This document shows positions 1 through 64,000 of a stretch of 64,000 nucleotides of DNA, one piece after another. The position numbers and the translations under genes are program-made. Where the stretch lies: NCBI GenBank assembly GCA_031761875.1, contig CP134492.1:1178001-1242000 (forward strand), in the 5' to 3' direction. The stretch is from Bacillaceae bacterium IKA-2 (GTDB lineage: Bacteria; Bacillota; Bacilli; Bacillales; Anaerobacillaceae). The notes below the pieces were generated by a model. It ran no database searches, was not told where the DNA came from, and worked only from the letters and a program-made list of their open reading frames with translations. Position 1 is the stretch's first letter. Each line of letters starts with the position of its first letter.

Positions 1-1059
1 CCGATGATTGTTGGCAAAAGCTAGATCATAAGTGCTTACTTTTTCGCCTAAAGGAGCTACTGAAAAGCCTTCATAAAGATTTTCCAAGTCAATCGTTAGT
101 GTAACGTCATTTTCACGGAGTTTGTCTTGATTATGATCCCCAAAAACAATAAAGATATTTTCCTCAAGTGCTTGATCCCAGCTTTCATAACTATTTAGAA
201 TTTCTTGGAAAAAGTTTTCGGCACGCTCAAAGCCTTTTAGATAATGAATACTATGTTCATGGGCGTCTCGGTCAAAGTCAGGTAAATATATTGTTAATAA
301 ATCTGGTTGTTCACCTTTTTCAATGAGAGCCTTTGCGGCGGCAACGGAGTATTCATCATTTAGTCCTAACTTTCTCATTACAGAATCAGGTAGTGTTGTT
401 TCTTTAAGTGCTGTAGGTTTCACAAATTGACCAAATGCTAATAAATCTGGTCCCTTCGTATGCATTTTCTCTGGTAATCGTAAAACTTCTTGCAAGAACG
501 GTGGAAAGTTAATGGAGTGAGTTTTTGGTCCTCTATAAACAATCCAATTAATTGATCCTGAAGAATAACCTTTTTCATGCAGATCTTCATGAATAGTTCG
601 GACATTCTTGTTTAAGTGAGTATTATTTAAATGGTAAAGAGAATCTTGAATAGATTGGTTTGGTTTAAGTTTAATCGTCTTTTCAATTGAAGTTCCATAG
701 TCGATGTAACGATCTTCTTTGACATTGTACCAATTTAAGCCGGGAATCCGGTGTTCATCAGCCATCCTACCTGTTAAAATCGTACTTTCAATTACAACTG
801 ACATAGATGGAAAGGGAGCAACTAGATTTTTATAATAGTGTCCGTTATCAATTAAAAACTGTAATGACGGGATTGTACCTTTGTCTATTGTCCCATCATT
901 GACAGAGCTAGTCATAGAGTCAATTACAACTAAAATTACTTTTTTATGAGGGTCTTTATCGTTTTTTTCAAGACCTTTAATTGAATCCCCATATTCAGAT
1001 GAGTCTCCACAACCAGAAATAACTAAAAGAAATATGAAAAAAACAAAATACTTTTTCAT
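1..1059 (-). CDS. Alkaline-phosphatase-superfamily lipoprotein, 3' end cut off by window edge
   Basis: An open frame of 353 codons runs from an ATG at 1059 to the window edge without a stop. The N-terminus is a lipoprotein signal: two lysines, a hydrophobic stretch and the lipobox ISGC, so the mature protein should be anchored on the outer face of the membrane. The mature part has a metal-site-like VVIDSM motif near the start and a later FGDHNQ motif, the pattern of the alkaline phosphatase / nucleotide pyrophosphatase-phosphodiesterase fold. A good AGGGG ribosome site precedes the ATG. The substrate cannot be told; the C-terminal metal ligands may lie outside the window. It diverges from the next gene. 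Confidence 0.75.
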   Translation of the reverse strand, partial: MKKYFVFFIFLLVISGCGDSSEYGDSIKGLEKNDKDPHKKVILVVIDSMTSSVNDGTIDKGTIPSLQFLIDNGHYYKNLVAPFPSMSVVIESTILTGRMADEHRIPGLNWYNVKEDRYIDYGTSIEKTIKLKPNQSIQDSLYHLNNTHLNKNVRTIHEDLHEKGYSSGSINWIVYRGPKTHSINFPPFLQEVLRLPEKMHTKGPDLLAFGQFVKPTALKETTLPDSVMRKLGLNDEYSVAAAKALIEKGEQPDLLTIYLPDFDRDAHEHSIHYLKGFERAENFFQEILNSYESWDQALEENIFIVFGDHNQDKLRENDVTLTIDLENLYEGFSVAPLGEKVSTYDLAFANNHR

Positions 1060-1229
1060 TGTTATGTACCCCTTTATTTCAATAAATTCATTTTTATATT
1101 TTGATCGGAAAACACCAAAATTAATCACTAAAACAAAAAACATTTAAAAAGATCTTTTCAAATTTAAGATGTTTTGATACAATATATTTATACGGGTGAG
1201 GGTATATGATAAAAGGGGGAAAAAAACAG

Positions 1230-2273
1230 ATGTCTGAAACTAACATAAGTAGAAGAACATTTTTAAAACGGTCGGCGGTTGCCGGTGCGGCAGCTAGTGT
1301 CATTACAGTAAAAACAAATCCAGTCTTTGCAGATATTGAAGAACCTAAAAGTGGACTTATCGGTTCAATTATTGATTTAACGAAGTGTGATGGGTGTGCT
1401 GATTACGATACACCACTTTGCGTAACAGGCTGTCGTGATAAAAACGAGCATCGTTTTCCACAGCCAGAAAAACCAATTAAAGATTATTGGCCACGTAAAC
1501 ATCATGAAGACTGGTCTGATAAGCAACATGTAACAAATAGATTGACACCTTATAATTGGACGTATGTCGAAAAAGTTCAAGTAAATCACAATGGAGAACT
1601 GCATGATGTGGCAGTGCCAAGGCGTTGCATGCACTGTATGGACGCGCCTTGCCAAAACCTTTGTCCATTTGGAGTTATTAATAAATCGGAACATGGTGCA
1701 GTAATAATTGATGAAGAATTTTGCTTTGGGGGAGCAAAATGCCGCTCAGCCTGTCCATGGGAAATTCCACAGCGACAAGCTGGAGTAGGATTGTATTTAA
1801 AGATTGCCCCAGATTTAGCTGGTGGCGGAGTAATGTATAAGTGTGACATGTGTGCTGATCTTTTAGAAAAAGGACAAAAACCCGCTTGTGAAACGTCATG
1901 TCCAAAAGATGCAATTCAGTTTGGACCAATTGAAGAAATGCGAGAAATGGCTAAAGCACGTGCTGCAGAAATAGGTGGAGGCTATGTTTATGGGGACGCT
2001 GAAAATGGTGGGACACTAACTTTTTATGTATCAGCAATTCCTTTTGAAGCGATAAATGAAGCAATCGCTTCAAAAAAACAAGATCAAGAGGACGTAGGGC
2101 CTGGACGACCACAAATGGAGCCGAATATTGATAATATTCTCAATTCAACAAAAGGTTATATGCTGGCAACTTTAGTAGCTCCTGTTGCAGGAATTGCAAC
2201 GGCGGGAATAACTGCCTATAAGATCATGAAAGGTAAAAAAGATCAAAGGCAGGAGGGCGATGAAATTGAGTAA
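1230..2273 (+). CDS. Tat-exported 4Fe-4S ferredoxin-type electron-transfer subunit (HybA/FdhB-like)
   Basis: The N-terminus carries a perfect twin-arginine motif (SRRTFLK) followed by a hydrophobic stretch and an Ala-rich cleavage region, so the folded protein is probably exported. Cysteine clusters follow in the manner of DmsB/HybA/FdhB iron-sulfur subunits: CDGC with two later Cys near the start, RRCMHC...CQNLC, an FC...CRSAC group, and KCDMC...CETSC. A hydrophobic helix near the C-terminus followed by lysines would anchor it. I chose the ATG at 1230 because AGGGGG lies ten bases upstream and it puts the Tat motif close to the N-terminus; an in-frame ATG exists at 1206. It overlaps the cytochrome b gene by 14 bases. 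No molybdopterin or NiFe catalytic gene is present, so the electron donor is unknown. Confidence 0.85.
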   Translation: MSETNISRRTFLKRSAVAGAAASVITVKTNPVFADIEEPKSGLIGSIIDLTKCDGCADYDTPLCVTGCRDKNEHRFPQPEKPIKDYWPRKHHEDWSDKQHVTNRLTPYNWTYVEKVQVNHNGELHDVAVPRRCMHCMDAPCQNLCPFGVINKSEHGAVIIDEEFCFGGAKCRSACPWEIPQRQAGVGLYLKIAPDLAGGGVMYKCDMCADLLEKGQKPACETSCPKDAIQFGPIEEMREMAKARAAEIGGGYVYGDAENGGTLTFYVSAIPFEAINEAIASKKQDQEDVGPGRPQMEPNIDNILNSTKGYMLATLVAPVAGIATAGITAYKIMKGKKDQRQEGDEIE

Positions 2274-2952
2274 AAAAACAAAACTTTACCGGCAGCCAAT
2301 ATCAAATCGAATTGTCCATTGGGTTACTGCTTTTTCAATCTTAATGTTGATTATAAGTGGTCTGGGACAAATGCCTCTTTACGGACGTTATTTGCTAGTT
2401 CAACCTTGGGGAACAGTATGGTTAACAAACTATAGCACAACGTTAGTGGTTCATTATATTTTTGCGATAATTTTAATATTTGTGATGTTTTATCATCTTA
2501 CTTATCACCTAATGCGTAAGGAATTTGACATTATTCCTAGAAAAGGTGATGTAAAGGGATCGATTGAAATAATAAAGTGTATGGTTACTAAAAAAGAAGA
2601 GCCACCATCGGATAAATATTTACCAGAACAACGACTTGCGTATTTAGCATTTGCTATCCCGATTGCCCTTGTAATCGTAACTGGAGTTATTAAAGTTGCT
2701 AAAAATGTTATTGGTATTCAAGCTAGTAATGGGGTATTATACTGGACAGCTCAACTTCACAATTTGGCTATGGTGTTAATAATTTTTGCTATAGTAGCTC
2801 ACCTAGGTGCGTTTGTAGTGAAAGCAAACCGTAAAATGTTGCCAGGGATGTTCACAGGTTATGTAGACAAAAGCTACGTTGAAGAAAGACATTCAATTTG
2901 GTATAAGCGCTTGAAGAAAAAGAAAGAAGAAAAAGAGAAAAAAGCAATGTAG
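2260..2952 (+). CDS. Membrane cytochrome b subunit (formate dehydrogenase gamma / hydrogenase cytochrome b type)
   Basis: This 230-residue protein has four clear hydrophobic segments with histidines at positions suited to heme b ligation: RIVHW in the first helix, VVHY and FYHLTYH in the second, and the LHN and AHL histidines in the last two. The size and pattern match the FdnI / cytochrome b561 group that passes electrons from an extracytoplasmic iron-sulfur subunit to quinone. The Lys/Glu-rich C-terminus should face the cytoplasm. It is translationally coupled to the iron-sulfur gene, with AGGAGGG just before its ATG, and is closed by a strong terminator, so the two form a complete bicistronic unit. 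The family is clear; the physiological donor is not. Confidence 0.85.
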   Translation: MKLSKKTKLYRQPISNRIVHWVTAFSILMLIISGLGQMPLYGRYLLVQPWGTVWLTNYSTTLVVHYIFAIILIFVMFYHLTYHLMRKEFDIIPRKGDVKGSIEIIKCMVTKKEEPPSDKYLPEQRLAYLAFAIPIALVIVTGVIKVAKNVIGIQASNGVLYWTAQLHNLAMVLIIFAIVAHLGAFVVKANRKMLPGMFTGYVDKSYVEERHSIWYKRLKKKKEEKEKKAM

Positions 2953-2958
2953 TAAGAT

Positions 2959-2988
2959 AAAAAGGCTGACCTCGTGTCAGCCTTTTTT
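2959..2988 (+). terminator. Rho-independent terminator after cytochrome b gene
   Basis: The stem AAAAGGCTGAC pairs with GTCAGCCTTTT around a five-base loop and runs into six T residues. It ends the two-gene electron-transfer unit. Confidence 0.9.
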
Positions 2989-3153
2989 CTATTCAAATAT
3001 TTGTAACCAACAAATCTGATGAAAAATCATATAAGAGGATATTAACTGATAAACTCAATTTCTAGAAAATATTGGAAGACTAAATTCTAATTATTTAGCC
3101 ACTATAATGAGTGAACAAAATGTGTTTAAACTAATTTTTTTTGGAGGCTTATT

Positions 3154-3357
3154 ATGACTGTTGCATCGCAAGTAAAACAAACATTAGCTGGTTTAAAGAG
3201 TGCTCAAGCAAGTTTTGAAACGTTTGCTCTGCAAACTGAAAATCAAAATGCAAAACAAATGTTTCAAAATTGTGCACAGCAAACGCAAATGATTGTCGAC
3301 ACAGTAGAACCAAGAGTGCAGGAAATTGAACAAGAAGAACCACAATATAAGAGCTAA
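3154..3357 (+). CDS. DUF1657 small protein, first of three DUF1657 modules
   Basis: A 67-residue soluble, probably helical protein starting MTVASQVKQTLAGLKSAQ, preceded by a TGGAGG ribosome site. It resembles the gene at 6065 ([16 protein letters not shown]) and the C-terminal end of the protein at 6296, so one module occurs three times in this locus. DUF1657 proteins are known members of spoVA2mob operons of Bacillaceae, made in the forespore; their biochemical role is not established. Two hairpins (3368-3418 and 3477-3513) separate it from the next gene, so it may be transcribed partly on its own. Family assignment is by sequence and context; function is not known. Confidence 0.8.
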   Translation: MTVASQVKQTLAGLKSAQASFETFALQTENQNAKQMFQNCAQQTQMIVDTVEPRVQEIEQEEPQYKS

Positions 3358-3367
3358 ATTTCACCCT

Positions 3368-3421
3368 AGAGAATGACTTTTTTCTATTATCGTAAATAAA
3401 ATAGATAAGTCATTCTCTTTT
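3368..3421 (+). terminator. Hairpin terminator after first DUF1657 gene
   Basis: AGAGAATGACTT (3368-3379) pairs with AAGTCATTCTCT (3407-3418) and the far arm runs into a T-rich tract. The interior also pairs partly (TCTATT with AATAGA). It probably stops or weakens transcription between the first DUF1657 gene and the rest of the spore operon. Confidence 0.7.
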
Positions 3422-3476
3422 CATTTACGATAATATACATAAAATATTTTTTTAGCAAAAAACTAAAGAGGATAGT

Positions 3477-3513
3477 GATAGTCAAAAAGGTTATTTTTAC
3501 CTTTTTGACTATC
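3477..3513. repeat. 15-bp perfect inverted repeat in spore operon leader
   Basis: GATAGTCAAAAAGGT (3477-3491) is the exact inverse of bases 3499-3513, with a seven-base TATTTTT loop. No T-run follows on the plus strand, so it is not a standard terminator in that direction. It may be an attenuator, an mRNA-stabilising hairpin, or a repeat remnant. Confidence 0.7.
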
Positions 3514-3592
3514 CTCAAAAAAATGAATACAGCCGCTACGCTGTCACTTTTTGAACAGGCTCTAACATGGGGTGGATTAAAAGAAGAATGGA

Positions 3593-4036
3593 ATGATTCA
3601 GATGAAACATCACTATCGTTTAATTTTGATTATTAGTTTAATGATTACTGGTTGTAATATTGGTGGACAAGGAGAAGAAGTAAGGCCTTTATTAATTGGT
3701 GCGAATAAAATTATTGATCAAACCAAAGCTGATGCTGCGAAGCAGGTAGTTTTATCAATGGATGAAGTAGTTGAAGTAAAAGCTGTCAATTTCGAGAATA
3801 ATATTTATATTTTTGCAAAAGTAAAACAATTTGATCGATTTTTTTTAGAGAGAATTAGGAATGAAGCACATGATAAAGTGAAGAAACGAGTCCCAGATGT
3901 TATTGTCCATGTTTCGACGGATAAAAAAGTCTTTTTAGAGTTAGAAAAGTTGGAAAGAAAAATAAACAATGATGAAATTGATAAAAAAACGATTGAAAAG
4001 GATATTAAAAAGATTGAGGACTTTATGAAGGGCTAA
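3593..4036 (+). CDS. YhcN/YlaJ-family sporulation lipoprotein
   Basis: This 147-residue protein has a short signal with lipobox ITGC, then a small alpha/beta domain of the YhcN/YlaJ type (a VVLSMDEVVEVKAVNFENNIY stretch resembles the family's conserved strand-helix-strand) and a lysine/glutamate-rich helical C-terminus. YhcN-type lipoproteins are found in the spore inner membrane. Its position between DUF1657 and spoVAC is the order reported for spoVA2mob operons. Two in-frame ATGs exist (3593 and 3602) and the ribosome site is weak (AGAAGAA), so the start is uncertain by three codons. Role in spores is inferred from family and neighbours. Confidence 0.8.
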   Translation: MIQMKHHYRLILIISLMITGCNIGGQGEEVRPLLIGANKIIDQTKADAAKQVVLSMDEVVEVKAVNFENNIYIFAKVKQFDRFFLERIRNEAHDKVKKRVPDVIVHVSTDKKVFLELEKLERKINNDEIDKKTIEKDIKKIEDFMKG

Positions 4037-4044
4037 GATCGGGA

Positions 4045-4139
4045 GTTCAAAAAGTCCGGTAATCATAGCTGTCGAATATCTGCGTTGGCTCGCTTCTGCG
4101 CCTTGATCTTCTCGGCTCTGATTTCCCTCCTTTTTGAAC
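4045..4139. repeat. 95-bp element bounded by GTTCAAAAAG inverted ends
   Basis: GTTCAAAAAG at 4045-4054 is inverted at 4130-4139 (CTTTTTGAAC), enclosing a relatively GC-rich core. A third copy of the end lies at 4156-4165 and a fourth, inverted, near 3550. No ORF lies inside. It looks like a small non-coding mobile or structural repeat sitting inside the spore operon, in front of spoVAC. Confidence 0.6.
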
Positions 4140-4205
4140 ACGTATACGGAATGAAGTTCAAAAAGTCAGATAGGTTATTTACATTAACAGAAAGGAGTCG
4201 GGGCA

Positions 4206-4685
4206 GTGTCTGACCAAAAAAAGAAAAATTTAACTCCTGTTCAACAACAATATCAGACGTTAGCTAGTAGGCATGAAATTAAAAGACCAATTTTAAAAAA
4301 CTGTATAAAGGCGTTTCTAGTCGGTGGGTTTATTTGTTTTATTGGTCAATTTGTTCAAACGTTCTATGTACATTTTTTTGAGTTTAGCGAGCGCTCTGCA
4401 GGAAATCCAACTGTGGCAACGATGGTTTTTATTGCCGTATTATTAACGGGGTTTGGTGTGTATGATCGTATTGGTCAATTTGCAGGGGCAGGTACGGCGG
4501 TTCCGGTTACAGGTTTTGCTAACTCAATTGCAGCAGCAGCGATTGAGCACCGAACTGAAGGGTATGTTCTTGGGGTAGGTGGAAATATGTTTAAACTTGC
4601 AGGGTCCGTTATTGTATTTGGAACGTTTGCTGCTTTCGTGATCGCAATTATTAAGACAATTCTCATTCAGTGGGGTGGACTTTAA
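4206..4685 (+). CDS. spoVAC: SpoVAC-like stage V sporulation membrane protein
   Basis: A 159-residue integral membrane protein with about four hydrophobic segments and the SpoVA signature GQFAGAGTAVPVTGFANSI. SpoVAC in B. subtilis is a forespore inner-membrane channel, mechanosensitive in vitro, needed for moving calcium-dipicolinic acid into spores and releasing it during germination. The GTG start at 4206 is supported by AAGGAG about ten bases upstream and by alignment with the usual short cytoplasmic N-terminus. It is directly followed by spoVAD, one base after its stop. In spoVA2mob operons this copy is additional to the housekeeping spoVA operon; whether that is so here cannot be seen from the window. 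Confidence 0.92.
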   Translation: MSDQKKKNLTPVQQQYQTLASRHEIKRPILKNCIKAFLVGGFICFIGQFVQTFYVHFFEFSERSAGNPTVATMVFIAVLLTGFGVYDRIGQFAGAGTAVPVTGFANSIAAAAIEHRTEGYVLGVGGNMFKLAGSVIVFGTFAAFVIAIIKTILIQWGGL

Positions 4686-4686
4686 A

Positions 4687-5700
4687 ATGAAAGCAGGTCA
4701 TCGAACATGGGTTTTTGAGAATAAACCAAAGATTATTTCAACTGGAACAGTAGTCGGTCCTTTTGAAGGAAAAGGCAAGTTAAGTAATGATTTTGATTTG
4801 ATTCACGCTGACCTTTGGCTCGGTCAAGATTCGTATGAGAAAGCTCAAAGGATTATGTTTGAAGAAGCATGTACAAAAGCTATTGAAAAAGCGGGCTTAA
4901 AAAAAGAAGCAATTGAACTGATTTTAGCAGGCGATTTAGTCAATCAAATTACCCCGACTAGCTTTGCATCCAGAACTCTCGGGGCTCCCTATATAGGTCT
5001 GTTTGGAGCTTGCTCGACATCAATGGAAGGCTTAGCATTAGCAGCACTAATCGTTAATGGTGGTTTTGGAAAGTATGTTCTTGCAGGGACAGGAAGCCAT
5101 AATACGGCAACGGAAAAACAATTTCGCTATCCAACGGAATATGGCGGTCAAAAACCTCCCACCGCACAATGGACAGTAACCGGAGCGGGAGCTGCACTCC
5201 TAAGTTCTGAAGGAGAAGGTCCTATTGTCACATCTGCAACTTTGGGTAGGGTTATCGATATGGGGATGACGGACCCTTTTAATATGGGTGGAGCGATGGC
5301 CCCAGCAGCTGTTGATACAATTGAAGCTCACTTAAGAGATCTTAATATTGATTCGTCTTATTACGATTATATTTTTACTGGTGATTTAGGCAAAATAGGT
5401 CGAGACATTGCAATTGACTTGCTGAAAAAGCACCAAATATCTATTAAGAAAGAAAAATTTCAAGATTGCGGCTTACTCATTTATAAAGAAGATCAACCAG
5501 TCATGGCGGGGGGAAGTGGCTGCGGATGTTCAGCGACCGTAACGTATGGCCATTTATTGAATCGGATGAAAAAAGGCGAGATTAAACGGATGTTAGTTGT
5601 TGCAACGGGTGCCTTGCTTTCTCCTCTTTCGTTTCAGCAAAAAGAAACGATCCCATGTATCGCCCATGCGGTCGCTATTGAAGCAGGAGGTGTTTGGTGA
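4687..5700 (+). CDS. spoVAD: SpoVAD-like dipicolinic-acid-binding protein
   Basis: About 337 residues with the thiolase-like fold of SpoVAD: the start [15 protein letters not shown] matches the family N-terminus, followed by [14 protein letters not shown] around the pseudo-active-site cysteine and the C-terminal GGSGCGCSA segment. SpoVAD binds Ca-DPA at the outer face of the spore inner membrane and is essential for its uptake. I chose the ATG at 4687, one base after the spoVAC stop, because it gives the family N-terminus and sits eight bases after GGGGTGG; an in-frame GTG lies at 4675. The frame ends in a TGATG overlap with the next gene, indicating translational coupling. Confidence 0.93.
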
Positions 5701-6068
5701 TGATCTTCTTTTGGGCGTTTGTAGTAGGTGGAATTATCTGTGTTATCGGTCAAGTGATGATGGATGTGATGAAATTAACTCCAGCACATACGATGAGTTC
5801 GCTAGTAGTAATAGGGGCTATTTTGGATGGAATCGGCTTTTATGAACCACTGATTGACTTTGCTGGTGCTGGTGCGACAATTCCGATTACATCATTTGGA
5901 AACGCTCTCGTTCATGGAGCGATGGCTGAGGCTGAGCGTACGGGGCTTGTAGGGGTCATTACCGGTATTTTTGAAGTAACAAGCGCGGGTATTTCATCAG
6001 CAATTATTTTTGGGTTTATGGCAGCGCTGATATTTAAACCTAAAGGAAAAGGAGGAAGTTTGCGATGA
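5700..6068 (+). CDS. spoVAEb: SpoVAE(b)-like sporulation membrane protein
   Basis: A 122-residue membrane protein with the SpoVA motif [21 protein letters not shown], clearly homologous to the equivalent segment of SpoVAC, with which it would form the Ca-DPA channel. The start is ATG at 5700, overlapping the spoVAD stop by one base and lying eight bases after AGGAGGT; GTG (5697) and TTG (5694) are possible alternatives. The gene overlaps the next DUF1657 gene by four bases (ATGA), so spoVAD, spoVAEb and DUF1657 are tightly coupled. Confidence 0.92.
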
Positions 6069-6271
6069 CAGTAGGTTCGCAAGTCAAACAATGCTTAGCT
6101 GGTTTAAAAAGCATTGAAGCAGGGTTAAATAATTTTGCAATTAAATCAAATGATGAAGAGGCACGTCTTGCTTTTCATGAGACTTGCTTGAAAACTAGAA
6201 AAGTAATTAAAGAAATTGAAGCTAGAGTCGGTGAAATTGAATTTCAAGAGCCAGAATATAAAGGCTTTTAA
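6065..6271 (+). CDS. DUF1657 small protein, second module
   Basis: A 68-residue soluble protein closely related to the 3154 gene (shared SQVKQxLAGLKS start and a [16 protein letters not shown] end). It is coupled to spoVAEb by an ATGA overlap and lies 24 bases before the DUF421 gene, the order typical of spoVA2mob operons. The function of DUF1657 is not established. Its conservation next to spoVA genes suggests a partner or scaffold of the channel complex (inference). Confidence 0.82.
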
Positions 6272-6295
6272 CTAACGCTTGCTAGGAGTGGTGAG

Positions 6296-7156
6296 ATGAT
6301 GCCTGGATGGGTAGAAATCGTAATTAGGTCAGTTGGGGCTTTTATTATTTTATTTATTGCTTCAAAGCTTTTTTTAAAAAAATCAATTGCTCATTTTTCA
6401 TTTTTTGAAGCAACTTCAATGTTCGTTGTCGGTGTTATCTTGGCTCTAGGGTCTTTTCAACTTGCAATTCCAGTAGGATATTCGATAACTGCTCTTATCA
6501 CATGGCTCGCCATTATTGGAGTCGTAAATTATCTTTCAATGAAAAGCGTTTCGTTTCGAAATGTCATTTATGGGTATAGTGTACCAATTATAAAAGACGG
6601 CAAAGTGTTAGAAGATAATATGAAAAAGCAACGTTATACAACGGATGACTTATTGAAACAATTAAGGTCAAAAAACGTTTTTAAAGTAGCGGATGTTGAA
6701 TTTGCCGTACTAGAGTCAAGCGGTGATATAAATGTTTTACTTAAAAAAGAAAATCAGCCATTAACCGCAAAGGATATGCTCGTTGCAGTTGCGCCAATTA
6801 AAGAACCTGAAACGATCATTATGGATGGTAAAGTAATCGATGAAAGTTTAGCAACATTAGGGTATAATCGCGGTTGGCTTGAGAGTGAGTTAGACAAACA
6901 AGGCATTGCTATTGAAAATGTTTTTCTAGGTCAAGTAGACAATTTTGGCGAGCTTACTGTTGATTTATTTGATGATAAATTAAAAGTACCCGCACCAAAA
7001 GAAAGACCAATGTTATACGCCTCAATTAAAAAAACTCAGGCAGACTTAGAAATATTTGCCTTGCAAACAGATAACCGAAAAGCGAAAAAAATATTTACCG
7101 ATAGCGCCGTTGAAATGAATCAAGTTTTAACTAGAATTGAAAAATTTTTACGGTGA
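6296..7156 (+). CDS. DUF421 (YetF-like) membrane protein fused to a C-terminal DUF1657 module
   Basis: The 286-residue protein starts with about three transmembrane helices (residues 1-85), followed by a cytoplasmic DUF421 region containing the family sequence YGYSVPIIKDGKVLEDN. After about residue 225 comes a stretch (YASIKKTQADLEIFALQTDN) that matches the start of the two free-standing DUF1657 proteins. YetF-like proteins of spoVA2mob operons (2Duf type) are associated with strongly increased spore heat resistance in the literature. AGGAG lies seven bases before the ATG. It is the last gene of the operon. Confidence 0.85.
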   Translation: MMPGWVEIVIRSVGAFIILFIASKLFLKKSIAHFSFFEATSMFVVGVILALGSFQLAIPVGYSITALITWLAIIGVVNYLSMKSVSFRNVIYGYSVPIIKDGKVLEDNMKKQRYTTDDLLKQLRSKNVFKVADVEFAVLESSGDINVLLKKENQPLTAKDMLVAVAPIKEPETIIMDGKVIDESLATLGYNRGWLESELDKQGIAIENVFLGQVDNFGELTVDLFDDKLKVPAPKERPMLYASIKKTQADLEIFALQTDNRKAKKIFTDSAVEMNQVLTRIEKFLR

Positions 7157-7187
7157 ATTCAGATAGTATCCCTTGGTGCCGTCCCAT

Positions 7188-7288
7188 GGTGCCTGACACC
7201 AATAGTATAAGTTTGTGAAAAAAATATGCTCTAAATTACTGTTAAAACAGGGTTACTGATAGAAACTTCACATGGTGTCTGACACCAT
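7188..7288. repeat. Two REP-like GGTGYCTGACACC palindromes
   Basis: GGTGCCTGACACC occurs at 7188-7200 and ATGGTGTCTGACACCAT at 7272-7288, 70 bases apart, with a third half-site (GGTGCC) at 7175. Such palindromes are widespread short intergenic repeats in bacteria and resemble REP-like elements linked to single-strand (Y1/RAYT) transposases. No transposase is present here. Confidence 0.6.
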
Positions 7289-7306
7289 AGAAACACAAAA
7301 CACCCC

Positions 7307-7335
7307 AAGCGTCCGCGACTCGCGGACGCTTTTTC
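7307..7335 (+). terminator. GC-rich terminator after the spoVA-like operon
   Basis: GCGTCCGCG pairs perfectly with CGCGGACGC around a three-base loop and is followed by TTTTT. It separates the spoVA-like operon from dacB. Confidence 0.9.
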
Positions 7336-7451
7336 GTCCTGAAACTTTAACGGATATAGTTTTTTAAAACCAAAATTATATTCTCCAATCATATCGCTTT
7401 TTTTTGTGCATACACTTGTACAAACCATAAAAGGGACGAGGTATATAAAAA

Positions 7452-8606
7452 ATGGGAAAAAAAATCTATCTTAAATTAAACGCACTTATCTTAGTATTCT
7501 TATTACTATTTCCAATATTTGCACCAAGTGCAGCTGCTTTTTCCGTATCCGGTCAAAGTGCAATCTTAATGGAACAAGAAAGTGGTCGAGTTCTTTATGA
7601 AAAAGATGCTCATAAACAATTGAGAATTGCTAGTATTACAAAAATAATGACAACATTATTAGCAATTGAATCAGGGAAAATGGACGAGATGGTAGTTGTC
7701 AGTAATAACGCGTTTGGAACAGAAGGATCATCGCTTTATTTACAGCTAGGAGAAAAAATTAAGCTTAACGACCTAGTTTATGGATTAATGCTTCGTTCAG
7801 GAAATGATGCTGCTGTTGCGATTGCAGAACACATTGGTGGTAGTCTTGATGGTTTTGTCTATTTAATGAATGAAAAAGCGAAAGAAATAGGAATGAGCAA
7901 AACTATTTTTAATAATCCTCATGGTTTGGATGACCACGAGGAACATTACTCAACGTCATATGATATGGCTTTATTAACTCGCTATGCGATGAAAAATGAA
8001 GTATACCAGAAAATTTCAGCCACAAAAAGTTACCGTTCCCCGCAAGATGGGGAAGACTGGGATCGAATCTGGCAAAATAAAAATCGATTATTGACACAAT
8101 TATATAAGTATTCAACAGGTGGCAAAACAGGTTACACGAAAAGAGCAAAACGTACGTTGGTTTCAACTGCTGCCAAGGACGAGACAAAACTAATTGCAGT
8201 CACGTTAAATGCCCCCAGCGATTGGCAAGACCATATCAATATGTTTAATTGGGGCTTTGATGCTTTTGAAGTTTTGCAAGTTGTCGAAGCTGGAATTGTC
8301 GATGGTCTAGAGGATGATTTTTACAAAAATAAAGTCAGTGCCGATTATACGTTTGATTATCCGCTAACGATGGAAGAAAAGCAGCAATTAAACCTAAAAA
8401 TTACGCTTTATAATCCCCCAAAAGGAAACGAATGGGAAGTAAATGGTGTGCCTAAACCTGTTGGTATCATAAAAATTGAATTAGCAGGAATGAATATTGG
8501 TGAAGTTCCGCTTTCTTTTGTAGGTGAATTAAAGGAAGAAAAGAGCTTGTGGTCACGTCTAATCGAACGGATATTCTTAATATTAGGAGTGATTAATGAT
8601 GGTTAA
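7452..8606 (+). CDS. dacB: D-alanyl-D-alanine carboxypeptidase DacB (spore cortex PBP5*)
   Basis: A 384-residue S11-family serine peptidase with an N-terminal signal sequence and the three active-site motifs SxxK (Ser61, Lys64 in ASITK), SGN (116-118) and KTG (224-226). It trims the terminal D-Ala of peptidoglycan stems. The assignment to DacB rather than DacA/DacF rests on the downstream spmA-spmB, the same order as the B. subtilis dacB operon, where DacB and Spm proteins set cortex cross-linking and spore core dehydration under sigma-E. It overlaps spmA by 11 bases. A C-terminal hydrophobic, amphipathic end would tether it to the membrane. Confidence 0.93.
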   Translation: MGKKIYLKLNALILVFLLLFPIFAPSAAAFSVSGQSAILMEQESGRVLYEKDAHKQLRIASITKIMTTLLAIESGKMDEMVVVSNNAFGTEGSSLYLQLGEKIKLNDLVYGLMLRSGNDAAVAIAEHIGGSLDGFVYLMNEKAKEIGMSKTIFNNPHGLDDHEEHYSTSYDMALLTRYAMKNEVYQKISATKSYRSPQDGEDWDRIWQNKNRLLTQLYKYSTGGKTGYTKRAKRTLVSTAAKDETKLIAVTLNAPSDWQDHINMFNWGFDAFEVLQVVEAGIVDGLEDDFYKNKVSADYTFDYPLTMEEKQQLNLKITLYNPPKGNEWEVNGVPKPVGIIKIELAGMNIGEVPLSFVGELKEEKSLWSRLIERIFLILGVINDG

Positions 8607-9195
8607 TATTATTTGGATGTCAATGTTAATCATCGGGATTGTTTTTGCTGCCATTAATGGAACTATGCCAGCTGTAAATGAAGCGATTTTTAAAGGAGCG
8701 CAAGATGCGGTTACGATCTGTATTGGTTTAATAAGTATTCTGGTTTTTTGGCTTGGTTTAATGCGGATTGCGGAGGTCTCTGGGATGCTGGGTGGATTAG
8801 CAAAAATAATGAGGCCAATTGCTAGAAAACTTTTTCCAGAAGTACCCAGCAATCATCCGGCTATGGGCTACATTTTATCTAATATGACTGCTAATTTATT
8901 TGGTTTAGGGAATGCAGCGACACCGATGGGAATTAAAGCAATGGAGCAATTAAAAAAATTGAATGGCGATAAAGACTCAGCTAGCCGCTCGATGATTACT
9001 TTATTAGCTATTAATACGGCTAGTATTACCTTGATACCAACGACGGTTATATCGATTAGGATGAATTATGGATCGGTAAACCCTACAGAAATTGTTGGTA
9101 CAACATTAATTGCAACCACTTGCTCGACATTGGCTGCGATTTTGATTGACCGTTTTTTTTATTACCGACGAATTAAAAAAGGTAGAGTTTTATAG
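8596..9195 (+). CDS. spmA: Spore maturation protein A
   Basis: A 199-residue polytopic membrane protein of the nucleoside-recognition (GATE) family, with the conserved LSNMTANLFGLGNAATP segment of SpmA. Together with SpmB it is needed for full dehydration of the spore core and for heat resistance in B. subtilis; the transported molecule, if any, is unknown. It overlaps dacB and stops immediately before spmB, so the three are one translationally coupled unit. Two consecutive ATGs (8596, 8599) follow TAGGAGTG; either could be used. Confidence 0.95.
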   Translation: MMVNIIWMSMLIIGIVFAAINGTMPAVNEAIFKGAQDAVTICIGLISILVFWLGLMRIAEVSGMLGGLAKIMRPIARKLFPEVPSNHPAMGYILSNMTANLFGLGNAATPMGIKAMEQLKKLNGDKDSASRSMITLLAINTASITLIPTTVISIRMNYGSVNPTEIVGTTLIATTCSTLAAILIDRFFYYRRIKKGRVL

Positions 9196-9732
9196 ATGGA
9201 AGCGATTAGTTTAATTTCAATTTGGCTGATCCCTTTATTAATTTGTTTTATATTGTTGTATGGAACGGTAAAGCGAGTACCAACCTATGAAACATTTGTT
9301 GAAGGCGCTAAAGAAGGCTTTGGTATGGCTGTGTCAATTATTCCATATCTAGTAGGAATGATCGTTGCTATTTCGGTCTTTAGAGCTTCAGGAGCAATGG
9401 ATTTTTTTATAGAAATCTTAAAGCCGATTTTGGAAGCAGTAGGCGTTCCGACTGAAATTGTACCTTTGGCATTAATACGACCGATATCTGGAACTGGTGC
9501 TTTAGGGATGACAGCAGATTTAATTGCGACACATGGTCCAGACTCTTTTATCGGTAGACTTGCTTCGACAATGCAAGGAAGTACCGATACAACGTTTTAT
9601 GTTTTGACCGTTTATTTTGGAGCAGTTGGAATTAGAAAAATGGGTGATGCTCTAAAAGTGGGGTTATTGGTTGACTTAGCTGGTATTGTTGCATCAATAG
9701 TCATTGTAACGATTGTATTTAGTTCAATGTAA
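9196..9732 (+). CDS. spmB: Spore maturation protein B
   Basis: A 178-residue polytopic membrane protein of the same nucleoside-recognition fold as SpmA, with the SpmB sequence PISGTGALGMTADL and QGSTDTTFYVL. It starts directly after the spmA stop with no spacer. It acts with SpmA in spore core dehydration. A terminator at 9747 ends the unit. Confidence 0.95.
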   Translation: MEAISLISIWLIPLLICFILLYGTVKRVPTYETFVEGAKEGFGMAVSIIPYLVGMIVAISVFRASGAMDFFIEILKPILEAVGVPTEIVPLALIRPISGTGALGMTADLIATHGPDSFIGRLASTMQGSTDTTFYVLTVYFGAVGIRKMGDALKVGLLVDLAGIVASIVIVTIVFSSM

Positions 9733-9746
9733 AGTTACTATTAGTT

Positions 9747-9782
9747 AAGAAGATGCACCAGTCTGTGTGTCTTCTTTTTTTG
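9747..9782 (+). terminator. Terminator after spmB
   Basis: AAGAAGATGCAC pairs with GTGTGTCTTCTT (two G-T pairs) around a six-base loop and runs into a T tract. Confidence 0.85.
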
Positions 9783-9904
9783 TAGTGTTAAAATAGCCGT
9801 AAATTTGCTTATAATAGGTAAATATAGGTGTTGGAAGGTAAAATGAAATTAATATGAAATCTAGAATTTTATAAGAATGAAAAAAACATATGAGGTGGAT
9901 GAAA

Positions 9905-10645
9905 ATGGAACGTTTACAAAAAGTAATTGCACAAGCAGGAATAGCTTCAAGAAGAAAAGCTGAGGAACTTATTAGTGCCGGGCGAGTAACCGTAAATGGA
10001 GAGGTTGTAACAGAGTTAGGTACGAAAGTTACACCCAGAAAAGATAAAGTAGAAGTCGATGGAGTACCTCTAGATAAGGAAGAACCTATTTATTACATTA
10101 TGTATAAACCGACAGGAGTAATTTCTAGTGTTAGCGATGATAAAGGTAGAAAAGTTGTTACTGATTTTTTAAGTAATCAGCATCGTGTTTTTCCGGTAGG
10201 CAGGTTAGACTATGATACTTCAGGTTTACTCTTACTAACAAACGATGGTGAATTTGCTAATCAACTTATGCACCCTAAATATAAAGTAGGCAAGATGTAT
10301 GTAGCGAAAGTAAAAGGAATAGTTGAACGTGAAAAATTAAAGCTCTTAGAGAAGGGCATCATGTTAGAAGATGGTAAAACTGCTCGTGCTAGAGTTAAAT
10401 TTGTTTCTGGTAATACAGGTAATAAACAGCAAGAAACATCGATTATTGAAATCACCATCCATGAAGGAAAAAATCGTCAAGTTCGTCGCATGTTTGAAGC
10501 GATTGGTCACCCGGTCTTGAAGCTAAAGAGGGAAATGTATGGATCTTTAACGCTCAAGGGATTAGACCCTGGAGATGCAAGAGAGTTAACCCCACATGAA
10601 CTGAAACAGTTACGAGAATTGGTCGACAAAAATAAGCTAAAATAA
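9905..10645 (+). CDS. rluB: 23S rRNA pseudouridine(2605) synthase RluB
   Basis: A 246-residue protein with an N-terminal S4 RNA-binding domain (ERLQKVIAQAGIASRRKAEELI) and the RsuA/RluB/RluE catalytic domain with motif GRLDYDTSGLLLLTNDG, whose Asp102 is the nucleophile. It isomerises a uridine in 23S rRNA. I chose ATG 9905 because AGGTGG ends six bases before it; the upstream in-frame ATGs at 9890 and 9899 overlap that ribosome site. The position between spmB and resA is the same as in B. subtilis (ypuL). Confidence 0.95.
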   Translation: MERLQKVIAQAGIASRRKAEELISAGRVTVNGEVVTELGTKVTPRKDKVEVDGVPLDKEEPIYYIMYKPTGVISSVSDDKGRKVVTDFLSNQHRVFPVGRLDYDTSGLLLLTNDGEFANQLMHPKYKVGKMYVAKVKGIVEREKLKLLEKGIMLEDGKTARARVKFVSGNTGNKQQETSIIEITIHEGKNRQVRRMFEAIGHPVLKLKREMYGSLTLKGLDPGDARELTPHELKQLRELVDKNKLK

Positions 10646-10771
10646 TTGTTAGTAATGTTACAACAGTGTTAGTATATTAAAGTAAAGAAATCAAAAGTAT
10701 TGAGAGAAAACAAAGTGTGACAAATAGGTACAATAATCACCACTAAAGAGAATAGTATTGGAGAGTGGAAG

Positions 10772-11302
10772 ATGAAAAATAGACGTTTTATTACCCGTCT
10801 TCTAGTATTAGTTGGCATATCTATTACCTTAGGTTATACGTTTTATACAATTTTCACAGATCAAAAAGATGTTGTAGTTGTTGGCGAGTTAGCACCTAAC
10901 TTTGTCTTAAAGGATTTAGATGGTAATGAAATTGAATTGAAGGATTTAAGGGGAAAAGGTGTATTTCTAAACTTTTGGGCTACTTATTGTCCACCTTGTA
11001 TCGATGAAATGCCATATATGGAAAATAGCTATCAAAAATATCAAGACGAAGGAATTGAAATTCTCGCCGTAAACGTCGATGAACAAAGAATTCGGATTGA
11101 AAAGTTTATTAATAGTATGAGTCTCACCTATCCAATCTTATTAGACCCTGGATCACAAGTAAATCAGCTTTACGGAATCAGAGCTCTTCCAGTGACTTTT
11201 TTAATTGACGAACATGGCATTGTCATCGAAAGAAGAATCGGTGGACTAACACAAAAAATGGTAGATGATTATTTAAAACAGATTGTTCCGAGTTCTAAAT
11301 GA
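10772..11302 (+). CDS. resA: Thiol-disulfide oxidoreductase ResA
   Basis: A 176-residue extracytoplasmic thioredoxin-like protein anchored by one N-terminal transmembrane helix (about residues 10-28). The redox site reads TYCPPC, whereas B. subtilis ResA has CEPC; the catalytic cysteines and the later cis-Pro (ALPVTF) are kept. ResA reduces the heme-binding cysteines of apocytochrome c before heme attachment by ResB/ResC. It lies 11 bases upstream of resB. The changed inter-cysteine residue may shift its redox potential (inference). Confidence 0.93.
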   Translation: MKNRRFITRLLVLVGISITLGYTFYTIFTDQKDVVVVGELAPNFVLKDLDGNEIELKDLRGKGVFLNFWATYCPPCIDEMPYMENSYQKYQDEGIEILAVNVDEQRIRIEKFINSMSLTYPILLDPGSQVNQLYGIRALPVTFLIDEHGIVIERRIGGLTQKMVDDYLKQIVPSSK

Positions 11303-11313
11303 GGTGTTAATAT

Positions 11314-13026
11314 ATGGAGAAAGTTAAATGTGAATGTGGGCACGTAAATCCATACGGGACTGTCATCTGTGAATCTTGTGGCAAGCCCTTTTATGAAGAA
11401 GAAAAAGGCTTGTTAAACATGCGTTATGAAGGTGTTGCCAGACGTTCACAAACATACAATAAATCAATTGTCGATAAAATATGGAATTTCTTTTCAAGCG
11501 TAAAAGTAGGGATCTGGATCATCGTTATCACTCTGCTAGCATCAAGTGTGGGTACAATTTTTCCTCAACGCCAGTTTATTCCGCCAGGCTCAATCCCAAG
11601 TGTTTTCTATGAACAAGAGTACGGAATATTAGGAAAGCTATATTTTTCTTTTGGTCTCCATGATTTATATAACTCTTGGTGGTATATGTTGCTCATCGCA
11701 TCCCTTGGTGTGTCACTTATTATATGCAGCTTAGACCGAATAGTACCACTTTATCGAGCTCTAAAAACACAACGAGTGACTCGTCATGAAAGTTTTTTAA
11801 AAAGACAAAGAGTTCATGGAGTTTCTAAAGTCGACAACATCGATCAAACAATTAATGAAGCAAAAAAAGCCTTACTAAGAAAAAAATATAGAATTTATGA
11901 AGAAGACGGGAACCTGGTTGCTGAAAAAGGCCGTTTTTCTAGGTGGGGTCCATATGTGAATCATATTGGCTTAATTATTTTTTTAATCGGCTGTATGTTT
12001 CGTTTTTTCCCAGGTATGTATGTTGATGAAAATATTTGGGTTAGGGAAGGTGAAACCGTTGTTATCAGCGGAACAGAAGGGGAATACTTTATAAGGAATG
12101 ATCAGTTTATTGTTGAGTTGTATGATGAGACTGATGAAATATTCGCAGACGCTTTAATACGAGCAGGCAGTCCAGTAGTTAAGAACTATCAAACAACTGC
12201 GACTTTATTTGAAAGAGTAGATGATGGAATCGTTGGAATGGAACCAGTGCTTGAAGAAATAGATACGCATGAAATTCGTGTTAATGATCCATTTAAGTTT
12301 AGTGGCTATGCTCTTTATCAATTTGCCTTTAAGCAAAATGAAATTAGTCAAATGAGCTTTGAGTTAGAAGAACTTGCAACTGGTGAAAGAGGTGGGAGAA
12401 TTGATATTTCAACTTATGATCCAGAATCAAGCTACGACCTAGGAGATGGACATAAGGTTGAGATCGTTGAATATTTTCCAGACTTTCATTTTGATGAAAA
12501 TAGAATTCCGGCATCGAAGTCGCGAATACCTAATAACCCAGCGTTTATTTTTAATATCATTACTCCGGAAAATGAATCTGGAGAAATAGCATTTGTGGGC
12601 ATCCAAATAAATGAAGATATCAATGGTGAAAATAATTTCCGACTGAGGTTTGTAGATGTTGATGTGAACCATATTAGTAATTTAGTTGTCCGTAAAGATC
12701 ACACGTTAGGAATTTTAATTGTTGGTGGAATTATTTTTATGATTGGATTAACTCAAGGAATGTACTGGACACATCGACGAATTTGGCTACAAAAAATTAA
12801 TGATGATCTTTGGGTATCAGCACATACGAATAAAAATTGGTATGGATTAAAAAAAGATATCGAATTTATTGTTCAAACAACTGAATTAAAAATGCCAATT
12901 GATAAAATTGAAGAAGAAGAAGAAAAAGAAAAAGAAAAAGAAGAAAAAGAAGAAAAAGAAGAAAAAGAAGAAAAAGAAGAAAAAGAAGAAAAAAATAAAG
13001 ATATAGAAAAAGAAAAAGGGAATTAA
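11314..13026 (+). CDS. resB: Cytochrome c biogenesis protein ResB with zinc-ribbon N-terminus and Lys/Glu-repeat tail
   Basis: The 570-residue protein is the system II cytochrome c synthase subunit ResB/Ccs1: transmembrane helices at about residues 65-85, 120-140 and 210-230, a large extracytoplasmic domain and a last helix near residue 465-485. ResB with ResC carries heme across the membrane and attaches it to cytochrome c. Two additions stand out. Residues 4-22 form a zinc-ribbon-like CxCGH...CESCG pair, and the last 45 residues or so are almost only Glu and Lys, encoded by a GAAAAAGAA tandem repeat at 12910-12992. Core identity is certain; the role of the two extensions is not known. Confidence 0.94.
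   Translation: MEKVKCECGHVNPYGTVICESCGKPFYEEEKGLLNMRYEGVARRSQTYNKSIVDKIWNFFSSVKVGIWIIVITLLASSVGTIFPQRQFIPPGSIPSVFYEQEYGILGKLYFSFGLHDLYNSWWYMLLIASLGVSLIICSLDRIVPLYRALKTQRVTRHESFLKRQRVHGVSKVDNIDQTINEAKKALLRKKYRIYEEDGNLVAEKGRFSRWGPYVNHIGLIIFLIGCMFRFFPGMYVDENIWVREGETVVISGTEGEYFIRNDQFIVELYDETDEIFADALIRAGSPVVKNYQTTATLFERVDDGIVGMEPVLEEIDTHEIRVNDPFKFSGYALYQFAFKQNEISQMSFELEELATGERGGRIDISTYDPESSYDLGDGHKVEIVEYFPDFHFDENRIPASKSRIPNNPAFIFNIITPENESGEIAFVGIQINEDINGENNFRLRFVDVDVNHISNLVVRKDHTLGILIVGGIIFMIGLTQGMYWTHRRIWLQKINDDLWVSAHTNKNWYGLKKDIEFIVQTTELKMPIDKIEEEEEKEKEKEEKEEKEEKEEKEEKEEKNKDIEKEKGN
12910..12992 (+). repeat. In-frame GAAAAAGAA microsatellite in the 3' end of resB
   Basis: Nine-base units of GAA/AAA codons are repeated about seven times with small variations, giving a KEEKEEKEE-type tail. 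The purine-only strand makes it prone to slippage; because units are multiples of three the reading frame would be kept when copy number changes. Confidence 0.85.
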
Positions 13027-13044
13027 CAATAGGGGGGCCAACAA

Positions 13045-14229
13045 GTGATTCAGTTAAGCAGTAATTTATTATTAGCAGCTTTTTTCCTTTATTTTCTATC
13101 AACAATCCTTTTTGCTGTATCAGTGACGGGGAAAAAATTTAAAAATAAAGCAGGCGAAGAAAAAAATAGAGCTGGTCTTTTAGGTTATATTTCTTCAGTT
13201 TTTGCTTTATTAATGGCCTTAGGATATTTTGGGACAAGATGGTATGTTGGCGGGCATGCCCCGGTAAGTAATTTATTTGAATATACAACGTTTTTGGGAA
13301 TTATGGTGTCACTTGCTTTTGTGATTATCTATCCAATCTACAAAACAAATGTATTAGGCTTGTTTTCAATGCCGTTTGTCATGTTAATTATTGCTTATGC
13401 TTCGATGTTTCCAAGTGAAGTTTCACCGTTAATTCCAGCTTTACAAAGCTATTGGCTCCACATTCATGTCATTACAACTGCATTAGGACAAGGAATTTTG
13501 GCAATTGGTTTTGTAGGGGGCTTGATTTATTTAATTCGTGTTTTAGATTTTAAAAAGAATGATAAACAAGTAAAAGCAATTGAATTTGTGTTGTACTCGA
13601 TCATTAGTATTGTTGGCTTTATTTTAATCTCATCTTTATTTAGCTTTCTTAATTATGAAGCGCAGTTTGCTTATGTTAATGAAAAAGGAATAGAAACTGA
13701 AATGGTTTATCACATGCCTGCTCTTGTAGGACCAAATGAAAGTGTCTTACTTACAGAAGAACGGTTTGCACCACTAGTTAATATTCACCCTAATATTAAA
13801 AGTGCTGATTTAAACACAGTTATTTGGTCACTATTTACCGGATTAGTGCTTTACGGTTTGATTAGAATTGTGACAAGAAGAAAGGTTGGTCAATTACTGC
13901 AACCACTACTTAAGGGAGTTAGTCCCCAAGCAGCTGATGAAATAAGTTACCGTGCAATTGCGATTGGGTTCCCAATCTTCACGCTAGGCGGGATCATATT
14001 TGCAATGATTTGGGCGCAAATTGCCTGGACTCGTTTTTGGGCATGGGATCCAAAAGAAGTATGGGCACTGGTGACATTTCTCTTTTACGCCGCATATCTG
14101 CATCTACGCCTTTCTCGCGGTTGGCATGGGGAAAGATCAGCATGGCTTTGTGTGATTGGTTTTGCAATCATCATGTTTAACTTAATTTTCGTGAATTTAG
14201 TTATTGCAGGTCTACATTCTTACGCGTAA
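13045..14229 (+). CDS. resC: Cytochrome c biogenesis protein ResC (CcsA family)
   Basis: A 394-residue protein with about eight transmembrane helices and the tryptophan-rich heme-handling motif WAWDPKEVWALVTFLFYAAY near the C-terminus, plus the conserved histidines of CcsA (HIHVIT, WHGERSAW). It forms the heme-delivery complex with ResB. The start is GTG at 13045, seven bases after a GGGGGG ribosome site. A terminator lies 67 bases beyond the stop, so resABC can be transcribed as a unit. Confidence 0.95.
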   Translation: MIQLSSNLLLAAFFLYFLSTILFAVSVTGKKFKNKAGEEKNRAGLLGYISSVFALLMALGYFGTRWYVGGHAPVSNLFEYTTFLGIMVSLAFVIIYPIYKTNVLGLFSMPFVMLIIAYASMFPSEVSPLIPALQSYWLHIHVITTALGQGILAIGFVGGLIYLIRVLDFKKNDKQVKAIEFVLYSIISIVGFILISSLFSFLNYEAQFAYVNEKGIETEMVYHMPALVGPNESVLLTEERFAPLVNIHPNIKSADLNTVIWSLFTGLVLYGLIRIVTRRKVGQLLQPLLKGVSPQAADEISYRAIAIGFPIFTLGGIIFAMIWAQIAWTRFWAWDPKEVWALVTFLFYAAYLHLRLSRGWHGERSAWLCVIGFAIIMFNLIFVNLVIAGLHSYA

Positions 14230-14578
14230 AGAAAAGCTAGGTTCTAGAGCTTCCAATGAGTGAAGCTTTAACGGCCTTGTTAGCTTCAAAAAAATAAAAA
14301 CTTCGGTATCCTATTAGGAAACCGAAGTTTTTCAAACAGCCTTTGTTTACCATTTTACAAAAACAGTTTTTTTTTTGACAGAATTTATTTAGTTAGTAAG
14401 AGTTGTTATGTTAAGATGTATAATAATGTACTTTATTTTAAAAGAAATAATTTAAGCATGAAGTTTTCATCAAATAACGTTTAAAAATCTATTGTTTAAT
14501 TAGTTGATAAACTATCGAATTCTTCATTATTAGCTATATTTTTGGTTTATTCAATTTATGCTTGAGGGGGATTTATAC
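14230..14578 (+). other. resC-resD intergenic region
   Basis: This 349-base gap holds the resC terminator (14296-14332) and then an AT-rich stretch that must carry the resDE promoter. I see TTGACA at 14375-14380 and TATAAT at 14421-14426, but they are too far apart to be one sigma-A promoter. No gene is visible. Confidence 0.5.
14296..14332 (+). terminator. Terminator after resC
   Basis: AAAAACTTCGGT pairs with ACCGAAGTTTTT, with further ATCCT/AGGA pairing inside. A-run before and T-run after make it usable on both strands. Confidence 0.88.
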
Positions 14579-15295
14579 ATGACAAAAGAAGCGAAAATCC
14601 TAGTAGTTGATGATGAGGAACGTATCCGTCGTCTCTTGAAAATGTATCTTGAAAGAGAAGAGTATGATGTGGACGATGCTGAAAATGGAGAAATAGCACT
14701 TAACATGGCTATTGAAAATAATTATGATTTAATATTGTTAGACGTGATGATGCCTGGAATGGACGGCATTGAAGTTTGTCAAGAGTTACGAAAAACAAAA
14801 GCGACCCCAGTTATCATGTTAACTGCTAAAGGTGAAGAAGCAAACCGTGTGCAGGGTTTTGAAGCTGGTACCGATGATTATATTGTTAAACCATTTAGCC
14901 CTAGAGAAGTTGTTTTGCGGGTCAAAGCTCTACTGAGAAGATCGTCTTCGACGAAGTTTTTACAAACAGAAACATCGACAAAAGACGTATTAGTTTTTCC
15001 TCATTTAACAATTGATAATGATGCACATCGAGTTACTGTTGATGACGATGAAATTGGTTTAACACCAAAAGAGTATGAATTACTTTATTATTTAGCACAA
15101 TCTCCAGATAAAGTTTTTGCTAGAGAGAAGTTATTAAAAGACGTCTGGAATTATGAATTTTTTGGTGATTTAAGAACTGTGGACACACATATCAAACGAC
15201 TTCGTGAAAAATTAAATCGTGTTTCTCCAGAAGCAGCAGTGATGATCTCTACTGTATGGGGTGTTGGGTACAAGTTTGAGGCAGTGAAAGAATAA
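14579..15295 (+). CDS. resD: Response regulator ResD
   Basis: A 238-residue OmpR/PhoB-type regulator: receiver domain (residues 4-120) with acidic pair DD at 11-12, phospho-acceptor Asp55 (LILLDVMMPG) and Lys of KPF, then a winged-helix DNA-binding domain (about 140-236). ResD controls respiration and anaerobic genes, including cytochrome c maturation. ATG 14579 is preferred over the upstream ATG at 14558 because GAGGGGG lies about nine bases before it and it gives the family N-terminus. The stop overlaps the resE start by one base (TAATG). Confidence 0.95.
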   Translation: MTKEAKILVVDDEERIRRLLKMYLEREEYDVDDAENGEIALNMAIENNYDLILLDVMMPGMDGIEVCQELRKTKATPVIMLTAKGEEANRVQGFEAGTDDYIVKPFSPREVVLRVKALLRRSSSTKFLQTETSTKDVLVFPHLTIDNDAHRVTVDDDEIGLTPKEYELLYYLAQSPDKVFAREKLLKDVWNYEFFGDLRTVDTHIKRLREKLNRVSPEAAVMISTVWGVGYKFEAVKE

Positions 15296-17076
15296 TGTTT
15301 TGGAGAAGTGTTGTTGGAAAGTTATGGTTTACAATTCTTTTGTTAGTATCGGTAGTGCTAACAATTCTTACAATTATGCTATTGCAATACTTTGGAAAAT
15401 TTCACGCGGATCAAGCCCAAGAACAATTAACAGGCCATGCTCTTATGATTGCGTCAATATTAGAAGAATATGATACGGAAGAAGCTGCAATGGCTACGAG
15501 TAAAAAAATCATTGATCATTCCAATGCAAAATTGCTTTTATTGAAAAATGGAGATGAGTATTGGTATTATCCTGAAGAAGACAATATACCAGTTGAACTA
15601 TTACAACGAGATCCAGAACTTTCAAGAGTAATCATTAATAATGAGATTGTGATTACTAGAGGTGATTTTCCATTGTACTTAAATGGTGAAGAAATTCATA
15701 ATGAAGTACTTGTAGTCGGAGTTCCTCTTGACTTATCTGACGGTGAGAGTGGTACGTTATTTATCTATCAATATCTACAAGTAGTAGAGGAAGCTGCTGC
15801 ACAAACAAAAAAAATCATCTTTCTAGCAGCAGGAATTGCGATTGTTTTGACGACGATTTTTGCCTTCTTCTTATCAACAAGAATTACAGCGCCACTTCGA
15901 AAAATGCGACTTGCTTCATTGGAAGTGGCTAAAGGAAATTTTGAGACGAAGGTCCCAATTCTAACTCGCGATGAAATAGGTTCATTAGCGATGGCATTTA
16001 ACCGAATGGGCAGAGTCCTAAACACCAATTTAATGGCCTTAAATCAAGAAAAAGAACAGCTATCAAGAATATTAAGTAGTATGGCAGATGGGGTTATTAC
16101 ATTAGATAGAAGAGGGTCAATTATGGTCACAAACCCTCCTGCGGAGCAATTTATTCAAGCATGGTATTTCGAACAAAGCTTAAAAAATAATCTAATTACA
16201 AATGACTTACCAAAAGCAATTAAAAAACTTTTCCAACAAGTTGTTGCGCTAGAGAAAGAACAAATGACAGAAATTGATGTACAGGGTCGAACTTGGGTTA
16301 TATTAATGACTCCTTTGTATGACGAAAATTTTATTCGTGGAGCGGTCGCTGTTTTGCGAGATATGACAGAAGAACGGTTACATGATAAGCTGCGAAAAGA
16401 TTTTATTGCTAATGTTTCTCACGAACTTCGAACGCCGATTGCGATGCTTCAGGGATATAGTGAAGCAATTATTGATGGGGTTGCCGGTTCTGAAGAAGAG
16501 AAAATAGAGTTAGTCCAAATTATCTATGATGAATCGTTACGAATGGGCCGACTTGTAAATGAATTTCTTGATTTGGCTCGAATGGAAGCTGGGCATATGC
16601 AGTTAAATATTGAGTCTATTAATATTAGGGAATTTGCAAGGCGCGTTTTAAGGAAATTTCAAGGAGTGGCTAAAGATCTTAATATCGAATTGAGAGCAGA
16701 AATTTGGGAAGTTGAATCGAATATTATGGTTGATCCTGATCGGATTGAGCAAGTTTTAACCAATTTAATTGACAATGCGATCCGCCATACTAAGGATCAG
16801 GGATCAGTTACTCTAGCTATTTCACCGCTTAGAGAGGGACTTAAAATTGATATCCGTGATACTGGTGCAGGAATTCCCGAAGAAGACATACCATTTGTTT
16901 TTGAGCGATTTTATAAAGCTGATAAAGCACGAACTAGAGGCAGAGCAGGTACAGGACTTGGTCTTGCAATTGTAAAAAATATTGTTGAAGCACATAACGG
17001 TCATCTTTCAGTTAGTAGTAAATTAGGAATTGGTACGACATTCTCATTTTTTATTCCTTTGAAAAATGAAGAATAA
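15295..17076 (+). CDS. resE: Sensor histidine kinase ResE
   Basis: A 593-residue membrane kinase: first transmembrane helix at about 10-30, extracytoplasmic domain, second helix at about 172-195, HAMP linker, PAS domain (about 255-360), HisKA with NVSHELRTP (His376 is the phospho-acceptor), and an HATPase domain with the N box (NLIDNAIRHT), DTGAGIPEED and GTGLGLAIVKN. It partners ResD and is translationally coupled to it. The signal sensed by ResE is linked to oxygen limitation and nitric oxide in B. subtilis. A strong terminator follows. Confidence 0.95.
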   Translation: MFWRSVVGKLWFTILLLVSVVLTILTIMLLQYFGKFHADQAQEQLTGHALMIASILEEYDTEEAAMATSKKIIDHSNAKLLLLKNGDEYWYYPEEDNIPVELLQRDPELSRVIINNEIVITRGDFPLYLNGEEIHNEVLVVGVPLDLSDGESGTLFIYQYLQVVEEAAAQTKKIIFLAAGIAIVLTTIFAFFLSTRITAPLRKMRLASLEVAKGNFETKVPILTRDEIGSLAMAFNRMGRVLNTNLMALNQEKEQLSRILSSMADGVITLDRRGSIMVTNPPAEQFIQAWYFEQSLKNNLITNDLPKAIKKLFQQVVALEKEQMTEIDVQGRTWVILMTPLYDENFIRGAVAVLRDMTEERLHDKLRKDFIANVSHELRTPIAMLQGYSEAIIDGVAGSEEEKIELVQIIYDESLRMGRLVNEFLDLARMEAGHMQLNIESINIREFARRVLRKFQGVAKDLNIELRAEIWEVESNIMVDPDRIEQVLTNLIDNAIRHTKDQGSVTLAISPLREGLKIDIRDTGAGIPEEDIPFVFERFYKADKARTRGRAGTGLGLAIVKNIVEAHNGHLSVSSKLGIGTTFSFFIPLKNEE

Positions 17077-17117
17077 AAAACAGGAAAAATTCCCTAATGG
17101 AATTTTTCCTGTTTTTT
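17075..17117 (+). terminator. Terminator after resE
   Basis: A 19-base near-perfect stem (AAAAAACAGGAAAAATTCC and its inverse) with a CTAAT loop, followed by more T residues; it begins at the resE stop. Confidence 0.93.
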
Positions 17118-17120
17118 TTT

Positions 17121-17160
17121 AGTTGGAAAGTTGGAAAGATGAAACTAATCACTAACCAAC
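17121..17160. repeat. Short TTGGAAAG repeat, copy 1
   Basis: AGTTGGAAAGTTGGAAAG at 17121-17138 followed by ACTAATCACTAACCAAC at 17144-17160. Both parts recur near 47596 and 52230, marking a dispersed element. Confidence 0.55.
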
Positions 17161-17164
17161 TTTT

Positions 17165-17680
17165 TTATCTGTCTTTATAAATTTCGCGCATAACATGGGC
17201 AAGTTCTGGAACGATTAGTTTTGTCATTGCTAGCTTCACAGCACCAGAAGAACCGGGCATAGAAAAAACAGCAGTTGCTCCGCGAACACCAGCGATTGCT
17301 CGGCTTAAAATAGCTGCTGGTCCAATGTCTTCAGCATAGCTTAAATAACGAAAGATTTCACCAAAACCAGGCATTTCTTTATCTAACATCCCTTTAACGG
17401 CTTCATATGTAGTATCTCTAAACGTAATCCCAGTACCCCCGTTTAATAATACGGTCTCAACTTCAGGGCGTTCAGATGCTTCACGGATCAAAGCTTGAAT
17501 TTGTGTATATTCATCTTTGACAATCTGATAGTCAACGACATTGTAGTTCCCGTTCTCTTCTAATAGTTGTTTCATAAGTTGTCCGCTTTTATCTGTTTCT
17601 TCTGTTCTCGTATCTGAAACAGTAATAATCATACAATTGACAGTTTTTGGAGCTTCTTTACGATGCTCTTCAACACTCAT
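17165..17680 (-). CDS. moaB: Molybdenum cofactor biosynthesis protein MoaB
   Basis: A 171-residue MogA/MoaB-fold protein with TVSDTRTEETDKSG at the start, the GGTGIT loop (LNGGTGITFRDTT) and MPGSSGAV later, the residues that bind and adenylylate molybdopterin. It acts in the cytoplasm in the late steps of molybdenum cofactor synthesis. AGGAGG lies eight bases before the ATG. It stands alone on the minus strand, convergent with resE; no other moa/moe gene is in the window. Confidence 0.94.
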   Translation of the reverse strand: MSVEEHRKEAPKTVNCMIITVSDTRTEETDKSGQLMKQLLEENGNYNVVDYQIVKDEYTQIQALIREASERPEVETVLLNGGTGITFRDTTYEAVKGMLDKEMPGFGEIFRYLSYAEDIGPAAILSRAIAGVRGATAVFSMPGSSGAVKLAMTKLIVPELAHVMREIYKDR

Positions 17681-17829
17681 GGGTAAAACCTCCTAAAATC
17701 TGATAAGTAACAATTAAATTATATCATAATTTGTAATTATCAGAAATAACACTGTTCAAGGCGGTTGTTTATTATGTATAATGAAAGACAAGTAAATCAA
17801 TAGTTATCTTTAAGGTCACCTTACTTTGT

Positions 17830-18030
17830 TCTAAAGATAGGTGTTAAAAGGGAAGCTGGTGTAAGTCCAGTGCGGTCCCGCCACTGTAAACGCTTAAAGT
17901 GCTTGTTTGAAAAAAACAACGAGTGCTCAAATGTTTTAATATCCACTGTCAGTGTTGATGGGAAGGGAAAACATTTGTAATAATGCGTAAGTCAGGAGAC
18001 CTACCTTAAAGAAGTTGTGTAACCTTCGAG
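17830..18030 (+). promoter_or_regulatory. Cobalamin riboswitch (adenosylcobalamin-responsive leader)
   Basis: The region contains the B12-box hallmarks in order: AAAAGGGAAGC, GGTGTAAGTCCAGTGCGG, the CCCGCCACTGT core (17877-17887), and GTCAGGAGACCTACC (17991-18005). A TATAAT -10 element at 17777-17782 suggests transcription starts near 17789. The aptamer precedes a terminator (18094-18121) and then btuF, so B12 should shut off the whole downstream salvage operon by premature termination. The exact ends are estimated. Confidence 0.95.
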
Positions 18031-18093
18031 GAAAAGGTGAGCAGTTATGTTCATCGTTGTTTATTAAAATGGCCATGCATATACCTGACTTCC

Positions 18094-18121
18094 AAAGTTC
18101 CCTTAGCGGGGGACTTTTTTC
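18094..18121 (+). terminator. Riboswitch expression-platform terminator
   Basis: AAAGTTCCC pairs with GGGGACTTT (one G-T pair) and is followed by TTT. Its place between the cobalamin aptamer and btuF fits the off-state hairpin of the switch. Confidence 0.85.
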
Positions 18122-18190
18122 TATTTAGTAGAATGAATTTCATTCAGTAACGTTGATTTATAAAATATTCAATAAAAAAGGAGATTTTTT

Positions 18191-19117
18191 ATGAAGAAAT
18201 GGCTATTTATTTTCGTAATGATATTTTTAGCAACAAGTTTAACGGTGGGTTGTAACAGTACAGATGTAACAAATCAAGGGCTAACAGTTACTGACGCTCT
18301 TGGAAATGAAGTAACGGATGTTGAAAATCCAGAACGGATTATTTCACTTATTCCAAGTATAACGGAAACGATATTTGCCTTGGGTAAAGGAGATCAGCTA
18401 GTTGGTAGAACTGATTGGTGTAATTATCCCGAGCAAGTAACAGAGATTGCAAGTGTCGGCGATATGCAATTTGATGTTGAAAAGGTCTTATCGCTGAAGC
18501 CGGATTTAGTTTTATCACACGAGTCTAGTGCTTTTAGCTCGGAAGAAGGACTAGAGCAACTGAGAAATGCAGGAATTACAATAGTTGTAGTAAAAAATGA
18601 TACTTCAATTAATGATGTTTTAGAAACCATTGAACTGATTGGTGAAGTTATTGGGACTCATGAAAAAGCAAAACAACTAACTGCTGAGATGAATGCTAGT
18701 TTTACAGCGATTAGTGAAAAAGTAGCTTCTATTTCTGAAGAAGATATGGTAACGGTTTGGGTAGAAGTTTCCCCGGCACCAGATATATTTACAACAGGTC
18801 AAGGTACCTTTATGCATGAAATGCTAGAACTAATCAATGCAAATAACTCTGCTGGTAATCTAGAAGGGTGGGTGGCATTTACCGAAGAAGACGCAGTTAG
18901 TTTAAACCCTGATGTGATTGTTACGACATATGGACACTATATAGAAAATGCAGCAGACCAAGTAAAAAGTCGTCAAGGCTGGAAAGAAGTTACTGCCGTA
19001 AAAAACGACCGTGTTTATGACATTCATTCCGATAAAGTTACGCGCTCAGGGCCTCGTTTAGCAGAAGGAGTAGAAGAACTTGCAGCGATTATTTATCCGC
19101 AAATTTTTGGGAAATAA
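18191..19117 (+). CDS. btuF: Cobalamin/cobinamide ABC transporter substrate-binding lipoprotein BtuF
   Basis: A 308-residue lipoprotein (lipobox TVGC) with the periplasmic-binding fold of the iron-siderophore/B12 group: PERIISLIPSITETIFALG near the start, the family GRTDWCNYP turn, and a second lobe with EDAVSLNPDVIVTTYG. It captures corrinoids outside the cell for BtuC/BtuD. Being first after a cobalamin riboswitch and followed by btuC and btuD supports cobalamin rather than iron chelates as ligand. The 3' end overlaps the predicted btuC start. Confidence 0.93.
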   Translation: MKKWLFIFVMIFLATSLTVGCNSTDVTNQGLTVTDALGNEVTDVENPERIISLIPSITETIFALGKGDQLVGRTDWCNYPEQVTEIASVGDMQFDVEKVLSLKPDLVLSHESSAFSSEEGLEQLRNAGITIVVVKNDTSINDVLETIELIGEVIGTHEKAKQLTAEMNASFTAISEKVASISEEDMVTVWVEVSPAPDIFTTGQGTFMHEMLELINANNSAGNLEGWVAFTEEDAVSLNPDVIVTTYGHYIENAADQVKSRQGWKEVTAVKNDRVYDIHSDKVTRSGPRLAEGVEELAAIIYPQIFGK

Positions 19118-20132
19118 AATACTCTTTGCATATGTGCTAGCAAGTATGGTGTTAGTCATTTCTATAGTAATGGGGATATCGGTAGGTAGTCTATCGATTC
19201 CCTTTTCAACAGTTGTAAAAGTTATTTTTAGTAGCTTATTCTATTTTCCATTACCGGTAGATGTTGATTCGATTTACGTATCGATTATCTTAGACATTAG
19301 GTTTCCTAGAGTGCTGCTTGCCATGCTTGTAGGGGCGTCGTTATCGTTAGCAGGAGCCGCATTTCAAGGATTTTTAAAAAATCCGTTAGCAGACCCGTAT
19401 ACGTTAGGAGTTTCTTCTGGAGCTGCTTTAGGTGCCGTAATTGTTTTATTTTTTGGAGTATCAATACCGTTCTTAGGTAAGCTGACATTGCCATTAGTGA
19501 GTATTTTTTCAGGTTTCGTTACGTTACTACTAGTGATCTCATTTGCAAAATCAATTAATCGTCAAATGGCAGTTGAAACAATTATTTTAACAGGAATTAT
19601 TTTTAGTTCATTTTTAGGATCACTTATTTCCTTAATGATTGCCTTAACAGGCGATGAGTTGCGGCAAATTATTACATGGTTAATGGGAAGTGTCTCGATG
19701 CGTGGTTGGGAACACGTTATGCTACAAGCACCGTTCTTTTTGATAGGGTCAATCATTTTATTATTTAATAGTCGAGAATTAAATGCCTTAAGTTTCGGTG
19801 AAGAAACAGCCAAGCATCTTGGCGTAAATATTCAGCTTCGAAAAATGATGATTCTATTAGGGGCTTCTTTGTTAACAGGTTCCGCTGTCGCTGTTTCAGG
19901 GACGATTGGTTTTGTCGGCTTAGTGATTCCTCATTTAGTAAGGTTATTATGGGGAGCAGATCATAAACACCTTTTACCATTAGCGATGTTATTTGGCGGA
20001 GCATTTTTAATTTTAGCAGACCTTGTTGCAAGAACATTGATAGCGCCGACAGAACTACCGATTGGGGTCATTACAGCGTTAATTGGTGGACCGGTATTTG
20101 CGGTTATTCTATTTAAAACGAGCAGGAAATAG
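19080..20132 (+). CDS. btuC: Cobalamin ABC transporter permease BtuC (FecCD family)
   Basis: A protein of up to 350 residues with about ten transmembrane helices and FecCD/BtuC landmarks: RFPRVLLAMLVGASLSLAGAAFQGFLKNPLADPYTLGVSSGA, then GTIGFVGLVIPHLVRLLWG, the cytoplasmic loop that meets the ATPase. The start is uncertain. TTG 19080 has AGAAGGAG nine bases upstream and overlaps btuF by 38 bases; a TTG at 19107 would give a shorter N-terminus but has no ribosome site. Confidence 0.93.
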   Translation: MQRLFIRKFLGNKILFAYVLASMVLVISIVMGISVGSLSIPFSTVVKVIFSSLFYFPLPVDVDSIYVSIILDIRFPRVLLAMLVGASLSLAGAAFQGFLKNPLADPYTLGVSSGAALGAVIVLFFGVSIPFLGKLTLPLVSIFSGFVTLLLVISFAKSINRQMAVETIILTGIIFSSFLGSLISLMIALTGDELRQIITWLMGSVSMRGWEHVMLQAPFFLIGSIILLFNSRELNALSFGEETAKHLGVNIQLRKMMILLGASLLTGSAVAVSGTIGFVGLVIPHLVRLLWGADHKHLLPLAMLFGGAFLILADLVARTLIAPTELPIGVITALIGGPVFAVILFKTSRK

Positions 20133-20148
20133 CAAGGAGGGGTATTCG

Positions 20149-21636
20149 ATGATACTAGATGTCAATAATTTATCCGGGGGCTATAATGGGATTGAAATAG
20201 TCAGTAACATTTCATTTTCAGTTTCAAAAGGAGAAATTTTAGGGATTATTGGTCCGAATGGTAGTGGTAAAACGACATTATTAAAAATGATCAGTGGACT
20301 GCTCCCAATAAGTGCTGGTCAAATTCTTCTCAATGATCGGACGCTTGCTACTTACTCGTCAAAAGAACTTGCCCGGGAAATTGCCGTACTTCCGCAAAAC
20401 TCTGAATCCTCATTTACATACAATGTGAAAGATATTGTTGCGCTAGGAAGGTACCCCCATCAAAAAGGTTTTTTTGATGTAACTAAAAATAAAGATCTTG
20501 AAATTGTTGCTGAAGCAATGAACCAAACGAAAGTTAGTAAATTTAGCGATCATTATTTTCATACATTAAGTGGCGGAGAACAACAAAGAGTTTTACTTGC
20601 ACGTGCATTAGCCCAAGAGCCTAAATTATTACTTCTTGATGAACCAACAAATCATTTAGATATATCCTTTCAAATGGGCTTGTTAGATTCTCTAAGAGAG
20701 TGGACGAAGCAAAAATCACTAACCGTGGTAGCCATTTTACACGATCTAAATATGGCCAGTCTATATTGTGATCGAATCTTACTTTTGGATGAAGGTAAAC
20801 AGATAGCTTTGGATAAACCAAATATCGTCATGGAAGAAAGACAATTGGAAAAAATTTATCAAACACCATTAAGGAGAAAACAACATCCAGTTGTCCCCAA
20901 ACCGCTAATAACACTGCTTCCAAAAAATGGTCAAAGTGATCAACATGAACAACAAAAACTACTTACTAGGTTAACTGTATCGAAAACAGCTGAATTAATA
21001 GTCATTAAAAGTCCAGTTCAATTTAAAACGTTATCTTCAGCTGTATTAGGAGCTGGATTTAGCTGGGAGAAAACGTTTGTGAATAGACACGTCCATTTCG
21101 ATTACTGCTGTGACAATGTCGAAGTTGAGTTTAAAGCTTTCTTAGAGGACAAAAATTTAGATGCTTCTGAAACGATCGGGATGATGACTGCAGCTAAGCT
21201 AGAAGACGCCTCATTTATCGAAAGAAATGAAACTGATTTTGATATATTTGTAGTAGTAACAGTCGGGATTTCTAATGCGATCGATGCCTCAAAAGCTTAT
21301 TATCATCACGAGACGAACTCAGAGGTCGGAACGATTAATATCTTTATTTTTATTGAAGGAGATTTAAGTGAAGCGGCCTTCGTGCAAGCAATGATGACAG
21401 CAACAGAGGCAAAGGTGAAAGCGCTACATGATGAACAGGTAATAGATCAACTAACGGGGACGTTGGCAACTGGGACATCCACTGATAGCTTGTTGATTGC
21501 GGCGACTCAGACAGGAACTGTTTTACCGTATGCCGGTACCGTTACGCCACTTGGAAAAACAATTGGACTTGTCATATACGAAGCAACGGTGACAGCGATC
21601 CGCCGCAATAAAAAGAGATTGGCTTCCCAATTATGA
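20149..21636 (+). CDS. btuD: BtuD-CbiZ fusion: B12 transporter ATPase plus adenosylcobinamide amidohydrolase
   Basis: Residues 1-255 are an ABC ATPase with Walker A GPNGSGKTT, signature LSGGEQQR and Walker B LLLLDEPTNHLD. After a short linker, residues 280-495 carry CbiZ motifs: NRHVHFDYCC, GMMTAAK, VTVGISNA, GTSTDSLLIA and YAGTVTPLGKTIG. CbiZ cleaves the amide of adenosyl(pseudo)cobamides to adenosylcobyric acid, so imported foreign corrinoids can be rebuilt with the cell's own lower ligand. BtuD-CbiZ fusions are known in alkaliphilic bacilli. ATG 20149 follows AAGGAGGGG; the longer frame from 20083 lies within btuC. Confidence 0.93.
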   Translation: MILDVNNLSGGYNGIEIVSNISFSVSKGEILGIIGPNGSGKTTLLKMISGLLPISAGQILLNDRTLATYSSKELAREIAVLPQNSESSFTYNVKDIVALGRYPHQKGFFDVTKNKDLEIVAEAMNQTKVSKFSDHYFHTLSGGEQQRVLLARALAQEPKLLLLDEPTNHLDISFQMGLLDSLREWTKQKSLTVVAILHDLNMASLYCDRILLLDEGKQIALDKPNIVMEERQLEKIYQTPLRRKQHPVVPKPLITLLPKNGQSDQHEQQKLLTRLTVSKTAELIVIKSPVQFKTLSSAVLGAGFSWEKTFVNRHVHFDYCCDNVEVEFKAFLEDKNLDASETIGMMTAAKLEDASFIERNETDFDIFVVVTVGISNAIDASKAYYHHETNSEVGTINIFIFIEGDLSEAAFVQAMMTATEAKVKALHDEQVIDQLTGTLATGTSTDSLLIAATQTGTVLPYAGTVTPLGKTIGLVIYEATVTAIRRNKKRLASQL

Positions 21637-22604
21637 TTGAAACTCATCTGCTAGCCTTAACATTAGCTTTTCTAATCGATTTACTAATCGGTGATCCTAA
21701 ATCGCTCCCTCATCCTGTTAGGGGAATGGGTAACGTAATTGCATTACTGGAGAAAAAACTCAATTACGGTTCCAATCGAAAGCTAAAAGGAACTGTATTT
21801 TTGTTAGTCTATTTACTGTTAATTGCAGTTGTTGTCATCGTAGTTTTAGTACTAGCATATCAGCTGAACTTTATACTCGGTATCGCTGTTGAAGCTTGGA
21901 TTATTTCAACGACAATAGCGACGAAAGGTTTAAAAGATGCAGCAATTCAAGTGTATTTGCCTTTAAAGGAAAATGATTTTGTAACAGCAAGACAAAACTT
22001 AGCAATGATCGTGGGCAGAGATACTGAAAGACTAAATGAGGAAGAAATTGTTCGCGGTGCTGTTGAGACTGTCGCCGAAAATACGAGCGATGGGGTTACC
22101 GCACCTCTATTTTACGCTTTGCTCGGTGGCGGGTTTTTGGCGATACTTTACCGAGCTGTTAACACCTCTGACTCAATGGTTGGCTACACAAATGATCGTT
22201 ATAAACAGTTCGGATTTGCAGCAGCGAAACTTGATGATCTTTTAAATTTTCTACCGAGCCGATTGTCAGCATTTGTAATGTTGCTCGTTAATCGTCCGCT
22301 TGGAAATAGAAAAAGAAGTGAATGTTTCACGGTTTTATTTCGGGATGCAAAAAAACATCCAAGTCCAAATAGTGGTTGGTTAGAAGCGGCGATGGCGAGC
22401 CTTTTGCTCGTTCAACTAGGTGGCATAAATACATATAAAGGAATTAAATCGCATAGGGCAAAAATGGGAGATCCGCTGATGCCATTACAACGTGATCATC
22501 TCATCATTTGCAATCAATTTATGGTAAAAACGTGCTTTGGCTTTTTACTTATGTTGTGGTTAATTGGAGGTGTTTTTTATGTTATTACCAAGTCATGGAG
22601 CTAA
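21633..22604 (+). CDS. cbiB: Adenosylcobinamide-phosphate synthase CbiB
   Basis: A 323-residue membrane protein with the CbiB motifs LIGDPKSLPHPVRGMG near the start and AENTSDGVTAPLFYALLGG in the middle. It joins aminopropanol (or its phosphate) to adenosylcobyric acid, the product of CbiZ and CbiP, giving adenosylcobinamide (phosphate). It overlaps btuD-cbiZ by four bases (ATGA) and cobD by 26, so synthesis of the three is coupled. Confidence 0.95.
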   Translation: MIETHLLALTLAFLIDLLIGDPKSLPHPVRGMGNVIALLEKKLNYGSNRKLKGTVFLLVYLLLIAVVVIVVLVLAYQLNFILGIAVEAWIISTTIATKGLKDAAIQVYLPLKENDFVTARQNLAMIVGRDTERLNEEEIVRGAVETVAENTSDGVTAPLFYALLGGGFLAILYRAVNTSDSMVGYTNDRYKQFGFAAAKLDDLLNFLPSRLSAFVMLLVNRPLGNRKRSECFTVLFRDAKKHPSPNSGWLEAAMASLLLVQLGGINTYKGIKSHRAKMGDPLMPLQRDHLIICNQFMVKTCFGFLLMLWLIGGVFYVITKSWS

Positions 22605-23655
22605 TCCTGAAAAGTTAACAGAACTATTACAGCTCCCGTTACGAGCGGATGCAATTGATTTTAGTGTTAATACAGCGCCATTTCCGCTCCAAGCTAAAAT
22701 TACTGCTAATTGGTCAGAGTATCTAGAGACAATTACAAAGTATCCAGACCCCTTGTCAGGGCAGTTAAAAGAAATAATCGCTCGTAAAGAAAAGCTTACT
22801 ACGTCTGAAATTTTAGTCGGTAACGGTGCTGCACAGTTAATTTTTTTAATTGCGATGTTTTTTGCGGAAAAACGAGTCGTCATTGTCGAGCCAACCTTTT
22901 CTGAATATCGAGATGCCTGTAAAATATTTTCGTGTCACGTGGAGGCGCACCATTTACAAAAACCATGGCAACTTAATATAGAAAATTTAATTAATACTTG
23001 TAAAAATAACGATCTGCTTTTTATCTGTAATCCGAATAACCCAACTGGAGTAGCTTATTCAGCTCAGGAACTTGAATTTTTGATTGCCAGAGTAGCTGAA
23101 TTGGGAGTTACTGTCGTCGTTGATGAAGCATTTTACGACTTTAAACTTGACGGAGCAACCGTGATTCAATTAGTCAGTAAATATCCGAATTTAGTTGTGT
23201 TACGATCACTTACAAAAATGTATGGAATTGCCGGAATTCGTTTAGGTTACTTAGCGGCAAATCCAACATTCATAAAAAATATAAGTCCCTTTCAAAATCC
23301 TTGGAGTGTCAATGGCCTCGCCCAAAAACTAGGCATTGAGTGCTTAGAAGATACCGCTTATGTAAAAAAAATTCAAGAATTTGTTGCACAAGAGCGACAG
23401 CGGATTTTCCCGATTTTAGAAAGTTACGATTATGAAATATCTAAGTCAGAAGTGAATTTTTACCTTTTAAAAGAAAAAAACAAGCAGGAAGATTGTTTGC
23501 CGCTGATTAAATACTTGATTAAGCGTGGGATTATCCCGCGGCATACATATAATTTCCCTTTCCTAGATGGTACTTACCTGCGATTAGCAATCAAAACCAA
23601 GAGAGAAAACAATCAGCTTCTGACAGCTTTACAAGGCTGGAAAAGCCAATGTTAA
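22579..23655 (+). CDS. cobD: L-threonine-O-3-phosphate decarboxylase CobD (PLP enzyme)
   Basis: A 358-residue fold-type I PLP enzyme close to HisC. It has the N-terminal MLLPSHGANPEKL typical of CobD, FICNPNNPTG, DEAFYDF and the PLP lysine in LRSLTKMYGIAGIRLGY. It makes (R)-1-amino-2-propanol phosphate for CbiB, which precedes it. ATG 22579 is chosen since GGAGGTG ends six bases before; a longer TTG frame begins at 22564. Histidinol-phosphate aminotransferase is the main alternative, but operon context argues for CobD. Confidence 0.93.
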   Translation: MLLPSHGANPEKLTELLQLPLRADAIDFSVNTAPFPLQAKITANWSEYLETITKYPDPLSGQLKEIIARKEKLTTSEILVGNGAAQLIFLIAMFFAEKRVVIVEPTFSEYRDACKIFSCHVEAHHLQKPWQLNIENLINTCKNNDLLFICNPNNPTGVAYSAQELEFLIARVAELGVTVVVDEAFYDFKLDGATVIQLVSKYPNLVVLRSLTKMYGIAGIRLGYLAANPTFIKNISPFQNPWSVNGLAQKLGIECLEDTAYVKKIQEFVAQERQRIFPILESYDYEISKSEVNFYLLKEKNKQEDCLPLIKYLIKRGIIPRHTYNFPFLDGTYLRLAIKTKRENNQLLTALQGWKSQC

Positions 23656-24209
23656 TTTTTATTAGTGGCGGCGTCAGAAGTGGGAAAAGTTCTTTTGCTG
23701 AAAAACTTGCTTATTCTCTAGTAACTCCGAGCCAAGCCAAGCTTATTTACGTAGCAACAAGTCTTGGTGGCGATCATGAGATGCAAATGCGGATTGAAAG
23801 ACATCAGATTGACCGGATCAACAGTGGTTACCTATGGGAAACGAGAGAGCAACCTGTCAATTTAGAGAAATTGTTACCATTTTTTGCAAACGATCAGATC
23901 GTGCTTATTGATTGCTTAACAATACTTGTCGCTAACGAATTATTTTCAGAACTCGGCAAGTGGGATGATCCTTTCTATGTACAGGGAATATATACGAGAA
24001 TCGTCAATTTCATAGATGAAATTGGACGGCGAGGTATCGTAACAATGATCGTTTCTAATGAATTGTTTAACGACAGCATTGATTACGACGAGGCGACACT
24101 AATCTATTTGAAATTAGTGGCTCAGCTACATCAAATGCTTGTCAAAAAAGCCAGTTCTGCGTATTTGGTTGAAGTTGGTATTCCGCTTCAGATGAAAGGG
24201 TGTGAATAA
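23649..24209 (+). CDS. cobU: CobU-type adenosylcobinamide kinase/guanylyltransferase, kinase-site-intact paralog
   Basis: A 186-residue CobU family protein with an intact P-loop (GGVRSGKSS, residues 7-15), the histidine that CobU guanylylates (IERHQ, His52) and LIDCLT (Asp88). The family's conserved C-terminal block NEVGxGIVPxxxxxRxxRDxxGxxNQ is degenerate here: VSNELFNDSIDYDEATLIYLK. CobU phosphorylates adenosylcobinamide and transfers GMP to give AdoCbi-GDP. A second CobU-like gene at 27078 shows the opposite pattern. It overlaps cobD by seven bases and abuts cbiP. Confidence 0.9.
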   Translation: MLIFISGGVRSGKSSFAEKLAYSLVTPSQAKLIYVATSLGGDHEMQMRIERHQIDRINSGYLWETREQPVNLEKLLPFFANDQIVLIDCLTILVANELFSELGKWDDPFYVQGIYTRIVNFIDEIGRRGIVTMIVSNELFNDSIDYDEATLIYLKLVAQLHQMLVKKASSAYLVEVGIPLQMKGCE

Positions 24210-25727
24210 ATGAAAGGAATCATGCTTCAAGGTACAAGTTCAGATGTCGGAAAAAGTGTTCTTTGTACAGCACTCTGTAAATTATTTTCAGAGCGTGGAC
24301 TGAAGGTTGCCCCGTTTAAATCACAAAACATGTCAAATAATTCTTATGTAACATTCGATGGTAAAGAAATTGGTCGAGCACAAGGGGTTCAAGCAGAAGC
24401 TGCTAAAGTGGAAGCGAGCGTTTACATGAATCCAATTTTACTTAAGCCTAAAAACGATTGTACATCTGAGGTGATCAGATTTGGAATACCATACCAATCT
24501 TTATCTGGTAAAGAATATCGCCAGCAATTTTACGAGCTGGGTTTAGAAGCAATTGATGAGTCTGTGAAGAAATTATCCCAACAATTCGACTATTTAGTCG
24601 TCGAAGGAGCAGGTAGTCCAGTTGAAATCAATTTAAATGACCGTGAAATCGTTAATATGAAAGTCGCCGAAATATTAGATCTCCCTGTTATTCTTGTCGC
24701 TGATATTGACCGTGGTGGCGTATTTGCAAGTATTGTTGGTACGCTACAACTCCTCACTCCTCGGCAACGAAAACGCGTTGTTGGCGTTATTGTAAACAAA
24801 TTCCGCGGTGACATATCGCTGTTTGAAAGCGGTGTGGAATGGTTAGAAAATTATACAGGAAAGCCAATTTTGGGTGTGATTCCGTTTATGAATAATCTTG
24901 CGATTGAGGCAGAAGACAGTTTAGCAATTCCTACTTTTGCGACGAAGCAAAAGAGAGACCTTGATTTGGCAGTTATCAAGCTACCATATGTATCAAACTT
25001 CACTGATCTCGAACCTTTGCGTTTTGAAGAAGACGTCTCACTGCGTTTTGTTGGGCACGCTGATGAACTAGGCAATCCTGATGCAGTTATTATCCCTGGA
25101 ACTAAGAGTACAATTAACGATTTGAAATTCCTGAAAACTCAGGGGTTAGATGAGTCGCTATATCGATACGTTAGTAATGGCGGTAGACTGATTGGGATTT
25201 GTGGCGGCTATCAAATGATGGGTCAAGAGATTACTGACAAAGCAGGAACAGATACCGGAATGGTTGGTAAAAAAGAATCTGGACTCAAGCTTTTCCCCCT
25301 TGTAACATTTTTTGAAAAAGAAAAACAAGTAAAACGGAGTCAAGGTTTTATTGTCATAAATGAGCAAAAAAAAATTGCCATTGAAGGCTTCGAGATTCAC
25401 CTTGGTCAAACGAAACTACTACCGACTGAAACCGATTCATTTACAAGTTTTATTGAAGTAAATGATCATCAAAAAGAAGGTATGACTAGCAAAGATGGCA
25501 AAGTAATTGGCACTTATTTTCATAACCTCTTCCATAATGATCAGTGGCGCCATCACTGGTTAAATGAAATCCGCATAGAAAAACGGCTTGAACAAAAACA
25601 GTTTGATGCTAATTTAGCTTATGAAGACAAAAAGCAGCTTGCATATCAAGAGCTTGGAAGTTTTGTGGAGCAGCATTTAGATATAAGTGAAATTATCAGG
25701 ATAGTAGATGAATGGGGCACGCGATGA
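24210..25727 (+). CDS. cobQ: Cobyric acid synthase CbiP/CobQ (glutamine-dependent)
   Basis: A 505-residue amidotransferase: N-terminal dethiobiotin-synthetase-like ATPase domain (GTSSDVGKSVLCTALC, NMSNNSYVT) and C-terminal class I glutaminase-like domain with the GICGGYQMMG nucleophile elbow and a late histidine (YFHNLFHN). It amidates adenosylcobyrinic acid diamide to adenosylcobyric acid. Its ATG follows the cobU stop with no gap, and its own stop overlaps the cobS start. Confidence 0.95.
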   Translation: MKGIMLQGTSSDVGKSVLCTALCKLFSERGLKVAPFKSQNMSNNSYVTFDGKEIGRAQGVQAEAAKVEASVYMNPILLKPKNDCTSEVIRFGIPYQSLSGKEYRQQFYELGLEAIDESVKKLSQQFDYLVVEGAGSPVEINLNDREIVNMKVAEILDLPVILVADIDRGGVFASIVGTLQLLTPRQRKRVVGVIVNKFRGDISLFESGVEWLENYTGKPILGVIPFMNNLAIEAEDSLAIPTFATKQKRDLDLAVIKLPYVSNFTDLEPLRFEEDVSLRFVGHADELGNPDAVIIPGTKSTINDLKFLKTQGLDESLYRYVSNGGRLIGICGGYQMMGQEITDKAGTDTGMVGKKESGLKLFPLVTFFEKEKQVKRSQGFIVINEQKKIAIEGFEIHLGQTKLLPTETDSFTSFIEVNDHQKEGMTSKDGKVIGTYFHNLFHNDQWRHHWLNEIRIEKRLEQKQFDANLAYEDKKQLAYQELGSFVEQHLDISEIIRIVDEWGTR

Positions 25728-26536
25728 AACCAATAGCTCTTTTAAAAGTAGCGTTTGAGGGACTGATCTTCGCTTTTCAATTATTAACGATTGTGCCAAT
25801 CACCAAGCAAATTCCTTATCAGCAAAGGCAAGTACGAATTTCAGTACTTAGCTATCCAATTGTTGGATTGTTTTTAGGAGTAATCTTGTATGGCCTGCTG
25901 ATCATGCTTACGCAAATGACAACGGTTTCGTTTCTAATCATTGCCTTATTAATCGTAACGATCAGTATCGTTTATACAGGTGGCCTTCATTTAGATGGCT
26001 GGATGGATTGTAGTGATGCTTTTTTTTCTTATCGCGATCAAGAGAAAAAACTAGAAATTATGAAGGACTCACGAATTGGGGCGTTTGCGGCTTTATCCTT
26101 GTTGTTGTTACTAGCTTGGAAGGTTGTCCTTGTTTATGAAGTAATTACTCTATTTGCAGTAGAGTATTATCTAGTAATTATTTTGATCCCATTTCTTTCT
26201 CGTATCGCCATGGGTTTGAAACTTTATTTTGGTAAGCTAGCGAGGAATAAAGGAATGGCTTGGTCAATACGAAAATTTCTAGTAAAAAAAGACAGCATTG
26301 TTTATGGGCTTTTCTTAACTATTTTGATGATACTGGTAGCTTTGTTTTTTCAGCATCTGTTAGTCGTTGTAGTTTTATTAATATTTAGTAATTTTGGCTA
26401 TCTTATTGTATCAAGCTTATTTGATAAAAAGCATTTCGGAGGGATCAGCGGAGATACGTTAGGAGCTAGTGTAGAAGGAGGTGAATTGTGGTTATGGATG
26501 ACATTGTATCTGTTACTCTCCTTCGCCATGGGATAA
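25724..26536 (+). CDS. cobS: Adenosylcobinamide-GDP ribazoletransferase CobS
   Basis: A polytopic membrane protein of about 270 residues with CobS landmarks GGLHLDGWMDCSDAFFSY and the later KDSRIGAFAALS segment. It joins AdoCbi-GDP and alpha-ribazole (phosphate) to make adenosylcobalamin (phosphate). ATG 25724 overlaps the cbiP stop (ATGA); an in-frame ATG at 25712 would add four residues. It overlaps cobC by 49 bases. Confidence 0.94.
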   Translation: MKPIALLKVAFEGLIFAFQLLTIVPITKQIPYQQRQVRISVLSYPIVGLFLGVILYGLLIMLTQMTTVSFLIIALLIVTISIVYTGGLHLDGWMDCSDAFFSYRDQEKKLEIMKDSRIGAFAALSLLLLLAWKVVLVYEVITLFAVEYYLVIILIPFLSRIAMGLKLYFGKLARNKGMAWSIRKFLVKKDSIVYGLFLTILMILVALFFQHLLVVVVLLIFSNFGYLIVSSLFDKKHFGGISGDTLGASVEGGELWLWMTLYLLLSFAMG

Positions 26537-27126
26537 CAAAGGAAAATCAACAACGACGTTATATCGGCTGGACAGACCCAGATCTTGAAGATAGTGCGAT
26601 AACAATTTTGAAAACAAGCCAGTTACCGGCTCACTTTGATGTTATTTACGCAAGTGACTTAAAGCGCTGCACGCAAACAGCTAACTATTATGCTCCTAAC
26701 GAGACTGTCATTAAAGATGAACGATTACGGGAACTGCATTTTGGTTTCTGGGAAGGAAAAACGTATGAGGATCTAAAAACAATTAAGCTGTACCGAGATT
26801 GGATTGACTCGCCTTTTGAAATCAGTCCACCTTCTGGGGAATCGTATTTCGAACTGAAGGCAAGAGTGCTTGACGTGTGGCAAACGATCATCACTAGCTT
26901 AATTGAAAAACAGGCTAACGATATTCTTATTGTTAGCCATGGCGGACCGATTCGGCTTTTATTAACTCTTTTTGCAGATACTGATCCTAAAAAAGAGTGG
27001 TGGGATTGGCCTGTAAAACATCTTAGTGGTTATAGGTTGTTTTGGCCACGAGCAGTGCTTTTGAAAGGAGGGCCAAGATGCATTTCGTCACAGGTGGAGC
27101 CTTTCATGGTAAAAAACAATGGGTAA
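26488..27126 (+). CDS. cobC: Histidine-phosphatase-family alpha-ribazole phosphatase CobC
   Basis: A 212-residue phosphoglycerate-mutase-like protein with the phospho-histidine motif LLRHGITKENQQRRYIGW, RLRELHFGFWEG and the second catalytic histidine in IVSHGGPIRLL. In this operon it should remove the phosphate from alpha-ribazole phosphate or adenosylcobalamin phosphate. GTG 26488 lies six bases after GGAGG and is preferred; ATG 26494 is the alternative. The C-terminus is longer than usual and overlaps the next start. Confidence 0.85.
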   Translation: MVMDDIVSVTLLRHGITKENQQRRYIGWTDPDLEDSAITILKTSQLPAHFDVIYASDLKRCTQTANYYAPNETVIKDERLRELHFGFWEGKTYEDLKTIKLYRDWIDSPFEISPPSGESYFELKARVLDVWQTIITSLIEKQANDILIVSHGGPIRLLLTLFADTDPKKEWWDWPVKHLSGYRLFWPRAVLLKGGPRCISSQVEPFMVKNNG

Positions 27127-27530
27127 TTGATCACTATCAGATTAATGATTATCAAATAAATGAAACTACAAACTATTTGTGGTTTAATGGTTACAAATCA
27201 GCAAATAAGTATTTTCAAGTAATGATTGAGCTTGAAAATAAGCAGTTACTTGTTATTGAAGCAGTTAACGAAGTCATTTTCGAAATGCTTAAATCTGAAG
27301 CCAGTTTTCCTGCTTTTGAAAACTGGCTTCAGGAAATTTTAACATGGGAACAAAATGGAGTAGAGCGGCAAGTTGTTTTTATTGGAACAGATGTTGGCAA
27401 AGGAATTGTGCCAATTGAAAAAGAACAACGCTTAATAAGAGATGAAGTTGGCAGGTGCTTTCAGCTGCTTGCAAAAAAAGCAACGAATGTTTCACTAATA
27501 TGGTATGGATTACAGCAATCACTAAAATAA
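27078..27530 (+). CDS. CobU-like paralog with degenerate P-loop
   Basis: A 150-residue protein. Its start MHFVTGGAFHGKKQW aligns with the CobU P-loop but lacks the Ser/Thr after Lys (GKK), and the guanylylated histidine region is missing. In contrast its end, GTDVGKGIVPIEKEQRLIRDEVGRCFQLLAKKATNVSLIWYG in position 103-144, keeps the C-terminal block that is lost in the 23649 CobU. ATG 27078 is chosen because GGAGGGCC precedes it. It may complement the first CobU as a second subunit, or be a diverged duplicate; this is inference. Confidence 0.75.
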   Translation: MHFVTGGAFHGKKQWVIDHYQINDYQINETTNYLWFNGYKSANKYFQVMIELENKQLLVIEAVNEVIFEMLKSEASFPAFENWLQEILTWEQNGVERQVVFIGTDVGKGIVPIEKEQRLIRDEVGRCFQLLAKKATNVSLIWYGLQQSLK

Positions 27531-27545
27531 TAGGGGGCGTTTTTG

Positions 27546-28127
27546 ATGAAATTGTATACAAGAACAGGTGATGAAGGAAAGACAAGTGTCATTGGCGGAA
27601 GATTGGATAAGGATCATGTCCGAGTCGAAGCTTATGGAACCATTGATGAAGCAAATTGTTTTGTAGGTGTTGCAGCAACTCAACTTGATCAAAAATTATT
27701 TCCAGACATTTTAGCAGAACTAGAAAAAATTCAACATGAACTCTTTGATTGTGGTGGAGATTTAGCGATGATCTCTACTAAATACCCGTATAAAGCTACT
27801 GAAGAGATGATTACGTTTTTAGAGAATCGGATCGATGAGTATATTGTCGAGGCTCCTGAGTTAGAAAAATTTATATTGCCAGGTGGAACACCAGCAGCCG
27901 CAACGATTCACGTTTGTCGAACAGTTACTCGCCGAGCCGAGAGGCTGGTAGTTCAGTTGCAAAAAATTGATACAACGAACCCAATTGTCTTAAAATACAT
28001 TAATCGTTTATCAGACTATTTCTTTGCAATTGGCAGAGTCATTAATCACCGCAACGGCGTCAAAGATGTTGAATACGAGCGCAGCGCAATAGTGTTCCGT
28101 GATGGAAAGAGAAAAGAAGATGAGTAG
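27546..28127 (+). CDS. pduO: PduO-type ATP:cob(I)alamin adenosyltransferase
   Basis: A 193-residue protein with the PduO N-terminal ATP motif LYTRTGDEGKTSVIGG, the YGTIDEANCFVG helix and RRAERLVV later. It transfers the adenosyl group from ATP to cob(I)alamin or cobinamide, giving the coenzyme form that CobU, CbiB and the riboswitch need. ATG 27546 follows AGGGGGCG; it is the last gene of the operon and is followed by a strong terminator. Confidence 0.94.
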   Translation: MKLYTRTGDEGKTSVIGGRLDKDHVRVEAYGTIDEANCFVGVAATQLDQKLFPDILAELEKIQHELFDCGGDLAMISTKYPYKATEEMITFLENRIDEYIVEAPELEKFILPGGTPAAATIHVCRTVTRRAERLVVQLQKIDTTNPIVLKYINRLSDYFFAIGRVINHRNGVKDVEYERSAIVFRDGKRKEDE

Positions 28128-28153
28128 ATAGTAGTGAAAGCGGGAGTTCAAAG

Positions 28154-28192
28154 AAAGGATCAGAGCTTTTAAAAAGCTCTGATCCTTTTTTT
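28154..28192 (+). terminator. Terminator of the cobalamin operon
   Basis: GGATCAGAGCTTTT pairs with AAAAGCTCTGATCC, followed by seven T residues. Confidence 0.93.
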
Positions 28193-28504
28193 ATTTATCT
28201 GATTTTCCAGATCAATTGCAAAGGTAAATTAAATCTGTAAAGTTAAATTTAATGAATAAATGAATAATTTTGACTCGTTTAGGAAAATCTTTTAACGTTT
28301 CACTAAAATAATAATTTTAAAAATAGGATTGATAAAACGAGGAAATTAGTTTATAAGTCATTTGCAAATTTTAAGGTAAAGTATAAGCAAAACTAAATTT
28401 TGGTAGTTGGAGTCAGTGGCCAAGCTAAACTTTCTTTATTAATTTGTAATTTATTTACTAAATTTTTCATAGGATAGGGTTGTAGGGGATTTTTCAACAA
28501 GAAA

Positions 28505-28620
28505 GAAAGTATAAAGTTTTCGTGTCTGTCTAGCTTCAAGACACATCCTTGAGTTACTTCATAGCTGGTTTTGCGACGAGTAACCGCAGGAGCAGTCGCC
28601 ATCAGCTCGATCGCTTTTCT
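28505..28620. repeat. Dispersed intergenic repeat (TCTGTCTAGCTTC family), copy A
   Basis: Sequence from AAGAAAGTATAAAGTTTT through GTGTCTGTCTAGCTTCAAG, TTTTGCGACGAGTAACCGCA and CGCTTTTCT matches copy B at 42606-42817 nearly base for base, except that B holds about 90 extra bases before the last segment. The rest of the 28193-28504 gap is AT-rich with no visible gene. The repeat ends about 20 bases before the start of the M23 peptidase gene. Confidence 0.8.
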
Positions 28621-28639
28621 TATATGTTAGGAGGATTGT

Positions 28640-29347
28640 ATGATTGACTATATTAGAAGGTTTTTGATTGTATTGGCTGTTGCATTCGCGATCGGTATTT
28701 TATTTTTAGGTGCGACAGCGGCGTCAGCTAAATCAGAAACAGCATTCGAATTAACAAATTTTATTTGGCCTACAGTGGGCTTAGTAACAGATACGTTTGG
28801 CACTAGAGATGGTAAGCATTATGGAATTGACATTGCGGCATCACAAGGGTCAAAAGTAGTTTCAATAAGTAATGGGATAGTAACGAAATCCTATTACTCA
28901 AATACATACGGAAACGTCGTCTTCATTGAGCATAGTAATGGTTATCAAACGGTTTCCGCTCATTTACATGAGCGGAACGTTCAAGAAGGCGATTTTGTTT
29001 ACCAAGGTCAAAAAATTGGTATTGTTGGGAATACGGGAAGATCATCGGGAAATCATTTGCATTTTGAAGTTCATGATGGGGCCTGGACGACAGTAAAACA
29101 AAATGCATTTGATCCATTTCTGGCGATCGGAAAAAACAATGACACTTTTTTTGTTTTGGATTCGGACAAGCTTGTTGTTAATCAACAATTGAAAGTAGTT
29201 CCTCGCGTCGAGTATATCGTCAAACGTGGTGATACACTTTCAGGTATCGCGGAACAATCTGGGAGCTCTGTAGCAAAAATTAAAAAGATTAATGGTTTAA
29301 AAGGCGATATCATTCAAACCGGTACGGTCTTAAAAGTTCACCAATAA
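28640..29347 (+). CDS. Membrane-anchored M23 (LytM) metallopeptidase with C-terminal LysM
   Basis: A 235-residue protein with an N-terminal signal or anchor helix (residues 7-30), an M23 domain with zinc ligands in HYGIDIA and NHLHFEVH, and a C-terminal LysM (YIVKRGDTLSGIAEQSGS) for cell-wall binding. M23 peptidases cut peptide cross-links in peptidoglycan. TTAGGAGG precedes the ATG. No sporulation partner is adjacent, so whether it acts in vegetative growth or sporulation is open. Confidence 0.9.
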   Translation: MIDYIRRFLIVLAVAFAIGILFLGATAASAKSETAFELTNFIWPTVGLVTDTFGTRDGKHYGIDIAASQGSKVVSISNGIVTKSYYSNTYGNVVFIEHSNGYQTVSAHLHERNVQEGDFVYQGQKIGIVGNTGRSSGNHLHFEVHDGAWTTVKQNAFDPFLAIGKNNDTFFVLDSDKLVVNQQLKVVPRVEYIVKRGDTLSGIAEQSGSSVAKIKKINGLKGDIIQTGTVLKVHQ

Positions 29348-29372
29348 ATAGTGAAAAATAAAACCTAGCTGA

Positions 29373-29405
29373 AAAGACCTTACTTTGTATAAGAAGGTCT
29401 TTTTT
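29373..29405 (+). terminator. Terminator after M23 peptidase gene
   Basis: AAAAGACCTT pairs with AAGGTCTTTT, with TT after; flanking AGCT/AGCT extends the pairing. Confidence 0.85.
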
Positions 29406-29522
29406 AGCTACGATACCCGGATTTTTTGATTTTGTGCTATGAAAGTCTTTTGCTTCACTATCATAAGAGTAACAGTTATAATAGTAGCAATAGTTTGTTT
29501 TATGAAATGAGAGGAGATTTTT

Positions 29523-30335
29523 ATGCTTACAGATTACCATAATCATCTTGAAAGAGGAACGTTAACGTTAGACTATTTAAAGAGATTCACAGATCAAGCA
29601 CAAGCAAAAGGAATTGAACATTTTGGTATTTCAGAACATGCCTATCATTTTTACCAAACAAAAGACATCTTAAGTAACCCATGGGTCAATGAGCGGCGGT
29701 TTTATGATATGGAAGATTATCGACAATTATTTCAGAAAGCATGGGATGCTAATATCGACGTGAAAATGTCGATTGAAATGGATTATACACCAGGAAAACA
29801 TAAAGAAATGGAATCGTTTATAAAAGGGTATGATTTTGACTATGTGATTGGTTCAATTCATTGGGTAGGCGATTTCGGGATTGATTTGGGTGAGTATAAG
29901 CACGAGTGGGAACATCGTGATTTAAAGGAAACTTATCGAAAATATTTTGATCAAGTTGTTACTTTAGCTGAATCAAATTTATTTGATATTGTCGGGCACT
30001 TAGACTTGGTAAAAATATTTAACTATGTCCCGACTGATGAAGAGTTTTTACTTGAACAATATGAGCGAGCGACAACAGCCTTGGCAAATTCTAAAACATG
30101 TGTAGAAATTAGTACTGCGGGCTTACGAAAGCCAGTAGGTAAGCTTTACCCAGATCCGAAATTACTAAAGTTATGTTATCAGAAAGGGATTCCGATCGTT
30201 TTATCCTCAGATGCCCATATTTCTGGAGATGTCGGAAAAGATTTTGACCAAGCGATCGAATTAGCGCGTAGTGTCGGTTATAGCTCTTTAATGACTTTCC
30301 AAAAAGGCGTCCGAAAAGAAGTTTCTCTAGGTTAA
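29523..30335 (+). CDS. hisJ: PHP-domain histidinol-phosphatase (HisJ/HisK type)
   Basis: A 270-residue PHP-family phosphoesterase with metal-binding motifs DYHNHLERG at the start, ISEHAYHF, EMDY, IGSIHW, IVGHLDL and the late SSDAHISGD. In B. subtilis HisJ removes phosphate from L-histidinol phosphate in histidine synthesis. It is alone here, apart from other his genes, as hisJ is in many bacilli. GAGAGGAG precedes the ATG. A related PHP phosphoesterase of other specificity cannot be excluded. Confidence 0.87.
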   Translation: MLTDYHNHLERGTLTLDYLKRFTDQAQAKGIEHFGISEHAYHFYQTKDILSNPWVNERRFYDMEDYRQLFQKAWDANIDVKMSIEMDYTPGKHKEMESFIKGYDFDYVIGSIHWVGDFGIDLGEYKHEWEHRDLKETYRKYFDQVVTLAESNLFDIVGHLDLVKIFNYVPTDEEFLLEQYERATTALANSKTCVEISTAGLRKPVGKLYPDPKLLKLCYQKGIPIVLSSDAHISGDVGKDFDQAIELARSVGYSSLMTFQKGVRKEVSLG

Positions 30336-30349
30336 AAATCTATTAGGTT

Positions 30350-30414
30350 GAATGAACTTCATAATACCAATAAACTAGCCTAGTGGCGCAGAAACTGCAG
30401 TATGGGATTCATTC
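30350..30414. repeat. GAATGAA..TTCATTC-bounded small element, copy 1
   Basis: A 65-base element beginning GAATGAACTTCATAATACCAA and ending GATTCATTC. Its interior CTAGTGGCGCAGA matches, in reverse orientation, CTAGTGACGCAGA inside the element at 33748-33824. The two are copies of one short repeat with inverted ends. Confidence 0.7.
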
Positions 30415-30425
30415 GTTAGAAAATC

Positions 30426-30456
30426 AAAAAAAACGCTACGGATTAGCGTTTTTTTT
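30426..30456. terminator. Bidirectional terminator between hisJ and serA
   Basis: AAAAAAAACGCTA pairs with TAGCGTTTTTTTT; the A-run and T-run make it work on both strands, for hisJ (+) and serA (-). Confidence 0.88.
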
Positions 30457-30511
30457 GCGTTCTATCTAGCTTCAGCGTCTTGTCACAGTTGACCAAGGTA
30501 CATGAACTTTC

Positions 30512-32134
30512 TTACATGAGCTCTATTTTATCTACATATAAAATTTCAGCAGATGTAGTTAACTCGGCGAGAACATCATCAGGTAAAGGCTTATCAATAG
30601 AAAGCATCATTAACGCTTTACCACCTTCTTCTCTTCGTGCTACTTGCATAGAGGCAATATTAATATCGTGTTTTCCTAATAATTGACCAGTATTTCCGAT
30701 TACACCTGGTACATCACAGTGCACTATATAAACTAAATGACCGCTTGGAGCAAAGTCTACTTTAAAGTCATTGATTCGAATAATTCTTGGTCCATATTCC
30801 TTAACAAAAGTTCCTTTTAAATTAAACGAACGCTTTTCGCCATGGACAGTTGCAGAAATGACGTTTGAGTAACCGACAGAACTCGAAAGCAGTTTTTCTC
30901 CATAGGTGATTCCACGCTCCTTCGCAATAAAGGGAGCATTGACGTCATTAACTGGTGCATCCACACGTGGCTGTAAGAAGCCAGCAATCAAACTTCTTGT
31001 TGTAATCGATGTTTCAAGTGTTGTTACTTCTCCCCCATAAGAAACTTCAATTTCTTTCACTGGGGTTTTCATGCATTGCGACAAAATTGATCCCATAGAC
31101 TTTGCAAGGTCATAGTATGGTTGAATTTTTTTATAGACATCCTTTGATAGTGTAGGTAAATTAATCGAGTTTACAACGGGCTTTCCTTCAAAGTAATTTA
31201 ACACCTCTTCTGCTACTTGGGAAGCGACGTTCAATTGTGCTTCGATTGTTGAAGCGGCAATATGGGGCGTTGCAACTACTTGTTCAAAGTCAAGGAGGCG
31301 GATGTTCGTTGCTGGTTCTTCGACAAAAACGTCAAGAGCGGCGCCGGCAATATGTCCAGTTTCTAGGAAATGAATTAATGCCTCTTCATCAATAATTCCC
31401 CCGCGGGCACAGTTAATTAAAAACACACCTTTTTTTGTTTTTGAAATGGTTTTATGATTTAATAAACCTTTTGTTTCTTTTGTTAGAGGTGTATGAACCG
31501 TAATAATGTCCGCTTGTTGTAACACTTCATCTAATGTTGAGTTTGTAACTCCAAATTTATCGGCACGTTCTTTCGTTAAAAATGGATCGAATACCAAAAC
31601 TGACATTTGGAATGCTTTTGCACGTTTGGCGATTTCAGAACCAATTCGTCCGAAACCGACGATGCCTAATTTTTTACCAAAGAGTTCGGTCCCTTGAAAT
31701 TTCTTCCGAGCCCACTCACCATTTTTTGTTGATGCATTAGCTTGAGGAATTTTTCTTAGTAAGGCTGCCATCATCGCAAATGAGTGTTCAGCAGTTGATA
31801 TTGTATTTCCATCTGGGGCATTGACGACAATAACCCCTTTTTTTGTAGCCGCTTGAATGTCAACGTTATCGACACCAACACCAGCTCTTGCGATGATCTT
31901 TAAGTTTGGCATTTTGTCTAGTAATTCAGCAGTAACACTTGTCGCACTTCTAATTAATAAAGCATCAACATGCTCTAATTCAGCATCTGCTTCTTCGATC
32001 GTTTTTTGGAGACAAACAACTTTATCGCTATTTAATAACGGCAGTAAGCCTTCTTCACTCATTGAATCAGATACCAATACAGTGAAAGTTTTTACTTCCT
32101 GTTTTAACTGACTTTCTTTTGTAGGATTACCCAA
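30512..32134 (-). CDS. serA: D-3-phosphoglycerate dehydrogenase SerA
   Basis: About 540 residues in the long SerA form: catalytic and NAD-binding domains with GFGRIGSEIAKRAKAF, INCARGGIIDEEAL and the catalytic histidine in TPHIAAST, an intervening domain, and a C-terminal ACT domain that usually binds serine. It oxidises 3-phosphoglycerate in the first step of serine synthesis. The start is taken as TTG 32134, eight bases after AAGGAG; the GTG at 32143 overlaps that ribosome site. A T-box leader and sigma-A promoter lie upstream. Confidence 0.95.
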   Translation of the reverse strand: MGNPTKESQLKQEVKTFTVLVSDSMSEEGLLPLLNSDKVVCLQKTIEEADAELEHVDALLIRSATSVTAELLDKMPNLKIIARAGVGVDNVDIQAATKKGVIVVNAPDGNTISTAEHSFAMMAALLRKIPQANASTKNGEWARKKFQGTELFGKKLGIVGFGRIGSEIAKRAKAFQMSVLVFDPFLTKERADKFGVTNSTLDEVLQQADIITVHTPLTKETKGLLNHKTISKTKKGVFLINCARGGIIDEEALIHFLETGHIAGAALDVFVEEPATNIRLLDFEQVVATPHIAASTIEAQLNVASQVAEEVLNYFEGKPVVNSINLPTLSKDVYKKIQPYYDLAKSMGSILSQCMKTPVKEIEVSYGGEVTTLETSITTRSLIAGFLQPRVDAPVNDVNAPFIAKERGITYGEKLLSSSVGYSNVISATVHGEKRSFNLKGTFVKEYGPRIIRINDFKVDFAPSGHLVYIVHCDVPGVIGNTGQLLGKHDINIASMQVARREEGGKALMMLSIDKPLPDDVLAELTTSAEILYVDKIELM

Positions 32135-32194
32135 TTTTTCCACTCCTTTTTTTTGATTTAAAGTAATAGCTTTTCATTAAAAGTAATATAGTAT

Positions 32195-32497
32195 GTTTCT
32201 TTAAAAATAAAAACCCCCAACCAAAAAGGGATCCCCTTCCGTGAGGAGCGGAAATTATCGTGTTGCCACCCTCGTAGGTGAATAGCGTCTTTCCATTAAG
32301 ATAACGGTTAAAAAATAAACACATTACTTTAGAAAAACAAAAAACATATTTGAATTCGCCTATGCATAAAAATTAGTTCAAGGTATTAATGTAGAAGTCT
32401 TTGAAAAAATGATCAATACTATTTCTCATTAGCCACTTGTTTCTGAAAAAAAATTCATTTTAGCTCTTCACCATTATTTATTATAAAAGTCTTAATT
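32195..32497 (-). promoter_or_regulatory. T-box leader upstream of serA
   Basis: On the minus strand the leader carries the T-box sequence GAGGGTGGCAACACG (32259-32273), followed by TTCCG/CGGAA and AAGGG/CCCTT hairpins with a T-run (around 32223-32250). That is the antiterminator-terminator layout used to sense uncharged tRNA. Given serA, the expected tRNA is tRNA-Ser, but I could not fix the specifier codon by eye. The 5' end is set from the promoter and is approximate. Confidence 0.78.
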
Positions 32498-32504
32498 ATC
32501 TGAT

Positions 32505-32533
32505 AATTTAGCACATTAAATTATTAATGTCAA
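32505..32533 (-). promoter_or_regulatory. Sigma-A-type promoter of serA
   Basis: On the minus strand TTGACA (32528-32533) and TAAATT (32505-32510) are separated by exactly 17 bases, placing the transcript start just before the T-box leader. Confidence 0.65.
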
Positions 32534-32613
32534 TTACGAATCAATTTCATTCACGTAAAGTGAAATAATTTACTATTTCAGCTTTCGTACAAATTTCATA
32601 AGGGGGAAGGGCT

Positions 32614-33681
32614 TTGCAAACCTATTTAGTAAAAGAAGGAGACACAATTCATAAAGTTGCTCAGTTTTTTCAAATTAGAACTTTTGACTTACTTTATCAT
32701 AATCAAAAACTTGAAAGCGAAATTGACTACATCTATCCGGACGAGAAACTTGTAATTCCGGCACCATTTAAAGTTTCTAGTCAAAATGGTTGTCCTTATG
32801 AGTGCAAGGCTGAATATGGTCCAACCGATCTTGAAGAAGATGTGAAAAAACTTAGAAAACATTATTCTTCTATTTTATCAATTCGAAAAATCGGTTATTC
32901 GGTAATGGGAAAGCCAATTTATGCATTTGTAATTGGAAAGGGTAAAAAAGAGATTTTTTATTCTGGAGGCTGGCACGCAAATGAGTGGATGACCTCGAAA
33001 TTTTTAGTCGTTTTTTTGAAAGAGCTATTGCAACATTATCAATCGAATTTCCCTTTTTTTCACTACCAAGTTGCAAAAATTTTTGAAGAAGTTACCTTAT
33101 ATATTGTACCGATGGTTAACCCAGATGGAATCGAATTAGTTCAACAAGGTATTTATCAAGAGCACCCTTTTTATAAGTTTGTCACTCGCGTTAACAAAGG
33201 GGCTAGCCGTTTTGAACATTGGTCAAGCAATATAAGAGGAGTAGATTTAAATCACCAATGGCCAGCGGGGTGGGATATCGAGGCGAAAGAAAGTCCTCAA
33301 GTGCCATGGCCAAGACATTACAGTGGTCGCACGCCATTAACTGAACCTGAAGTAAAAGCGATTTATCATTTGACAAAACGACAAAATTTTAGCCATGTTT
33401 TAGCGTTTCATTCCCAAGGTCAAGTAATTTATTGGGGATACAAAAACCTTGAGCCTTCCAAAAGTAAAGACATGGTCGAGCGTTTATCACTAGTTAGTTC
33501 ATATGAACCGATCAGAACGGCAGATAGTAATGGCGGCTATAAAGATTGGTTTATTCAAGAAACTGGCAGACCTGGATTTACCATTGAGGTTGGTATAGGT
33601 ACGAATCCATTGCCTTTTTCGGCGTTTCCAGAAATATGGTCAAACAATAGTTTACTTACTTTGGAAGGACTATTACTTTAG
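32614..33681 (+). CDS. LysM-containing M14 metallopeptidase (gamma-D-glutamyl-diaminopimelate type)
   Basis: A 355-residue protein with one N-terminal LysM (YLVKEGDTIHKVAQFFQI) and an M14 zinc peptidase domain: HANE zinc ligands in GGWHANEWMTS, the third ligand in LAFHSQG and catalytic glutamate in FTIEVGIG. Family members include B. subtilis YqgT and Lysinibacillus endopeptidase I, which cut the gamma-D-Glu-mDAP bond of peptidoglycan peptides. There is no signal peptide, which fits enzymes acting on spore cortex or recycled muropeptides. TTG start with AGGGGGAAGGG upstream. Confidence 0.88.
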   Translation: MQTYLVKEGDTIHKVAQFFQIRTFDLLYHNQKLESEIDYIYPDEKLVIPAPFKVSSQNGCPYECKAEYGPTDLEEDVKKLRKHYSSILSIRKIGYSVMGKPIYAFVIGKGKKEIFYSGGWHANEWMTSKFLVVFLKELLQHYQSNFPFFHYQVAKIFEEVTLYIVPMVNPDGIELVQQGIYQEHPFYKFVTRVNKGASRFEHWSSNIRGVDLNHQWPAGWDIEAKESPQVPWPRHYSGRTPLTEPEVKAIYHLTKRQNFSHVLAFHSQGQVIYWGYKNLEPSKSKDMVERLSLVSSYEPIRTADSNGGYKDWFIQETGRPGFTIEVGIGTNPLPFSAFPEIWSNNSLLTLEGLLL

Positions 33682-33701
33682 CCTTGTGATTGAGATCGTC
33701 T

Positions 33702-33728
33702 AAACCCTTGCTGTCAAAGGGTTTTTTT
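33702..33728 (+). terminator. Terminator after M14 peptidase gene
   Basis: AAACCCTT pairs with AAGGGTTT; T-run follows. Confidence 0.85.
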
Positions 33729-33747
33729 GTTTATTATCTGTATTTTT

Positions 33748-33824
33748 GAATGAATTTCATAATCTAGAATCTGCGTCACTAGGTAGAGTTATGTGGATTG
33801 TTTTTGGTATTATGAAATTCATTC
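33748..33824. repeat. 77-bp element with 16-bp perfect inverted ends (GAATGAA..TTCATTC family), copy 2
   Basis: GAATGAATTTCATAAT (33748-33763) is exactly inverted at 33809-33824. The interior matches copy 1 at 30350-30414 in reverse orientation. A partial end (AATGAATTTCATTC) follows at 33840-33853, and another palindromic end-pair, GAATGAATTTCATTC, lies near 18132 before btuF. The remainder of the 33682-33986 gap holds only the terminator and AT-rich promoter sequence. Confidence 0.75.
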
Positions 33825-33986
33825 TATTTAATGAATTTCATTCTATTAGATATTATTTGAAAGTTTTTGATTTTATAGGTACAATTTAAATAGTTTAGGT
33901 CATCGGATGACTTGACTACTATCTAAAATCTGCTTTTTAATAAAAAATAGAAAGTATAAAAGTGATAGATGAAGGGAGTTTGGAAC

Positions 33987-34685
33987 GTGATTAAAAAAGT
34001 AAAACCAAAAAAAATATATGAAATAGTTGCTGAAGAGTTAACGGCAATGATAAAGGGCGGAGAAGTAAAGCCTGGTGATCGTCTTTCATCTGTACAACAA
34101 TTAGCCGAAGACTTTAATGTCGGACGGTCGGCAATAAGAGAAGCTCTTAGTGCTTTGAACGCGATGGGATATATTGAAATTCGCCAAGGTGAAGGAACTT
34201 TTGTAAAAAAAGTTGATTTTGATGCAGCTAACCAAATGGTGTCACAAATATTGCAAAAAGAGGATATTCGCCAATTATTTGATATCCGTAAGTTTAACGA
34301 AACAGGTGCAGCATCTCTAGCCGCTGAAAACCGCACGGCTGAAGACATCGTTATTTTAGAAGATATCTTAAGCAAGATGAAAAAGTATGAAAAAGATGGT
34401 GATTTAGGGGAAAAGCAGGATATTAAATTTCACATGGCAATTGTCAAAGCCACAAAAAACGAAATGCTGTACCGATTAATGACAACGGTTTCAGAAAAAA
34501 TGCAAGAATCAATGCGTGAAGCAAGACAGTTATTTCTTTATTCTAATGAGGAAAAAATGAAACAATTGTATGATGAGCATTACGCTATTTTCTTAGCGAT
34601 AAAAAATAAAGATTCAAAATTAGCGTATCAAAAAATGCTCGAACACATTGTTGGTGTTGAAGTCGAGCTTTTTATTAAGCATTAA
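33987..34685 (+). CDS. GntR/FadR-family transcriptional regulator
   Basis: A 232-residue regulator: N-terminal winged helix (KIYEIVAEELTAMIKGGEVKPGDRL...VGRSAIREALSALNAMGYIEIRQGEGTFV) and a C-terminal FCD helical ligand domain with the metal-binding histidines in KFHMAIVKA and DEHYAIF. Such proteins often respond to lactate, gluconate or other organic acids. GTG 33987 is chosen since AAGGGAG lies nine bases before it; ATG 33969 overlaps the ribosome site. No metabolic target is adjacent. Confidence 0.9.
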   Translation: MIKKVKPKKIYEIVAEELTAMIKGGEVKPGDRLSSVQQLAEDFNVGRSAIREALSALNAMGYIEIRQGEGTFVKKVDFDAANQMVSQILQKEDIRQLFDIRKFNETGAASLAAENRTAEDIVILEDILSKMKKYEKDGDLGEKQDIKFHMAIVKATKNEMLYRLMTTVSEKMQESMREARQLFLYSNEEKMKQLYDEHYAIFLAIKNKDSKLAYQKMLEHIVGVEVELFIKH

Positions 34686-34729
34686 TAAATGTGTGGTTTA
34701 GATGAAACATAGTAAGGAGCAGATGTAGA

Positions 34730-35368
34730 ATGAAGGATTGGCTAGTATTACTAAAAAAAATGGACTTTTTTGAGGGGTTAACTTTAGAGGAGATTAGTCC
34801 GCTTTTAGATCAAGCTATTGAAAAAAAATTCGAAGATAAAGAAATATTGTTTTCGGAAGGTGATGAGCGAAGCTACTTATATGTATTAAGGAAAGGTACA
34901 GTTATGATCAGTAAATTAAGTGAGGACGGAGAAGAATCACTTATCAATATATTAACGAGCGGAGAAATTTTCCCTCATACCGGTTTTTTTGATGTCAGAC
35001 CTTATCCTGGAACGGCAACAACGAAAAAACAAGCAGAAGTATTAATGATCCCGATCATTGCTTTTGAACGTTTTGTAGAGACCCACCCCCGTTTATCATT
35101 TCGAATTATTAAAGTAATGAGTAAAAGGATTTACTCATTACAGCAAAAATTAAATGAAATGCTTTCTTTAAACGTTGAGGAACGACTACTTTCTTCTTTA
35201 AGACAACTTAATAATTTATCAAAAGCAGATAGTGTCCACTTAACTCATCAAGAGTTAGGAAACATAATCGGTGCATCAAGGGAAACAGTTACGAGGCAGC
35301 TAAAAAAACTTGAGCTGCAAGGCAAAGTCAAAGTGAAAAAAGATCATATTTTATTGTTGGAAGACTGA
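34730..35368 (+). CDS. Crp/Fnr-family transcriptional regulator
   Basis: A 212-residue protein with an N-terminal cyclic-nucleotide-binding-type beta barrel (KEILFSEGDERSYLYVLRKGTVMIS) and a C-terminal winged helix with LTHQELGNIIGASRETVTRQLKKLE. It has no cysteine cluster, so it is not an Fnr-type oxygen sensor by iron-sulfur. It follows the GntR gene by 44 bases and could be co-transcribed with it. Effector and targets are not visible. Confidence 0.9.
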   Translation: MKDWLVLLKKMDFFEGLTLEEISPLLDQAIEKKFEDKEILFSEGDERSYLYVLRKGTVMISKLSEDGEESLINILTSGEIFPHTGFFDVRPYPGTATTKKQAEVLMIPIIAFERFVETHPRLSFRIIKVMSKRIYSLQQKLNEMLSLNVEERLLSSLRQLNNLSKADSVHLTHQELGNIIGASRETVTRQLKKLELQGKVKVKKDHILLLED

Positions 35369-35369
35369 A

Positions 35370-35407
35370 AAAAATAAGCCGTCACTCGAAAGTGGCGGCT
35401 TATTTTT
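35370..35407. terminator. Bidirectional terminator between Crp-type gene and fer
   Basis: AAAATAAGCCGTCACT pairs with AGTGGCGGCTTATTTT (one G-T pair), flanked by A and T runs; it serves both converging genes. Confidence 0.92.
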
Positions 35408-35415
35408 ATATTAAT

Positions 35416-36096
<681 letters not shown>

Positions 36097-37161
36097 TTGA
36101 ATTTTTTAGGTGTGATTTTTCTTTATTTAGTAAAAAAAATGAATGGAAGTCGTACCGTATTTGGTGCCTATCACATTCTCAAAGGAAAAAAATCTGCTCA
36201 AACCCTTCAGGATTGTCGCCTTTTTTATGTTTCTCAGTTATTTGGTGTTTATACCAATTTAAATAGAAAAACATTTCTGCAAATGGTCGAAATGTTAGCT
36301 GCTAAAAACTATATAAGCTGCTGTAATGAAAATTATGTTTCAATTACCGAAGCAGGTGAAGCAATCCTAACTAGCCAACTTTATTCTCAACCTATTCCAA
36401 CTCATCTAAATGGATTTGCTTATAAAGATCTAACTGTTGTTTTTTGGAAGAGATTATCCTTATTAACTCAATCTATCTCATTTTTAAAAAAGCGTAAAAA
36501 TCATTTTGTGCCTATTATTAAAGATGGTCGTACGCAGCAGTGGGTGAAAGAAAAACTTACCAACAAGTTTACCTGTATTGATGATCTAGCTAGAAATCTA
36601 CATAGAGAATTAGCGATGATTTTAGAAGAATTTCCAGAAAGAGATTCGCTTTTGTTTGTTTTAAGATTAAGTGGGAGACACCGTCTAGGTCTAACGATTG
36701 ATCAAATATCAGACTACTTTAAATATGAAGCTAATTATGCAAGAATACAGTTTATTGGTGTTATCCATGGCATCCTCGAAAAAGTCATCAAAGATAAGCA
36801 AGCTTACCCAACATTATCCAGTTTAATCAAGGACAAAGCGACTATCTCACCTCTGACTGAAACTGCTCAAAAAACACTAGCATTGTTAAAACAAAACTTA
36901 CTAATAGAACAGATAATTGAGGTTCGTAAATTAAAGCGCACTACAGTTGAAGATCATCTCGTAGAAATTGCCATGAATGTGCCAGATTTTTCGATTGAAC
37001 ATTTAGTTGCAAAAGACAAACAAGACATGATTTACACGGTGATTCAGAAATTACAGACGAGGAAATTAAGAATCATTAAAGAAGGACTATGTGCGACTAC
37101 TACTTATTTTGAAATCCGCTTAACGATTGCAAAGAGGGGGTTTGAAAATGAATTTAGATAA
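36097..37161 (+). CDS. ypbB: YpbB-family protein (RecQ-operon partner with helix-turn-helix end)
   Basis: A protein of about 354 residues matching B. subtilis YpbB in place, length and pattern: an N-terminal LYLVKKMNGSRTVFGAYHILKGKKSAQTLQD and a C-terminal region (TLALLKQNLLIEQIIEVRKLKRTTVEDHLVEIA) resembling the helix-turn-helix found at the C-terminus of some RecQ helicases. It may act with RecQ as if the domain were split off (inference). TTG 36097 lies eight bases after AGGAG, and the gene overlaps recQ by 14 bases. Confidence 0.87.
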   Translation: MNFLGVIFLYLVKKMNGSRTVFGAYHILKGKKSAQTLQDCRLFYVSQLFGVYTNLNRKTFLQMVEMLAAKNYISCCNENYVSITEAGEAILTSQLYSQPIPTHLNGFAYKDLTVVFWKRLSLLTQSISFLKKRKNHFVPIIKDGRTQQWVKEKLTNKFTCIDDLARNLHRELAMILEEFPERDSLLFVLRLSGRHRLGLTIDQISDYFKYEANYARIQFIGVIHGILEKVIKDKQAYPTLSSLIKDKATISPLTETAQKTLALLKQNLLIEQIIEVRKLKRTTVEDHLVEIAMNVPDFSIEHLVAKDKQDMIYTVIQKLQTRKLRIIKEGLCATTTYFEIRLTIAKRGFENEFR

Positions 37162-38656
37162 AGAATTATTTAATCATTTTAAGCTCGCCAGTTTTCGCCC
37201 TGGACAAAAAGAGATTATTATTGACCTTTTAAATAATCACGATGTACTTGCGATGCTCCCGACAGGATCAGGAAAATCAATATGTTATCAGTTGCCAGCA
37301 TTTTTATTAGAAGGGATCACGATTGTCGTATCACCATTGTTATCGCTAATGGAAGATCAAGTTCAGCAATTAAAAAGTCAGGGTTTAAAACAAGTTGTTG
37401 CTATTAATAGTTTTTTAACCCCGTGGGAACGAGACAGGGCCCTCGAGCAGCTAGCTAAGCAAAAGATTGTTTATCTCTCACCAGAAATTTTGCAATCAAA
37501 AAGTGTAATGAAACGTTTAAGTGAGTTGACGATTTCACTTTTTGTTATTGATGAGGCTCATTGCATCTCGCAGTGGGGACATGAGTTTAGAACAGATTAC
37601 TTAAAATTAAATAACGTAAGAAAAAAATTAGGTCAACCACCATGCCTGGCGATAACGGCAACAGCAACAGAAGAAGTAAAAAGGGATATTATTGACAAGT
37701 TGAATTTACGAGATTTTAAAGCTCATATTTACAGTATAGATCGCCCTAATATCGCTTTTTCCGTCTGTAAAAGCGCTAACTCTAGTTCAAAAAAAATAGC
37801 TGAACTCGTCGCATTGGTCCAAGATTTACAAGGTCCAGGACTTATTTACGCTTCAACAAGAAAATGGACAGAGAAACTTGCTACAGTCCTCAAGAGTAAA
37901 GGAGTTAATAATGTTTCATACTATCATGGAGGCATGGAAAATGAAGATCGTTTATTAATTCAGCAACAGTTTATTAACGATGAACTCTCATTAATTTGTT
38001 GTACGAGCGCTTTTGGTATGGGGATAAATAAAGCTAATATTCGGTATGTTATTCATTTTCATGCTCCTTTGCAAATGGAATCGTACTTACAAGAAATCGG
38101 TCGCTGTGGTCGAGATGGCAAAGAAAGCATCGCGATTACATTATATAATGAGGATGAGTCGCCACTACAAGTGTCGTTGCTAACAAAGGATTTACCTAAC
38201 GAAAAACAGCTAAATGAAGTACTTTATTATTTGCAATTACAAGAACAAGGTATTCGCCTTAATGAACTGAGACTTATTCAAGAAACAGGAATTACAGAAA
38301 TTATGTGGAGATTCATCCGCTTTCATCTAGAAGAACAAGGCAGAATTATTGATCAAAAATATCGAATAACAGAGGTTAATCAAGAGAGAAGTCAGCAGTC
38401 TATTCAAAAGAAAATTAATGAAAGAATTGACTATAAGCTAAAAAAACTAACTCAGTTTCAGGCTTGGCTTAAGCAAGCAGAGAGTTGTAGAAGAGAGCTT
38501 GTGCTAGCCCAATTTGATGAACGTTTGATGAAGAAAAGTGAAAAATGTTGTGACAAGTGTGGAATAAACATTGAGGATTACTATGATAAACAACCAAGTG
38601 TAAACAAACCATTGATTCGAACTTGGCAAGGGGAGTTAAAGAGTTTATTTGAATAA
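37148..38656 (+). CDS. recQ: ATP-dependent DNA helicase RecQ (RecS type)
   Basis: A protein of about 502 residues with superfamily 2 helicase motifs: MLPTGSGKSICYQLP (Walker A), VIDEAHCISQWGHEFR (DEAH box), ITATATEEV, and the C-terminal motifs VSYYHGGM and EIGRCGRDGKES. A cysteine set near the end (CRRELV...CCDKCG) is the RecQ zinc site. It unwinds DNA 3'-5' in repair. It is the short RecQ form without HRDC, as B. subtilis RecS. ATG 37148 follows AGAGGGGG. Confidence 0.95.
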   Translation: MNLDKELFNHFKLASFRPGQKEIIIDLLNNHDVLAMLPTGSGKSICYQLPAFLLEGITIVVSPLLSLMEDQVQQLKSQGLKQVVAINSFLTPWERDRALEQLAKQKIVYLSPEILQSKSVMKRLSELTISLFVIDEAHCISQWGHEFRTDYLKLNNVRKKLGQPPCLAITATATEEVKRDIIDKLNLRDFKAHIYSIDRPNIAFSVCKSANSSSKKIAELVALVQDLQGPGLIYASTRKWTEKLATVLKSKGVNNVSYYHGGMENEDRLLIQQQFINDELSLICCTSAFGMGINKANIRYVIHFHAPLQMESYLQEIGRCGRDGKESIAITLYNEDESPLQVSLLTKDLPNEKQLNEVLYYLQLQEQGIRLNELRLIQETGITEIMWRFIRFHLEEQGRIIDQKYRITEVNQERSQQSIQKKINERIDYKLKKLTQFQAWLKQAESCRRELVLAQFDERLMKKSEKCCDKCGINIEDYYDKQPSVNKPLIRTWQGELKSLFE

Positions 38657-38670
38657 TAGCAAACACTTGA

Positions 38671-39264
38671 ATGGATGATAAAATGCAGCAATCACAATTA
38701 ATAAAAAAAATGACGGACAAAGAGATCATCGTAAATTTATATATTACCCAGCTAATCATTTTTTTTCTAGCTATCATTTTAAGCTGGTTTCTTTTTGATA
38801 GTTGGGGAGATTTGTTGGCACTCTTTAAATGGAATCCATTTCAAATAATAGTTATTGGTGGAGGATCAGCGCTTATTATTATTCTGTTTGAGATGTGGCT
38901 AGAAAAAAAATTACCAAAGGATATGCTTGATGATGGTGGGATAAATGAACGGGTTTTTCGGAATCAAGGGGTTATCCACATTTTTATTTTAGCAATGATT
39001 ATCGCTTTTAGTGAAGAATTACTTTTTAGAGGAGTATTACAAACTCATTTTGGTATTTTTCCAGCAAGTATTATTTTTGCGCTGATTCATTTTCGTTACG
39101 TAAGTAAACCCGTATTATTTACAATTACTGTACTCCTAAGTTTTTTTCTAGGTTGGCTTTATCTACTCACAGATAATTTGCTCGTACCAATTTTTTGCCA
39201 CTTCACAATAGATTTTGTTCTTGGTTGTATTTTACGCTTTCGAAATAAACAAAATAGGGTATAA
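38671..39264 (+). CDS. ypbD: CPBP-family intramembrane metalloprotease (YpbD)
   Basis: A 197-residue polytopic protein with the CPBP/Abi motifs EELLFRGVLQ, FALIHFRY and a final HFTIDFVLG. These are the metal-binding and catalytic residues of this intramembrane protease group. It follows recQ by 14 bases, as ypbD does in B. subtilis. The substrate is unknown. The ribosome site is weak; ATG 38683 is an alternative start. Confidence 0.88.
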   Translation: MDDKMQQSQLIKKMTDKEIIVNLYITQLIIFFLAIILSWFLFDSWGDLLALFKWNPFQIIVIGGGSALIIILFEMWLEKKLPKDMLDDGGINERVFRNQGVIHIFILAMIIAFSEELLFRGVLQTHFGIFPASIIFALIHFRYVSKPVLFTITVLLSFFLGWLYLLTDNLLVPIFCHFTIDFVLGCILRFRNKQNRV

Positions 39265-39360
39265 TTGTATTAGGAGTGTACGAGCTCAAAAAGGATAAAA
39301 TTGCTTTAGGAGCAGTTACTATTTTTATGGAGCTAGTTTGATAGCTGAGGTGAATTATAG

Positions 39361-39675
39361 ATGACATCAAACGTTACGGAAGATCAAGCTGAACAATTGC
39401 GAAAGCGCCTTGAAGACAACGAGAAAAACCCAGAAGTAGAAAACAAGGAAATAGACATTTTAAGCTTGCCCTCTAGAAAAGAAAAGTATAAAAAAAACAA
39501 ACAAAAAAAACCAGGGAAAAACCAGGAAATAGAACAAAAAGAAAAGCAGACAAAAAAGCAGAAAAAGCGTAGGGTTAAATTCCCTCTTGTGCAAGTGTTA
39601 CTATTTTTGTTTCTATTGCTTGTCATTCTAGTTATAACCTACCCTAACTGGATTGAAAGATTAAATCTATTATAA
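39361..39675 (+). CDS. ypbE: Short YpbE-like membrane protein lacking LysM
   Basis: A 104-residue protein with a highly charged, Lys/Gln-rich N-terminal 70 residues and a single transmembrane helix (about 77-95) at the very end. It sits exactly where B. subtilis has ypbE, whose product has the same charged-then-helix start but continues into an extracellular LysM domain. Here the frame ends eight residues after the helix. The YpbE assignment rests mainly on position and composition. Confidence 0.6.
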   Translation: MTSNVTEDQAEQLRKRLEDNEKNPEVENKEIDILSLPSRKEKYKKNKQKKPGKNQEIEQKEKQTKKQKKRRVKFPLVQVLLFLFLLLVILVITYPNWIERLNLL

Positions 39676-39901
39676 TAAAGTTCATAAAATGGTCATATAA
39701 ATTTTTAATTTTTAGAAAACTTCTTTACTTTAGTGCGTATACGTGTTAAAGTCAAATTGTAAATGACCTCTTATTTTCTCTCTTTGTTGAAAGCTGATTT
39801 CTGGCTTTCTTCTTTTTTTTGCCTGCTTTTAACAAGAGTGATCTTTAGCAAAGTTAGGACGAGTTCTCTAAATTTCCAGTACAGAGTTGATAATATGGGT
39901 A

Positions 39902-39936
39902 AAAACTAGGGTTGAAACAAAATCAACCCTAGTTTT
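39902..39936 (-). terminator. Terminator of ypbF
   Basis: AAAACTAGGGTTGA pairs with TCAACCCTAGTTTT; on the minus strand it follows the ypbF stop and runs into five T residues. The upstream 39676-39901 gap shows no gene. Confidence 0.85.
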
Positions 39937-40387
39937 ATTTGTGGAATAGGTTAATGTCTTTTTTATCTTTCAAAAATTTTAATAGTTGATAGCGTTTTGC
40001 TACTAGTTCTGTAGTGTTCCAAAACTCTGACTGGCGATCGATGAGATCCTCTCTAATCTTATCAACATCATTTTCGGCCTTATCGAATTTCCTTTTATAA
40101 AAAAAGATAGTAAAAAGCAGAAAAAATAGTACGGCTATTATTAGTAACAAAATTGGGTCACTAAGAATAAAACTCAAAGAAGATTCGCCAATATAAGTTC
40201 CTCCCTCTGTTTTCCAATAAACATACACGGCCATAATAAGAATCGTTCCAATACTAGCTAATCCAAAAAAGTTGAGTTTCTCATTCATTTTAATTTCTTT
40301 ATCTTTTTTTTTCATTAATAATTTTAACGTCTCTGTTGTAAAATCAGGTAAATTTAATTTTTTCATCAATTTTTCAAGGTCTTCCAA
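39935..40387 (-). CDS. ypbF: YpbF-family (DUF2663) membrane protein
   Basis: A 150-residue protein with two hydrophobic segments (about 42-60 and 78-97) between charged helical ends. The C-terminal RYQLLKFLKDKKDINLF resembles the end of B. subtilis YpbF, which also lies between ypbE and the MecA-like ypbH. Function is unknown. The start is TTG 40387, eight bases after GAGGTG on the minus strand. Confidence 0.78.
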   Translation of the reverse strand: MEDLEKLMKKLNLPDFTTETLKLLMKKKDKEIKMNEKLNFFGLASIGTILIMAVYVYWKTEGGTYIGESSLSFILSDPILLLIIAVLFFLLFTIFFYKRKFDKAENDVDKIREDLIDRQSEFWNTTELVAKRYQLLKFLKDKKDINLFHK

Positions 40388-40543
40388 TTCAAAATCACCT
40401 CATTCCTTTATTCCATATTTATTACGAGCAAAAAGAAATAGTACAAGTTATTTCATTTTAATTCCGTTTAAGATAGTAATTTCCAATGGGATTCGATAAA
40501 ATAAATATTGAGAGAAAAAATAAATAAGAGGGAGATGTATGAG

Positions 40544-42232
40544 ATGAGTGAAAGTTCCAAAGTGAAATCAGACATAGAGATAGCACAAGCTTGTCAAATA
40601 AAACCAATCGAAGAAATCGCCGCCAAGCTAAATTTAACAAAGGACGATTGGGAGCCTTACGGGAGATATAAAGCAAAAATTTCTTTAGATCTATTAGAGC
40701 GCTTACATAATCAAAAAGATGGCAAGGTTATTTTAGTAACAGCAATTAGTCCGACTCCAGCAGGAGAAGGGAAATCAACGGTTACGGTGGGACTAGGACA
40801 GGGGCTGTCGCGAATTGGTAAAAACGCAATGATTGCCCTTAGAGAGCCTTCATTAGGTCCATGTATGGGCATTAAAGGCGGTGCTGCTGGTGGTGGTTAT
40901 TCTCAAGTAGTTCCAATGGAAGATATTAACCTTCATTTTACAGGAGATCTTCATGCAATTACAACTGCGCATAATGCTCTATCAGCATTTTTAGATAACC
41001 ATATTCATCAAGGAAACGATTTGAATATTGATGTTAGACGAGTGATTTGGAAACGAGTCGTTGATTTAAATGATCGTGCATTAAGACAAGTAGTTGTTGG
41101 CTTAGGTGGGCCTTTTCAAGGTGTTCCTAGGGAATCGGGCTTTGATATTACGGTGGCATCGGAAATAATGGCGATTTTGTGCTTAGCTAATAATTTAAAA
41201 GAACTAAAACAGCGAATCGCAAATATTGTTGTTGGTTATAACTTTGAGCAAAACCCTGTTACTGTAAAAGATTTGAAGGTAGAAGGCGCGCTTACTTTAC
41301 TATTGAAAGATGCCCTAAAACCTAATTTAGTTCAAACTTTAGAACATACACCGGCCTTGATTCACGGAGGTCCATTTGCGAACATCGCTCATGGTTGTAA
41401 TAGTATTATTGCTACAAAGATGGCTGCTAAGCTCGCTGATTATGTTGTCACAGAAGCAGGTTTTGGGGCAGATTTAGGAGCTGAAAAGTTTTTAAACATT
41501 AAAGCTCGTTATGCTGGATTTAAGCCAAGTCTTGTCGTTATTGTTGCAACAATTAGAGCTCTTAAAATGCATGGTGGTGCTAAAAAAGATGAGCTTAAGA
41601 ATGAAAATCTTGACGCCTTAGAACGAGGTATGGATAACTTACTAAAGCATATTGATACAATTAAAGCGTTTGGCTTGCCATTTGTTATTTCTGTGAATCA
41701 GTTTATCTCAGACACAGATGCTGAAATCGGTCTACTGCAAAAACTTTGCAAAGAGAACGGTAGTGAAGCAATTCTTACGGATGTTTGGGCAAAAGGTGGA
41801 GCAGGAGCAGAGGCTTTGGCTGAAAAAGTTGTTTCCTTAATTGATGAAGAAGAAAATCACTTCGACCACCTATACTCGCTAGATAGTACAATCGAAGAAA
41901 AAATTGAAACGATTGCCAAAAAAGTATATGGAGCAAGTGGTGTTGACTACTCGGCAAAAGTGAAAAAGCAAATCAAGCAATTTGAAAAATATGGTTGGGA
42001 TAAATTACCGATTTGTATGGCCAAAACTCAATATTCGCTTTCTGATGATCCGTTGAAGTTAGGAAGACCAGAGGGATTTACGATTACAATTCGTGAATTA
42101 CGTCCTTCGATTGGTGCTGGCTTTATTGTTGCCTTAGCAGGTGATGTTATGACAATGCCAGGCCTGCCCAAGCATCCAGCAGCATTACGAATGGATGTTT
42201 CTGATGATGGAAAAGCAATTGGGTTATTTTAA
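40544..42232 (+). CDS. fhs: Formate-tetrahydrofolate ligase Fhs
   Basis: A 562-residue enzyme with the ATP-binding loop [52 protein letters not shown]-type substrate region (key residues at 110-145) and the late [17 protein letters not shown]-like end. It makes 10-formyl-tetrahydrofolate from formate, ATP and THF. ATG 40544 is nine bases after AGAGGGAG; upstream in-frame ATGs at 40508 and 40535 lack spacing. A terminator follows. The product can enter the methylene/methyl-THF pool used by YitJ and MetH further along. Confidence 0.96.
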
Positions 42233-42235
42233 ATA

Positions 42236-42277
42236 TTCGAGAAGCTAGACAGACGACAAAACTTTATACTTTCTTAC
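42236..42277. repeat. Inverted fragment of the TCTGTCTAGCTTC repeat, copy C
   Basis: Read on the minus strand, this gives GGTAAGAAAGTATAAAGTTTT followed by GTCTGTCTAGCTTC, matching the first 40 bases of copies A and B. It lies between the fhs stop and its terminator. Confidence 0.65.
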
Positions 42278-42285
42278 CTTTCGAG

Positions 42286-42328
42286 AAAAGAGCTGACTTT
42301 ATTTTTTTAAAGTCAGCTCTTTTTTTTA
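42286..42328. terminator. Terminator between fhs and the 44-codon gene
   Basis: AAAAGAGCTGACTTT pairs with AAAGTCAGCTCTTTT, with T-run to 42327. It serves fhs (+) and, through the A-run on the other side, the small minus-strand gene whose stop lies at its edge. Confidence 0.9.
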
Positions 42329-42460
42329 TTGAATTTCCTCTGTGTAAGCAATCAGAGCAACCTGTTTACCAATTTGTGTTTCAATTTTTTTTTCTAATTG
42401 AGTTATTTCCTCAATAATTTCTTGATTACTGCGAATATCTTCTAACTGAAACTGTTTCAC
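42326..42460 (-). CDS. Small 44-residue protein, unknown function
   Basis: On the minus strand a GTG at 42460 opens a 44-codon frame ending at TAA 42326. The product starts MKQFQLEDIRSNQEIIEE and ends VALIAYTEEIQ; it is acidic, rich in Ile/Glu/Gln and likely forms a helical hairpin or coiled coil. A full GGAGGAG ribosome site lies eight bases before the GTG and a terminator follows directly. These signals support a real gene. I do not recognise the family with certainty. Confidence 0.65.
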   Translation of the reverse strand: MKQFQLEDIRSNQEIIEEITQLEKKIETQIGKQVALIAYTEEIQ

Positions 42461-42605
42461 AAGTAACACTCCTCCCCAATAATTTATTGTTAGTATAGCT
42501 TTAGTACTGGAATTTATTCGAAAGGTAAAGAATACAATAGTAACTGGCTAATTTTATATTTTAGATGTGTAATGAGGCTAACGAAGGAGTTTAGGCTTCT
42601 CAAAT

Positions 42606-42817
42606 AAGGTAAGAAAGTATAAAATTTTTGTGTCTGTCTAGCTTCAAGACACATAATTTGAGCTTCTTCGTAGTGGGTTTTGCGACGAGTAACCGCAGGA
42701 GCAGGCGCCATCGGCTTGACCGCTTCAGTCCTTTTCGGAAGTCAAAAAGCGACTTCTGTCAAAGGCCTTCCACCGGTTGTCGCCGATAGGCGGGCGCCTT
42801 ACGCTTTTCTAATAAGG
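42606..42817. repeat. Dispersed intergenic repeat (TCTGTCTAGCTTC family), copy B, long form
   Basis: The long copy: AAGAAAGTATAAAATTTT, GTGTCTGTCTAGCTTCAAG, TTTTGCGACGAGTAACCGCA, then about 90 bases with several internal complementary stretches (for example GGCGCC around 42707 and GGGCGCC around 42793), then ACGCTTTTCT. It ends at the ribosome site of the next gene. It is richer in G+C than its surroundings. Confidence 0.8.
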
Positions 42818-42827
42818 AGTTGTTTAT

Positions 42828-43208
42828 GTGAGCAGAAAAATGTTATTTTTCATTATAGGATTTTTTTCCTTCATGTTATCAGCAAAAATTTTCCCGGCCT
42901 TTGAGGTGCTTCAATATGAAGTTATTTTAAGTAGTTTAGTTTTTTCACCATTTAGCTGGTTAGGTTCAATTTTTCTATTTATTGTCGGTTTTTTGGCAGT
43001 ATCAAGAGTAATTAAAACAAGTATTGAAAGAGTTATGATAACAGCTAGTCTGAGAAAAGAATTAAATTGGCTTCTCGGTATCGTAGTTTTGTTTGTTATA
43101 CTTGCTTTAGAAAGCTTCTGGGTAGCTCTGTTAGGCTTAGGGATTTCATTGTTTTATGGTATAATGGATGCCAATGTTCAAAAAAGAAGCCGCTATTATG
43201 GCAGTTAG
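42828..43208 (+). CDS. Hypothetical membrane protein, 126 residues
   Basis: I do not recognise this family. The product has about four hydrophobic segments (residues 5-22, 40-57, 82-98 and 100-112), short loops and a basic C-terminus (KRSRYYGS). The GTG start at 42828 has AAGGAG about nine bases upstream; that site is the last part of repeat copy B. It lies 301 bases upstream of the CarH-like regulator on the same strand. A transport or stress role cannot be inferred from sequence. Confidence 0.7.
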   Translation: MSRKMLFFIIGFFSFMLSAKIFPAFEVLQYEVILSSLVFSPFSWLGSIFLFIVGFLAVSRVIKTSIERVMITASLRKELNWLLGIVVLFVILALESFWVALLGLGISLFYGIMDANVQKRSRYYGS

Positions 43209-43509
43209 ACTAAAAGGGAGTACATCCGTGTAAGATTTTTTTTGTGTTCGACGCTTGATTAGTAATTGTAAAGTCATAATCCAAATATCATCAACAAATT
43301 GATGATTATCATGATTAAATGGTGCTAATGGGACATTTACACGGTGGACAAATTAGTTTTTTTTGTTATGGGATTATACTAAAAAGGGAAGCTTAAAAAG
43401 TCTGGCGAATCCGACAAAAATTAGCCAGATTTTACACAAACTTTTATTTATGTATATACTGATATTATTAAATTGTTTAAGTTGATAAAAGTGTTTAGGA
43501 GCTGAATTT
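43209..43509 (+). other. Intergenic region upstream of the CarH-like regulator, with palindromes
   Basis: No gene is visible. ATCATCAACAAATTGATGAT (43287-43306) is a perfect 8-base inverted repeat with a four-base loop, overlapping the odd palindrome ATGATTATCAT (43302-43312). A weak hairpin with TCTGGC/GCCAGA arms lies at about 43400-43429. The palindromes could be operator sites for the downstream regulator, but they are 200 bases from its start. Confidence 0.4.
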
Positions 43510-44412
43510 ATGACTGACGATAAAGCTAAATATAATATCAAAGCTATCTCTAAAATGTTAGGGATTCAGCCAGGAACATTACGGGCTTGGGAACGACGTT
43601 ATAATGTTGTAGAACCGATTAGAAATGATTCTGGGCATCGTTTATATACCGAAGGACATGTTGCTGTGTTACGTTGGTTGTTAGAAAAAGTGAACAGAGG
43701 ATTTACGATTGGACAAGCAGTAGGTCTTTTAAAAAAAGGCAACATTAATTTAGATCTCGAATTGGAGCCGCCTTATACTAGTAGATTAGAATCGCTAGCC
43801 CAGCAATTAAAAAAGTCAATCTTAACATTCCAAGAAAGTAAAGCGAATAGAGTTTTAGACGAAGCATTTAGTCTATTTTCAATTGAAAAAGTCACTATAA
43901 ATGTAATTTGTCCCATTCTAGTTGAGATTGGTGAAATGTGGGGGAATAATGAAATTACAATAGCTCATGAGCATTATGCAACACAATACTTAAGAACAAA
44001 AATTGGGATGATTTTAACCAATTTACAAAGTGATCCTTTGCTACCAAAAGTGATTACCGTATGTGGACCAAGAGAAACTCATGAGTTGGGTTTGTTAATA
44101 TTTACGTTATATTTAAGAAGAAAAGGTTATCAAGTTATTTATTTAGGAACGGGTATTCCAACTAAAGACCTGAATGCAGTCGTTAAAGAAACTAGTCCAA
44201 AATACTTATTCATTTCTTGCACAATGGCCGAAAATATAAATGAAACTCTTGAAACTGTCACAGAAATAGAGAAATCAAACGAGAATTTAAAGATTGGTTT
44301 AGGTGGGAATGCTTTTAATTTAGTTTCAAAAAAGAAAAAAGCAGAGCTGGACAAATATCTTGTTGGCATTTCGACAGAAGAATGGGATATGTGGTTAAAA
44401 GTCTTAAATTAA
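43510..44412 (+). CDS. MerR-family regulator with B12-binding domain (CarH/LitR-like)
   Basis: A 300-residue protein: MerR winged helix (residues 7-75, with GIQPGTLRAWERRYNVVEP), a helical cap with the CarH signature Trp-x9-Glu-His (W144, E154, H155), and a Rossmann B12-binding domain with ExHxxG (ETHELG, His191 as likely cobalt ligand), SCTM and GLGGNAF. In CarH, adenosylcobalamin bound between these motifs forms a light-labile repressor tetramer. All the key residues are present, so B12 binding and light sensing are plausible. TTTAGGAG precedes the ATG. The regulated genes are not visible. Confidence 0.88.
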   Translation: MTDDKAKYNIKAISKMLGIQPGTLRAWERRYNVVEPIRNDSGHRLYTEGHVAVLRWLLEKVNRGFTIGQAVGLLKKGNINLDLELEPPYTSRLESLAQQLKKSILTFQESKANRVLDEAFSLFSIEKVTINVICPILVEIGEMWGNNEITIAHEHYATQYLRTKIGMILTNLQSDPLLPKVITVCGPRETHELGLLIFTLYLRRKGYQVIYLGTGIPTKDLNAVVKETSPKYLFISCTMAENINETLETVTEIEKSNENLKIGLGGNAFNLVSKKKKAELDKYLVGISTEEWDMWLKVLN

Positions 44413-44575
44413 TAGTGAATTCCCTGATAATTTAAATGAACGTATTCACGTCTTTTTTCATATTCTATTATTAACCAAAAACGGATAAAAAGTACCTGAC
44501 TCTGTAGCATTGCTCCAGGCAGGTCGAGTTATAAGCCAGTTTGGCGTGATACTGAGTGAAAAGGAGGGGGATAAC

Positions 44576-45166
44576 ATGCGCTTAGAAAGGCTTAATTACG
44601 ATAAAATAAAAATTTTTCTTACCTTTGATGACCTTAGTGAACGTGGTATAACTAAGGAAGAAATGTGGCAAGACATTCCAAAAGTTCATCAACTATTTCG
44701 TGATATGATGTTAGAGGCTAGCGATGAGTTGGGATTCGAAGCAGATGGACCAATTGCGGTTGAAGTTTTCTCATTACCAGCTCAAGGTATGGTTATCATT
44801 GTAACAAAATCATATAATGATGAAGAAATCGAAGAATTTGATGATGGTTATCTTGAAATGGAAGTTACCTTGGACGAAAGTGAAGAAATCATTTATGAGT
44901 TTAAAGACATTGAAGATGTCATTTCGTTAGCACCAAGACTCTCAAGTTTTGGAGTGCCAACAGGTTCGTTACTTTATTTTGAAACTAAATATTATTTAAC
45001 TTTTGAAGAAAATGATGTACTTGACATAGATACGGATGCATTTATTGCCCTCTTATCTGAATATGGTAACCCATCCACAATAACAATCTTCCGCTTGAAT
45101 GAGTATGGAAAAAAGCTACTCAATGGAAATGCGGTTGAAGAACTTTATGCGACTTTTCATAAATAG
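44576..45166 (+). CDS. mecA: MecA/YpbH-family ClpC adaptor protein
   Basis: A 196-residue protein with the MecA N-terminal start MRLERLNYDKIKIFLTFDDLSERGI, an acidic linker (residues 80-120) and the C-terminal ClpC-binding domain. MecA-type adaptors feed proteins such as ComK to the ClpCP protease. Its position between ypbF and gudB is that of B. subtilis ypbH (mecB), so it is probably the YpbH paralog rather than MecA proper. ATG 44576 follows AAAGGAGGGGG; the longer frame from 44510 lacks support. Confidence 0.92.
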   Translation: MRLERLNYDKIKIFLTFDDLSERGITKEEMWQDIPKVHQLFRDMMLEASDELGFEADGPIAVEVFSLPAQGMVIIVTKSYNDEEIEEFDDGYLEMEVTLDESEEIIYEFKDIEDVISLAPRLSSFGVPTGSLLYFETKYYLTFEENDVLDIDTDAFIALLSEYGNPSTITIFRLNEYGKKLLNGNAVEELYATFHK

Positions 45167-45257
45167 TTATAATTAGCAAAGAAAAAAGGTGCGTTTTCGT
45201 TATTAGAAGAATATACTAATTTAATATAGATAATTTGTTGTAGGGGAGAATATTGTA

Positions 45258-46181
45258 ATGAAAATCGCGGTAATTTTTGGTGGTACATCCTCAGAACGAG
45301 AAGTATCATTATCAAGTGGCAAAGGTATTATTGAAGCTTTGAAGAAAAAAGGTCATGATGTCATTGGTCTTGATTTTCAAGGAACTCGAGACTGTATAAA
45401 TCAAATTATCAATTTAGACGTCGAGGTTATTTTTATAGGTCTACACGGTCGCCTTGGAGAAGACGGGCGCATTCAAGGTTTATTAGATTTATTGAAAATT
45501 CCTTATGTTGGTTCAGAAGTTTTAGGTTCAGCACTTGCGATGGATAAAACTAGATCAAAAAAAATGTTCGGTTTAAAAGGAATTCGTATTGCAAATGAAA
45601 AAGTTGTGGAAAAATACTCGTTTGTTAAGCAGGATTTTTCTCATTCATTAGATTATCCGGTTGTTGTTAAACCGAATCATGAAGGTTCGACGATTGGTTT
45701 AACAATTGCTCAAAATAAAGCAGAACTTTTAACGGGTATAAAGGCAGCATTTGATCACGATCATGTGGTCCTTTTGGAAGAATTTATTTCTGGCAGAGAA
45801 GTTACGATTGCGGTCCTTGGTAACAAAGGGAGTACAAAAGCGTTGCCAATTGTAGAAATTGTTCCTAAAAATGCCTACTATGATTACGAGTCTAAATATG
45901 CACCGGGGATGAGTGAGCATATTGTACCTGCAAAACTTAGTGATGAAATGACAAACTTACTACAAGCTCAGGCGGTAATTGCTCATAATAGCTTAGGTTG
46001 TGATATTTATTCAAGAGTTGATTTTATCATTCCCCACGATGGTTTGGCACCAGTCATTTTAGAAGTAAATACCTTACCAGGAATGACGCCTACTAGCCTT
46101 TACCCAGATGCAGCTAAAGAAATGGGCTTATCGTATGAAGATATGATTGATACGCTAGTTAAACTATCTTTAAAGAAATAA
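45258..46181 (+). CDS. ddl: D-alanine-D-alanine ligase
   Basis: A 307-residue ATP-grasp enzyme of the short Ddl form: VIFGGTSSEREVSLSSG at the start, GLHGRLGEDGRIQGLLDLLKIPYVGS, KPNHEGSTIG and the final LEVNTLPGMTPTSLYP. It makes the D-Ala-D-Ala dipeptide for peptidoglycan. It is separate from murF here. AGGGGAG lies upstream of the ATG; a terminator follows. Confidence 0.95.
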   Translation: MKIAVIFGGTSSEREVSLSSGKGIIEALKKKGHDVIGLDFQGTRDCINQIINLDVEVIFIGLHGRLGEDGRIQGLLDLLKIPYVGSEVLGSALAMDKTRSKKMFGLKGIRIANEKVVEKYSFVKQDFSHSLDYPVVVKPNHEGSTIGLTIAQNKAELLTGIKAAFDHDHVVLLEEFISGREVTIAVLGNKGSTKALPIVEIVPKNAYYDYESKYAPGMSEHIVPAKLSDEMTNLLQAQAVIAHNSLGCDIYSRVDFIIPHDGLAPVILEVNTLPGMTPTSLYPDAAKEMGLSYEDMIDTLVKLSLKK

Positions 46182-46191
46182 CATTATAAAT

Positions 46192-46236
46192 AGATCGGTT
46201 CATTAGGATGTTGTACTAATGAGTCGATCTTTTTTG
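46192..46236 (+). terminator. Terminator after ddl
   Basis: AGATCGGTTCATTAG pairs with CTAATGAGTCGATCT (two G-T pairs), followed by six T residues. Confidence 0.9.
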
Positions 46237-46309
46237 TTTTAGGTTGTTTTGATTAACTACAATTAGTATAGTTAACATGATAGTAAAGATTATAGTAGAG
46301 GTGAAACTA

Positions 46310-47572
46310 ATGGAAACTACTTCAAATAATAAGGAATCTAAAGATGTTCTAAAATCTACACAAACTGTCATCAAATTAGCATTAGATAAATTAGGATATT
46401 CAGATGAAGTCTACCAGCTAATGAGTGAGCCATTACGAATGTTAACAGTTCGAATCCCGATTCGAATGGATGACGATTCAATAAAAATTTTCACAGGCTA
46501 TCGCGCTCAGCATAACGATGCTGTAGGCCCAACTAAAGGTGGCGTGCGCTTTCACCCTGATGTTACAGAAAAGGAAGTCAAGGCCCTTTCGATATGGATG
46601 AGTTTAAAAGCTGGAATTGCTGATTTACCATACGGGGGTGGAAAAGGTGGAATTATTTGTGACCCAAGAGAAATGTCATTTCGTGAGTTAGAACGTTTAA
46701 GTAGAGGGTATGTTCGAGCGATTAGTCAAATTGTGGGCCCAACAAAAGATATACCGGCCCCTGACGTCTTTACAAACTCACAAATTATGGCATGGATGAT
46801 GGATGAATACAGCAGAATAAAAGAGTTTGATTCACCAGGATTTATAACTGGGAAGCCAATTGTCTTGGGTGGTTCCCACGGGAGGGAAACAGCAACTGCA
46901 AAAGGAGTTCTTATTTGCATCCGTGAAGCCGCTAAAAAGAAAGGGTTTTCCGTTGAAAATTCCCGCGTTGTTATTCAAGGATTTGGAAATGCAGGTAGTT
47001 TTTTAGCGAAGTTTATGCATGATGCAGGGGCAAAAGTAATTGCTATCTCAGATGCCTACGGAGCACTTCATAACCCAGATGGATTAGATATTGATTATTT
47101 ATTAGATCGTCGTGATAGTTTCGGTACGATAACGAAGTTATTTAAAGAGACGATAACAAATAAAGAACTATTAGAATTAGAATGTGATATTTTAGTTCCT
47201 GCTGCAATAGAAAACCAAATTACCGAGAAAAATGCCGCAAATATAAAAGCAAAAATTGTTGTTGAGGCAGCAAATGGCCCGACGACAATGAAAGCAACAG
47301 AGATTTTAACGGAAAGAGGTATTCTTCTTGTCCCTGATGTGCTCGCTAGTGCAGGTGGCGTCACAGTTTCTTACTTTGAATGGGTCCAAAATAATCAAGG
47401 CTATTATTGGACTGAAGAGGATGTAGAAGAAAAATTAGAAAAAGTGATGGTATCTTCCTTTGAAAATGTCTACCGTCTTGCCACCGTCCGTAAAATCGAT
47501 ATGCGTTTAGCAGCATACATGGTAGGCGTACGAAAAATGGCCGAGGCTTCTCGTTTTAGAGGTTGGATATAA
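46310..47572 (+). CDS. gudB: NAD-dependent glutamate dehydrogenase (GudB/RocG type)
   Basis: A 420-residue enzyme with YGGGKGGI (catalytic lysine), GPTKGGVRFHP, the nucleotide-binding GFGNAGS and an N-terminus (DVLKSTQTVIKLALDKLG) very like GudB. It deaminates glutamate to 2-oxoglutarate. In B. subtilis gudB sits next to ypbH and before prsW, as here. ATG 46310 has AGAGGTG upstream; the frame from 46277 adds eleven unlikely residues. There is no sign of the inactivating nine-base duplication of laboratory B. subtilis. Confidence 0.95.
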   Translation: METTSNNKESKDVLKSTQTVIKLALDKLGYSDEVYQLMSEPLRMLTVRIPIRMDDDSIKIFTGYRAQHNDAVGPTKGGVRFHPDVTEKEVKALSIWMSLKAGIADLPYGGGKGGIICDPREMSFRELERLSRGYVRAISQIVGPTKDIPAPDVFTNSQIMAWMMDEYSRIKEFDSPGFITGKPIVLGGSHGRETATAKGVLICIREAAKKKGFSVENSRVVIQGFGNAGSFLAKFMHDAGAKVIAISDAYGALHNPDGLDIDYLLDRRDSFGTITKLFKETITNKELLELECDILVPAAIENQITEKNAANIKAKIVVEAANGPTTMKATEILTERGILLVPDVLASAGGVTVSYFEWVQNNQGYYWTEEDVEEKLEKVMVSSFENVYRLATVRKIDMRLAAYMVGVRKMAEASRFRGWI

Positions 47573-47595
47573 AGTAAAAGTACAAGTAAAAGTAG

Positions 47596-47705
47596 AAAGT
47601 TGGAAAGTTGGAAAGTTGGAAAGTTGGAAGGAAGAGCAGGAGCAGAGCCAAATGTAAAGGCTAAACTAAAAACTTTTAAAGCTTTTGATCTTCCTATCCA
47701 ACCAA
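47596..47705. repeat. TTGGAAAG tandem array with associated element, copy 2
   Basis: GAAAGTTG is repeated about four times in tandem at 47596-47630. The following sequence (CTTTTAAAGCTTTTGATC around 47671-47690) resembles TTCTTAAAGCTTTTGAAC in the 52230 element, so array and tail travel together. Confidence 0.65.
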
Positions 47706-47729
47706 AATATTTTACTGAGGTGTAGGAAC

Positions 47730-48695
47730 ATGATGAAAAAAATAGTGTTAATTACAACAGGTGGAACAATTGCAAGTAAGCCTAATGATGAAGGCAGACT
47801 TGTAGCGGGGGAATTAAATGGAGATGAGATAGTAAAACTATGTGGTATCCCAGAAGATATAAAAGTTGAAGTTGTCTCGCTTTTACAAAAACCAAGTATG
47901 CACATTAATTTTGATGACCTTATTTTATTAAAGTCAGAAATTGAAAATATTTTTGCCGATAAAACGATTAATGGTGTTGTCGTCACTCATGGTACAGATA
48001 CATTAGAAGAAACAGCTTATTTTCTTGATTTAGTCATTGAAGACGCTCGACCTGTTGTTGTTACAGGTTCGCAACGTTCACCAGATCAAATTGGTAGTGA
48101 TTCACACATAAATTTAAGGCACGCTATATACACAGCTTGTGATGCTCAATTATTAAATGTCGGTACAGTGGTCGTCTTTAATGACCGCATATTTGCGTCT
48201 AAATATGTTAAAAAAGAACATGCTTCAAATATTCAAGGTTTTAACGTGTTTGGTTTTGGATATTTAGGTATTATTGACAACGATAAAGTACATTTGTATC
48301 AAAAGCCTACAAAACGTGAAACGTACCAACTTACAAAACAAAAAATTCCAAATGTAGATATTGTGAAGTGTTATCTAAATGCTGATGACAAATTCATAAA
48401 CGCATGTATTGAAACAAGTGTCGACGGAATCGTATTAGAAGGTGCAGGTAGAGGACAAATTGCCCCTTTAATGGTAGATGCGGTTAAAAAAGCGGTAGGC
48501 CGAGGAATTAAAGTTGTTGTTACTACAGCAAGCGAAGAAGGAAATGTCTATCCTACTTATGAGTATTTAGGTAGCGCATATGATTTACATAAAAATGGTG
48601 TAATCTTAGGCGGGGACTTAGACAGCAAAAAGGCAAGGATTAAATTAATGGTTCTCTTGATGACAGGCGTCAATAGTGTAGAAGAATTTTATTAA
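47730..48695 (+). CDS. ansA: L-asparaginase (type I, AnsA)
   Basis: A protein of about 321 residues with both asparaginase threonine motifs: ITTGGTIASK near the start and VTHGTDTLEETAYFLDL. VTGSQRSPDQIGSDSHINLRHA follows. It hydrolyses L-asparagine to aspartate and ammonia, and without a signal peptide it should be cytoplasmic. GAGGTG lies seven bases before ATG 47730; ATG 47733 is an equal alternative. The 45 bases of open frame before it lie in repeat DNA. Confidence 0.93.
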   Translation: MMKKIVLITTGGTIASKPNDEGRLVAGELNGDEIVKLCGIPEDIKVEVVSLLQKPSMHINFDDLILLKSEIENIFADKTINGVVVTHGTDTLEETAYFLDLVIEDARPVVVTGSQRSPDQIGSDSHINLRHAIYTACDAQLLNVGTVVVFNDRIFASKYVKKEHASNIQGFNVFGFGYLGIIDNDKVHLYQKPTKRETYQLTKQKIPNVDIVKCYLNADDKFINACIETSVDGIVLEGAGRGQIAPLMVDAVKKAVGRGIKVVVTTASEEGNVYPTYEYLGSAYDLHKNGVILGGDLDSKKARIKLMVLLMTGVNSVEEFY

Positions 48696-48713
48696 AAAAT
48701 ATTTTTAGTATAG

Positions 48714-48750
48714 CATCCAGGTAAGATCTTAATCTTACCTGGATGTTTTT
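48714..48750 (+). terminator. Terminator after ansA
   Basis: CATCCAGGTAAGAT pairs perfectly with ATCTTACCTGGATG and runs into TTTTT. Confidence 0.93.
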
Positions 48751-48804
48751 CAATTTGCCAAAGTATATAATCTGATGATTGGTCTGATCTAAGAAGGCGG
48801 TAGC

Positions 48805-48900
48805 TATGCTAATTGTTTCGTATCAGATAAAGCCAAAACATGATACCATTAGAAGAAAAAGAGAGGAATTATCTTTTGATGGTGAGCATAATTTTTGCTA
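48805..48900 (+). CDS. Possible 31-codon leader ORF overlapping the prsW start
   Basis: An ATG at 48805, after AAGGCGG, opens a frame MLIVSYQIKPKHDTIRRKRE... ending at TAG 48898-48900, about 20 bases past the chosen prsW start. The product would be basic and soluble. It could be a leader peptide coupled to prsW or chance. I do not recognise it. Confidence 0.28.
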
Positions 48901-49574
48901 GTTTAGCTCCAAGTATAGCTTTACTTTGTTTTTTTTACTTGAAAGACCAGTATAACTCAGAACCGATTGGGATGGTTTTTCGGAGTTTTGTAATAGGTGC
49001 TTTGTTAGTTTTTCCGGTTATCGTTTTGCAGTATGCCTTTCAAGAAGAAGGGAAGCTACTTTCGCCACTTTCACAAGCGTATATTTCAGCTGGATTATTT
49101 GAAGAGTTTTTTAAATGGTTTGTTTTATTTTATACAGCATATAGACATGTTGAATTTAATCAGCATTATGATGGAATTATTTATGGGGTTGCAGTATCAT
49201 TAGGTTTTGCTGCAATGGAAAATGTTTTTTACTTAGTTGCCTATGGTGTAGACCAAGCGTTTATTAGGGCATTATTACCTGTCTCTAGCCATGCTTTATT
49301 TGGCGTAATTATGGGTTATTATTTAGGGAAAGCAAAGTTTAGTTTGAAAGAAAAAAAAGTAAAATTACTATTTCTATCTTTAATAATACCATGGTTACTA
49401 CATGGTACTTATGATTATATACTTTCTGTTCAATCAAATTGGATTTATTTCATGTTGCCGTTTATGGTGTTTTTATGGTGGTTAGCGTTACGAAAAGTTA
49501 AACTAGCTAATTCAAAATTTTTTATTAATAAATTTAGTCAGGATTCTGTGAAAAAAATTTACGATAATGGGTAA
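48879..49574 (+). CDS. prsW: Intramembrane metalloprotease PrsW
   Basis: A protein of about 231 residues with at least six transmembrane helices and the PrsW motifs SAGLFEEFFKWFVL (Glu-Glu), LGFAAMENVFY, SSHALFGVIMGY and PWLLHGTYDY. In B. subtilis PrsW (YpdC) makes the first cut in anti-sigma factor RsiW in response to envelope stress, and lies near gudB and sleB as here. The family N-terminus (VSIIFASLAPSIALLCFFYLKDQY) points to ATG 48879; ATG 48840 would add 13 charged residues. Confidence 0.9.
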   Translation: MVSIIFASLAPSIALLCFFYLKDQYNSEPIGMVFRSFVIGALLVFPVIVLQYAFQEEGKLLSPLSQAYISAGLFEEFFKWFVLFYTAYRHVEFNQHYDGIIYGVAVSLGFAAMENVFYLVAYGVDQAFIRALLPVSSHALFGVIMGYYLGKAKFSLKEKKVKLLFLSLIIPWLLHGTYDYILSVQSNWIYFMLPFMVFLWWLALRKVKLANSKFFINKFSQDSVKKIYDNG

Positions 49575-49588
49575 AATAATACGGCTTG

Positions 49589-49636
49589 TTCAAAAAGAAG
49601 TTAATCAAATACGTTTGATTTAGCTAACTTTTTGAA
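49589..49636 (+). repeat. TTCAAAAAG inverted repeat after prsW
   Basis: TTCAAAAAG (49589-49597) is inverted at 49628-49636 and the inner arms TCAAA/TTTGA pair around TACG. No long T-run follows. It may end the prsW transcript and belongs to the same GTTCAAAAAG family seen near 4045. Confidence 0.55.
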
Positions 49637-49738
49637 GATCTTCTGCTAGGCTTGTTTTCATGTGAAAAGAATAAATGTTTGCAATTATTGAGAAAATAGT
49701 GTAATTTAATAATCAATAAAACTTAAAATTCTAAAAAT

Positions 49739-49845
49739 TCTTATCAAGAGAGATGGAGGGAAATGGCCCGTTGAAATCTCAGCAACCAGCCTTAGTTAGG
49801 TCAGGTGCTAAATCCACTAAGTTTAATTACTTGGAAGATAAGAAG
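49739..49845 (+). promoter_or_regulatory. SAM-I riboswitch (S-box) upstream of metI
   Basis: The leader has the S-box core in order: CTTATCAAGAGAGATGGAGG, GAAATGGCCCGTTGAAATCT-type P2/P3 sequence, CAGCAACC, GGTGCTAAATCC and the closing GAAGATAAG that pairs with CTTATC to form P1. It precedes a terminator hairpin and metI. When SAM is plentiful, P1 forms and the terminator wins. Confidence 0.97.
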
Positions 49846-49864
49846 AAGTTAAACTAATTGTAGA

Positions 49865-49896
49865 CCTTCTTCTTTATCTTAGAAGAAGTTTTTTTG
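49865..49896 (+). terminator. S-box terminator
   Basis: CTTCTTCT (49866-49873) pairs with AGAAGAAG (49881-49888), followed by TTTTTTT. The alternative pairing of GATAAGAAGAAG with CTTCTTCTTTATC gives the antiterminator. Confidence 0.88.
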
Positions 49897-49957
49897 TTTT
49901 TTTAGAATTTGCTTATTTAAAGCGTTAAAGAGTTTCTTGGAATGGGAGGAGTAACAG

Positions 49958-51061
49958 ATGAGTTATAAACATATAGAAACAAGTTTAGTTCAGTTAGGAA
50001 ATCGAAGTGACACGAAAACAGGGACAATTAACCCACCCGTTTACTTTTCAACAGCCTATCGTCATGAAGGAATCGGTCAATCTACAGGTTATGATTATAG
50101 TAGAACGGGGAATCCGACAAGAGAGATTTTGGAAGAAGGAATTGCCAAATTAGAGTCAGGAGATAGGGGATTCGCCCTTAGTTCAGGAATGGCTGCAATT
50201 CAAACGGTGATGTCGATTTTTAAGCAAGGAGATGAAATAATTGTTTGCCAAGATTTGTATGGTGGAACATACCGCTTGTTTGAACAAGGATGGAAGCACT
50301 GGGGTTTATCGTTTCAGTATTGGAATGGAACAGATTACGATGAGCTTAAAAGTTTGCTAACAAAGAATACAAAAGCAATTTTTATTGAAACACCAACAAA
50401 TCCGCTAATGCAAGAGATAGATATTGAAAAAGTAAGTAAAATCACGAAAGCAAACGATGTGTTACTAATTGTTGATAATACTTTTTTCACGCCGCTAATT
50501 CAAAGACCGATTGAAGAAGGAGCAGACATCGTCATTCATAGTGCAACAAAATATTTAGGTGGTCACAATGATGTTCTAGCCGGACTCGTAGTAGCGAAGG
50601 GTGAACAGCTCTGTGAGAGAATTGGATTTTTTCATAACGGGATTGGTGCAATACTTTCACCGCTAGACTCGTGGTTGTTAATTCGGGGTATGAAAACATT
50701 AGCATTAAGAATGGCAAAACATGAAGAGAACGCTAAAGCAGTAGCAGATTTTTTAGAAAGCCATCCTTGTGTTACTGATGTTTTGTATCCAGGTCGCGGC
50801 GGGATGCTTTCATTTCGAATCAGCAAGGAACAGTCGGTAGATCCATTTTTAAAGGAGCTTAAGTTATGGACCTTTGCAGAAAGTCTTGGCGGTGTGGAGA
50901 GTTTAATCACTTACCCAACGACACAAACTCATGCTGATGTTCCAGAACAGCTGCGAGAAAAGTACGGTGTCTGTAAACGACTTCTAAGGATTTCGGTAGG
51001 TATTGAAAACAAAGAAGATTTAGTAGATGATTTAAAACAAGCATTTACGATAGTAAGATAA
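49958..51061 (+). CDS. metI: Cystathionine gamma-synthase / O-acetylhomoserine thiolyase MetI
   Basis: A 367-residue Cys/Met-metabolism PLP enzyme: NPPVYFSTAYRH, YDYSRTGNPTREILE, DLYGGTYRLFEQ, the PLP lysine in IHSATKYLGGHND. The start (HIETSLVQLGNRSDTKTGTINPPVYFSTAYRH, residues 5-36) fits B. subtilis MetI. It joins activated homoserine and cysteine to cystathionine. First gene after the S-box; GGGAGGAG precedes the ATG and metC follows after 12 bases. Confidence 0.94.
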   Translation: MSYKHIETSLVQLGNRSDTKTGTINPPVYFSTAYRHEGIGQSTGYDYSRTGNPTREILEEGIAKLESGDRGFALSSGMAAIQTVMSIFKQGDEIIVCQDLYGGTYRLFEQGWKHWGLSFQYWNGTDYDELKSLLTKNTKAIFIETPTNPLMQEIDIEKVSKITKANDVLLIVDNTFFTPLIQRPIEEGADIVIHSATKYLGGHNDVLAGLVVAKGEQLCERIGFFHNGIGAILSPLDSWLLIRGMKTLALRMAKHEENAKAVADFLESHPCVTDVLYPGRGGMLSFRISKEQSVDPFLKELKLWTFAESLGGVESLITYPTTQTHADVPEQLREKYGVCKRLLRISVGIENKEDLVDDLKQAFTIVR

Positions 51062-51073
51062 GGGGATGTTAAA

Positions 51074-52231
51074 ATGGTTGAAAAATTTCATATTCAAACA
51101 AAATTATTACACAATACTCATAAAATAGATCAGTCAACGGGAGCTGTAAGTGTACCGATTCAACATTCTTCAACGTTTCATCAATATTCCTTTGATGAAT
51201 TTGGTGACTATGATTATGCGCGAGGATCGAACCCTACTAGAAAAGCATTAGAAGAGGTAATTGCTGAGCTAGAGAGTGGGACGCGTGGATTTGCATTTGC
51301 ATCTGGGATGGCTGCAATTTCTACTGCATTTTTACTTCTTTCGAAAGGAGACCATGTCGTTATTACCGAAGATGTTTATGGGGGCACGTATCGTTTTGTA
51401 ACCGAAGTTTTACCACGGTTTGGAATCGACCATACCTTTGTCGATATGACAAACGCGGCAGAAGTCGAAAAAAATATTCGCGACAACACAAAATTAATTT
51501 TTTTAGAAACACCTTCAAATCCAACCTTAAAAATAACCGATATTCGAGCAATCGTGAAAATAGCCAAGACCTATAATTGTTTAACTTTTTGTGATAATAC
51601 ATTTTTAACTCCTGTTTTTCAAAGGCCACTAGAGCTGGGAGTTGATCTTGTCATTCATAGTGCGACAAAATTTCTAGGTGGTCACAGTGATGTAGTGGCT
51701 GGTTTGGCTGTTGTCAAAGATGAAGAATTGGGGAAACAGCTAGCATTTTTACACAATTCTTTTGGTGCAATTCTAGGTGTTCAAGATAGTTGGTTGGTGT
51801 TAAGAGGATTAAAAACATTACAAGTTCGGATGAATGCTAGTACGGCGGCAGCCGAAACAATTGCCCTTTGGTTAACGAAGCAACCCGAAATAAAAAACGT
51901 TTTTTATCCTGGACTGCCAAACCACCCAGGAAAACTAATTCAAGAACAACAATCAGCCAGTCATGGTGCCGTTCTTTCTTTTGAATTTCCGACAAAACAA
52001 GCGGCAAAAACGTTTGTTGAAAATGTTAAACTTCCTGTCTTTGCGGTTAGTTTAGGAGCGGTAGAAACAATTTTGTCGTATCCTGCAACGATGTCTCACG
52101 GTTCAATGCCAAAAGCTGAGCGAGAAAAACGTGGCATTACCGATGGCCTGCTAAGGCTCTCAGTTGGACTAGAAGCTGTCGAAGACTTAATCAATGATTT
52201 TAAGCAAGCGCTTGAGGTAGTAAAAAAATAA
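51074..52231 (+). CDS. metC: Cystathionine beta-lyase MetC
   Basis: A 385-residue PLP enzyme related to the preceding one: VPIQHSSTFHQYSFDEFGDYDYARGSNPTRKALE, DVYGGTYRFV, PLP lysine in IHSATKFLGGHSD. The start HIQTKLLHNTHKIDQSTGAVSVPI is characteristic of MetC in bacilli. It splits cystathionine to homocysteine, the substrate of YitJ and MetH downstream. AGGGGATG-type ribosome site precedes the ATG. Confidence 0.94.
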   Translation: MVEKFHIQTKLLHNTHKIDQSTGAVSVPIQHSSTFHQYSFDEFGDYDYARGSNPTRKALEEVIAELESGTRGFAFASGMAAISTAFLLLSKGDHVVITEDVYGGTYRFVTEVLPRFGIDHTFVDMTNAAEVEKNIRDNTKLIFLETPSNPTLKITDIRAIVKIAKTYNCLTFCDNTFLTPVFQRPLELGVDLVIHSATKFLGGHSDVVAGLAVVKDEELGKQLAFLHNSFGAILGVQDSWLVLRGLKTLQVRMNASTAAAETIALWLTKQPEIKNVFYPGLPNHPGKLIQEQQSASHGAVLSFEFPTKQAAKTFVENVKLPVFAVSLGAVETILSYPATMSHGSMPKAEREKRGITDGLLRLSVGLEAVEDLINDFKQALEVVKK

Positions 52232-52386
52232 GTTGGAAAGTTGGAAAGGAAAGGGAAAAATTGGAAGGTTGGAAAGGAAAAGCAAATGCAATAATTCTTA
52301 AAGCTTTTGAACTGCCTAAGGAACTAATGACTAACCAACTATTAATTTTTACGTTTAAGTCTTTTGGTCTTTATTCCAACTTTCCA
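52230..52386. repeat. TTGGAAAG-bounded element between metC and yitJ, copy 3
   Basis: Starts with AAGTTGGAAAGTTGGAAAGG at the metC stop and ends with the inverse TTCCAACTTTCC at about 52376-52387, so about 155 bases lie between inverted ends. It includes ACTAATGACTAACCAAC, seen at 17144-17160 as ACTAATCACTAACCAAC. It creates a false 60-codon extension of the yitJ frame. Confidence 0.7.
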
Positions 52387-52440
52387 AATTCACTTACAAA
52401 AAAAAGCGGTGCTAGTGCTAGCCTCAGAGAGGAAGAGATG

Positions 52441-54294
52441 ATGGGCTTTTTAGAAGATATGAAAACGAAAACGTTAATTGGAGATGGAGCAATTGGGACA
52501 TTTCTATATTTAAAAGGACTAGACAGCTGTTTTGAAGAGTTAAATTTGACGAATCCTAGTAAAGTAAAGGATGTACATCAAGCTTATATTGATGCGGGTG
52601 CAGATATTATTCAAACGAATACTTACGCTGCCAATAAAATTAAGTTAGCTCGTTATGGATTAGAAAATAATGTGACGATCATAAATGAACAAGCAGTAAA
52701 GTGTGCCCGAGAGGCCGCCAACGGTAAAGGTGTTTATGTATTGGGGACGATGGGTGGAATTAGAGGCTTTCAAAAACAATCTCAATTATTGAGTGAGATT
52801 GTAGAAAGTTTCGAAGAACAATTAGAAAGTTTACTTAAGTGTAATATTGATGGTTTATTGTTGGAGACATTCTATGATTTTGAAGAAATTTCTGAGTGTT
52901 TAGCGATTGCTAGAAAAAAAACAGATTTGCCAATCATTGCTCATGTTTCTTTAGATGAAGTAGGGGTACTCCATGGCGGAATACCATTAAATAATGCGCT
53001 CTTAGCACTTGAATCTCTTGGCGCTGATGTCGTGGGAATTAATTGTCGAATGGGCCCTTTTCATATGTTGCAATCGTTTGAACAAGTTCCTCTCCTTACT
53101 AAAGCTTATTTATCAGCTTATCCAAATGCTAGCTTGCCTGACTATGAAGATGGGCGTCTTGTCTATCAAACGAATCCCCACTATTTTGGTGACAGTGCCA
53201 AAAGCTTTGTTGAACAAGGGATAAGGTTGATTGGTGGTTGCTGTGGGACAACGCCAGATCATATTAGAGCTTGTGCTCAAGTAGTCAAAGATCAACCACT
53301 GATAACGAAAAAACAAATAAAAGTAAAACCAAAAAAAAGAATTATTTTATTGCCAGAAGAAGCTCAAGAATCGCTTGCTAATATTGCGCTAAGAAGGAAA
53401 TCAGTAATTGTTGAGCTTGACCCACCAAAAAAATTAAATGTCGATAAATTTATTATCGGAGCGCGAAAATTATCAGAAGCTGGTGTTGATGCCGTTACGT
53501 TAGCAGATAATTCATTAGCGTCTCCTAGAGTGTGTAATGCATCAATGGCAGCGATTATAAAACGCGACCATCAAGTTCGGCCACTAGTTCACATTACTTG
53601 TCGAGATAGAAATTTAATTGGTTTGCAATCACATTTAATGGGGCTTCATACATTAGGAATTGATCAAATTCTTGCAGTAACTGGTGATCCGACAAAAATC
53701 GGTGATTTTCCTGGAGCAACATCAGTTTATGACCTTGCCTCTTTTGATTTTATTCGATTAATTAAACAAATGAATCAAGGCTATTCTTTTTCAGGTAAAG
53801 ATTTAGGTGCAGCAACTAATTTCACAGTCGCAGCAGCTTTTAATCCTAATGTGAATCATTTAGAGCAGGCAGTTCAAAGATTGGAAAAAAAGCTTGAGTG
53901 TGGTGCAGACTACTTTTTAAGTCAACCAGTTTTTTGTATAGAGCAAATTAGGAAAATTTATGAAGCGACTCGGCATATTAAAGCACCAATTTATATTGGC
54001 GTGATGCCGTTAACAAGCGCAAAAAACGCAGAATTTCTTCATAATGAGGTGCCAGGTATTAAGCTAACAGATGAAACGAGACATAGAATGGCCCTAGTTG
54101 CTAATGACCCAGTGGCATCAGAACAAGAAGGAATTGCAATGGCGAAACAACTAATTGATCAAGTTCATCACTATTTTAATGGACTGTATTTAATTACTCC
54201 ATTTTTAAGGTATGAAATGACAGTAATCCTAACCGAATATTGGCATACATTGACAGCAAAAGCTAAGAAAATAAAAATTAATGCAGAAAGTTAA
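52441..54294 (+). CDS. yitJ: Bifunctional homocysteine S-methyltransferase / methylenetetrahydrofolate reductase YitJ
   Basis: A 617-residue fusion. The N-terminal half (to about 300) is a homocysteine-binding methyltransferase barrel with the zinc cysteines GGCCGTTPDH (267-268). The C-terminal half (about 320-610) is a MetF-like MTHFR domain with VELDPPKK, HITCRDRN and LAVTGDPTK. It supplies 5-methyl-THF for MetH and may also methylate homocysteine. The N-terminus MGFLEDMKTKTLIGDGAIGT fits the family, so I start at ATG 52441 (or the ATG just before it), after GAGAGGAAG. Confidence 0.94.
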   Translation: MGFLEDMKTKTLIGDGAIGTFLYLKGLDSCFEELNLTNPSKVKDVHQAYIDAGADIIQTNTYAANKIKLARYGLENNVTIINEQAVKCAREAANGKGVYVLGTMGGIRGFQKQSQLLSEIVESFEEQLESLLKCNIDGLLLETFYDFEEISECLAIARKKTDLPIIAHVSLDEVGVLHGGIPLNNALLALESLGADVVGINCRMGPFHMLQSFEQVPLLTKAYLSAYPNASLPDYEDGRLVYQTNPHYFGDSAKSFVEQGIRLIGGCCGTTPDHIRACAQVVKDQPLITKKQIKVKPKKRIILLPEEAQESLANIALRRKSVIVELDPPKKLNVDKFIIGARKLSEAGVDAVTLADNSLASPRVCNASMAAIIKRDHQVRPLVHITCRDRNLIGLQSHLMGLHTLGIDQILAVTGDPTKIGDFPGATSVYDLASFDFIRLIKQMNQGYSFSGKDLGAATNFTVAAAFNPNVNHLEQAVQRLEKKLECGADYFLSQPVFCIEQIRKIYEATRHIKAPIYIGVMPLTSAKNAEFLHNEVPGIKLTDETRHRMALVANDPVASEQEGIAMAKQLIDQVHHYFNGLYLITPFLRYEMTVILTEYWHTLTAKAKKIKINAES

Positions 54295-54320
54295 AGACAG
54301 CATTGAAAGGAAAGGTTCAT

Positions 54321-57300
54321 ATGAAATTACAATCATTTCAAGAGCGTTTACAAAAACATATTTTAGTATTAGATGGAGCCATGGGTACAATGCTCCAAAA
54401 TGCGAACCTGACAGCAGCTGATTTTGGTGGTGACGAATTTGAGGGTTGCAATGAATATTTAAATTTTACAGCACCGTCTGTGATCGAAAATATCCATGAA
54501 GCGTATTTAGAAGCTGGAGCAGATATTATCGAAACAAATACGTTTGGGGCGACAAATATTGTTTTAGCTGATTATGATTTAGAGAATTTAGCAGAAGAGC
54601 TAAATGAAAAAGCAGCGAAAATTGCCAAGGCTGCCACAAAAAAATATTCAACAGAGACGTGGCCAAGATATGTTGCAGGGTCGATGGGGCCGACAACAAA
54701 GGCTTTATCGGTTACAGGTGGGGCAACGTTCGATGATTTAGTAGAGGCTTACCGACAACAAGCGGTTGGACTGTTAAAAGGTGGGGTAGATATCCTCCTG
54801 CTTGAGACAAGCCAAGATACAAGAAATGTTAAAGCTGCTTATTTAGGAATCGAAAAGGCATTTAAACTACTTAGTACAAAGGTACCATTAATAATTTCTG
54901 GAACAATTGAGCCAATGGGAACAACTCTTGCAGGACAAAATATTGAAGCTTTCTATTTATCAATAGAGCATATGAAGCCAGCGGTAGTTGGTTTGAACTG
55001 TGCAACTGGACCTGAATTTATGCAAGATCATATTCGTTCATTAGCGGAGCTTTCTTCTACTGCTGTTATTTGTTTTCCTAATGCAGGCTTACCGGATGAA
55101 GAAGGTCACTACCACGAGTCCCCTGAAATGTTAGCTCGAAAGCTGAAGCAGTTTGTTGAAAAAGGCTGGGTAAATGTTGTTGGTGGTTGCTGTGGAACGA
55201 CTCCGGATCATATTCGTGCAATTCGTGATGCCGTTCACGATATGAAACCACGACAAGCAAGTGCCGAACATCCCCACGCCTTAAGTGGGATTGAACCATT
55301 AATTTATGATGAGACGATGCGACCATTATTTGTTGGCGAACGCACTAATGTCATTGGTTCAAAAAAGTTTAAAATGTTAATAAAAGAAAAAAAGTTTGAG
55401 GAAGCTTCTGAAGTTGCTAGGGCCCAAGTTAAAAAAGGCGCCCATATTATTGATATCTGTTTAGCCGACCCTGATAGTGAAGAAGTCGAGGATATGGAAA
55501 ACTTTTTACCTTATGTCGTTAATAAAGTAAAGGTTCCTTTAATGATTGACTCCACTGATGAACAGGTTATTGAGCGAGCACTTACTTTTTCACAAGGGAA
55601 AGCCGTCATAAATTCGATTAATTTAGAAGACGGGGAAGAGAAATTTGAAAAAATTGCTGCTATTATTCATCGATTTGGTGCAGCAGTTGTTGTTGGGACT
55701 ATTGATGAAGTCGGTATGGCAGTTACTGCCGAAAAAAAGTTAGAAGTAGCCTTGCGATCATATGATTTACTTGTTAATAAGTATGGCATTAAACCGCAAG
55801 ATATTATCTTTGATCCGTTAGTGTTTCCGGTCGGAACGGGTGACGCTCAATATATTGGTTCAGTGAAAGCGACAGTCGAAGGAATCCGGAAAATTAAAGA
55901 ACGTCTTCCCCAATGTCTAACGATCTTAGGAGTTAGTAATGTTTCTTTTGGACTCCCTCCTGTAGGTAGAGAAATTTTAAACTCGGTATTTCTATACCAT
56001 TGTACGCAAGCTGGGCTTGATTACGCGATTGTTAATACCGAAAAACTTGAGCGCTTTGCTTCAATTTCTGAAAAAGAGCGAACATTAGCTGAACAGTTAC
56101 TTTTTGAAACAACCGATGAAGTGTTAGCTGAATTTACAGCCTTGTACCGTGGTAAAAAGAAGGAACCGAAGATAGCTCCTGCAAACCAAACGCTAGAAGA
56201 ACGTTTGGAAGGTTATATTGTTGAAGGAACTAAAGAAGGACTTATTCCAGATTTGGAACTTGCCTTACAAAAATACGAAGCACCACTTGAAGTCATTAAT
56301 GGTCCGCTAATGGCAGGGATGGGTACAGTAGGAAAACTATTTAATAATAATGAACTAATTGTTGCCGAAGTATTACAAAGTGCTGAAGTAATGAAAGCGT
56401 CTGTCCAGTATTTGGAACAATTTATGGAAGTTAAAGATGACAGTGGGAAAGGAAAAATTCTTCTTGCTACCGTAAAAGGTGATGTTCATGATATCGGGAA
56501 AAATTTAGTTGAAATTATTTTAAGTAATAACGGTTTTAAAATCATTAATTTAGGAATTAAAGTGACCTCTAATCAACTAATTGAGGCTGTTCGTCGCGAA
56601 AATCCTGATGCGATCGGTTTGTCAGGATTATTAGTAAAATCTGCGCAACAAATGGTTCTTACCGCAATCGATTTACGAGAACAGAAAATATCGATTCCAA
56701 TATTAGTCGGGGGTGCGGCTTTAACCAGGAAATTTACGGAAACGAAAATTCAGGCGCAATATGATGGAAATGTATTTTATGCTAAAGATGCTATGAACGG
56801 TTTAGATTTAGCTAATCAACTTTTTCATGACTATGGTGAAAAGATTGAAGAACCTAAAGGAACCGGGGCTATTGATGACGTGGAAGAAACGGTTACAAAA
56901 ATTGAGAATCAAAGTCAAGAACCTACTAGTCTACAAAGGTCGTTAGTTTCAGAAACAGTGCCGGTATTCGTGCCTAATGATTTCAAAAGACATACTTACC
57001 AACAGTATAAATTAACTCATTTAAAGCCGTATATAAACATGCAATCTTTATTAGGTAAGCATTTGGGCTTAAAAGGTAAGGTTGAACGATTATTAAATGA
57101 AGGCCATCAAAAAGCGATTGAGCTAAAAGAAAAAGTAGATGAACTATTTAATGACATAGTTAATAAAGAGCTTTTATCTGCAAAGGCAGTTTATCAATTT
57201 TTCCCAGCACAGAGTGAAGGAAATCAGATTATCATTTATGACCCACAAGACAAAGAAACAGAAATTGAACGCTTTACATTTCCGCGTCAAAACAAAGAGC

Positions 57301-57758
57301 CGTATTTATGTTTGGCTGATTTTCTCCGTTCAAAAGCTTCCGGAGAAATGGACTATGTAGGTTTTTTAACTGTTACAACTGGTGTTGGAGTCAGGGAGTT
57401 AGCAACTGAATGGAAAGAAAAAGGAGATTATTTACGCAGTCACATGTTACAAGCGTTGGCTCTAGAGCTTGCCGAAGCTTTTGCTGAACATTTGCATCAA
57501 CTGATGAGGAATTCATGGGGAATACCTGATGATCCGGATCTTACCATGCAAGACCGTTTTTCGGCTCGCTATCATGGAATAAGGGTTTCTTTTGGTTATC
57601 CAGCATGCCCAGAATTATCTGATCAACAAAAACTGTTTAGTTTAATTAAACCAGAAGATGTAGGTATTGAATTAACTGAAGAGTTTATGATGGATCCAGA
57701 AGCAAGTGTCTCAGCAATGGTATTCGCGCACCCAGAAGGACGGTATTTTCATGTGTAA
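54321..57758 (+). CDS. metH: Cobalamin-dependent methionine synthase MetH
   Basis: A 1145-residue four-module enzyme: homocysteine domain (1-310, zinc cysteines 290-291 in GGCCGTTPDH), pterin domain (about 330-600, GERTNVIGSKKF), cobalamin domain (about 640-860, with DVHDIGKNL where His723 is the lower cobalt ligand and SGLLVKS), and activation domain (about 920-1145, SAM-binding, ending in RYHGIRVSFGYPACPEL). It transfers methyl from methyl-THF to homocysteine through methylcobalamin. ATG 54321 follows AGGAAAGG. Last gene of the S-box operon; no metE is in the window. Confidence 0.96.
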   Translation: MKLQSFQERLQKHILVLDGAMGTMLQNANLTAADFGGDEFEGCNEYLNFTAPSVIENIHEAYLEAGADIIETNTFGATNIVLADYDLENLAEELNEKAAKIAKAATKKYSTETWPRYVAGSMGPTTKALSVTGGATFDDLVEAYRQQAVGLLKGGVDILLLETSQDTRNVKAAYLGIEKAFKLLSTKVPLIISGTIEPMGTTLAGQNIEAFYLSIEHMKPAVVGLNCATGPEFMQDHIRSLAELSSTAVICFPNAGLPDEEGHYHESPEMLARKLKQFVEKGWVNVVGGCCGTTPDHIRAIRDAVHDMKPRQASAEHPHALSGIEPLIYDETMRPLFVGERTNVIGSKKFKMLIKEKKFEEASEVARAQVKKGAHIIDICLADPDSEEVEDMENFLPYVVNKVKVPLMIDSTDEQVIERALTFSQGKAVINSINLEDGEEKFEKIAAIIHRFGAAVVVGTIDEVGMAVTAEKKLEVALRSYDLLVNKYGIKPQDIIFDPLVFPVGTGDAQYIGSVKATVEGIRKIKERLPQCLTILGVSNVSFGLPPVGREILNSVFLYHCTQAGLDYAIVNTEKLERFASISEKERTLAEQLLFETTDEVLAEFTALYRGKKKEPKIAPANQTLEERLEGYIVEGTKEGLIPDLELALQKYEAPLEVINGPLMAGMGTVGKLFNNNELIVAEVLQSAEVMKASVQYLEQFMEVKDDSGKGKILLATVKGDVHDIGKNLVEIILSNNGFKIINLGIKVTSNQLIEAVRRENPDAIGLSGLLVKSAQQMVLTAIDLREQKISIPILVGGAALTRKFTETKIQAQYDGNVFYAKDAMNGLDLANQLFHDYGEKIEEPKGTGAIDDVEETVTKIENQSQEPTSLQRSLVSETVPVFVPNDFKRHTYQQYKLTHLKPYINMQSLLGKHLGLKGKVERLLNEGHQKAIELKEKVDELFNDIVNKELLSAKAVYQFFPAQSEGNQIIIYDPQDKETEIERFTFPRQNKEPYLCLADFLRSKASGEMDYVGFLTVTTGVGVRELATEWKEKGDYLRSHMLQALALELAEAFAEHLHQLMRNSWGIPDDPDLTMQDRFSARYHGIRVSFGYPACPELSDQQKLFSLIKPEDVGIELTEEFMMDPEASVSAMVFAHPEGRYFHV

Positions 57759-57805
57759 TAATTAAGCATTATTTTCTTGGAGATGCCTTAAACAGAGAAT
57801 AAAGG

Positions 57806-57843
57806 AAAGCACGCTACTAGAATGTCTAGTGGTGTGTTTTTTC
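57806..57843 (+). terminator. Terminator after metH
   Basis: AGCACGCTACTAGA pairs with TCTAGTGGTGTGTT (G-T pairs) around ATG and runs into TTTT. Confidence 0.88.
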
Positions 57844-57998
57844 GTTTACCTTTCCAACAATCAAACAGTACTCATAGTAAGAAGGACTAATTGTTTTTCT
57901 AATGCATTGTATAAATTGGGATAGATTACAAACACTATCCATAAGTTTCAAAGGTAAAAATGTAAATAAGTTCGTTCATTATTGGGAGGTATAACTAC

Positions 57999-59120
57999 AT
58001 GAATAAGGCAGTAAAGAAAATTCCTCTGATGATCTTAATTGGCTTTTTTGTTTTCTCGACATTTGTTCAGACAGATACAGTAGAAGCATTTTCTGAACAA
58101 ATCATTCAACAAGGTGCAACAGGGGATGATGTTGTCGAATTGCAGTCCAGACTCCAATATATTGGTTTTTATAATGGAACCATTGACGGAGTCTATGGTT
58201 GGGGAACATACTGGTCAGTTAAAAAGTATCAGGATGAATTCGGTCTAGAAGTAGATGGACTTGTTGGAGAGAGCATGAAAGCAATGCTTGAAAAAACGAC
58301 GGAATTTGATTATGAATGGGTTCATAAACAATTTAAAGAAGGTAGAAAATTTACTCATTATGGCACCACACCAAAAAAAATTCAGAGTGGACCTAAGGGT
58401 GGTCAAATTCCACCGTTAGAAAAAGCAAGAAAGAAAGAAAAAGCTCCGGAAGTTGAAACACCAGAACGAAGAACTCCAGAAGCAAAACGAGACACACCAT
58501 CAGCGCCAGAAGCGCCAGAAGTGCCAGAAGTTGAAGCGCCAACTGCACCACAGGATGCACCACAGGAGGTTCCAGAAGCACCAGAAGCACCAGAAGCACC
58601 AGGAGCAGCACAAGGAGAAGTAGTAGAACCGCCAACTGAGGCAGAAGCTACCCCTGATCCTGATCTTGATGCATCTGAACCAGTTCCAGATGAAGAACCG
58701 GTACCTGAAGGGGATCCAGAAGATGGTCCTGATATTCAAGAAGCAATTAATGTACCAGAAGGCTTTTCTGAAAATGAAATTCAAATTATGTCACAAGCAG
58801 TATACGGTGAAGCACGTGGTGAAGCTTATATCGGGCAAGTAGCAGTTGCGGCTGTTATTTTAAATAGAGTAAACAGCCCGACCTTTCCGAATACGGTCTC
58901 AGGGGTTATTTTTGAACCGCGAGCATTTACGGCGGTTGCTGATGGACAAATTTATATGACACCAAATGAAACCTCGAAAAGAGCGGTAATTGACGCTATT
59001 AACGGTCAAGATCCAACTGGACATGCCCTATATTACTTTAACCCGGATACAGCAACTTCAAGCTGGATTTGGTCAAGACCACAAATTAAGAAGATTGGGA
59101 AACATATTTTCTGTAAATAA
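57999..59120 (+). CDS. sleB: Spore cortex-lytic enzyme SleB
   Basis: A 373-residue protein: signal peptide (1-30), peptidoglycan-binding domain (about 38-100: QGATGDDVVELQSRLQYIGFYNGTIDGVYGWGT), a Pro/Glu/Ala-rich linker (about 140-250), and the SleB lytic transglycosylase domain (about 255-373: SQAVYGEARGEAYIGQVAVAAVILNRV with the catalytic Glu). It cuts cortex muramic-delta-lactam peptidoglycan during germination. It is longer than B. subtilis SleB (about 305 residues) because of the linker. GGGAGG precedes the ATG; ypeB follows in 15 bases. Confidence 0.96.
   Translation: MNKAVKKIPLMILIGFFVFSTFVQTDTVEAFSEQIIQQGATGDDVVELQSRLQYIGFYNGTIDGVYGWGTYWSVKKYQDEFGLEVDGLVGESMKAMLEKTTEFDYEWVHKQFKEGRKFTHYGTTPKKIQSGPKGGQIPPLEKARKKEKAPEVETPERRTPEAKRDTPSAPEAPEVPEVEAPTAPQDAPQEVPEAPEAPEAPGAAQGEVVEPPTEAEATPDPDLDASEPVPDEEPVPEGDPEDGPDIQEAINVPEGFSENEIQIMSQAVYGEARGEAYIGQVAVAAVILNRVNSPTFPNTVSGVIFEPRAFTAVADGQIYMTPNETSKRAVIDAINGQDPTGHALYYFNPDTATSSWIWSRPQIKKIGKHIFCK
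58500..58610 (+). repeat. In-frame CCAGAAGCR repeat in sleB linker
   Basis: Nine-base units coding Pro-Glu-Ala/Val are repeated here around residues 168-204, giving the PEAPEAPE tract of the linker. Copy number could vary without a frameshift. Confidence 0.7.
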
Positions 59121-59135
59121 CGGGGGTGAAAAAAG

Positions 59136-60482
59136 ATGATACGATCAATTATGGTAGCATTTTTAGCAATAGCTGTTGTCTCAACAAGCTATTGGGGATA
59201 TCAAGAACATCAAGAGAAAAATTCAATCTTAATTAAGGCTGAAAACAATTATCAACGAGCTTTTCATGATTTAACTTATCATTTGGATCAATTACACGAC
59301 GAAATCGGCTCCACACTAGCTATGAATTCAAAAGACCAGCTCTCTCCTTCTTTAGCTCAAGTGTGGCGGTTAACTTCAATGGCTCAAAGTGAATTAGGAC
59401 AATTGCCGTTAGTGTTAATGCCTTTTAGTAAAACAGAAGAGTATTTGTATAAAGTAGGTAACTTTAGTTATCGCAACGCAATTCGAGATTTAGCAAATGA
59501 ACCTTTAACAGCAAAAGAGTCTGAAACATTGAAGCAGCTATATGAACAAAGTGGAGACATTCAAAAAGAAATGCGCCAAGTACAATCAATGGTTTTGGAC
59601 GAGGATCTGCGCTGGATGGATGTCGAGTTAGCCCTTGCATCAGAGGATGAACCTTTAAATAATGCAATTGTTAACGGTTTTAAAATTGTTGATGAAAAAG
59701 TAGATGGGTTTAGTGAGGTAGATTGGGGCTCAGATTTACCACAATTACAAGCTAATGATGAGCAATTAAAGAGTAATTTAAATGGAAAAGAAATTACTGA
59801 AGCAGAGGCTAAAGAAATAGCATTAAAATTCGTAGAAATGGAAAATGCGGATATAGAGATTGAAGAAACTGGAGATGGGTTAGCCTATGAGTCATATAGT
59901 ATTAAAATTAATGACCCTGAACATGAAGTAGATATTTATATGGATATTTCCAAAAAAGGCGGTCATCCAATTTGGCTTTTACAAGACCGACAAGTCGGAG
60001 AAACGAGTATAAGTTTAAATGACGCTTCAAACAAAGCAAAAGAGCTATTAGAAAAGAATGGGATTAAAGATATGCAATTAGTAAATAGTAAGCAATATGA
60101 TGCGGTTGGTGTCTTTAACTTTGCGTATCTAAAGGATAATGTTAGAGTTTATCCTGATTCAATCATTATCGATGTATCTTTAGAAGATGGAGAAATCATC
60201 GGATATGAGGCATCAGCGTATTTAACTAATCATCGCGATCGTGAAGTAGATGACCCACAAATTACTTTAGAAGAAGCAAAACAGGGACTGAATCCTGCTC
60301 TAGAAGTGATGGAGCATCATGTTGCAATGATAAAAAATGATATCAGTGAAGAAGTATTAACTTATGAATTTTTCGGTGTTATTAACAATGATACTTATCG
60401 AATTTTTATTAATGCAAACAATGGTAATGAAGAAAAAGTTGAGAAGCTTGATCACGCTGAGGCAGTGTATAAAAAAGCTTAA
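59136..60482 (+). CDS. ypeB: Germination protein YpeB
   Basis: A 448-residue protein with an N-terminal membrane anchor (MIRSIMVAFLAIAVVSTSYWGY), an alpha-helical middle and a C-terminal half with repeated PepSY-like YPEB domains (TEAEAKEIALKFVE, SLNDASNKAKELLEK, TLEEAKQGLNPALE). It protects and localises SleB in the spore, and each needs the other for stability in B. subtilis. Directly downstream of sleB; a strong terminator follows. Confidence 0.95.
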   Translation: MIRSIMVAFLAIAVVSTSYWGYQEHQEKNSILIKAENNYQRAFHDLTYHLDQLHDEIGSTLAMNSKDQLSPSLAQVWRLTSMAQSELGQLPLVLMPFSKTEEYLYKVGNFSYRNAIRDLANEPLTAKESETLKQLYEQSGDIQKEMRQVQSMVLDEDLRWMDVELALASEDEPLNNAIVNGFKIVDEKVDGFSEVDWGSDLPQLQANDEQLKSNLNGKEITEAEAKEIALKFVEMENADIEIEETGDGLAYESYSIKINDPEHEVDIYMDISKKGGHPIWLLQDRQVGETSISLNDASNKAKELLEKNGIKDMQLVNSKQYDAVGVFNFAYLKDNVRVYPDSIIIDVSLEDGEIIGYEASAYLTNHRDREVDDPQITLEEAKQGLNPALEVMEHHVAMIKNDISEEVLTYEFFGVINNDTYRIFINANNGNEEKVEKLDHAEAVYKKA

Positions 60483-60483
60483 T

Positions 60484-60534
60484 AAAAGAGGAGTTCGTAA
60501 AGTGTTTGATCACTTTCACGAACTCCTCTTTTAA
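60484..60534 (+). terminator. Terminator after ypeB
   Basis: AAAAGAGGAGTTCGTAAAGTG pairs with CACTTTCACGAACTCCTCTTTT (one bulge), one of the longest stems in the window. Confidence 0.93.
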
Positions 60535-60641
60535 TATAAAAAAAAGGAGTTCTCCTTCTATGCGTATCATAATTTTTTTGCTACTATTATAATGTAGACT
60601 TTTTTTATAGGATAAAGCAATTTTGGAAGGAAGTTGTAAAC

Positions 60642-61310
60642 TTGTTGAATATCGGTGACACGCTTAATTTGGAATTAAACGAAGGTGACGATAAAGAGAA
60701 GCAACGTTTTAAATGTAGACTTGTCGATCATATTAAGGATTACTTTTTTATTGATTACCCAATAAACCAGAGAACTAAGCGAGTTGGCTTCTTTCATGAC
60801 GGCACTCAATTTCGAGTTTCTTTTCTAGGGAAAGATCAGGCAGTTTATCTTTTTGAAACTCAATTGCAAGGAAGGAAAAAGGGGCGTATCCCTATGCTAA
60901 TAATAAGAGATCCGGGCAAAGAAAAATATATTCGGATCCAGAGGCGTGAACATGTTAGGGTGGAAACAGCTATTGATGTTGCTGTTCACCCCAGAGGTGA
61001 GGAATTCCCCCCGTTCACGACAATGACCTCTGATATAAGTGGTGGTGGGATAGCGCTAGTTTTACCATTAAATCATCAGCTATCAGGTGGGCAGGATATT
61101 ATTTGTTGGCTTTCGTTACCGCTGCAAACAGGCGAAATGAAGTTTATTAAAGTAGATTGTCATGTAATTCGGATTATATCTAATAAAGAAAATTCTAAGG
61201 AGAAGGCCTCGATAAAGTTTATCGATATAATAGAAAGAGACCGGCAAACAATCATTAGCTATTGTTTTGAAAGACAACTTTATTTACGAAATAAAGGAGT
61301 GGGAGAATAA
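60642..61310 (+). CDS. ypfA: PilZ-domain c-di-GMP-binding protein YpfA (MotI/DgrA, YcgR-like)
   Basis: A 222-residue protein with an N-terminal YcgR-like barrel (GDTLNLEL...) and a C-terminal PilZ domain having both c-di-GMP motifs: QRREHVRV (RxxxR) and SDISGGG (D/NxSxxG). In B. subtilis YpfA acts as a flagellar clutch when bound to c-di-GMP. The start is TTG 60642, about nine bases after GGAAGGAAG. The position before ypfB-cmk is conserved. Confidence 0.93.
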   Translation: MLNIGDTLNLELNEGDDKEKQRFKCRLVDHIKDYFFIDYPINQRTKRVGFFHDGTQFRVSFLGKDQAVYLFETQLQGRKKGRIPMLIIRDPGKEKYIRIQRREHVRVETAIDVAVHPRGEEFPPFTTMTSDISGGGIALVLPLNHQLSGGQDIICWLSLPLQTGEMKFIKVDCHVIRIISNKENSKEKASIKFIDIIERDRQTIISYCFERQLYLRNKGVGE

Positions 61311-61356
61311 AATAAAGTATCTGTAATAAACTACCTTTTAAAAAGGAAGTGTTTAC

Positions 61357-61569
61357 ATGGACGCATTTTTAAAAAGAGTTGAATCTATTTTATTGAAATT
61401 AGCAGTAATCCAATTTTTATTTTTAATAGTAGCACAAGCACTCCTTTACCAAAGCGAGCTATCGCCCTACTTAAGTAGGACGATTTTTTCAGAAGGAGTA
61501 TTCAGGGAAAATCTTTTACATACCCTGGAAATATTAGACCACATTACTTCTATATGGTATTATGTTTAA
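61357..61569 (+). CDS. ypfB: YpfB-family small membrane protein (DUF5359)
   Basis: A 70-residue protein with one hydrophobic segment (about 12-31, LKLAVIQFLFLIVAQALLYQ) matching the core of B. subtilis YpfB (LIKLIVIQFLFLVAGQALF), followed by SPYLSR and an amphipathic end. Function is unknown. It lies between ypfA and cmk as in B. subtilis. Confidence 0.85.
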   Translation: MDAFLKRVESILLKLAVIQFLFLIVAQALLYQSELSPYLSRTIFSEGVFRENLLHTLEILDHITSIWYYV

Positions 61570-61655
61570 GATATTTTAATGATGTTGAAAGTACTGTGGC
61601 GTAAAAATAACTAATTTTTTCTGCTGTTTTGAACAAATTTTATTAGAGGTGTTTT

Positions 61656-62315
61656 ATGAAAAAAATTAATATTGCGATTGATGGTCCTGCTGGTGCAGGA
61701 AAAAGTACAGTAGCCAAACTAGTAGCTCAAAATCTTGACTTTGTTTATATTGATACAGGTGCCATGTACAGAGCTCTTACATATAAAGCAATTGAAAAAA
61801 GAATAGATCTTCAAGATGCTTTAGAGCTTAAAAAGTTGCTAACTGAAACGACTATTAAATTAACAGCGGACAACCAGGTCTATGTCGACGATGAAAATGT
61901 TTCAGAGAAAATTCGTACTGAACAAGTGACAAATTCTGTTTCTTTTGTTGCAAGTTACAAAGAAGTTAGAACTGATATGCTAATTACTCAGCAAAAGCTA
62001 GCTAGTAATGGTGGAACCGTTATGGATGGTCGTGATATAGGTACTGCGGTTTTACCTAATGCAAAGGTGAAAATTTTTTTATCTGCCACTGTCGAGGAAC
62101 GGGCAAAACGCCGCTATGAAGAAAATATTGCAAAAGGTTTTACGACAAATTTAGACAAATTGAAGACTGAAATTTCCTTGAGGGATAAGCGGGATTCGCA
62201 AAGAGAAACGGCCCCATTAAAGAAAGCGGTCGATGCAATTGAAATAGATTCAACAGCAATGACAATCACCGAAGTGGTCGAATCAATTTTACAGATTGTA
62301 ATTGAAAAACAATAA
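61656..62315 (+). CDS. cmk: Cytidylate kinase
   Basis: A 219-residue NMP kinase with P-loop IDGPAGAGKSTVAK, the CMP-binding YIDTGAMYRALTYKA and DGRDIGTAVLPNA. It phosphorylates CMP and dCMP. The order cmk then S1-protein is widespread. TTAGAGGTG precedes the ATG. Confidence 0.96.
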   Translation: MKKINIAIDGPAGAGKSTVAKLVAQNLDFVYIDTGAMYRALTYKAIEKRIDLQDALELKKLLTETTIKLTADNQVYVDDENVSEKIRTEQVTNSVSFVASYKEVRTDMLITQQKLASNGGTVMDGRDIGTAVLPNAKVKIFLSATVEERAKRRYEENIAKGFTTNLDKLKTEISLRDKRDSQRETAPLKKAVDAIEIDSTAMTITEVVESILQIVIEKQ

Positions 62316-62401
62316 CTAAAAAATGCTAAAATTCTTTCGAAACTGAAAGATTTTATAAATTTTGCGATCGCAAAACAAAGGGATTGAGGGAGGTTATTTT
62401 A

Positions 62402-63553
62402 ATGGTAGAAGAAATGAACAATGAAATGGCTGAAGTTAAGGTATTTACTGAAGGGGAACTTGTAAAAGGAGTAGTAACAAAAGTAGAAGAAAAAGTTGCT
62501 TATGTTAACATCGGAGATAAAATTGATGGTGTGATACCGATAAGTGAACTTTCAAGTCTTCATATTGAAAAAGCTTCAGAAGATGTGCAAGTAGGAGACG
62601 AATTAGAGTTAAAAGTAATAAAGGTTTCAGATGAAGAAATTATTTTATCAAAGCGGGCTGTACTTTCCGAAAAGGCTTGGGGAGACTTGCAACAAAAACT
62701 TGAAACAGGAGTTGTTTTTGAAGCAGTTGTTGCTGATATTGTTAAAGGTGGGCTGGTAGTTGACGTGGGTGTAAGAGGCTTTATCCCAGCATCATTAGTA
62801 GAAAACCATTATGTCGAAGATTTTTCAGACTATAAAGGAAAGACACTAAAACTAAAAGTAATTGAACTAGATAAAGAAAAAAATAAATTAATTTTATCTC
62901 AGCGTGCGGTTCTTGACGAAGAATCAGAAAGCGAGAAGAAATCCAAGTTAGAAGAGCTTACACCAGGAGAAATAGTCGAAGGAACAGTACAACGCTTAAC
63001 GAACTTTGGTGCCTTTGTAGATATCGGTGGTATTGACGGCTTAGTACATATTTCCCAATTAGCACATCATCGCGTCGAAACTCCGTCTGAAGTTGTAAAT
63101 GAAGGAGATAAAATTAAAGTAAAAATCCTTTCAATTGATTTAGAAAATTCACGTATTTCTTTATCAATTAAAGATACGTTAGCTGGCCCTTGGGATCAAG
63201 TTGCCGAGCAATTAAAAACAGGTAATATTATTGAAGGAGTAGTAAAACGACTCGTTTCATTTGGTGCCTTTGTAGAAGTAGCACCAGGAGTTGAAGGACT
63301 TGTTCATATTTCCCAAATTGCTAATCGACACATTGGTACACCTAGTGAAGTCTTAAGTGAAGGCGAAACCGTTAAGGTAAAGATTCTAGATATAAATAAA
63401 GAAGATAAGCGAGTTTCTTTAAGTATTAGAGAAGTTTTAGAAGCGGAAGAAAAAGCTCAAATTCCAACTAATAGTTATAAACGTAATGAGGAAACGAGCG
63501 GTTTTTCTCTAGGGGATTTGATTGGTGACCAGCTTAAAAAGTATAAACAGTAG
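62402..63553 (+). CDS. ypfD: S1-domain RNA-binding protein (YpfD / ribosomal protein S1 homolog)
   Basis: A 383-residue protein with four S1 repeats, beginning near residues 13, 100, 185 and 270; the last two contain TNFGAFVDIGGIDGLVHISQL and VSFGAFVEVAPGVEGLVHISQI. This is the short Firmicutes S1 homolog (RpsA-like, six repeats in Gram-negatives). ATG 62402 has GGGAGG upstream; the frame from 62384 covers that site. It probably binds RNA but is not a firm ribosomal subunit in bacilli. Confidence 0.94.
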   Translation: MVEEMNNEMAEVKVFTEGELVKGVVTKVEEKVAYVNIGDKIDGVIPISELSSLHIEKASEDVQVGDELELKVIKVSDEEIILSKRAVLSEKAWGDLQQKLETGVVFEAVVADIVKGGLVVDVGVRGFIPASLVENHYVEDFSDYKGKTLKLKVIELDKEKNKLILSQRAVLDEESESEKKSKLEELTPGEIVEGTVQRLTNFGAFVDIGGIDGLVHISQLAHHRVETPSEVVNEGDKIKVKILSIDLENSRISLSIKDTLAGPWDQVAEQLKTGNIIEGVVKRLVSFGAFVEVAPGVEGLVHISQIANRHIGTPSEVLSEGETVKVKILDINKEDKRVSLSIREVLEAEEKAQIPTNSYKRNEETSGFSLGDLIGDQLKKYKQ

Positions 63554-63562
63554 GTGAGTAGT

Positions 63563-64000
63563 TTGAATAGAACTTCTAGAAAAATCGAACATATAGAACA
63601 TACATTAAACATGCCTAACCCAGAACATCATTCGTTCGACGATATAAAATTTATTCATCAAAGCCTCCCAAATATTGATGTTGATGATGTTATATTGGAT
63701 ACGAAAATCGGCGAACTAACTTTGAGCTCGCCGATTATTATTAATGCTATGACTGGTGGGGGTGGTGAGCGGACGGTTGAAATTAATCGTTCGTTAGCAA
63801 GACTAGCCAAAAAACACCAGATACCGATAGCCGTCGGTTCGCAGATGGCGGCATTAAAAGATAAAAATGAGCGGAATACATTTCAGGTTGTTAGAGAAGA
63901 AAATCCAAATGGGATTGTCATTAGTAATTTAGGCAGTGAAGCAACTTTGGAACAAGCTATTGAAGCAGTAGCGATGATTGAGGCTGACGCTATCCAAATT
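63563..64000 (+). CDS. fni: Type 2 isopentenyl-diphosphate delta-isomerase Fni, cut by window end
   Basis: The first 146 codons of an FMN-dependent isomerase: NRTSRKIEHIEHTLN at the start, SSPIIINAMTGGGGERTVEINRSLARLAKKH and AVGSQMAALKD (FMN-binding region). It interconverts IPP and DMAPP for isoprenoids. TTG 63563 lies six bases after TAGGTG; GTG 63554 is an alternative. The gene runs past the right edge with no stop. fni follows ypfD closely, so they may be co-transcribed. Confidence 0.92.
   Translation, partial: MNRTSRKIEHIEHTLNMPNPEHHSFDDIKFIHQSLPNIDVDDVILDTKIGELTLSSPIIINAMTGGGGERTVEINRSLARLAKKHQIPIAVGSQMAALKDKNERNTFQVVREENPNGIVISNLGSEATLEQAIEAVAMIEADAIQI

What the first reader, a model, noticed from the sequence alone, without database searches (positions are those of the whole stretch)
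23649..27530. Two CobU paralogs with complementary loss of motifs
The 23649 protein keeps the P-loop (GGVRSGKSS), the His52 region and Asp88 but has lost the C-terminal NEVGxGIVP...R..RD..G block. The 27078 protein lacks the P-loop Ser/Thr and the histidine but keeps exactly that block (GTDVGKGIVP, RDEVGRCFQLL). The enzyme may have become a heteromer with split kinase and guanylyltransferase or assembly surfaces.
Basis: partly seen in the sequence, partly recalled or inferred. Interest (0 to 1): 0.62.

Follow-up and report, generated by a model that had tools for sequence, protein, structure and literature searches.

The report
Split two-gene CobU, vitamin B12 assembly
A vitamin B12 assembly enzyme that is normally made of one kind of protein (CobU) has been divided in many Gram-positive bacteria into two genes, each keeping a different half of the conserved sites, and the two halves are found fused again in one genus, so they probably work together as one enzyme; we found no description of this, though only an open-access library could be searched.

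Summary
Protein A (23649-24209) keeps the P-loop, the guanylylated His (H52 = Salmonella His46) and Asp88, and has lost the GxGIVP...R..RD..G block. Protein B (27078-27530) keeps that block, has lost the P-loop Ser/Thr, and the segment carrying His46 is deleted. Of 45 positions conserved in ordinary CobU, 21 survive only in A (residues 10-134) and 9 only in B (139-168).

Among 348 genomes of the order, the 178 with CobS are exactly 166 with A+B and 12 with ordinary CobU; none has A or B alone. A and B are co-operonic and each forms one clade apart from ordinary CobU. The pair extends to other classes of Bacillota. In nine species of one genus A and B are one polypeptide. I conclude that A and B most likely form one heteromeric CobU, with both catalytic motifs in A and B supplying a substrate or interface block. 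A kinase/guanylyltransferase split is not supported.

Against strict obligacy: one derived clostridial clade has A and CobS without B, and a B copy is under purifying selection in two genomes lacking A and CobS. No complex was modelled or measured.

The parts
17796..18022 (+). cobalamin riboswitch at the head of the operon
   Evidence: Rfam RF00174, 103.5 bits, E 2.6e-25
18191..22604 (+). btuF, btuC, btuD-cbiZ fusion, cbiB (upstream operon genes)
   Evidence: ORFs; Pfam ABC_tran + CbiZ in one ORF, CobD_Cbib for cbiB; btuF/btuC named from sequence
22564..23655 (+). cobD, threonine-phosphate decarboxylase, overlaps the start of A
   Evidence: TIGR01140 308 bits, over cut-off
23649..24209 (+). 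CobU-A: P-loop, His and Asp kept; C-terminal block lost
   Evidence: PF02283 124.6 bits; motif columns; AF2 pLDDT 92.5 and CobU fold
24210..26536 (+). cobQ (24210-25727) and cobS (25712-26536)
   Evidence: Pfam
26488..27126 (+). cobC-like histidine phosphatase
   Evidence: PF00300; TIGR03162 126.9 bits, below its cut-off of 162.9
27078..27530 (+). CobU-B: GGAFHGK without Ser/Thr, His segment deleted, GTDVGKGIVP...R..RDEVG block kept
   Evidence: PF02283 42.2 bits; motif columns; AF2 pLDDT 91.5, CobU Z 17.0 against RecA 12.2
27543..28127 (+). pduO-type ATP:corrinoid adenosyltransferase
   Evidence: TIGR00636 205 bits

Best explanation
A and B are the two subunits of a split CobU that arose by duplication of an ordinary CobU and complementary loss of motifs. 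A is the catalytic subunit: it binds NTP/GTP at its P-loop and carries the His that takes the GMP. B is a shortened subunit that no longer has those motifs but supplies the GxGIVP...R..RD..G block that A lost. In an A-B complex (stoichiometry unknown; perhaps A-B units replacing the homotrimer) B's block completes A's active site or its corrinoid-binding face, so the pair makes AdoCbi-GDP for CobS. Shown: complementary conservation, same fold, co-occurrence, operon, common origin, natural fusion. Inferred: physical complex, trans-acting block, catalytic roles.
For: Complementary conservation over the order and beyond. All 178 CobS+ genomes of 348 carry either A+B (166) or ordinary CobU (12); none has one half only. 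Gene order A-[cobQ]-cobS-[cobC]-B in every A-bearing order locus examined; all 80 named loci have both genes. The A/cobS/B arrangement recurs in distant Bacillota, once with overlapping A and B ORFs. A-B fusion ORFs of 308-341 aa in nine species of one genus, A motifs in the first half and B motifs in the second, next to cobS where checked. A, B and ordinary CobU are three separate clades (A 99/89, B 100/99; A against ordinary 100/100). AF2 models of both have the CobU fold.
Against: A derived clostridial clade has A and CobS but no B found by PF02283 or by B profiles (G535, G695, 11 checked species of genus g248). A B copy is under strong purifying selection (dN/dS 0.05) in two genomes without A, ordinary CobU or CobS. 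Distance-matrix correlation of A with B is no higher than of either with CobS, and covariation A-B is no stronger than the A-CobS and B-CobS controls. No complex was modelled or measured.
Confidence: 0.62

Rival explanations
1. A alone is the whole enzyme (homomer). B is an accessory protein with its own job, for example holding corrinoid, regulating A or handing substrate to CobS/CbiZ.
For: Solo A with CobS in one clostridial clade; B2 under selection without A and CobS; B keeps an invariant Walker Lys; no A-B-specific covariation.
Against: B's most invariant residues are exactly those lost by A. No A-bearing CobS+ genome of the order lacks B. A-B fusions. Solo A is a derived clade inside A+B (96/85), so its independence may be secondary.
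Confidence: 0.25
2. True division of labour: A is one of the two activities (kinase or guanylyltransferase) and B the other.
For: Two CobU-family genes in the pathway operon; ordinary CobU has two activities (PMC8749415).
Against: B lacks the P-loop Ser/Thr and the guanylylated His and has D80 changed to Glu or other residues, so neither known chemistry has its residues there; A has both.
Confidence: 0.05
3. B is a decaying duplicate without function.
For: Short, low Pfam score.
Against: Eight block residues are 98-100% conserved in 79 B proteins; dN/dS about 0.05 for B2; kept beside A in every A-bearing genome of the order.
Confidence: 0.01

Closest known systems
CobU/CobP (PF02283; Salmonella CobU 1CBU/1C9K, Methylocapsa 8YEP, Akkermansia 9VIO)
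   Same: Fold, RecA-like P-loop core, same pathway slot next to cobS and cobC; every conserved motif is present in A or in B
   Different: One gene with all motifs (a homotrimer, from memory of the Salmonella structure papers); here two genes with complementary motifs, and B is 150 aa with residues 21-46 deleted
CobY (archaeal AdoCbi-P guanylyltransferase)
   Same: Same step of the pathway
   Different: Non-homologous to CobU (PMC7242693), single protein; A and B match CobU, not CobY, by Pfam and fold search
RecA-superfamily rings with catalytic and non-catalytic paralogous subunits (for example F1-ATPase beta/alpha)
   Same: Works-like analogy: one paralog keeps the catalytic P-loop, the other supplies interface residues
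   Different: Analogy only, from general knowledge; B superposes on CobU (Z 17.0) better than on RecA (12.2), and no trans contact has been shown

Membership tests
CobU family (PF02283) | Score over the Pfam gathering cut-off (27 bits) | tested here: met
   A 124.6, B 42.2 bits
CobU, bifunctional equivalog (NCBIfam NF004469) | Score over the equivalog cut-off (161 bits) | tested here: not met
   A 116.5, B 48.5 bits: neither is an ordinary bifunctional CobU by this rule
CobU, bifunctional equivalog (NCBIfam NF004469) | P-loop GxxxxGK[ST] and guanylylated His46 in one chain with the GxGIVP...R..RD..G block | tested here: not met
   A has the first two and not the block; B has the block and not the first two. 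Together, or in the fusion proteins, all are present
CobU family (PF02283) | CobU fold | tested here: met
   AF2 models pLDDT 92.5/91.5; CobU entries are the best hits for both
CobU family (PF02283) | Homotrimer, AdoCbi kinase and guanylyltransferase activity | not testable with these tools
   no complex modelling or assay available
Split heteromeric enzyme (A+B) | The two genes occur together wherever the pathway works | tested here: inconclusive
   met in the order (166 of 166 CobS+ genomes without ordinary CobU); not met in one derived clostridial clade
Split heteromeric enzyme (A+B) | Natural fusion of the two halves | tested here: met
   nine species, single ORFs
Split heteromeric enzyme (A+B) | Direct physical interaction | not testable with these tools
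   no complex modelling or assay; covariation was uninformative

The most novel reading that the evidence does not exclude
CobU of many Bacillota is an undescribed two-subunit enzyme: a catalytic subunit (A) that is completed in trans by a degenerate paralog (B) donating the conserved C-terminal block, with later refusion in one genus and later loss or replacement of B in another lineage. This would imply that the block of ordinary CobU acts across a subunit interface.
Probability: 0.45. Interest if true: 0.68.

Novelty: new variant of a known kind. Interest (0 to 1): 0.57.

Why it matters
CobU makes the activated corrin (AdoCbi-GDP) in late vitamin B12 assembly and salvage. If A and B are one heteromer, naming both 'bifunctional CobU' is wrong across a good part of Bacillota, B is an overlooked pathway gene, and nature has done a complementation experiment that separates catalytic motifs from substrate/interface motifs. 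It makes an open mechanistic question (whether the conserved C-terminal block works on the same or the neighbouring subunit) directly testable with A-only, B-only, A+B and natural fusion proteins. The solo-A clade and the A-less B2 copy offer natural controls.

Tried and rejected
Two early trees used canonical rows cut short at the N-terminus by my extraction and are superseded and, for the C-terminal part; two of the 22 canonical rows (L305, L313) are still partial. A Fisher test on presence/absence of conserved positions was not significant (p 0.10) because shared and doubly lost positions dilute it; the informative fact is the clean positional segregation. Long ORFs first suspected to be A-B fusions (L282-L287) are ordinary CobU, some fused to other domains. 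The rows with G154 used a wrongly cut sequence and are ignored. Papers: nine searches found no description of a split CobU; only open-access PMC text was searched. The structural likeness of B to RecA gives no test of a trans role.

Full report
Observation. The window carries a cobalamin-riboswitch-headed operon: riboswitch 17796-18022, btuF, btuC, btuD-cbiZ, cbiB, cobD, CobU-A, cobQ, cobS, cobC, CobU-B, pduO. A is 23649-24209; B is 27078-27530, with a strong Shine-Dalgarno directly before its ATG. A matches the Pfam CobU profile over its whole length (124.6 bits). B matches only over its second part (42.2 bits). Both fail the NCBIfam equivalog cut-off for ordinary bifunctional CobU.

Motifs. 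In Salmonella CobU numbering, 74 A proteins of the order are invariant or nearly so at R9, S/T13, E17, D36, E38, M39, R42, H46, R50, E58, D80, C81 and T83, and have lost G137, G139, V141, P142, R148, R151 and D152. 79 B proteins are 98-100% at G6, G11, K12, G139, V141, P142, R148, R151, D152, G155, Q159, G174 and K180. They lack residues 22-45 in all and 21 and 46 in about 98%, and have mostly lost S13. With distant Bacillota included, 45 positions are at least 85% conserved in 20 ordinary CobU. 21 survive only in A (positions 10-134), 9 only in B (139-168), 6 in both (the P-loop glycines and lysine, G174, K180) and 9 in neither. The segregation along the chain is clean, though neighbouring positions are not independent.

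Distribution. In 348 genomes of the order, CobS (the enzyme that needs CobU's product) is present in 178. These are the same genomes as 166 with A+B plus 12 with ordinary CobU. Eleven further weak PF02283 hits are chance-level (E 3e-4 to 9e-4). Two genomes have B but no A; they also lack CobS. Gene order A-[cobQ]-cobS-[cobC]-B holds in every A-bearing order locus read, and all 80 named GTDB loci, from Halalkalibacterium, Neobacillus, Fictibacillus, Oceanobacillus, Priestia and others, have both genes. In a 398-genome sample of the phylum most CobU-bearing genomes have ordinary CobU, and a minority have A-type proteins. Most of these carry a short B-type partner, usually about a gene length downstream of A, with cobS between where the loci were annotated; once the A and B ORFs overlap (L288).

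Fusion. In genus code g248, nine species encode A and B as one ORF of 308-341 aa, the others 45-95% identical to the first found, with the A motifs in the first half and the B motifs in the second. The ORF lies next to cobS and cbiB in G488, and cobS lies beside it in the seven other fusion species searched. Conservation over nine species excludes an assembly error. Such fusion is classic evidence that two separate proteins act together.

Origin. In the full-length tree all A proteins (Bacilli, Clostridia-like, fused, solo) are on one side of a branch with support 100/100 from all ordinary CobU, Salmonella included. On C-terminal columns, A (99/89), B (100/99) and ordinary CobU separate. The trees are unrooted. 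Since ordinary CobU is found across phyla and holds all motifs, the simplest reading is one duplication with complementary loss, then fusion in one lineage.

Structure. AlphaFold2 gives confident single-chain models (pLDDT 92.5 and 91.5). Both match CobU entries best. For B the structural Z is 17.0 against CobU and 12.2 for the next family, RecA. B is therefore a shortened CobU, not an unrelated protein with a look-alike motif. No complex could be modelled.

Mechanism. From established work on Salmonella CobU (references listed in PMC8749415: a CobU-GMP intermediate, His-46 as the site of guanylylation, a substrate-induced transferase site), the enzyme binds NTP at a P-loop and transfers GMP through His46. 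Both motifs are in A, so A should hold the chemistry. B cannot do it by the known route. What B keeps is the strand-loop-helix block after 'NE', whose job in ordinary CobU I could not read from a structure here. In the RecA superfamily such elements often lie at subunit interfaces (general knowledge), so I infer that B completes A's site or corrinoid face in trans. That step is inference.

Counter-evidence. A solo-A clade (one clade, 96/85, nested inside A+B) lives in CobS+ genomes without detectable B: G535, G695 and at least 11 species of g248. So B has become dispensable, or was replaced, at least once. A B duplicate (B2) in three related species is under strong purifying selection (dN/dS 0.04-0.07), two of them without A, ordinary CobU or CobS, so this copy probably does something without A, unless the loss of A and CobS there is recent. 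Correlated-evolution tests were uninformative. These facts keep the heteromer at about 0.6 rather than higher.

Known or new. I found no paper describing a split CobU (open-access text only). It is a new variant of a known enzyme family.

Noticed in passing
L109:8112-8577, L110 minus strand 8259-8709, L102:11233-11683: A second B-type gene (B2) downstream of an NPD/FabK-like gene; in two species it persists under strong purifying selection although A, ordinary CobU and CobS are absent and only btuFCD-cbiZ remains.
   Followed up: partly
L353, L354, L355, L333-L351 (G535, G695, G658, genus g248): Solo A-type CobU in cob operons with cobS but without B; several also lose the C-terminal G..P..K. 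How they work without the block is unexplained.
   Followed up: partly
L283:1-2049, L284 minus strand: Ordinary CobU embedded in a 683-754 aa ORF between an ABC-transporter ATPase (BtuD-like) and an AIR-synthase-like domain.
   Followed up: no
L312 (G680): CobU-like protein with P-loop but no His46 and a degenerate block (VETGFSLP), no cob genes recognised nearby; possibly another function.
   Followed up: no
L012 (G177) and relatives G096, G203: Ordinary-type CobU with GLGGVAMSP and FQD instead of GxGIVP and FRD, in a genus where another species (G061) has A+B: possible replacement of one form by the other.
   Followed up: no
window 20083-21636: BtuD ATPase fused to CbiZ amidohydrolase in one ORF; recurrent in the order.
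   Followed up: no
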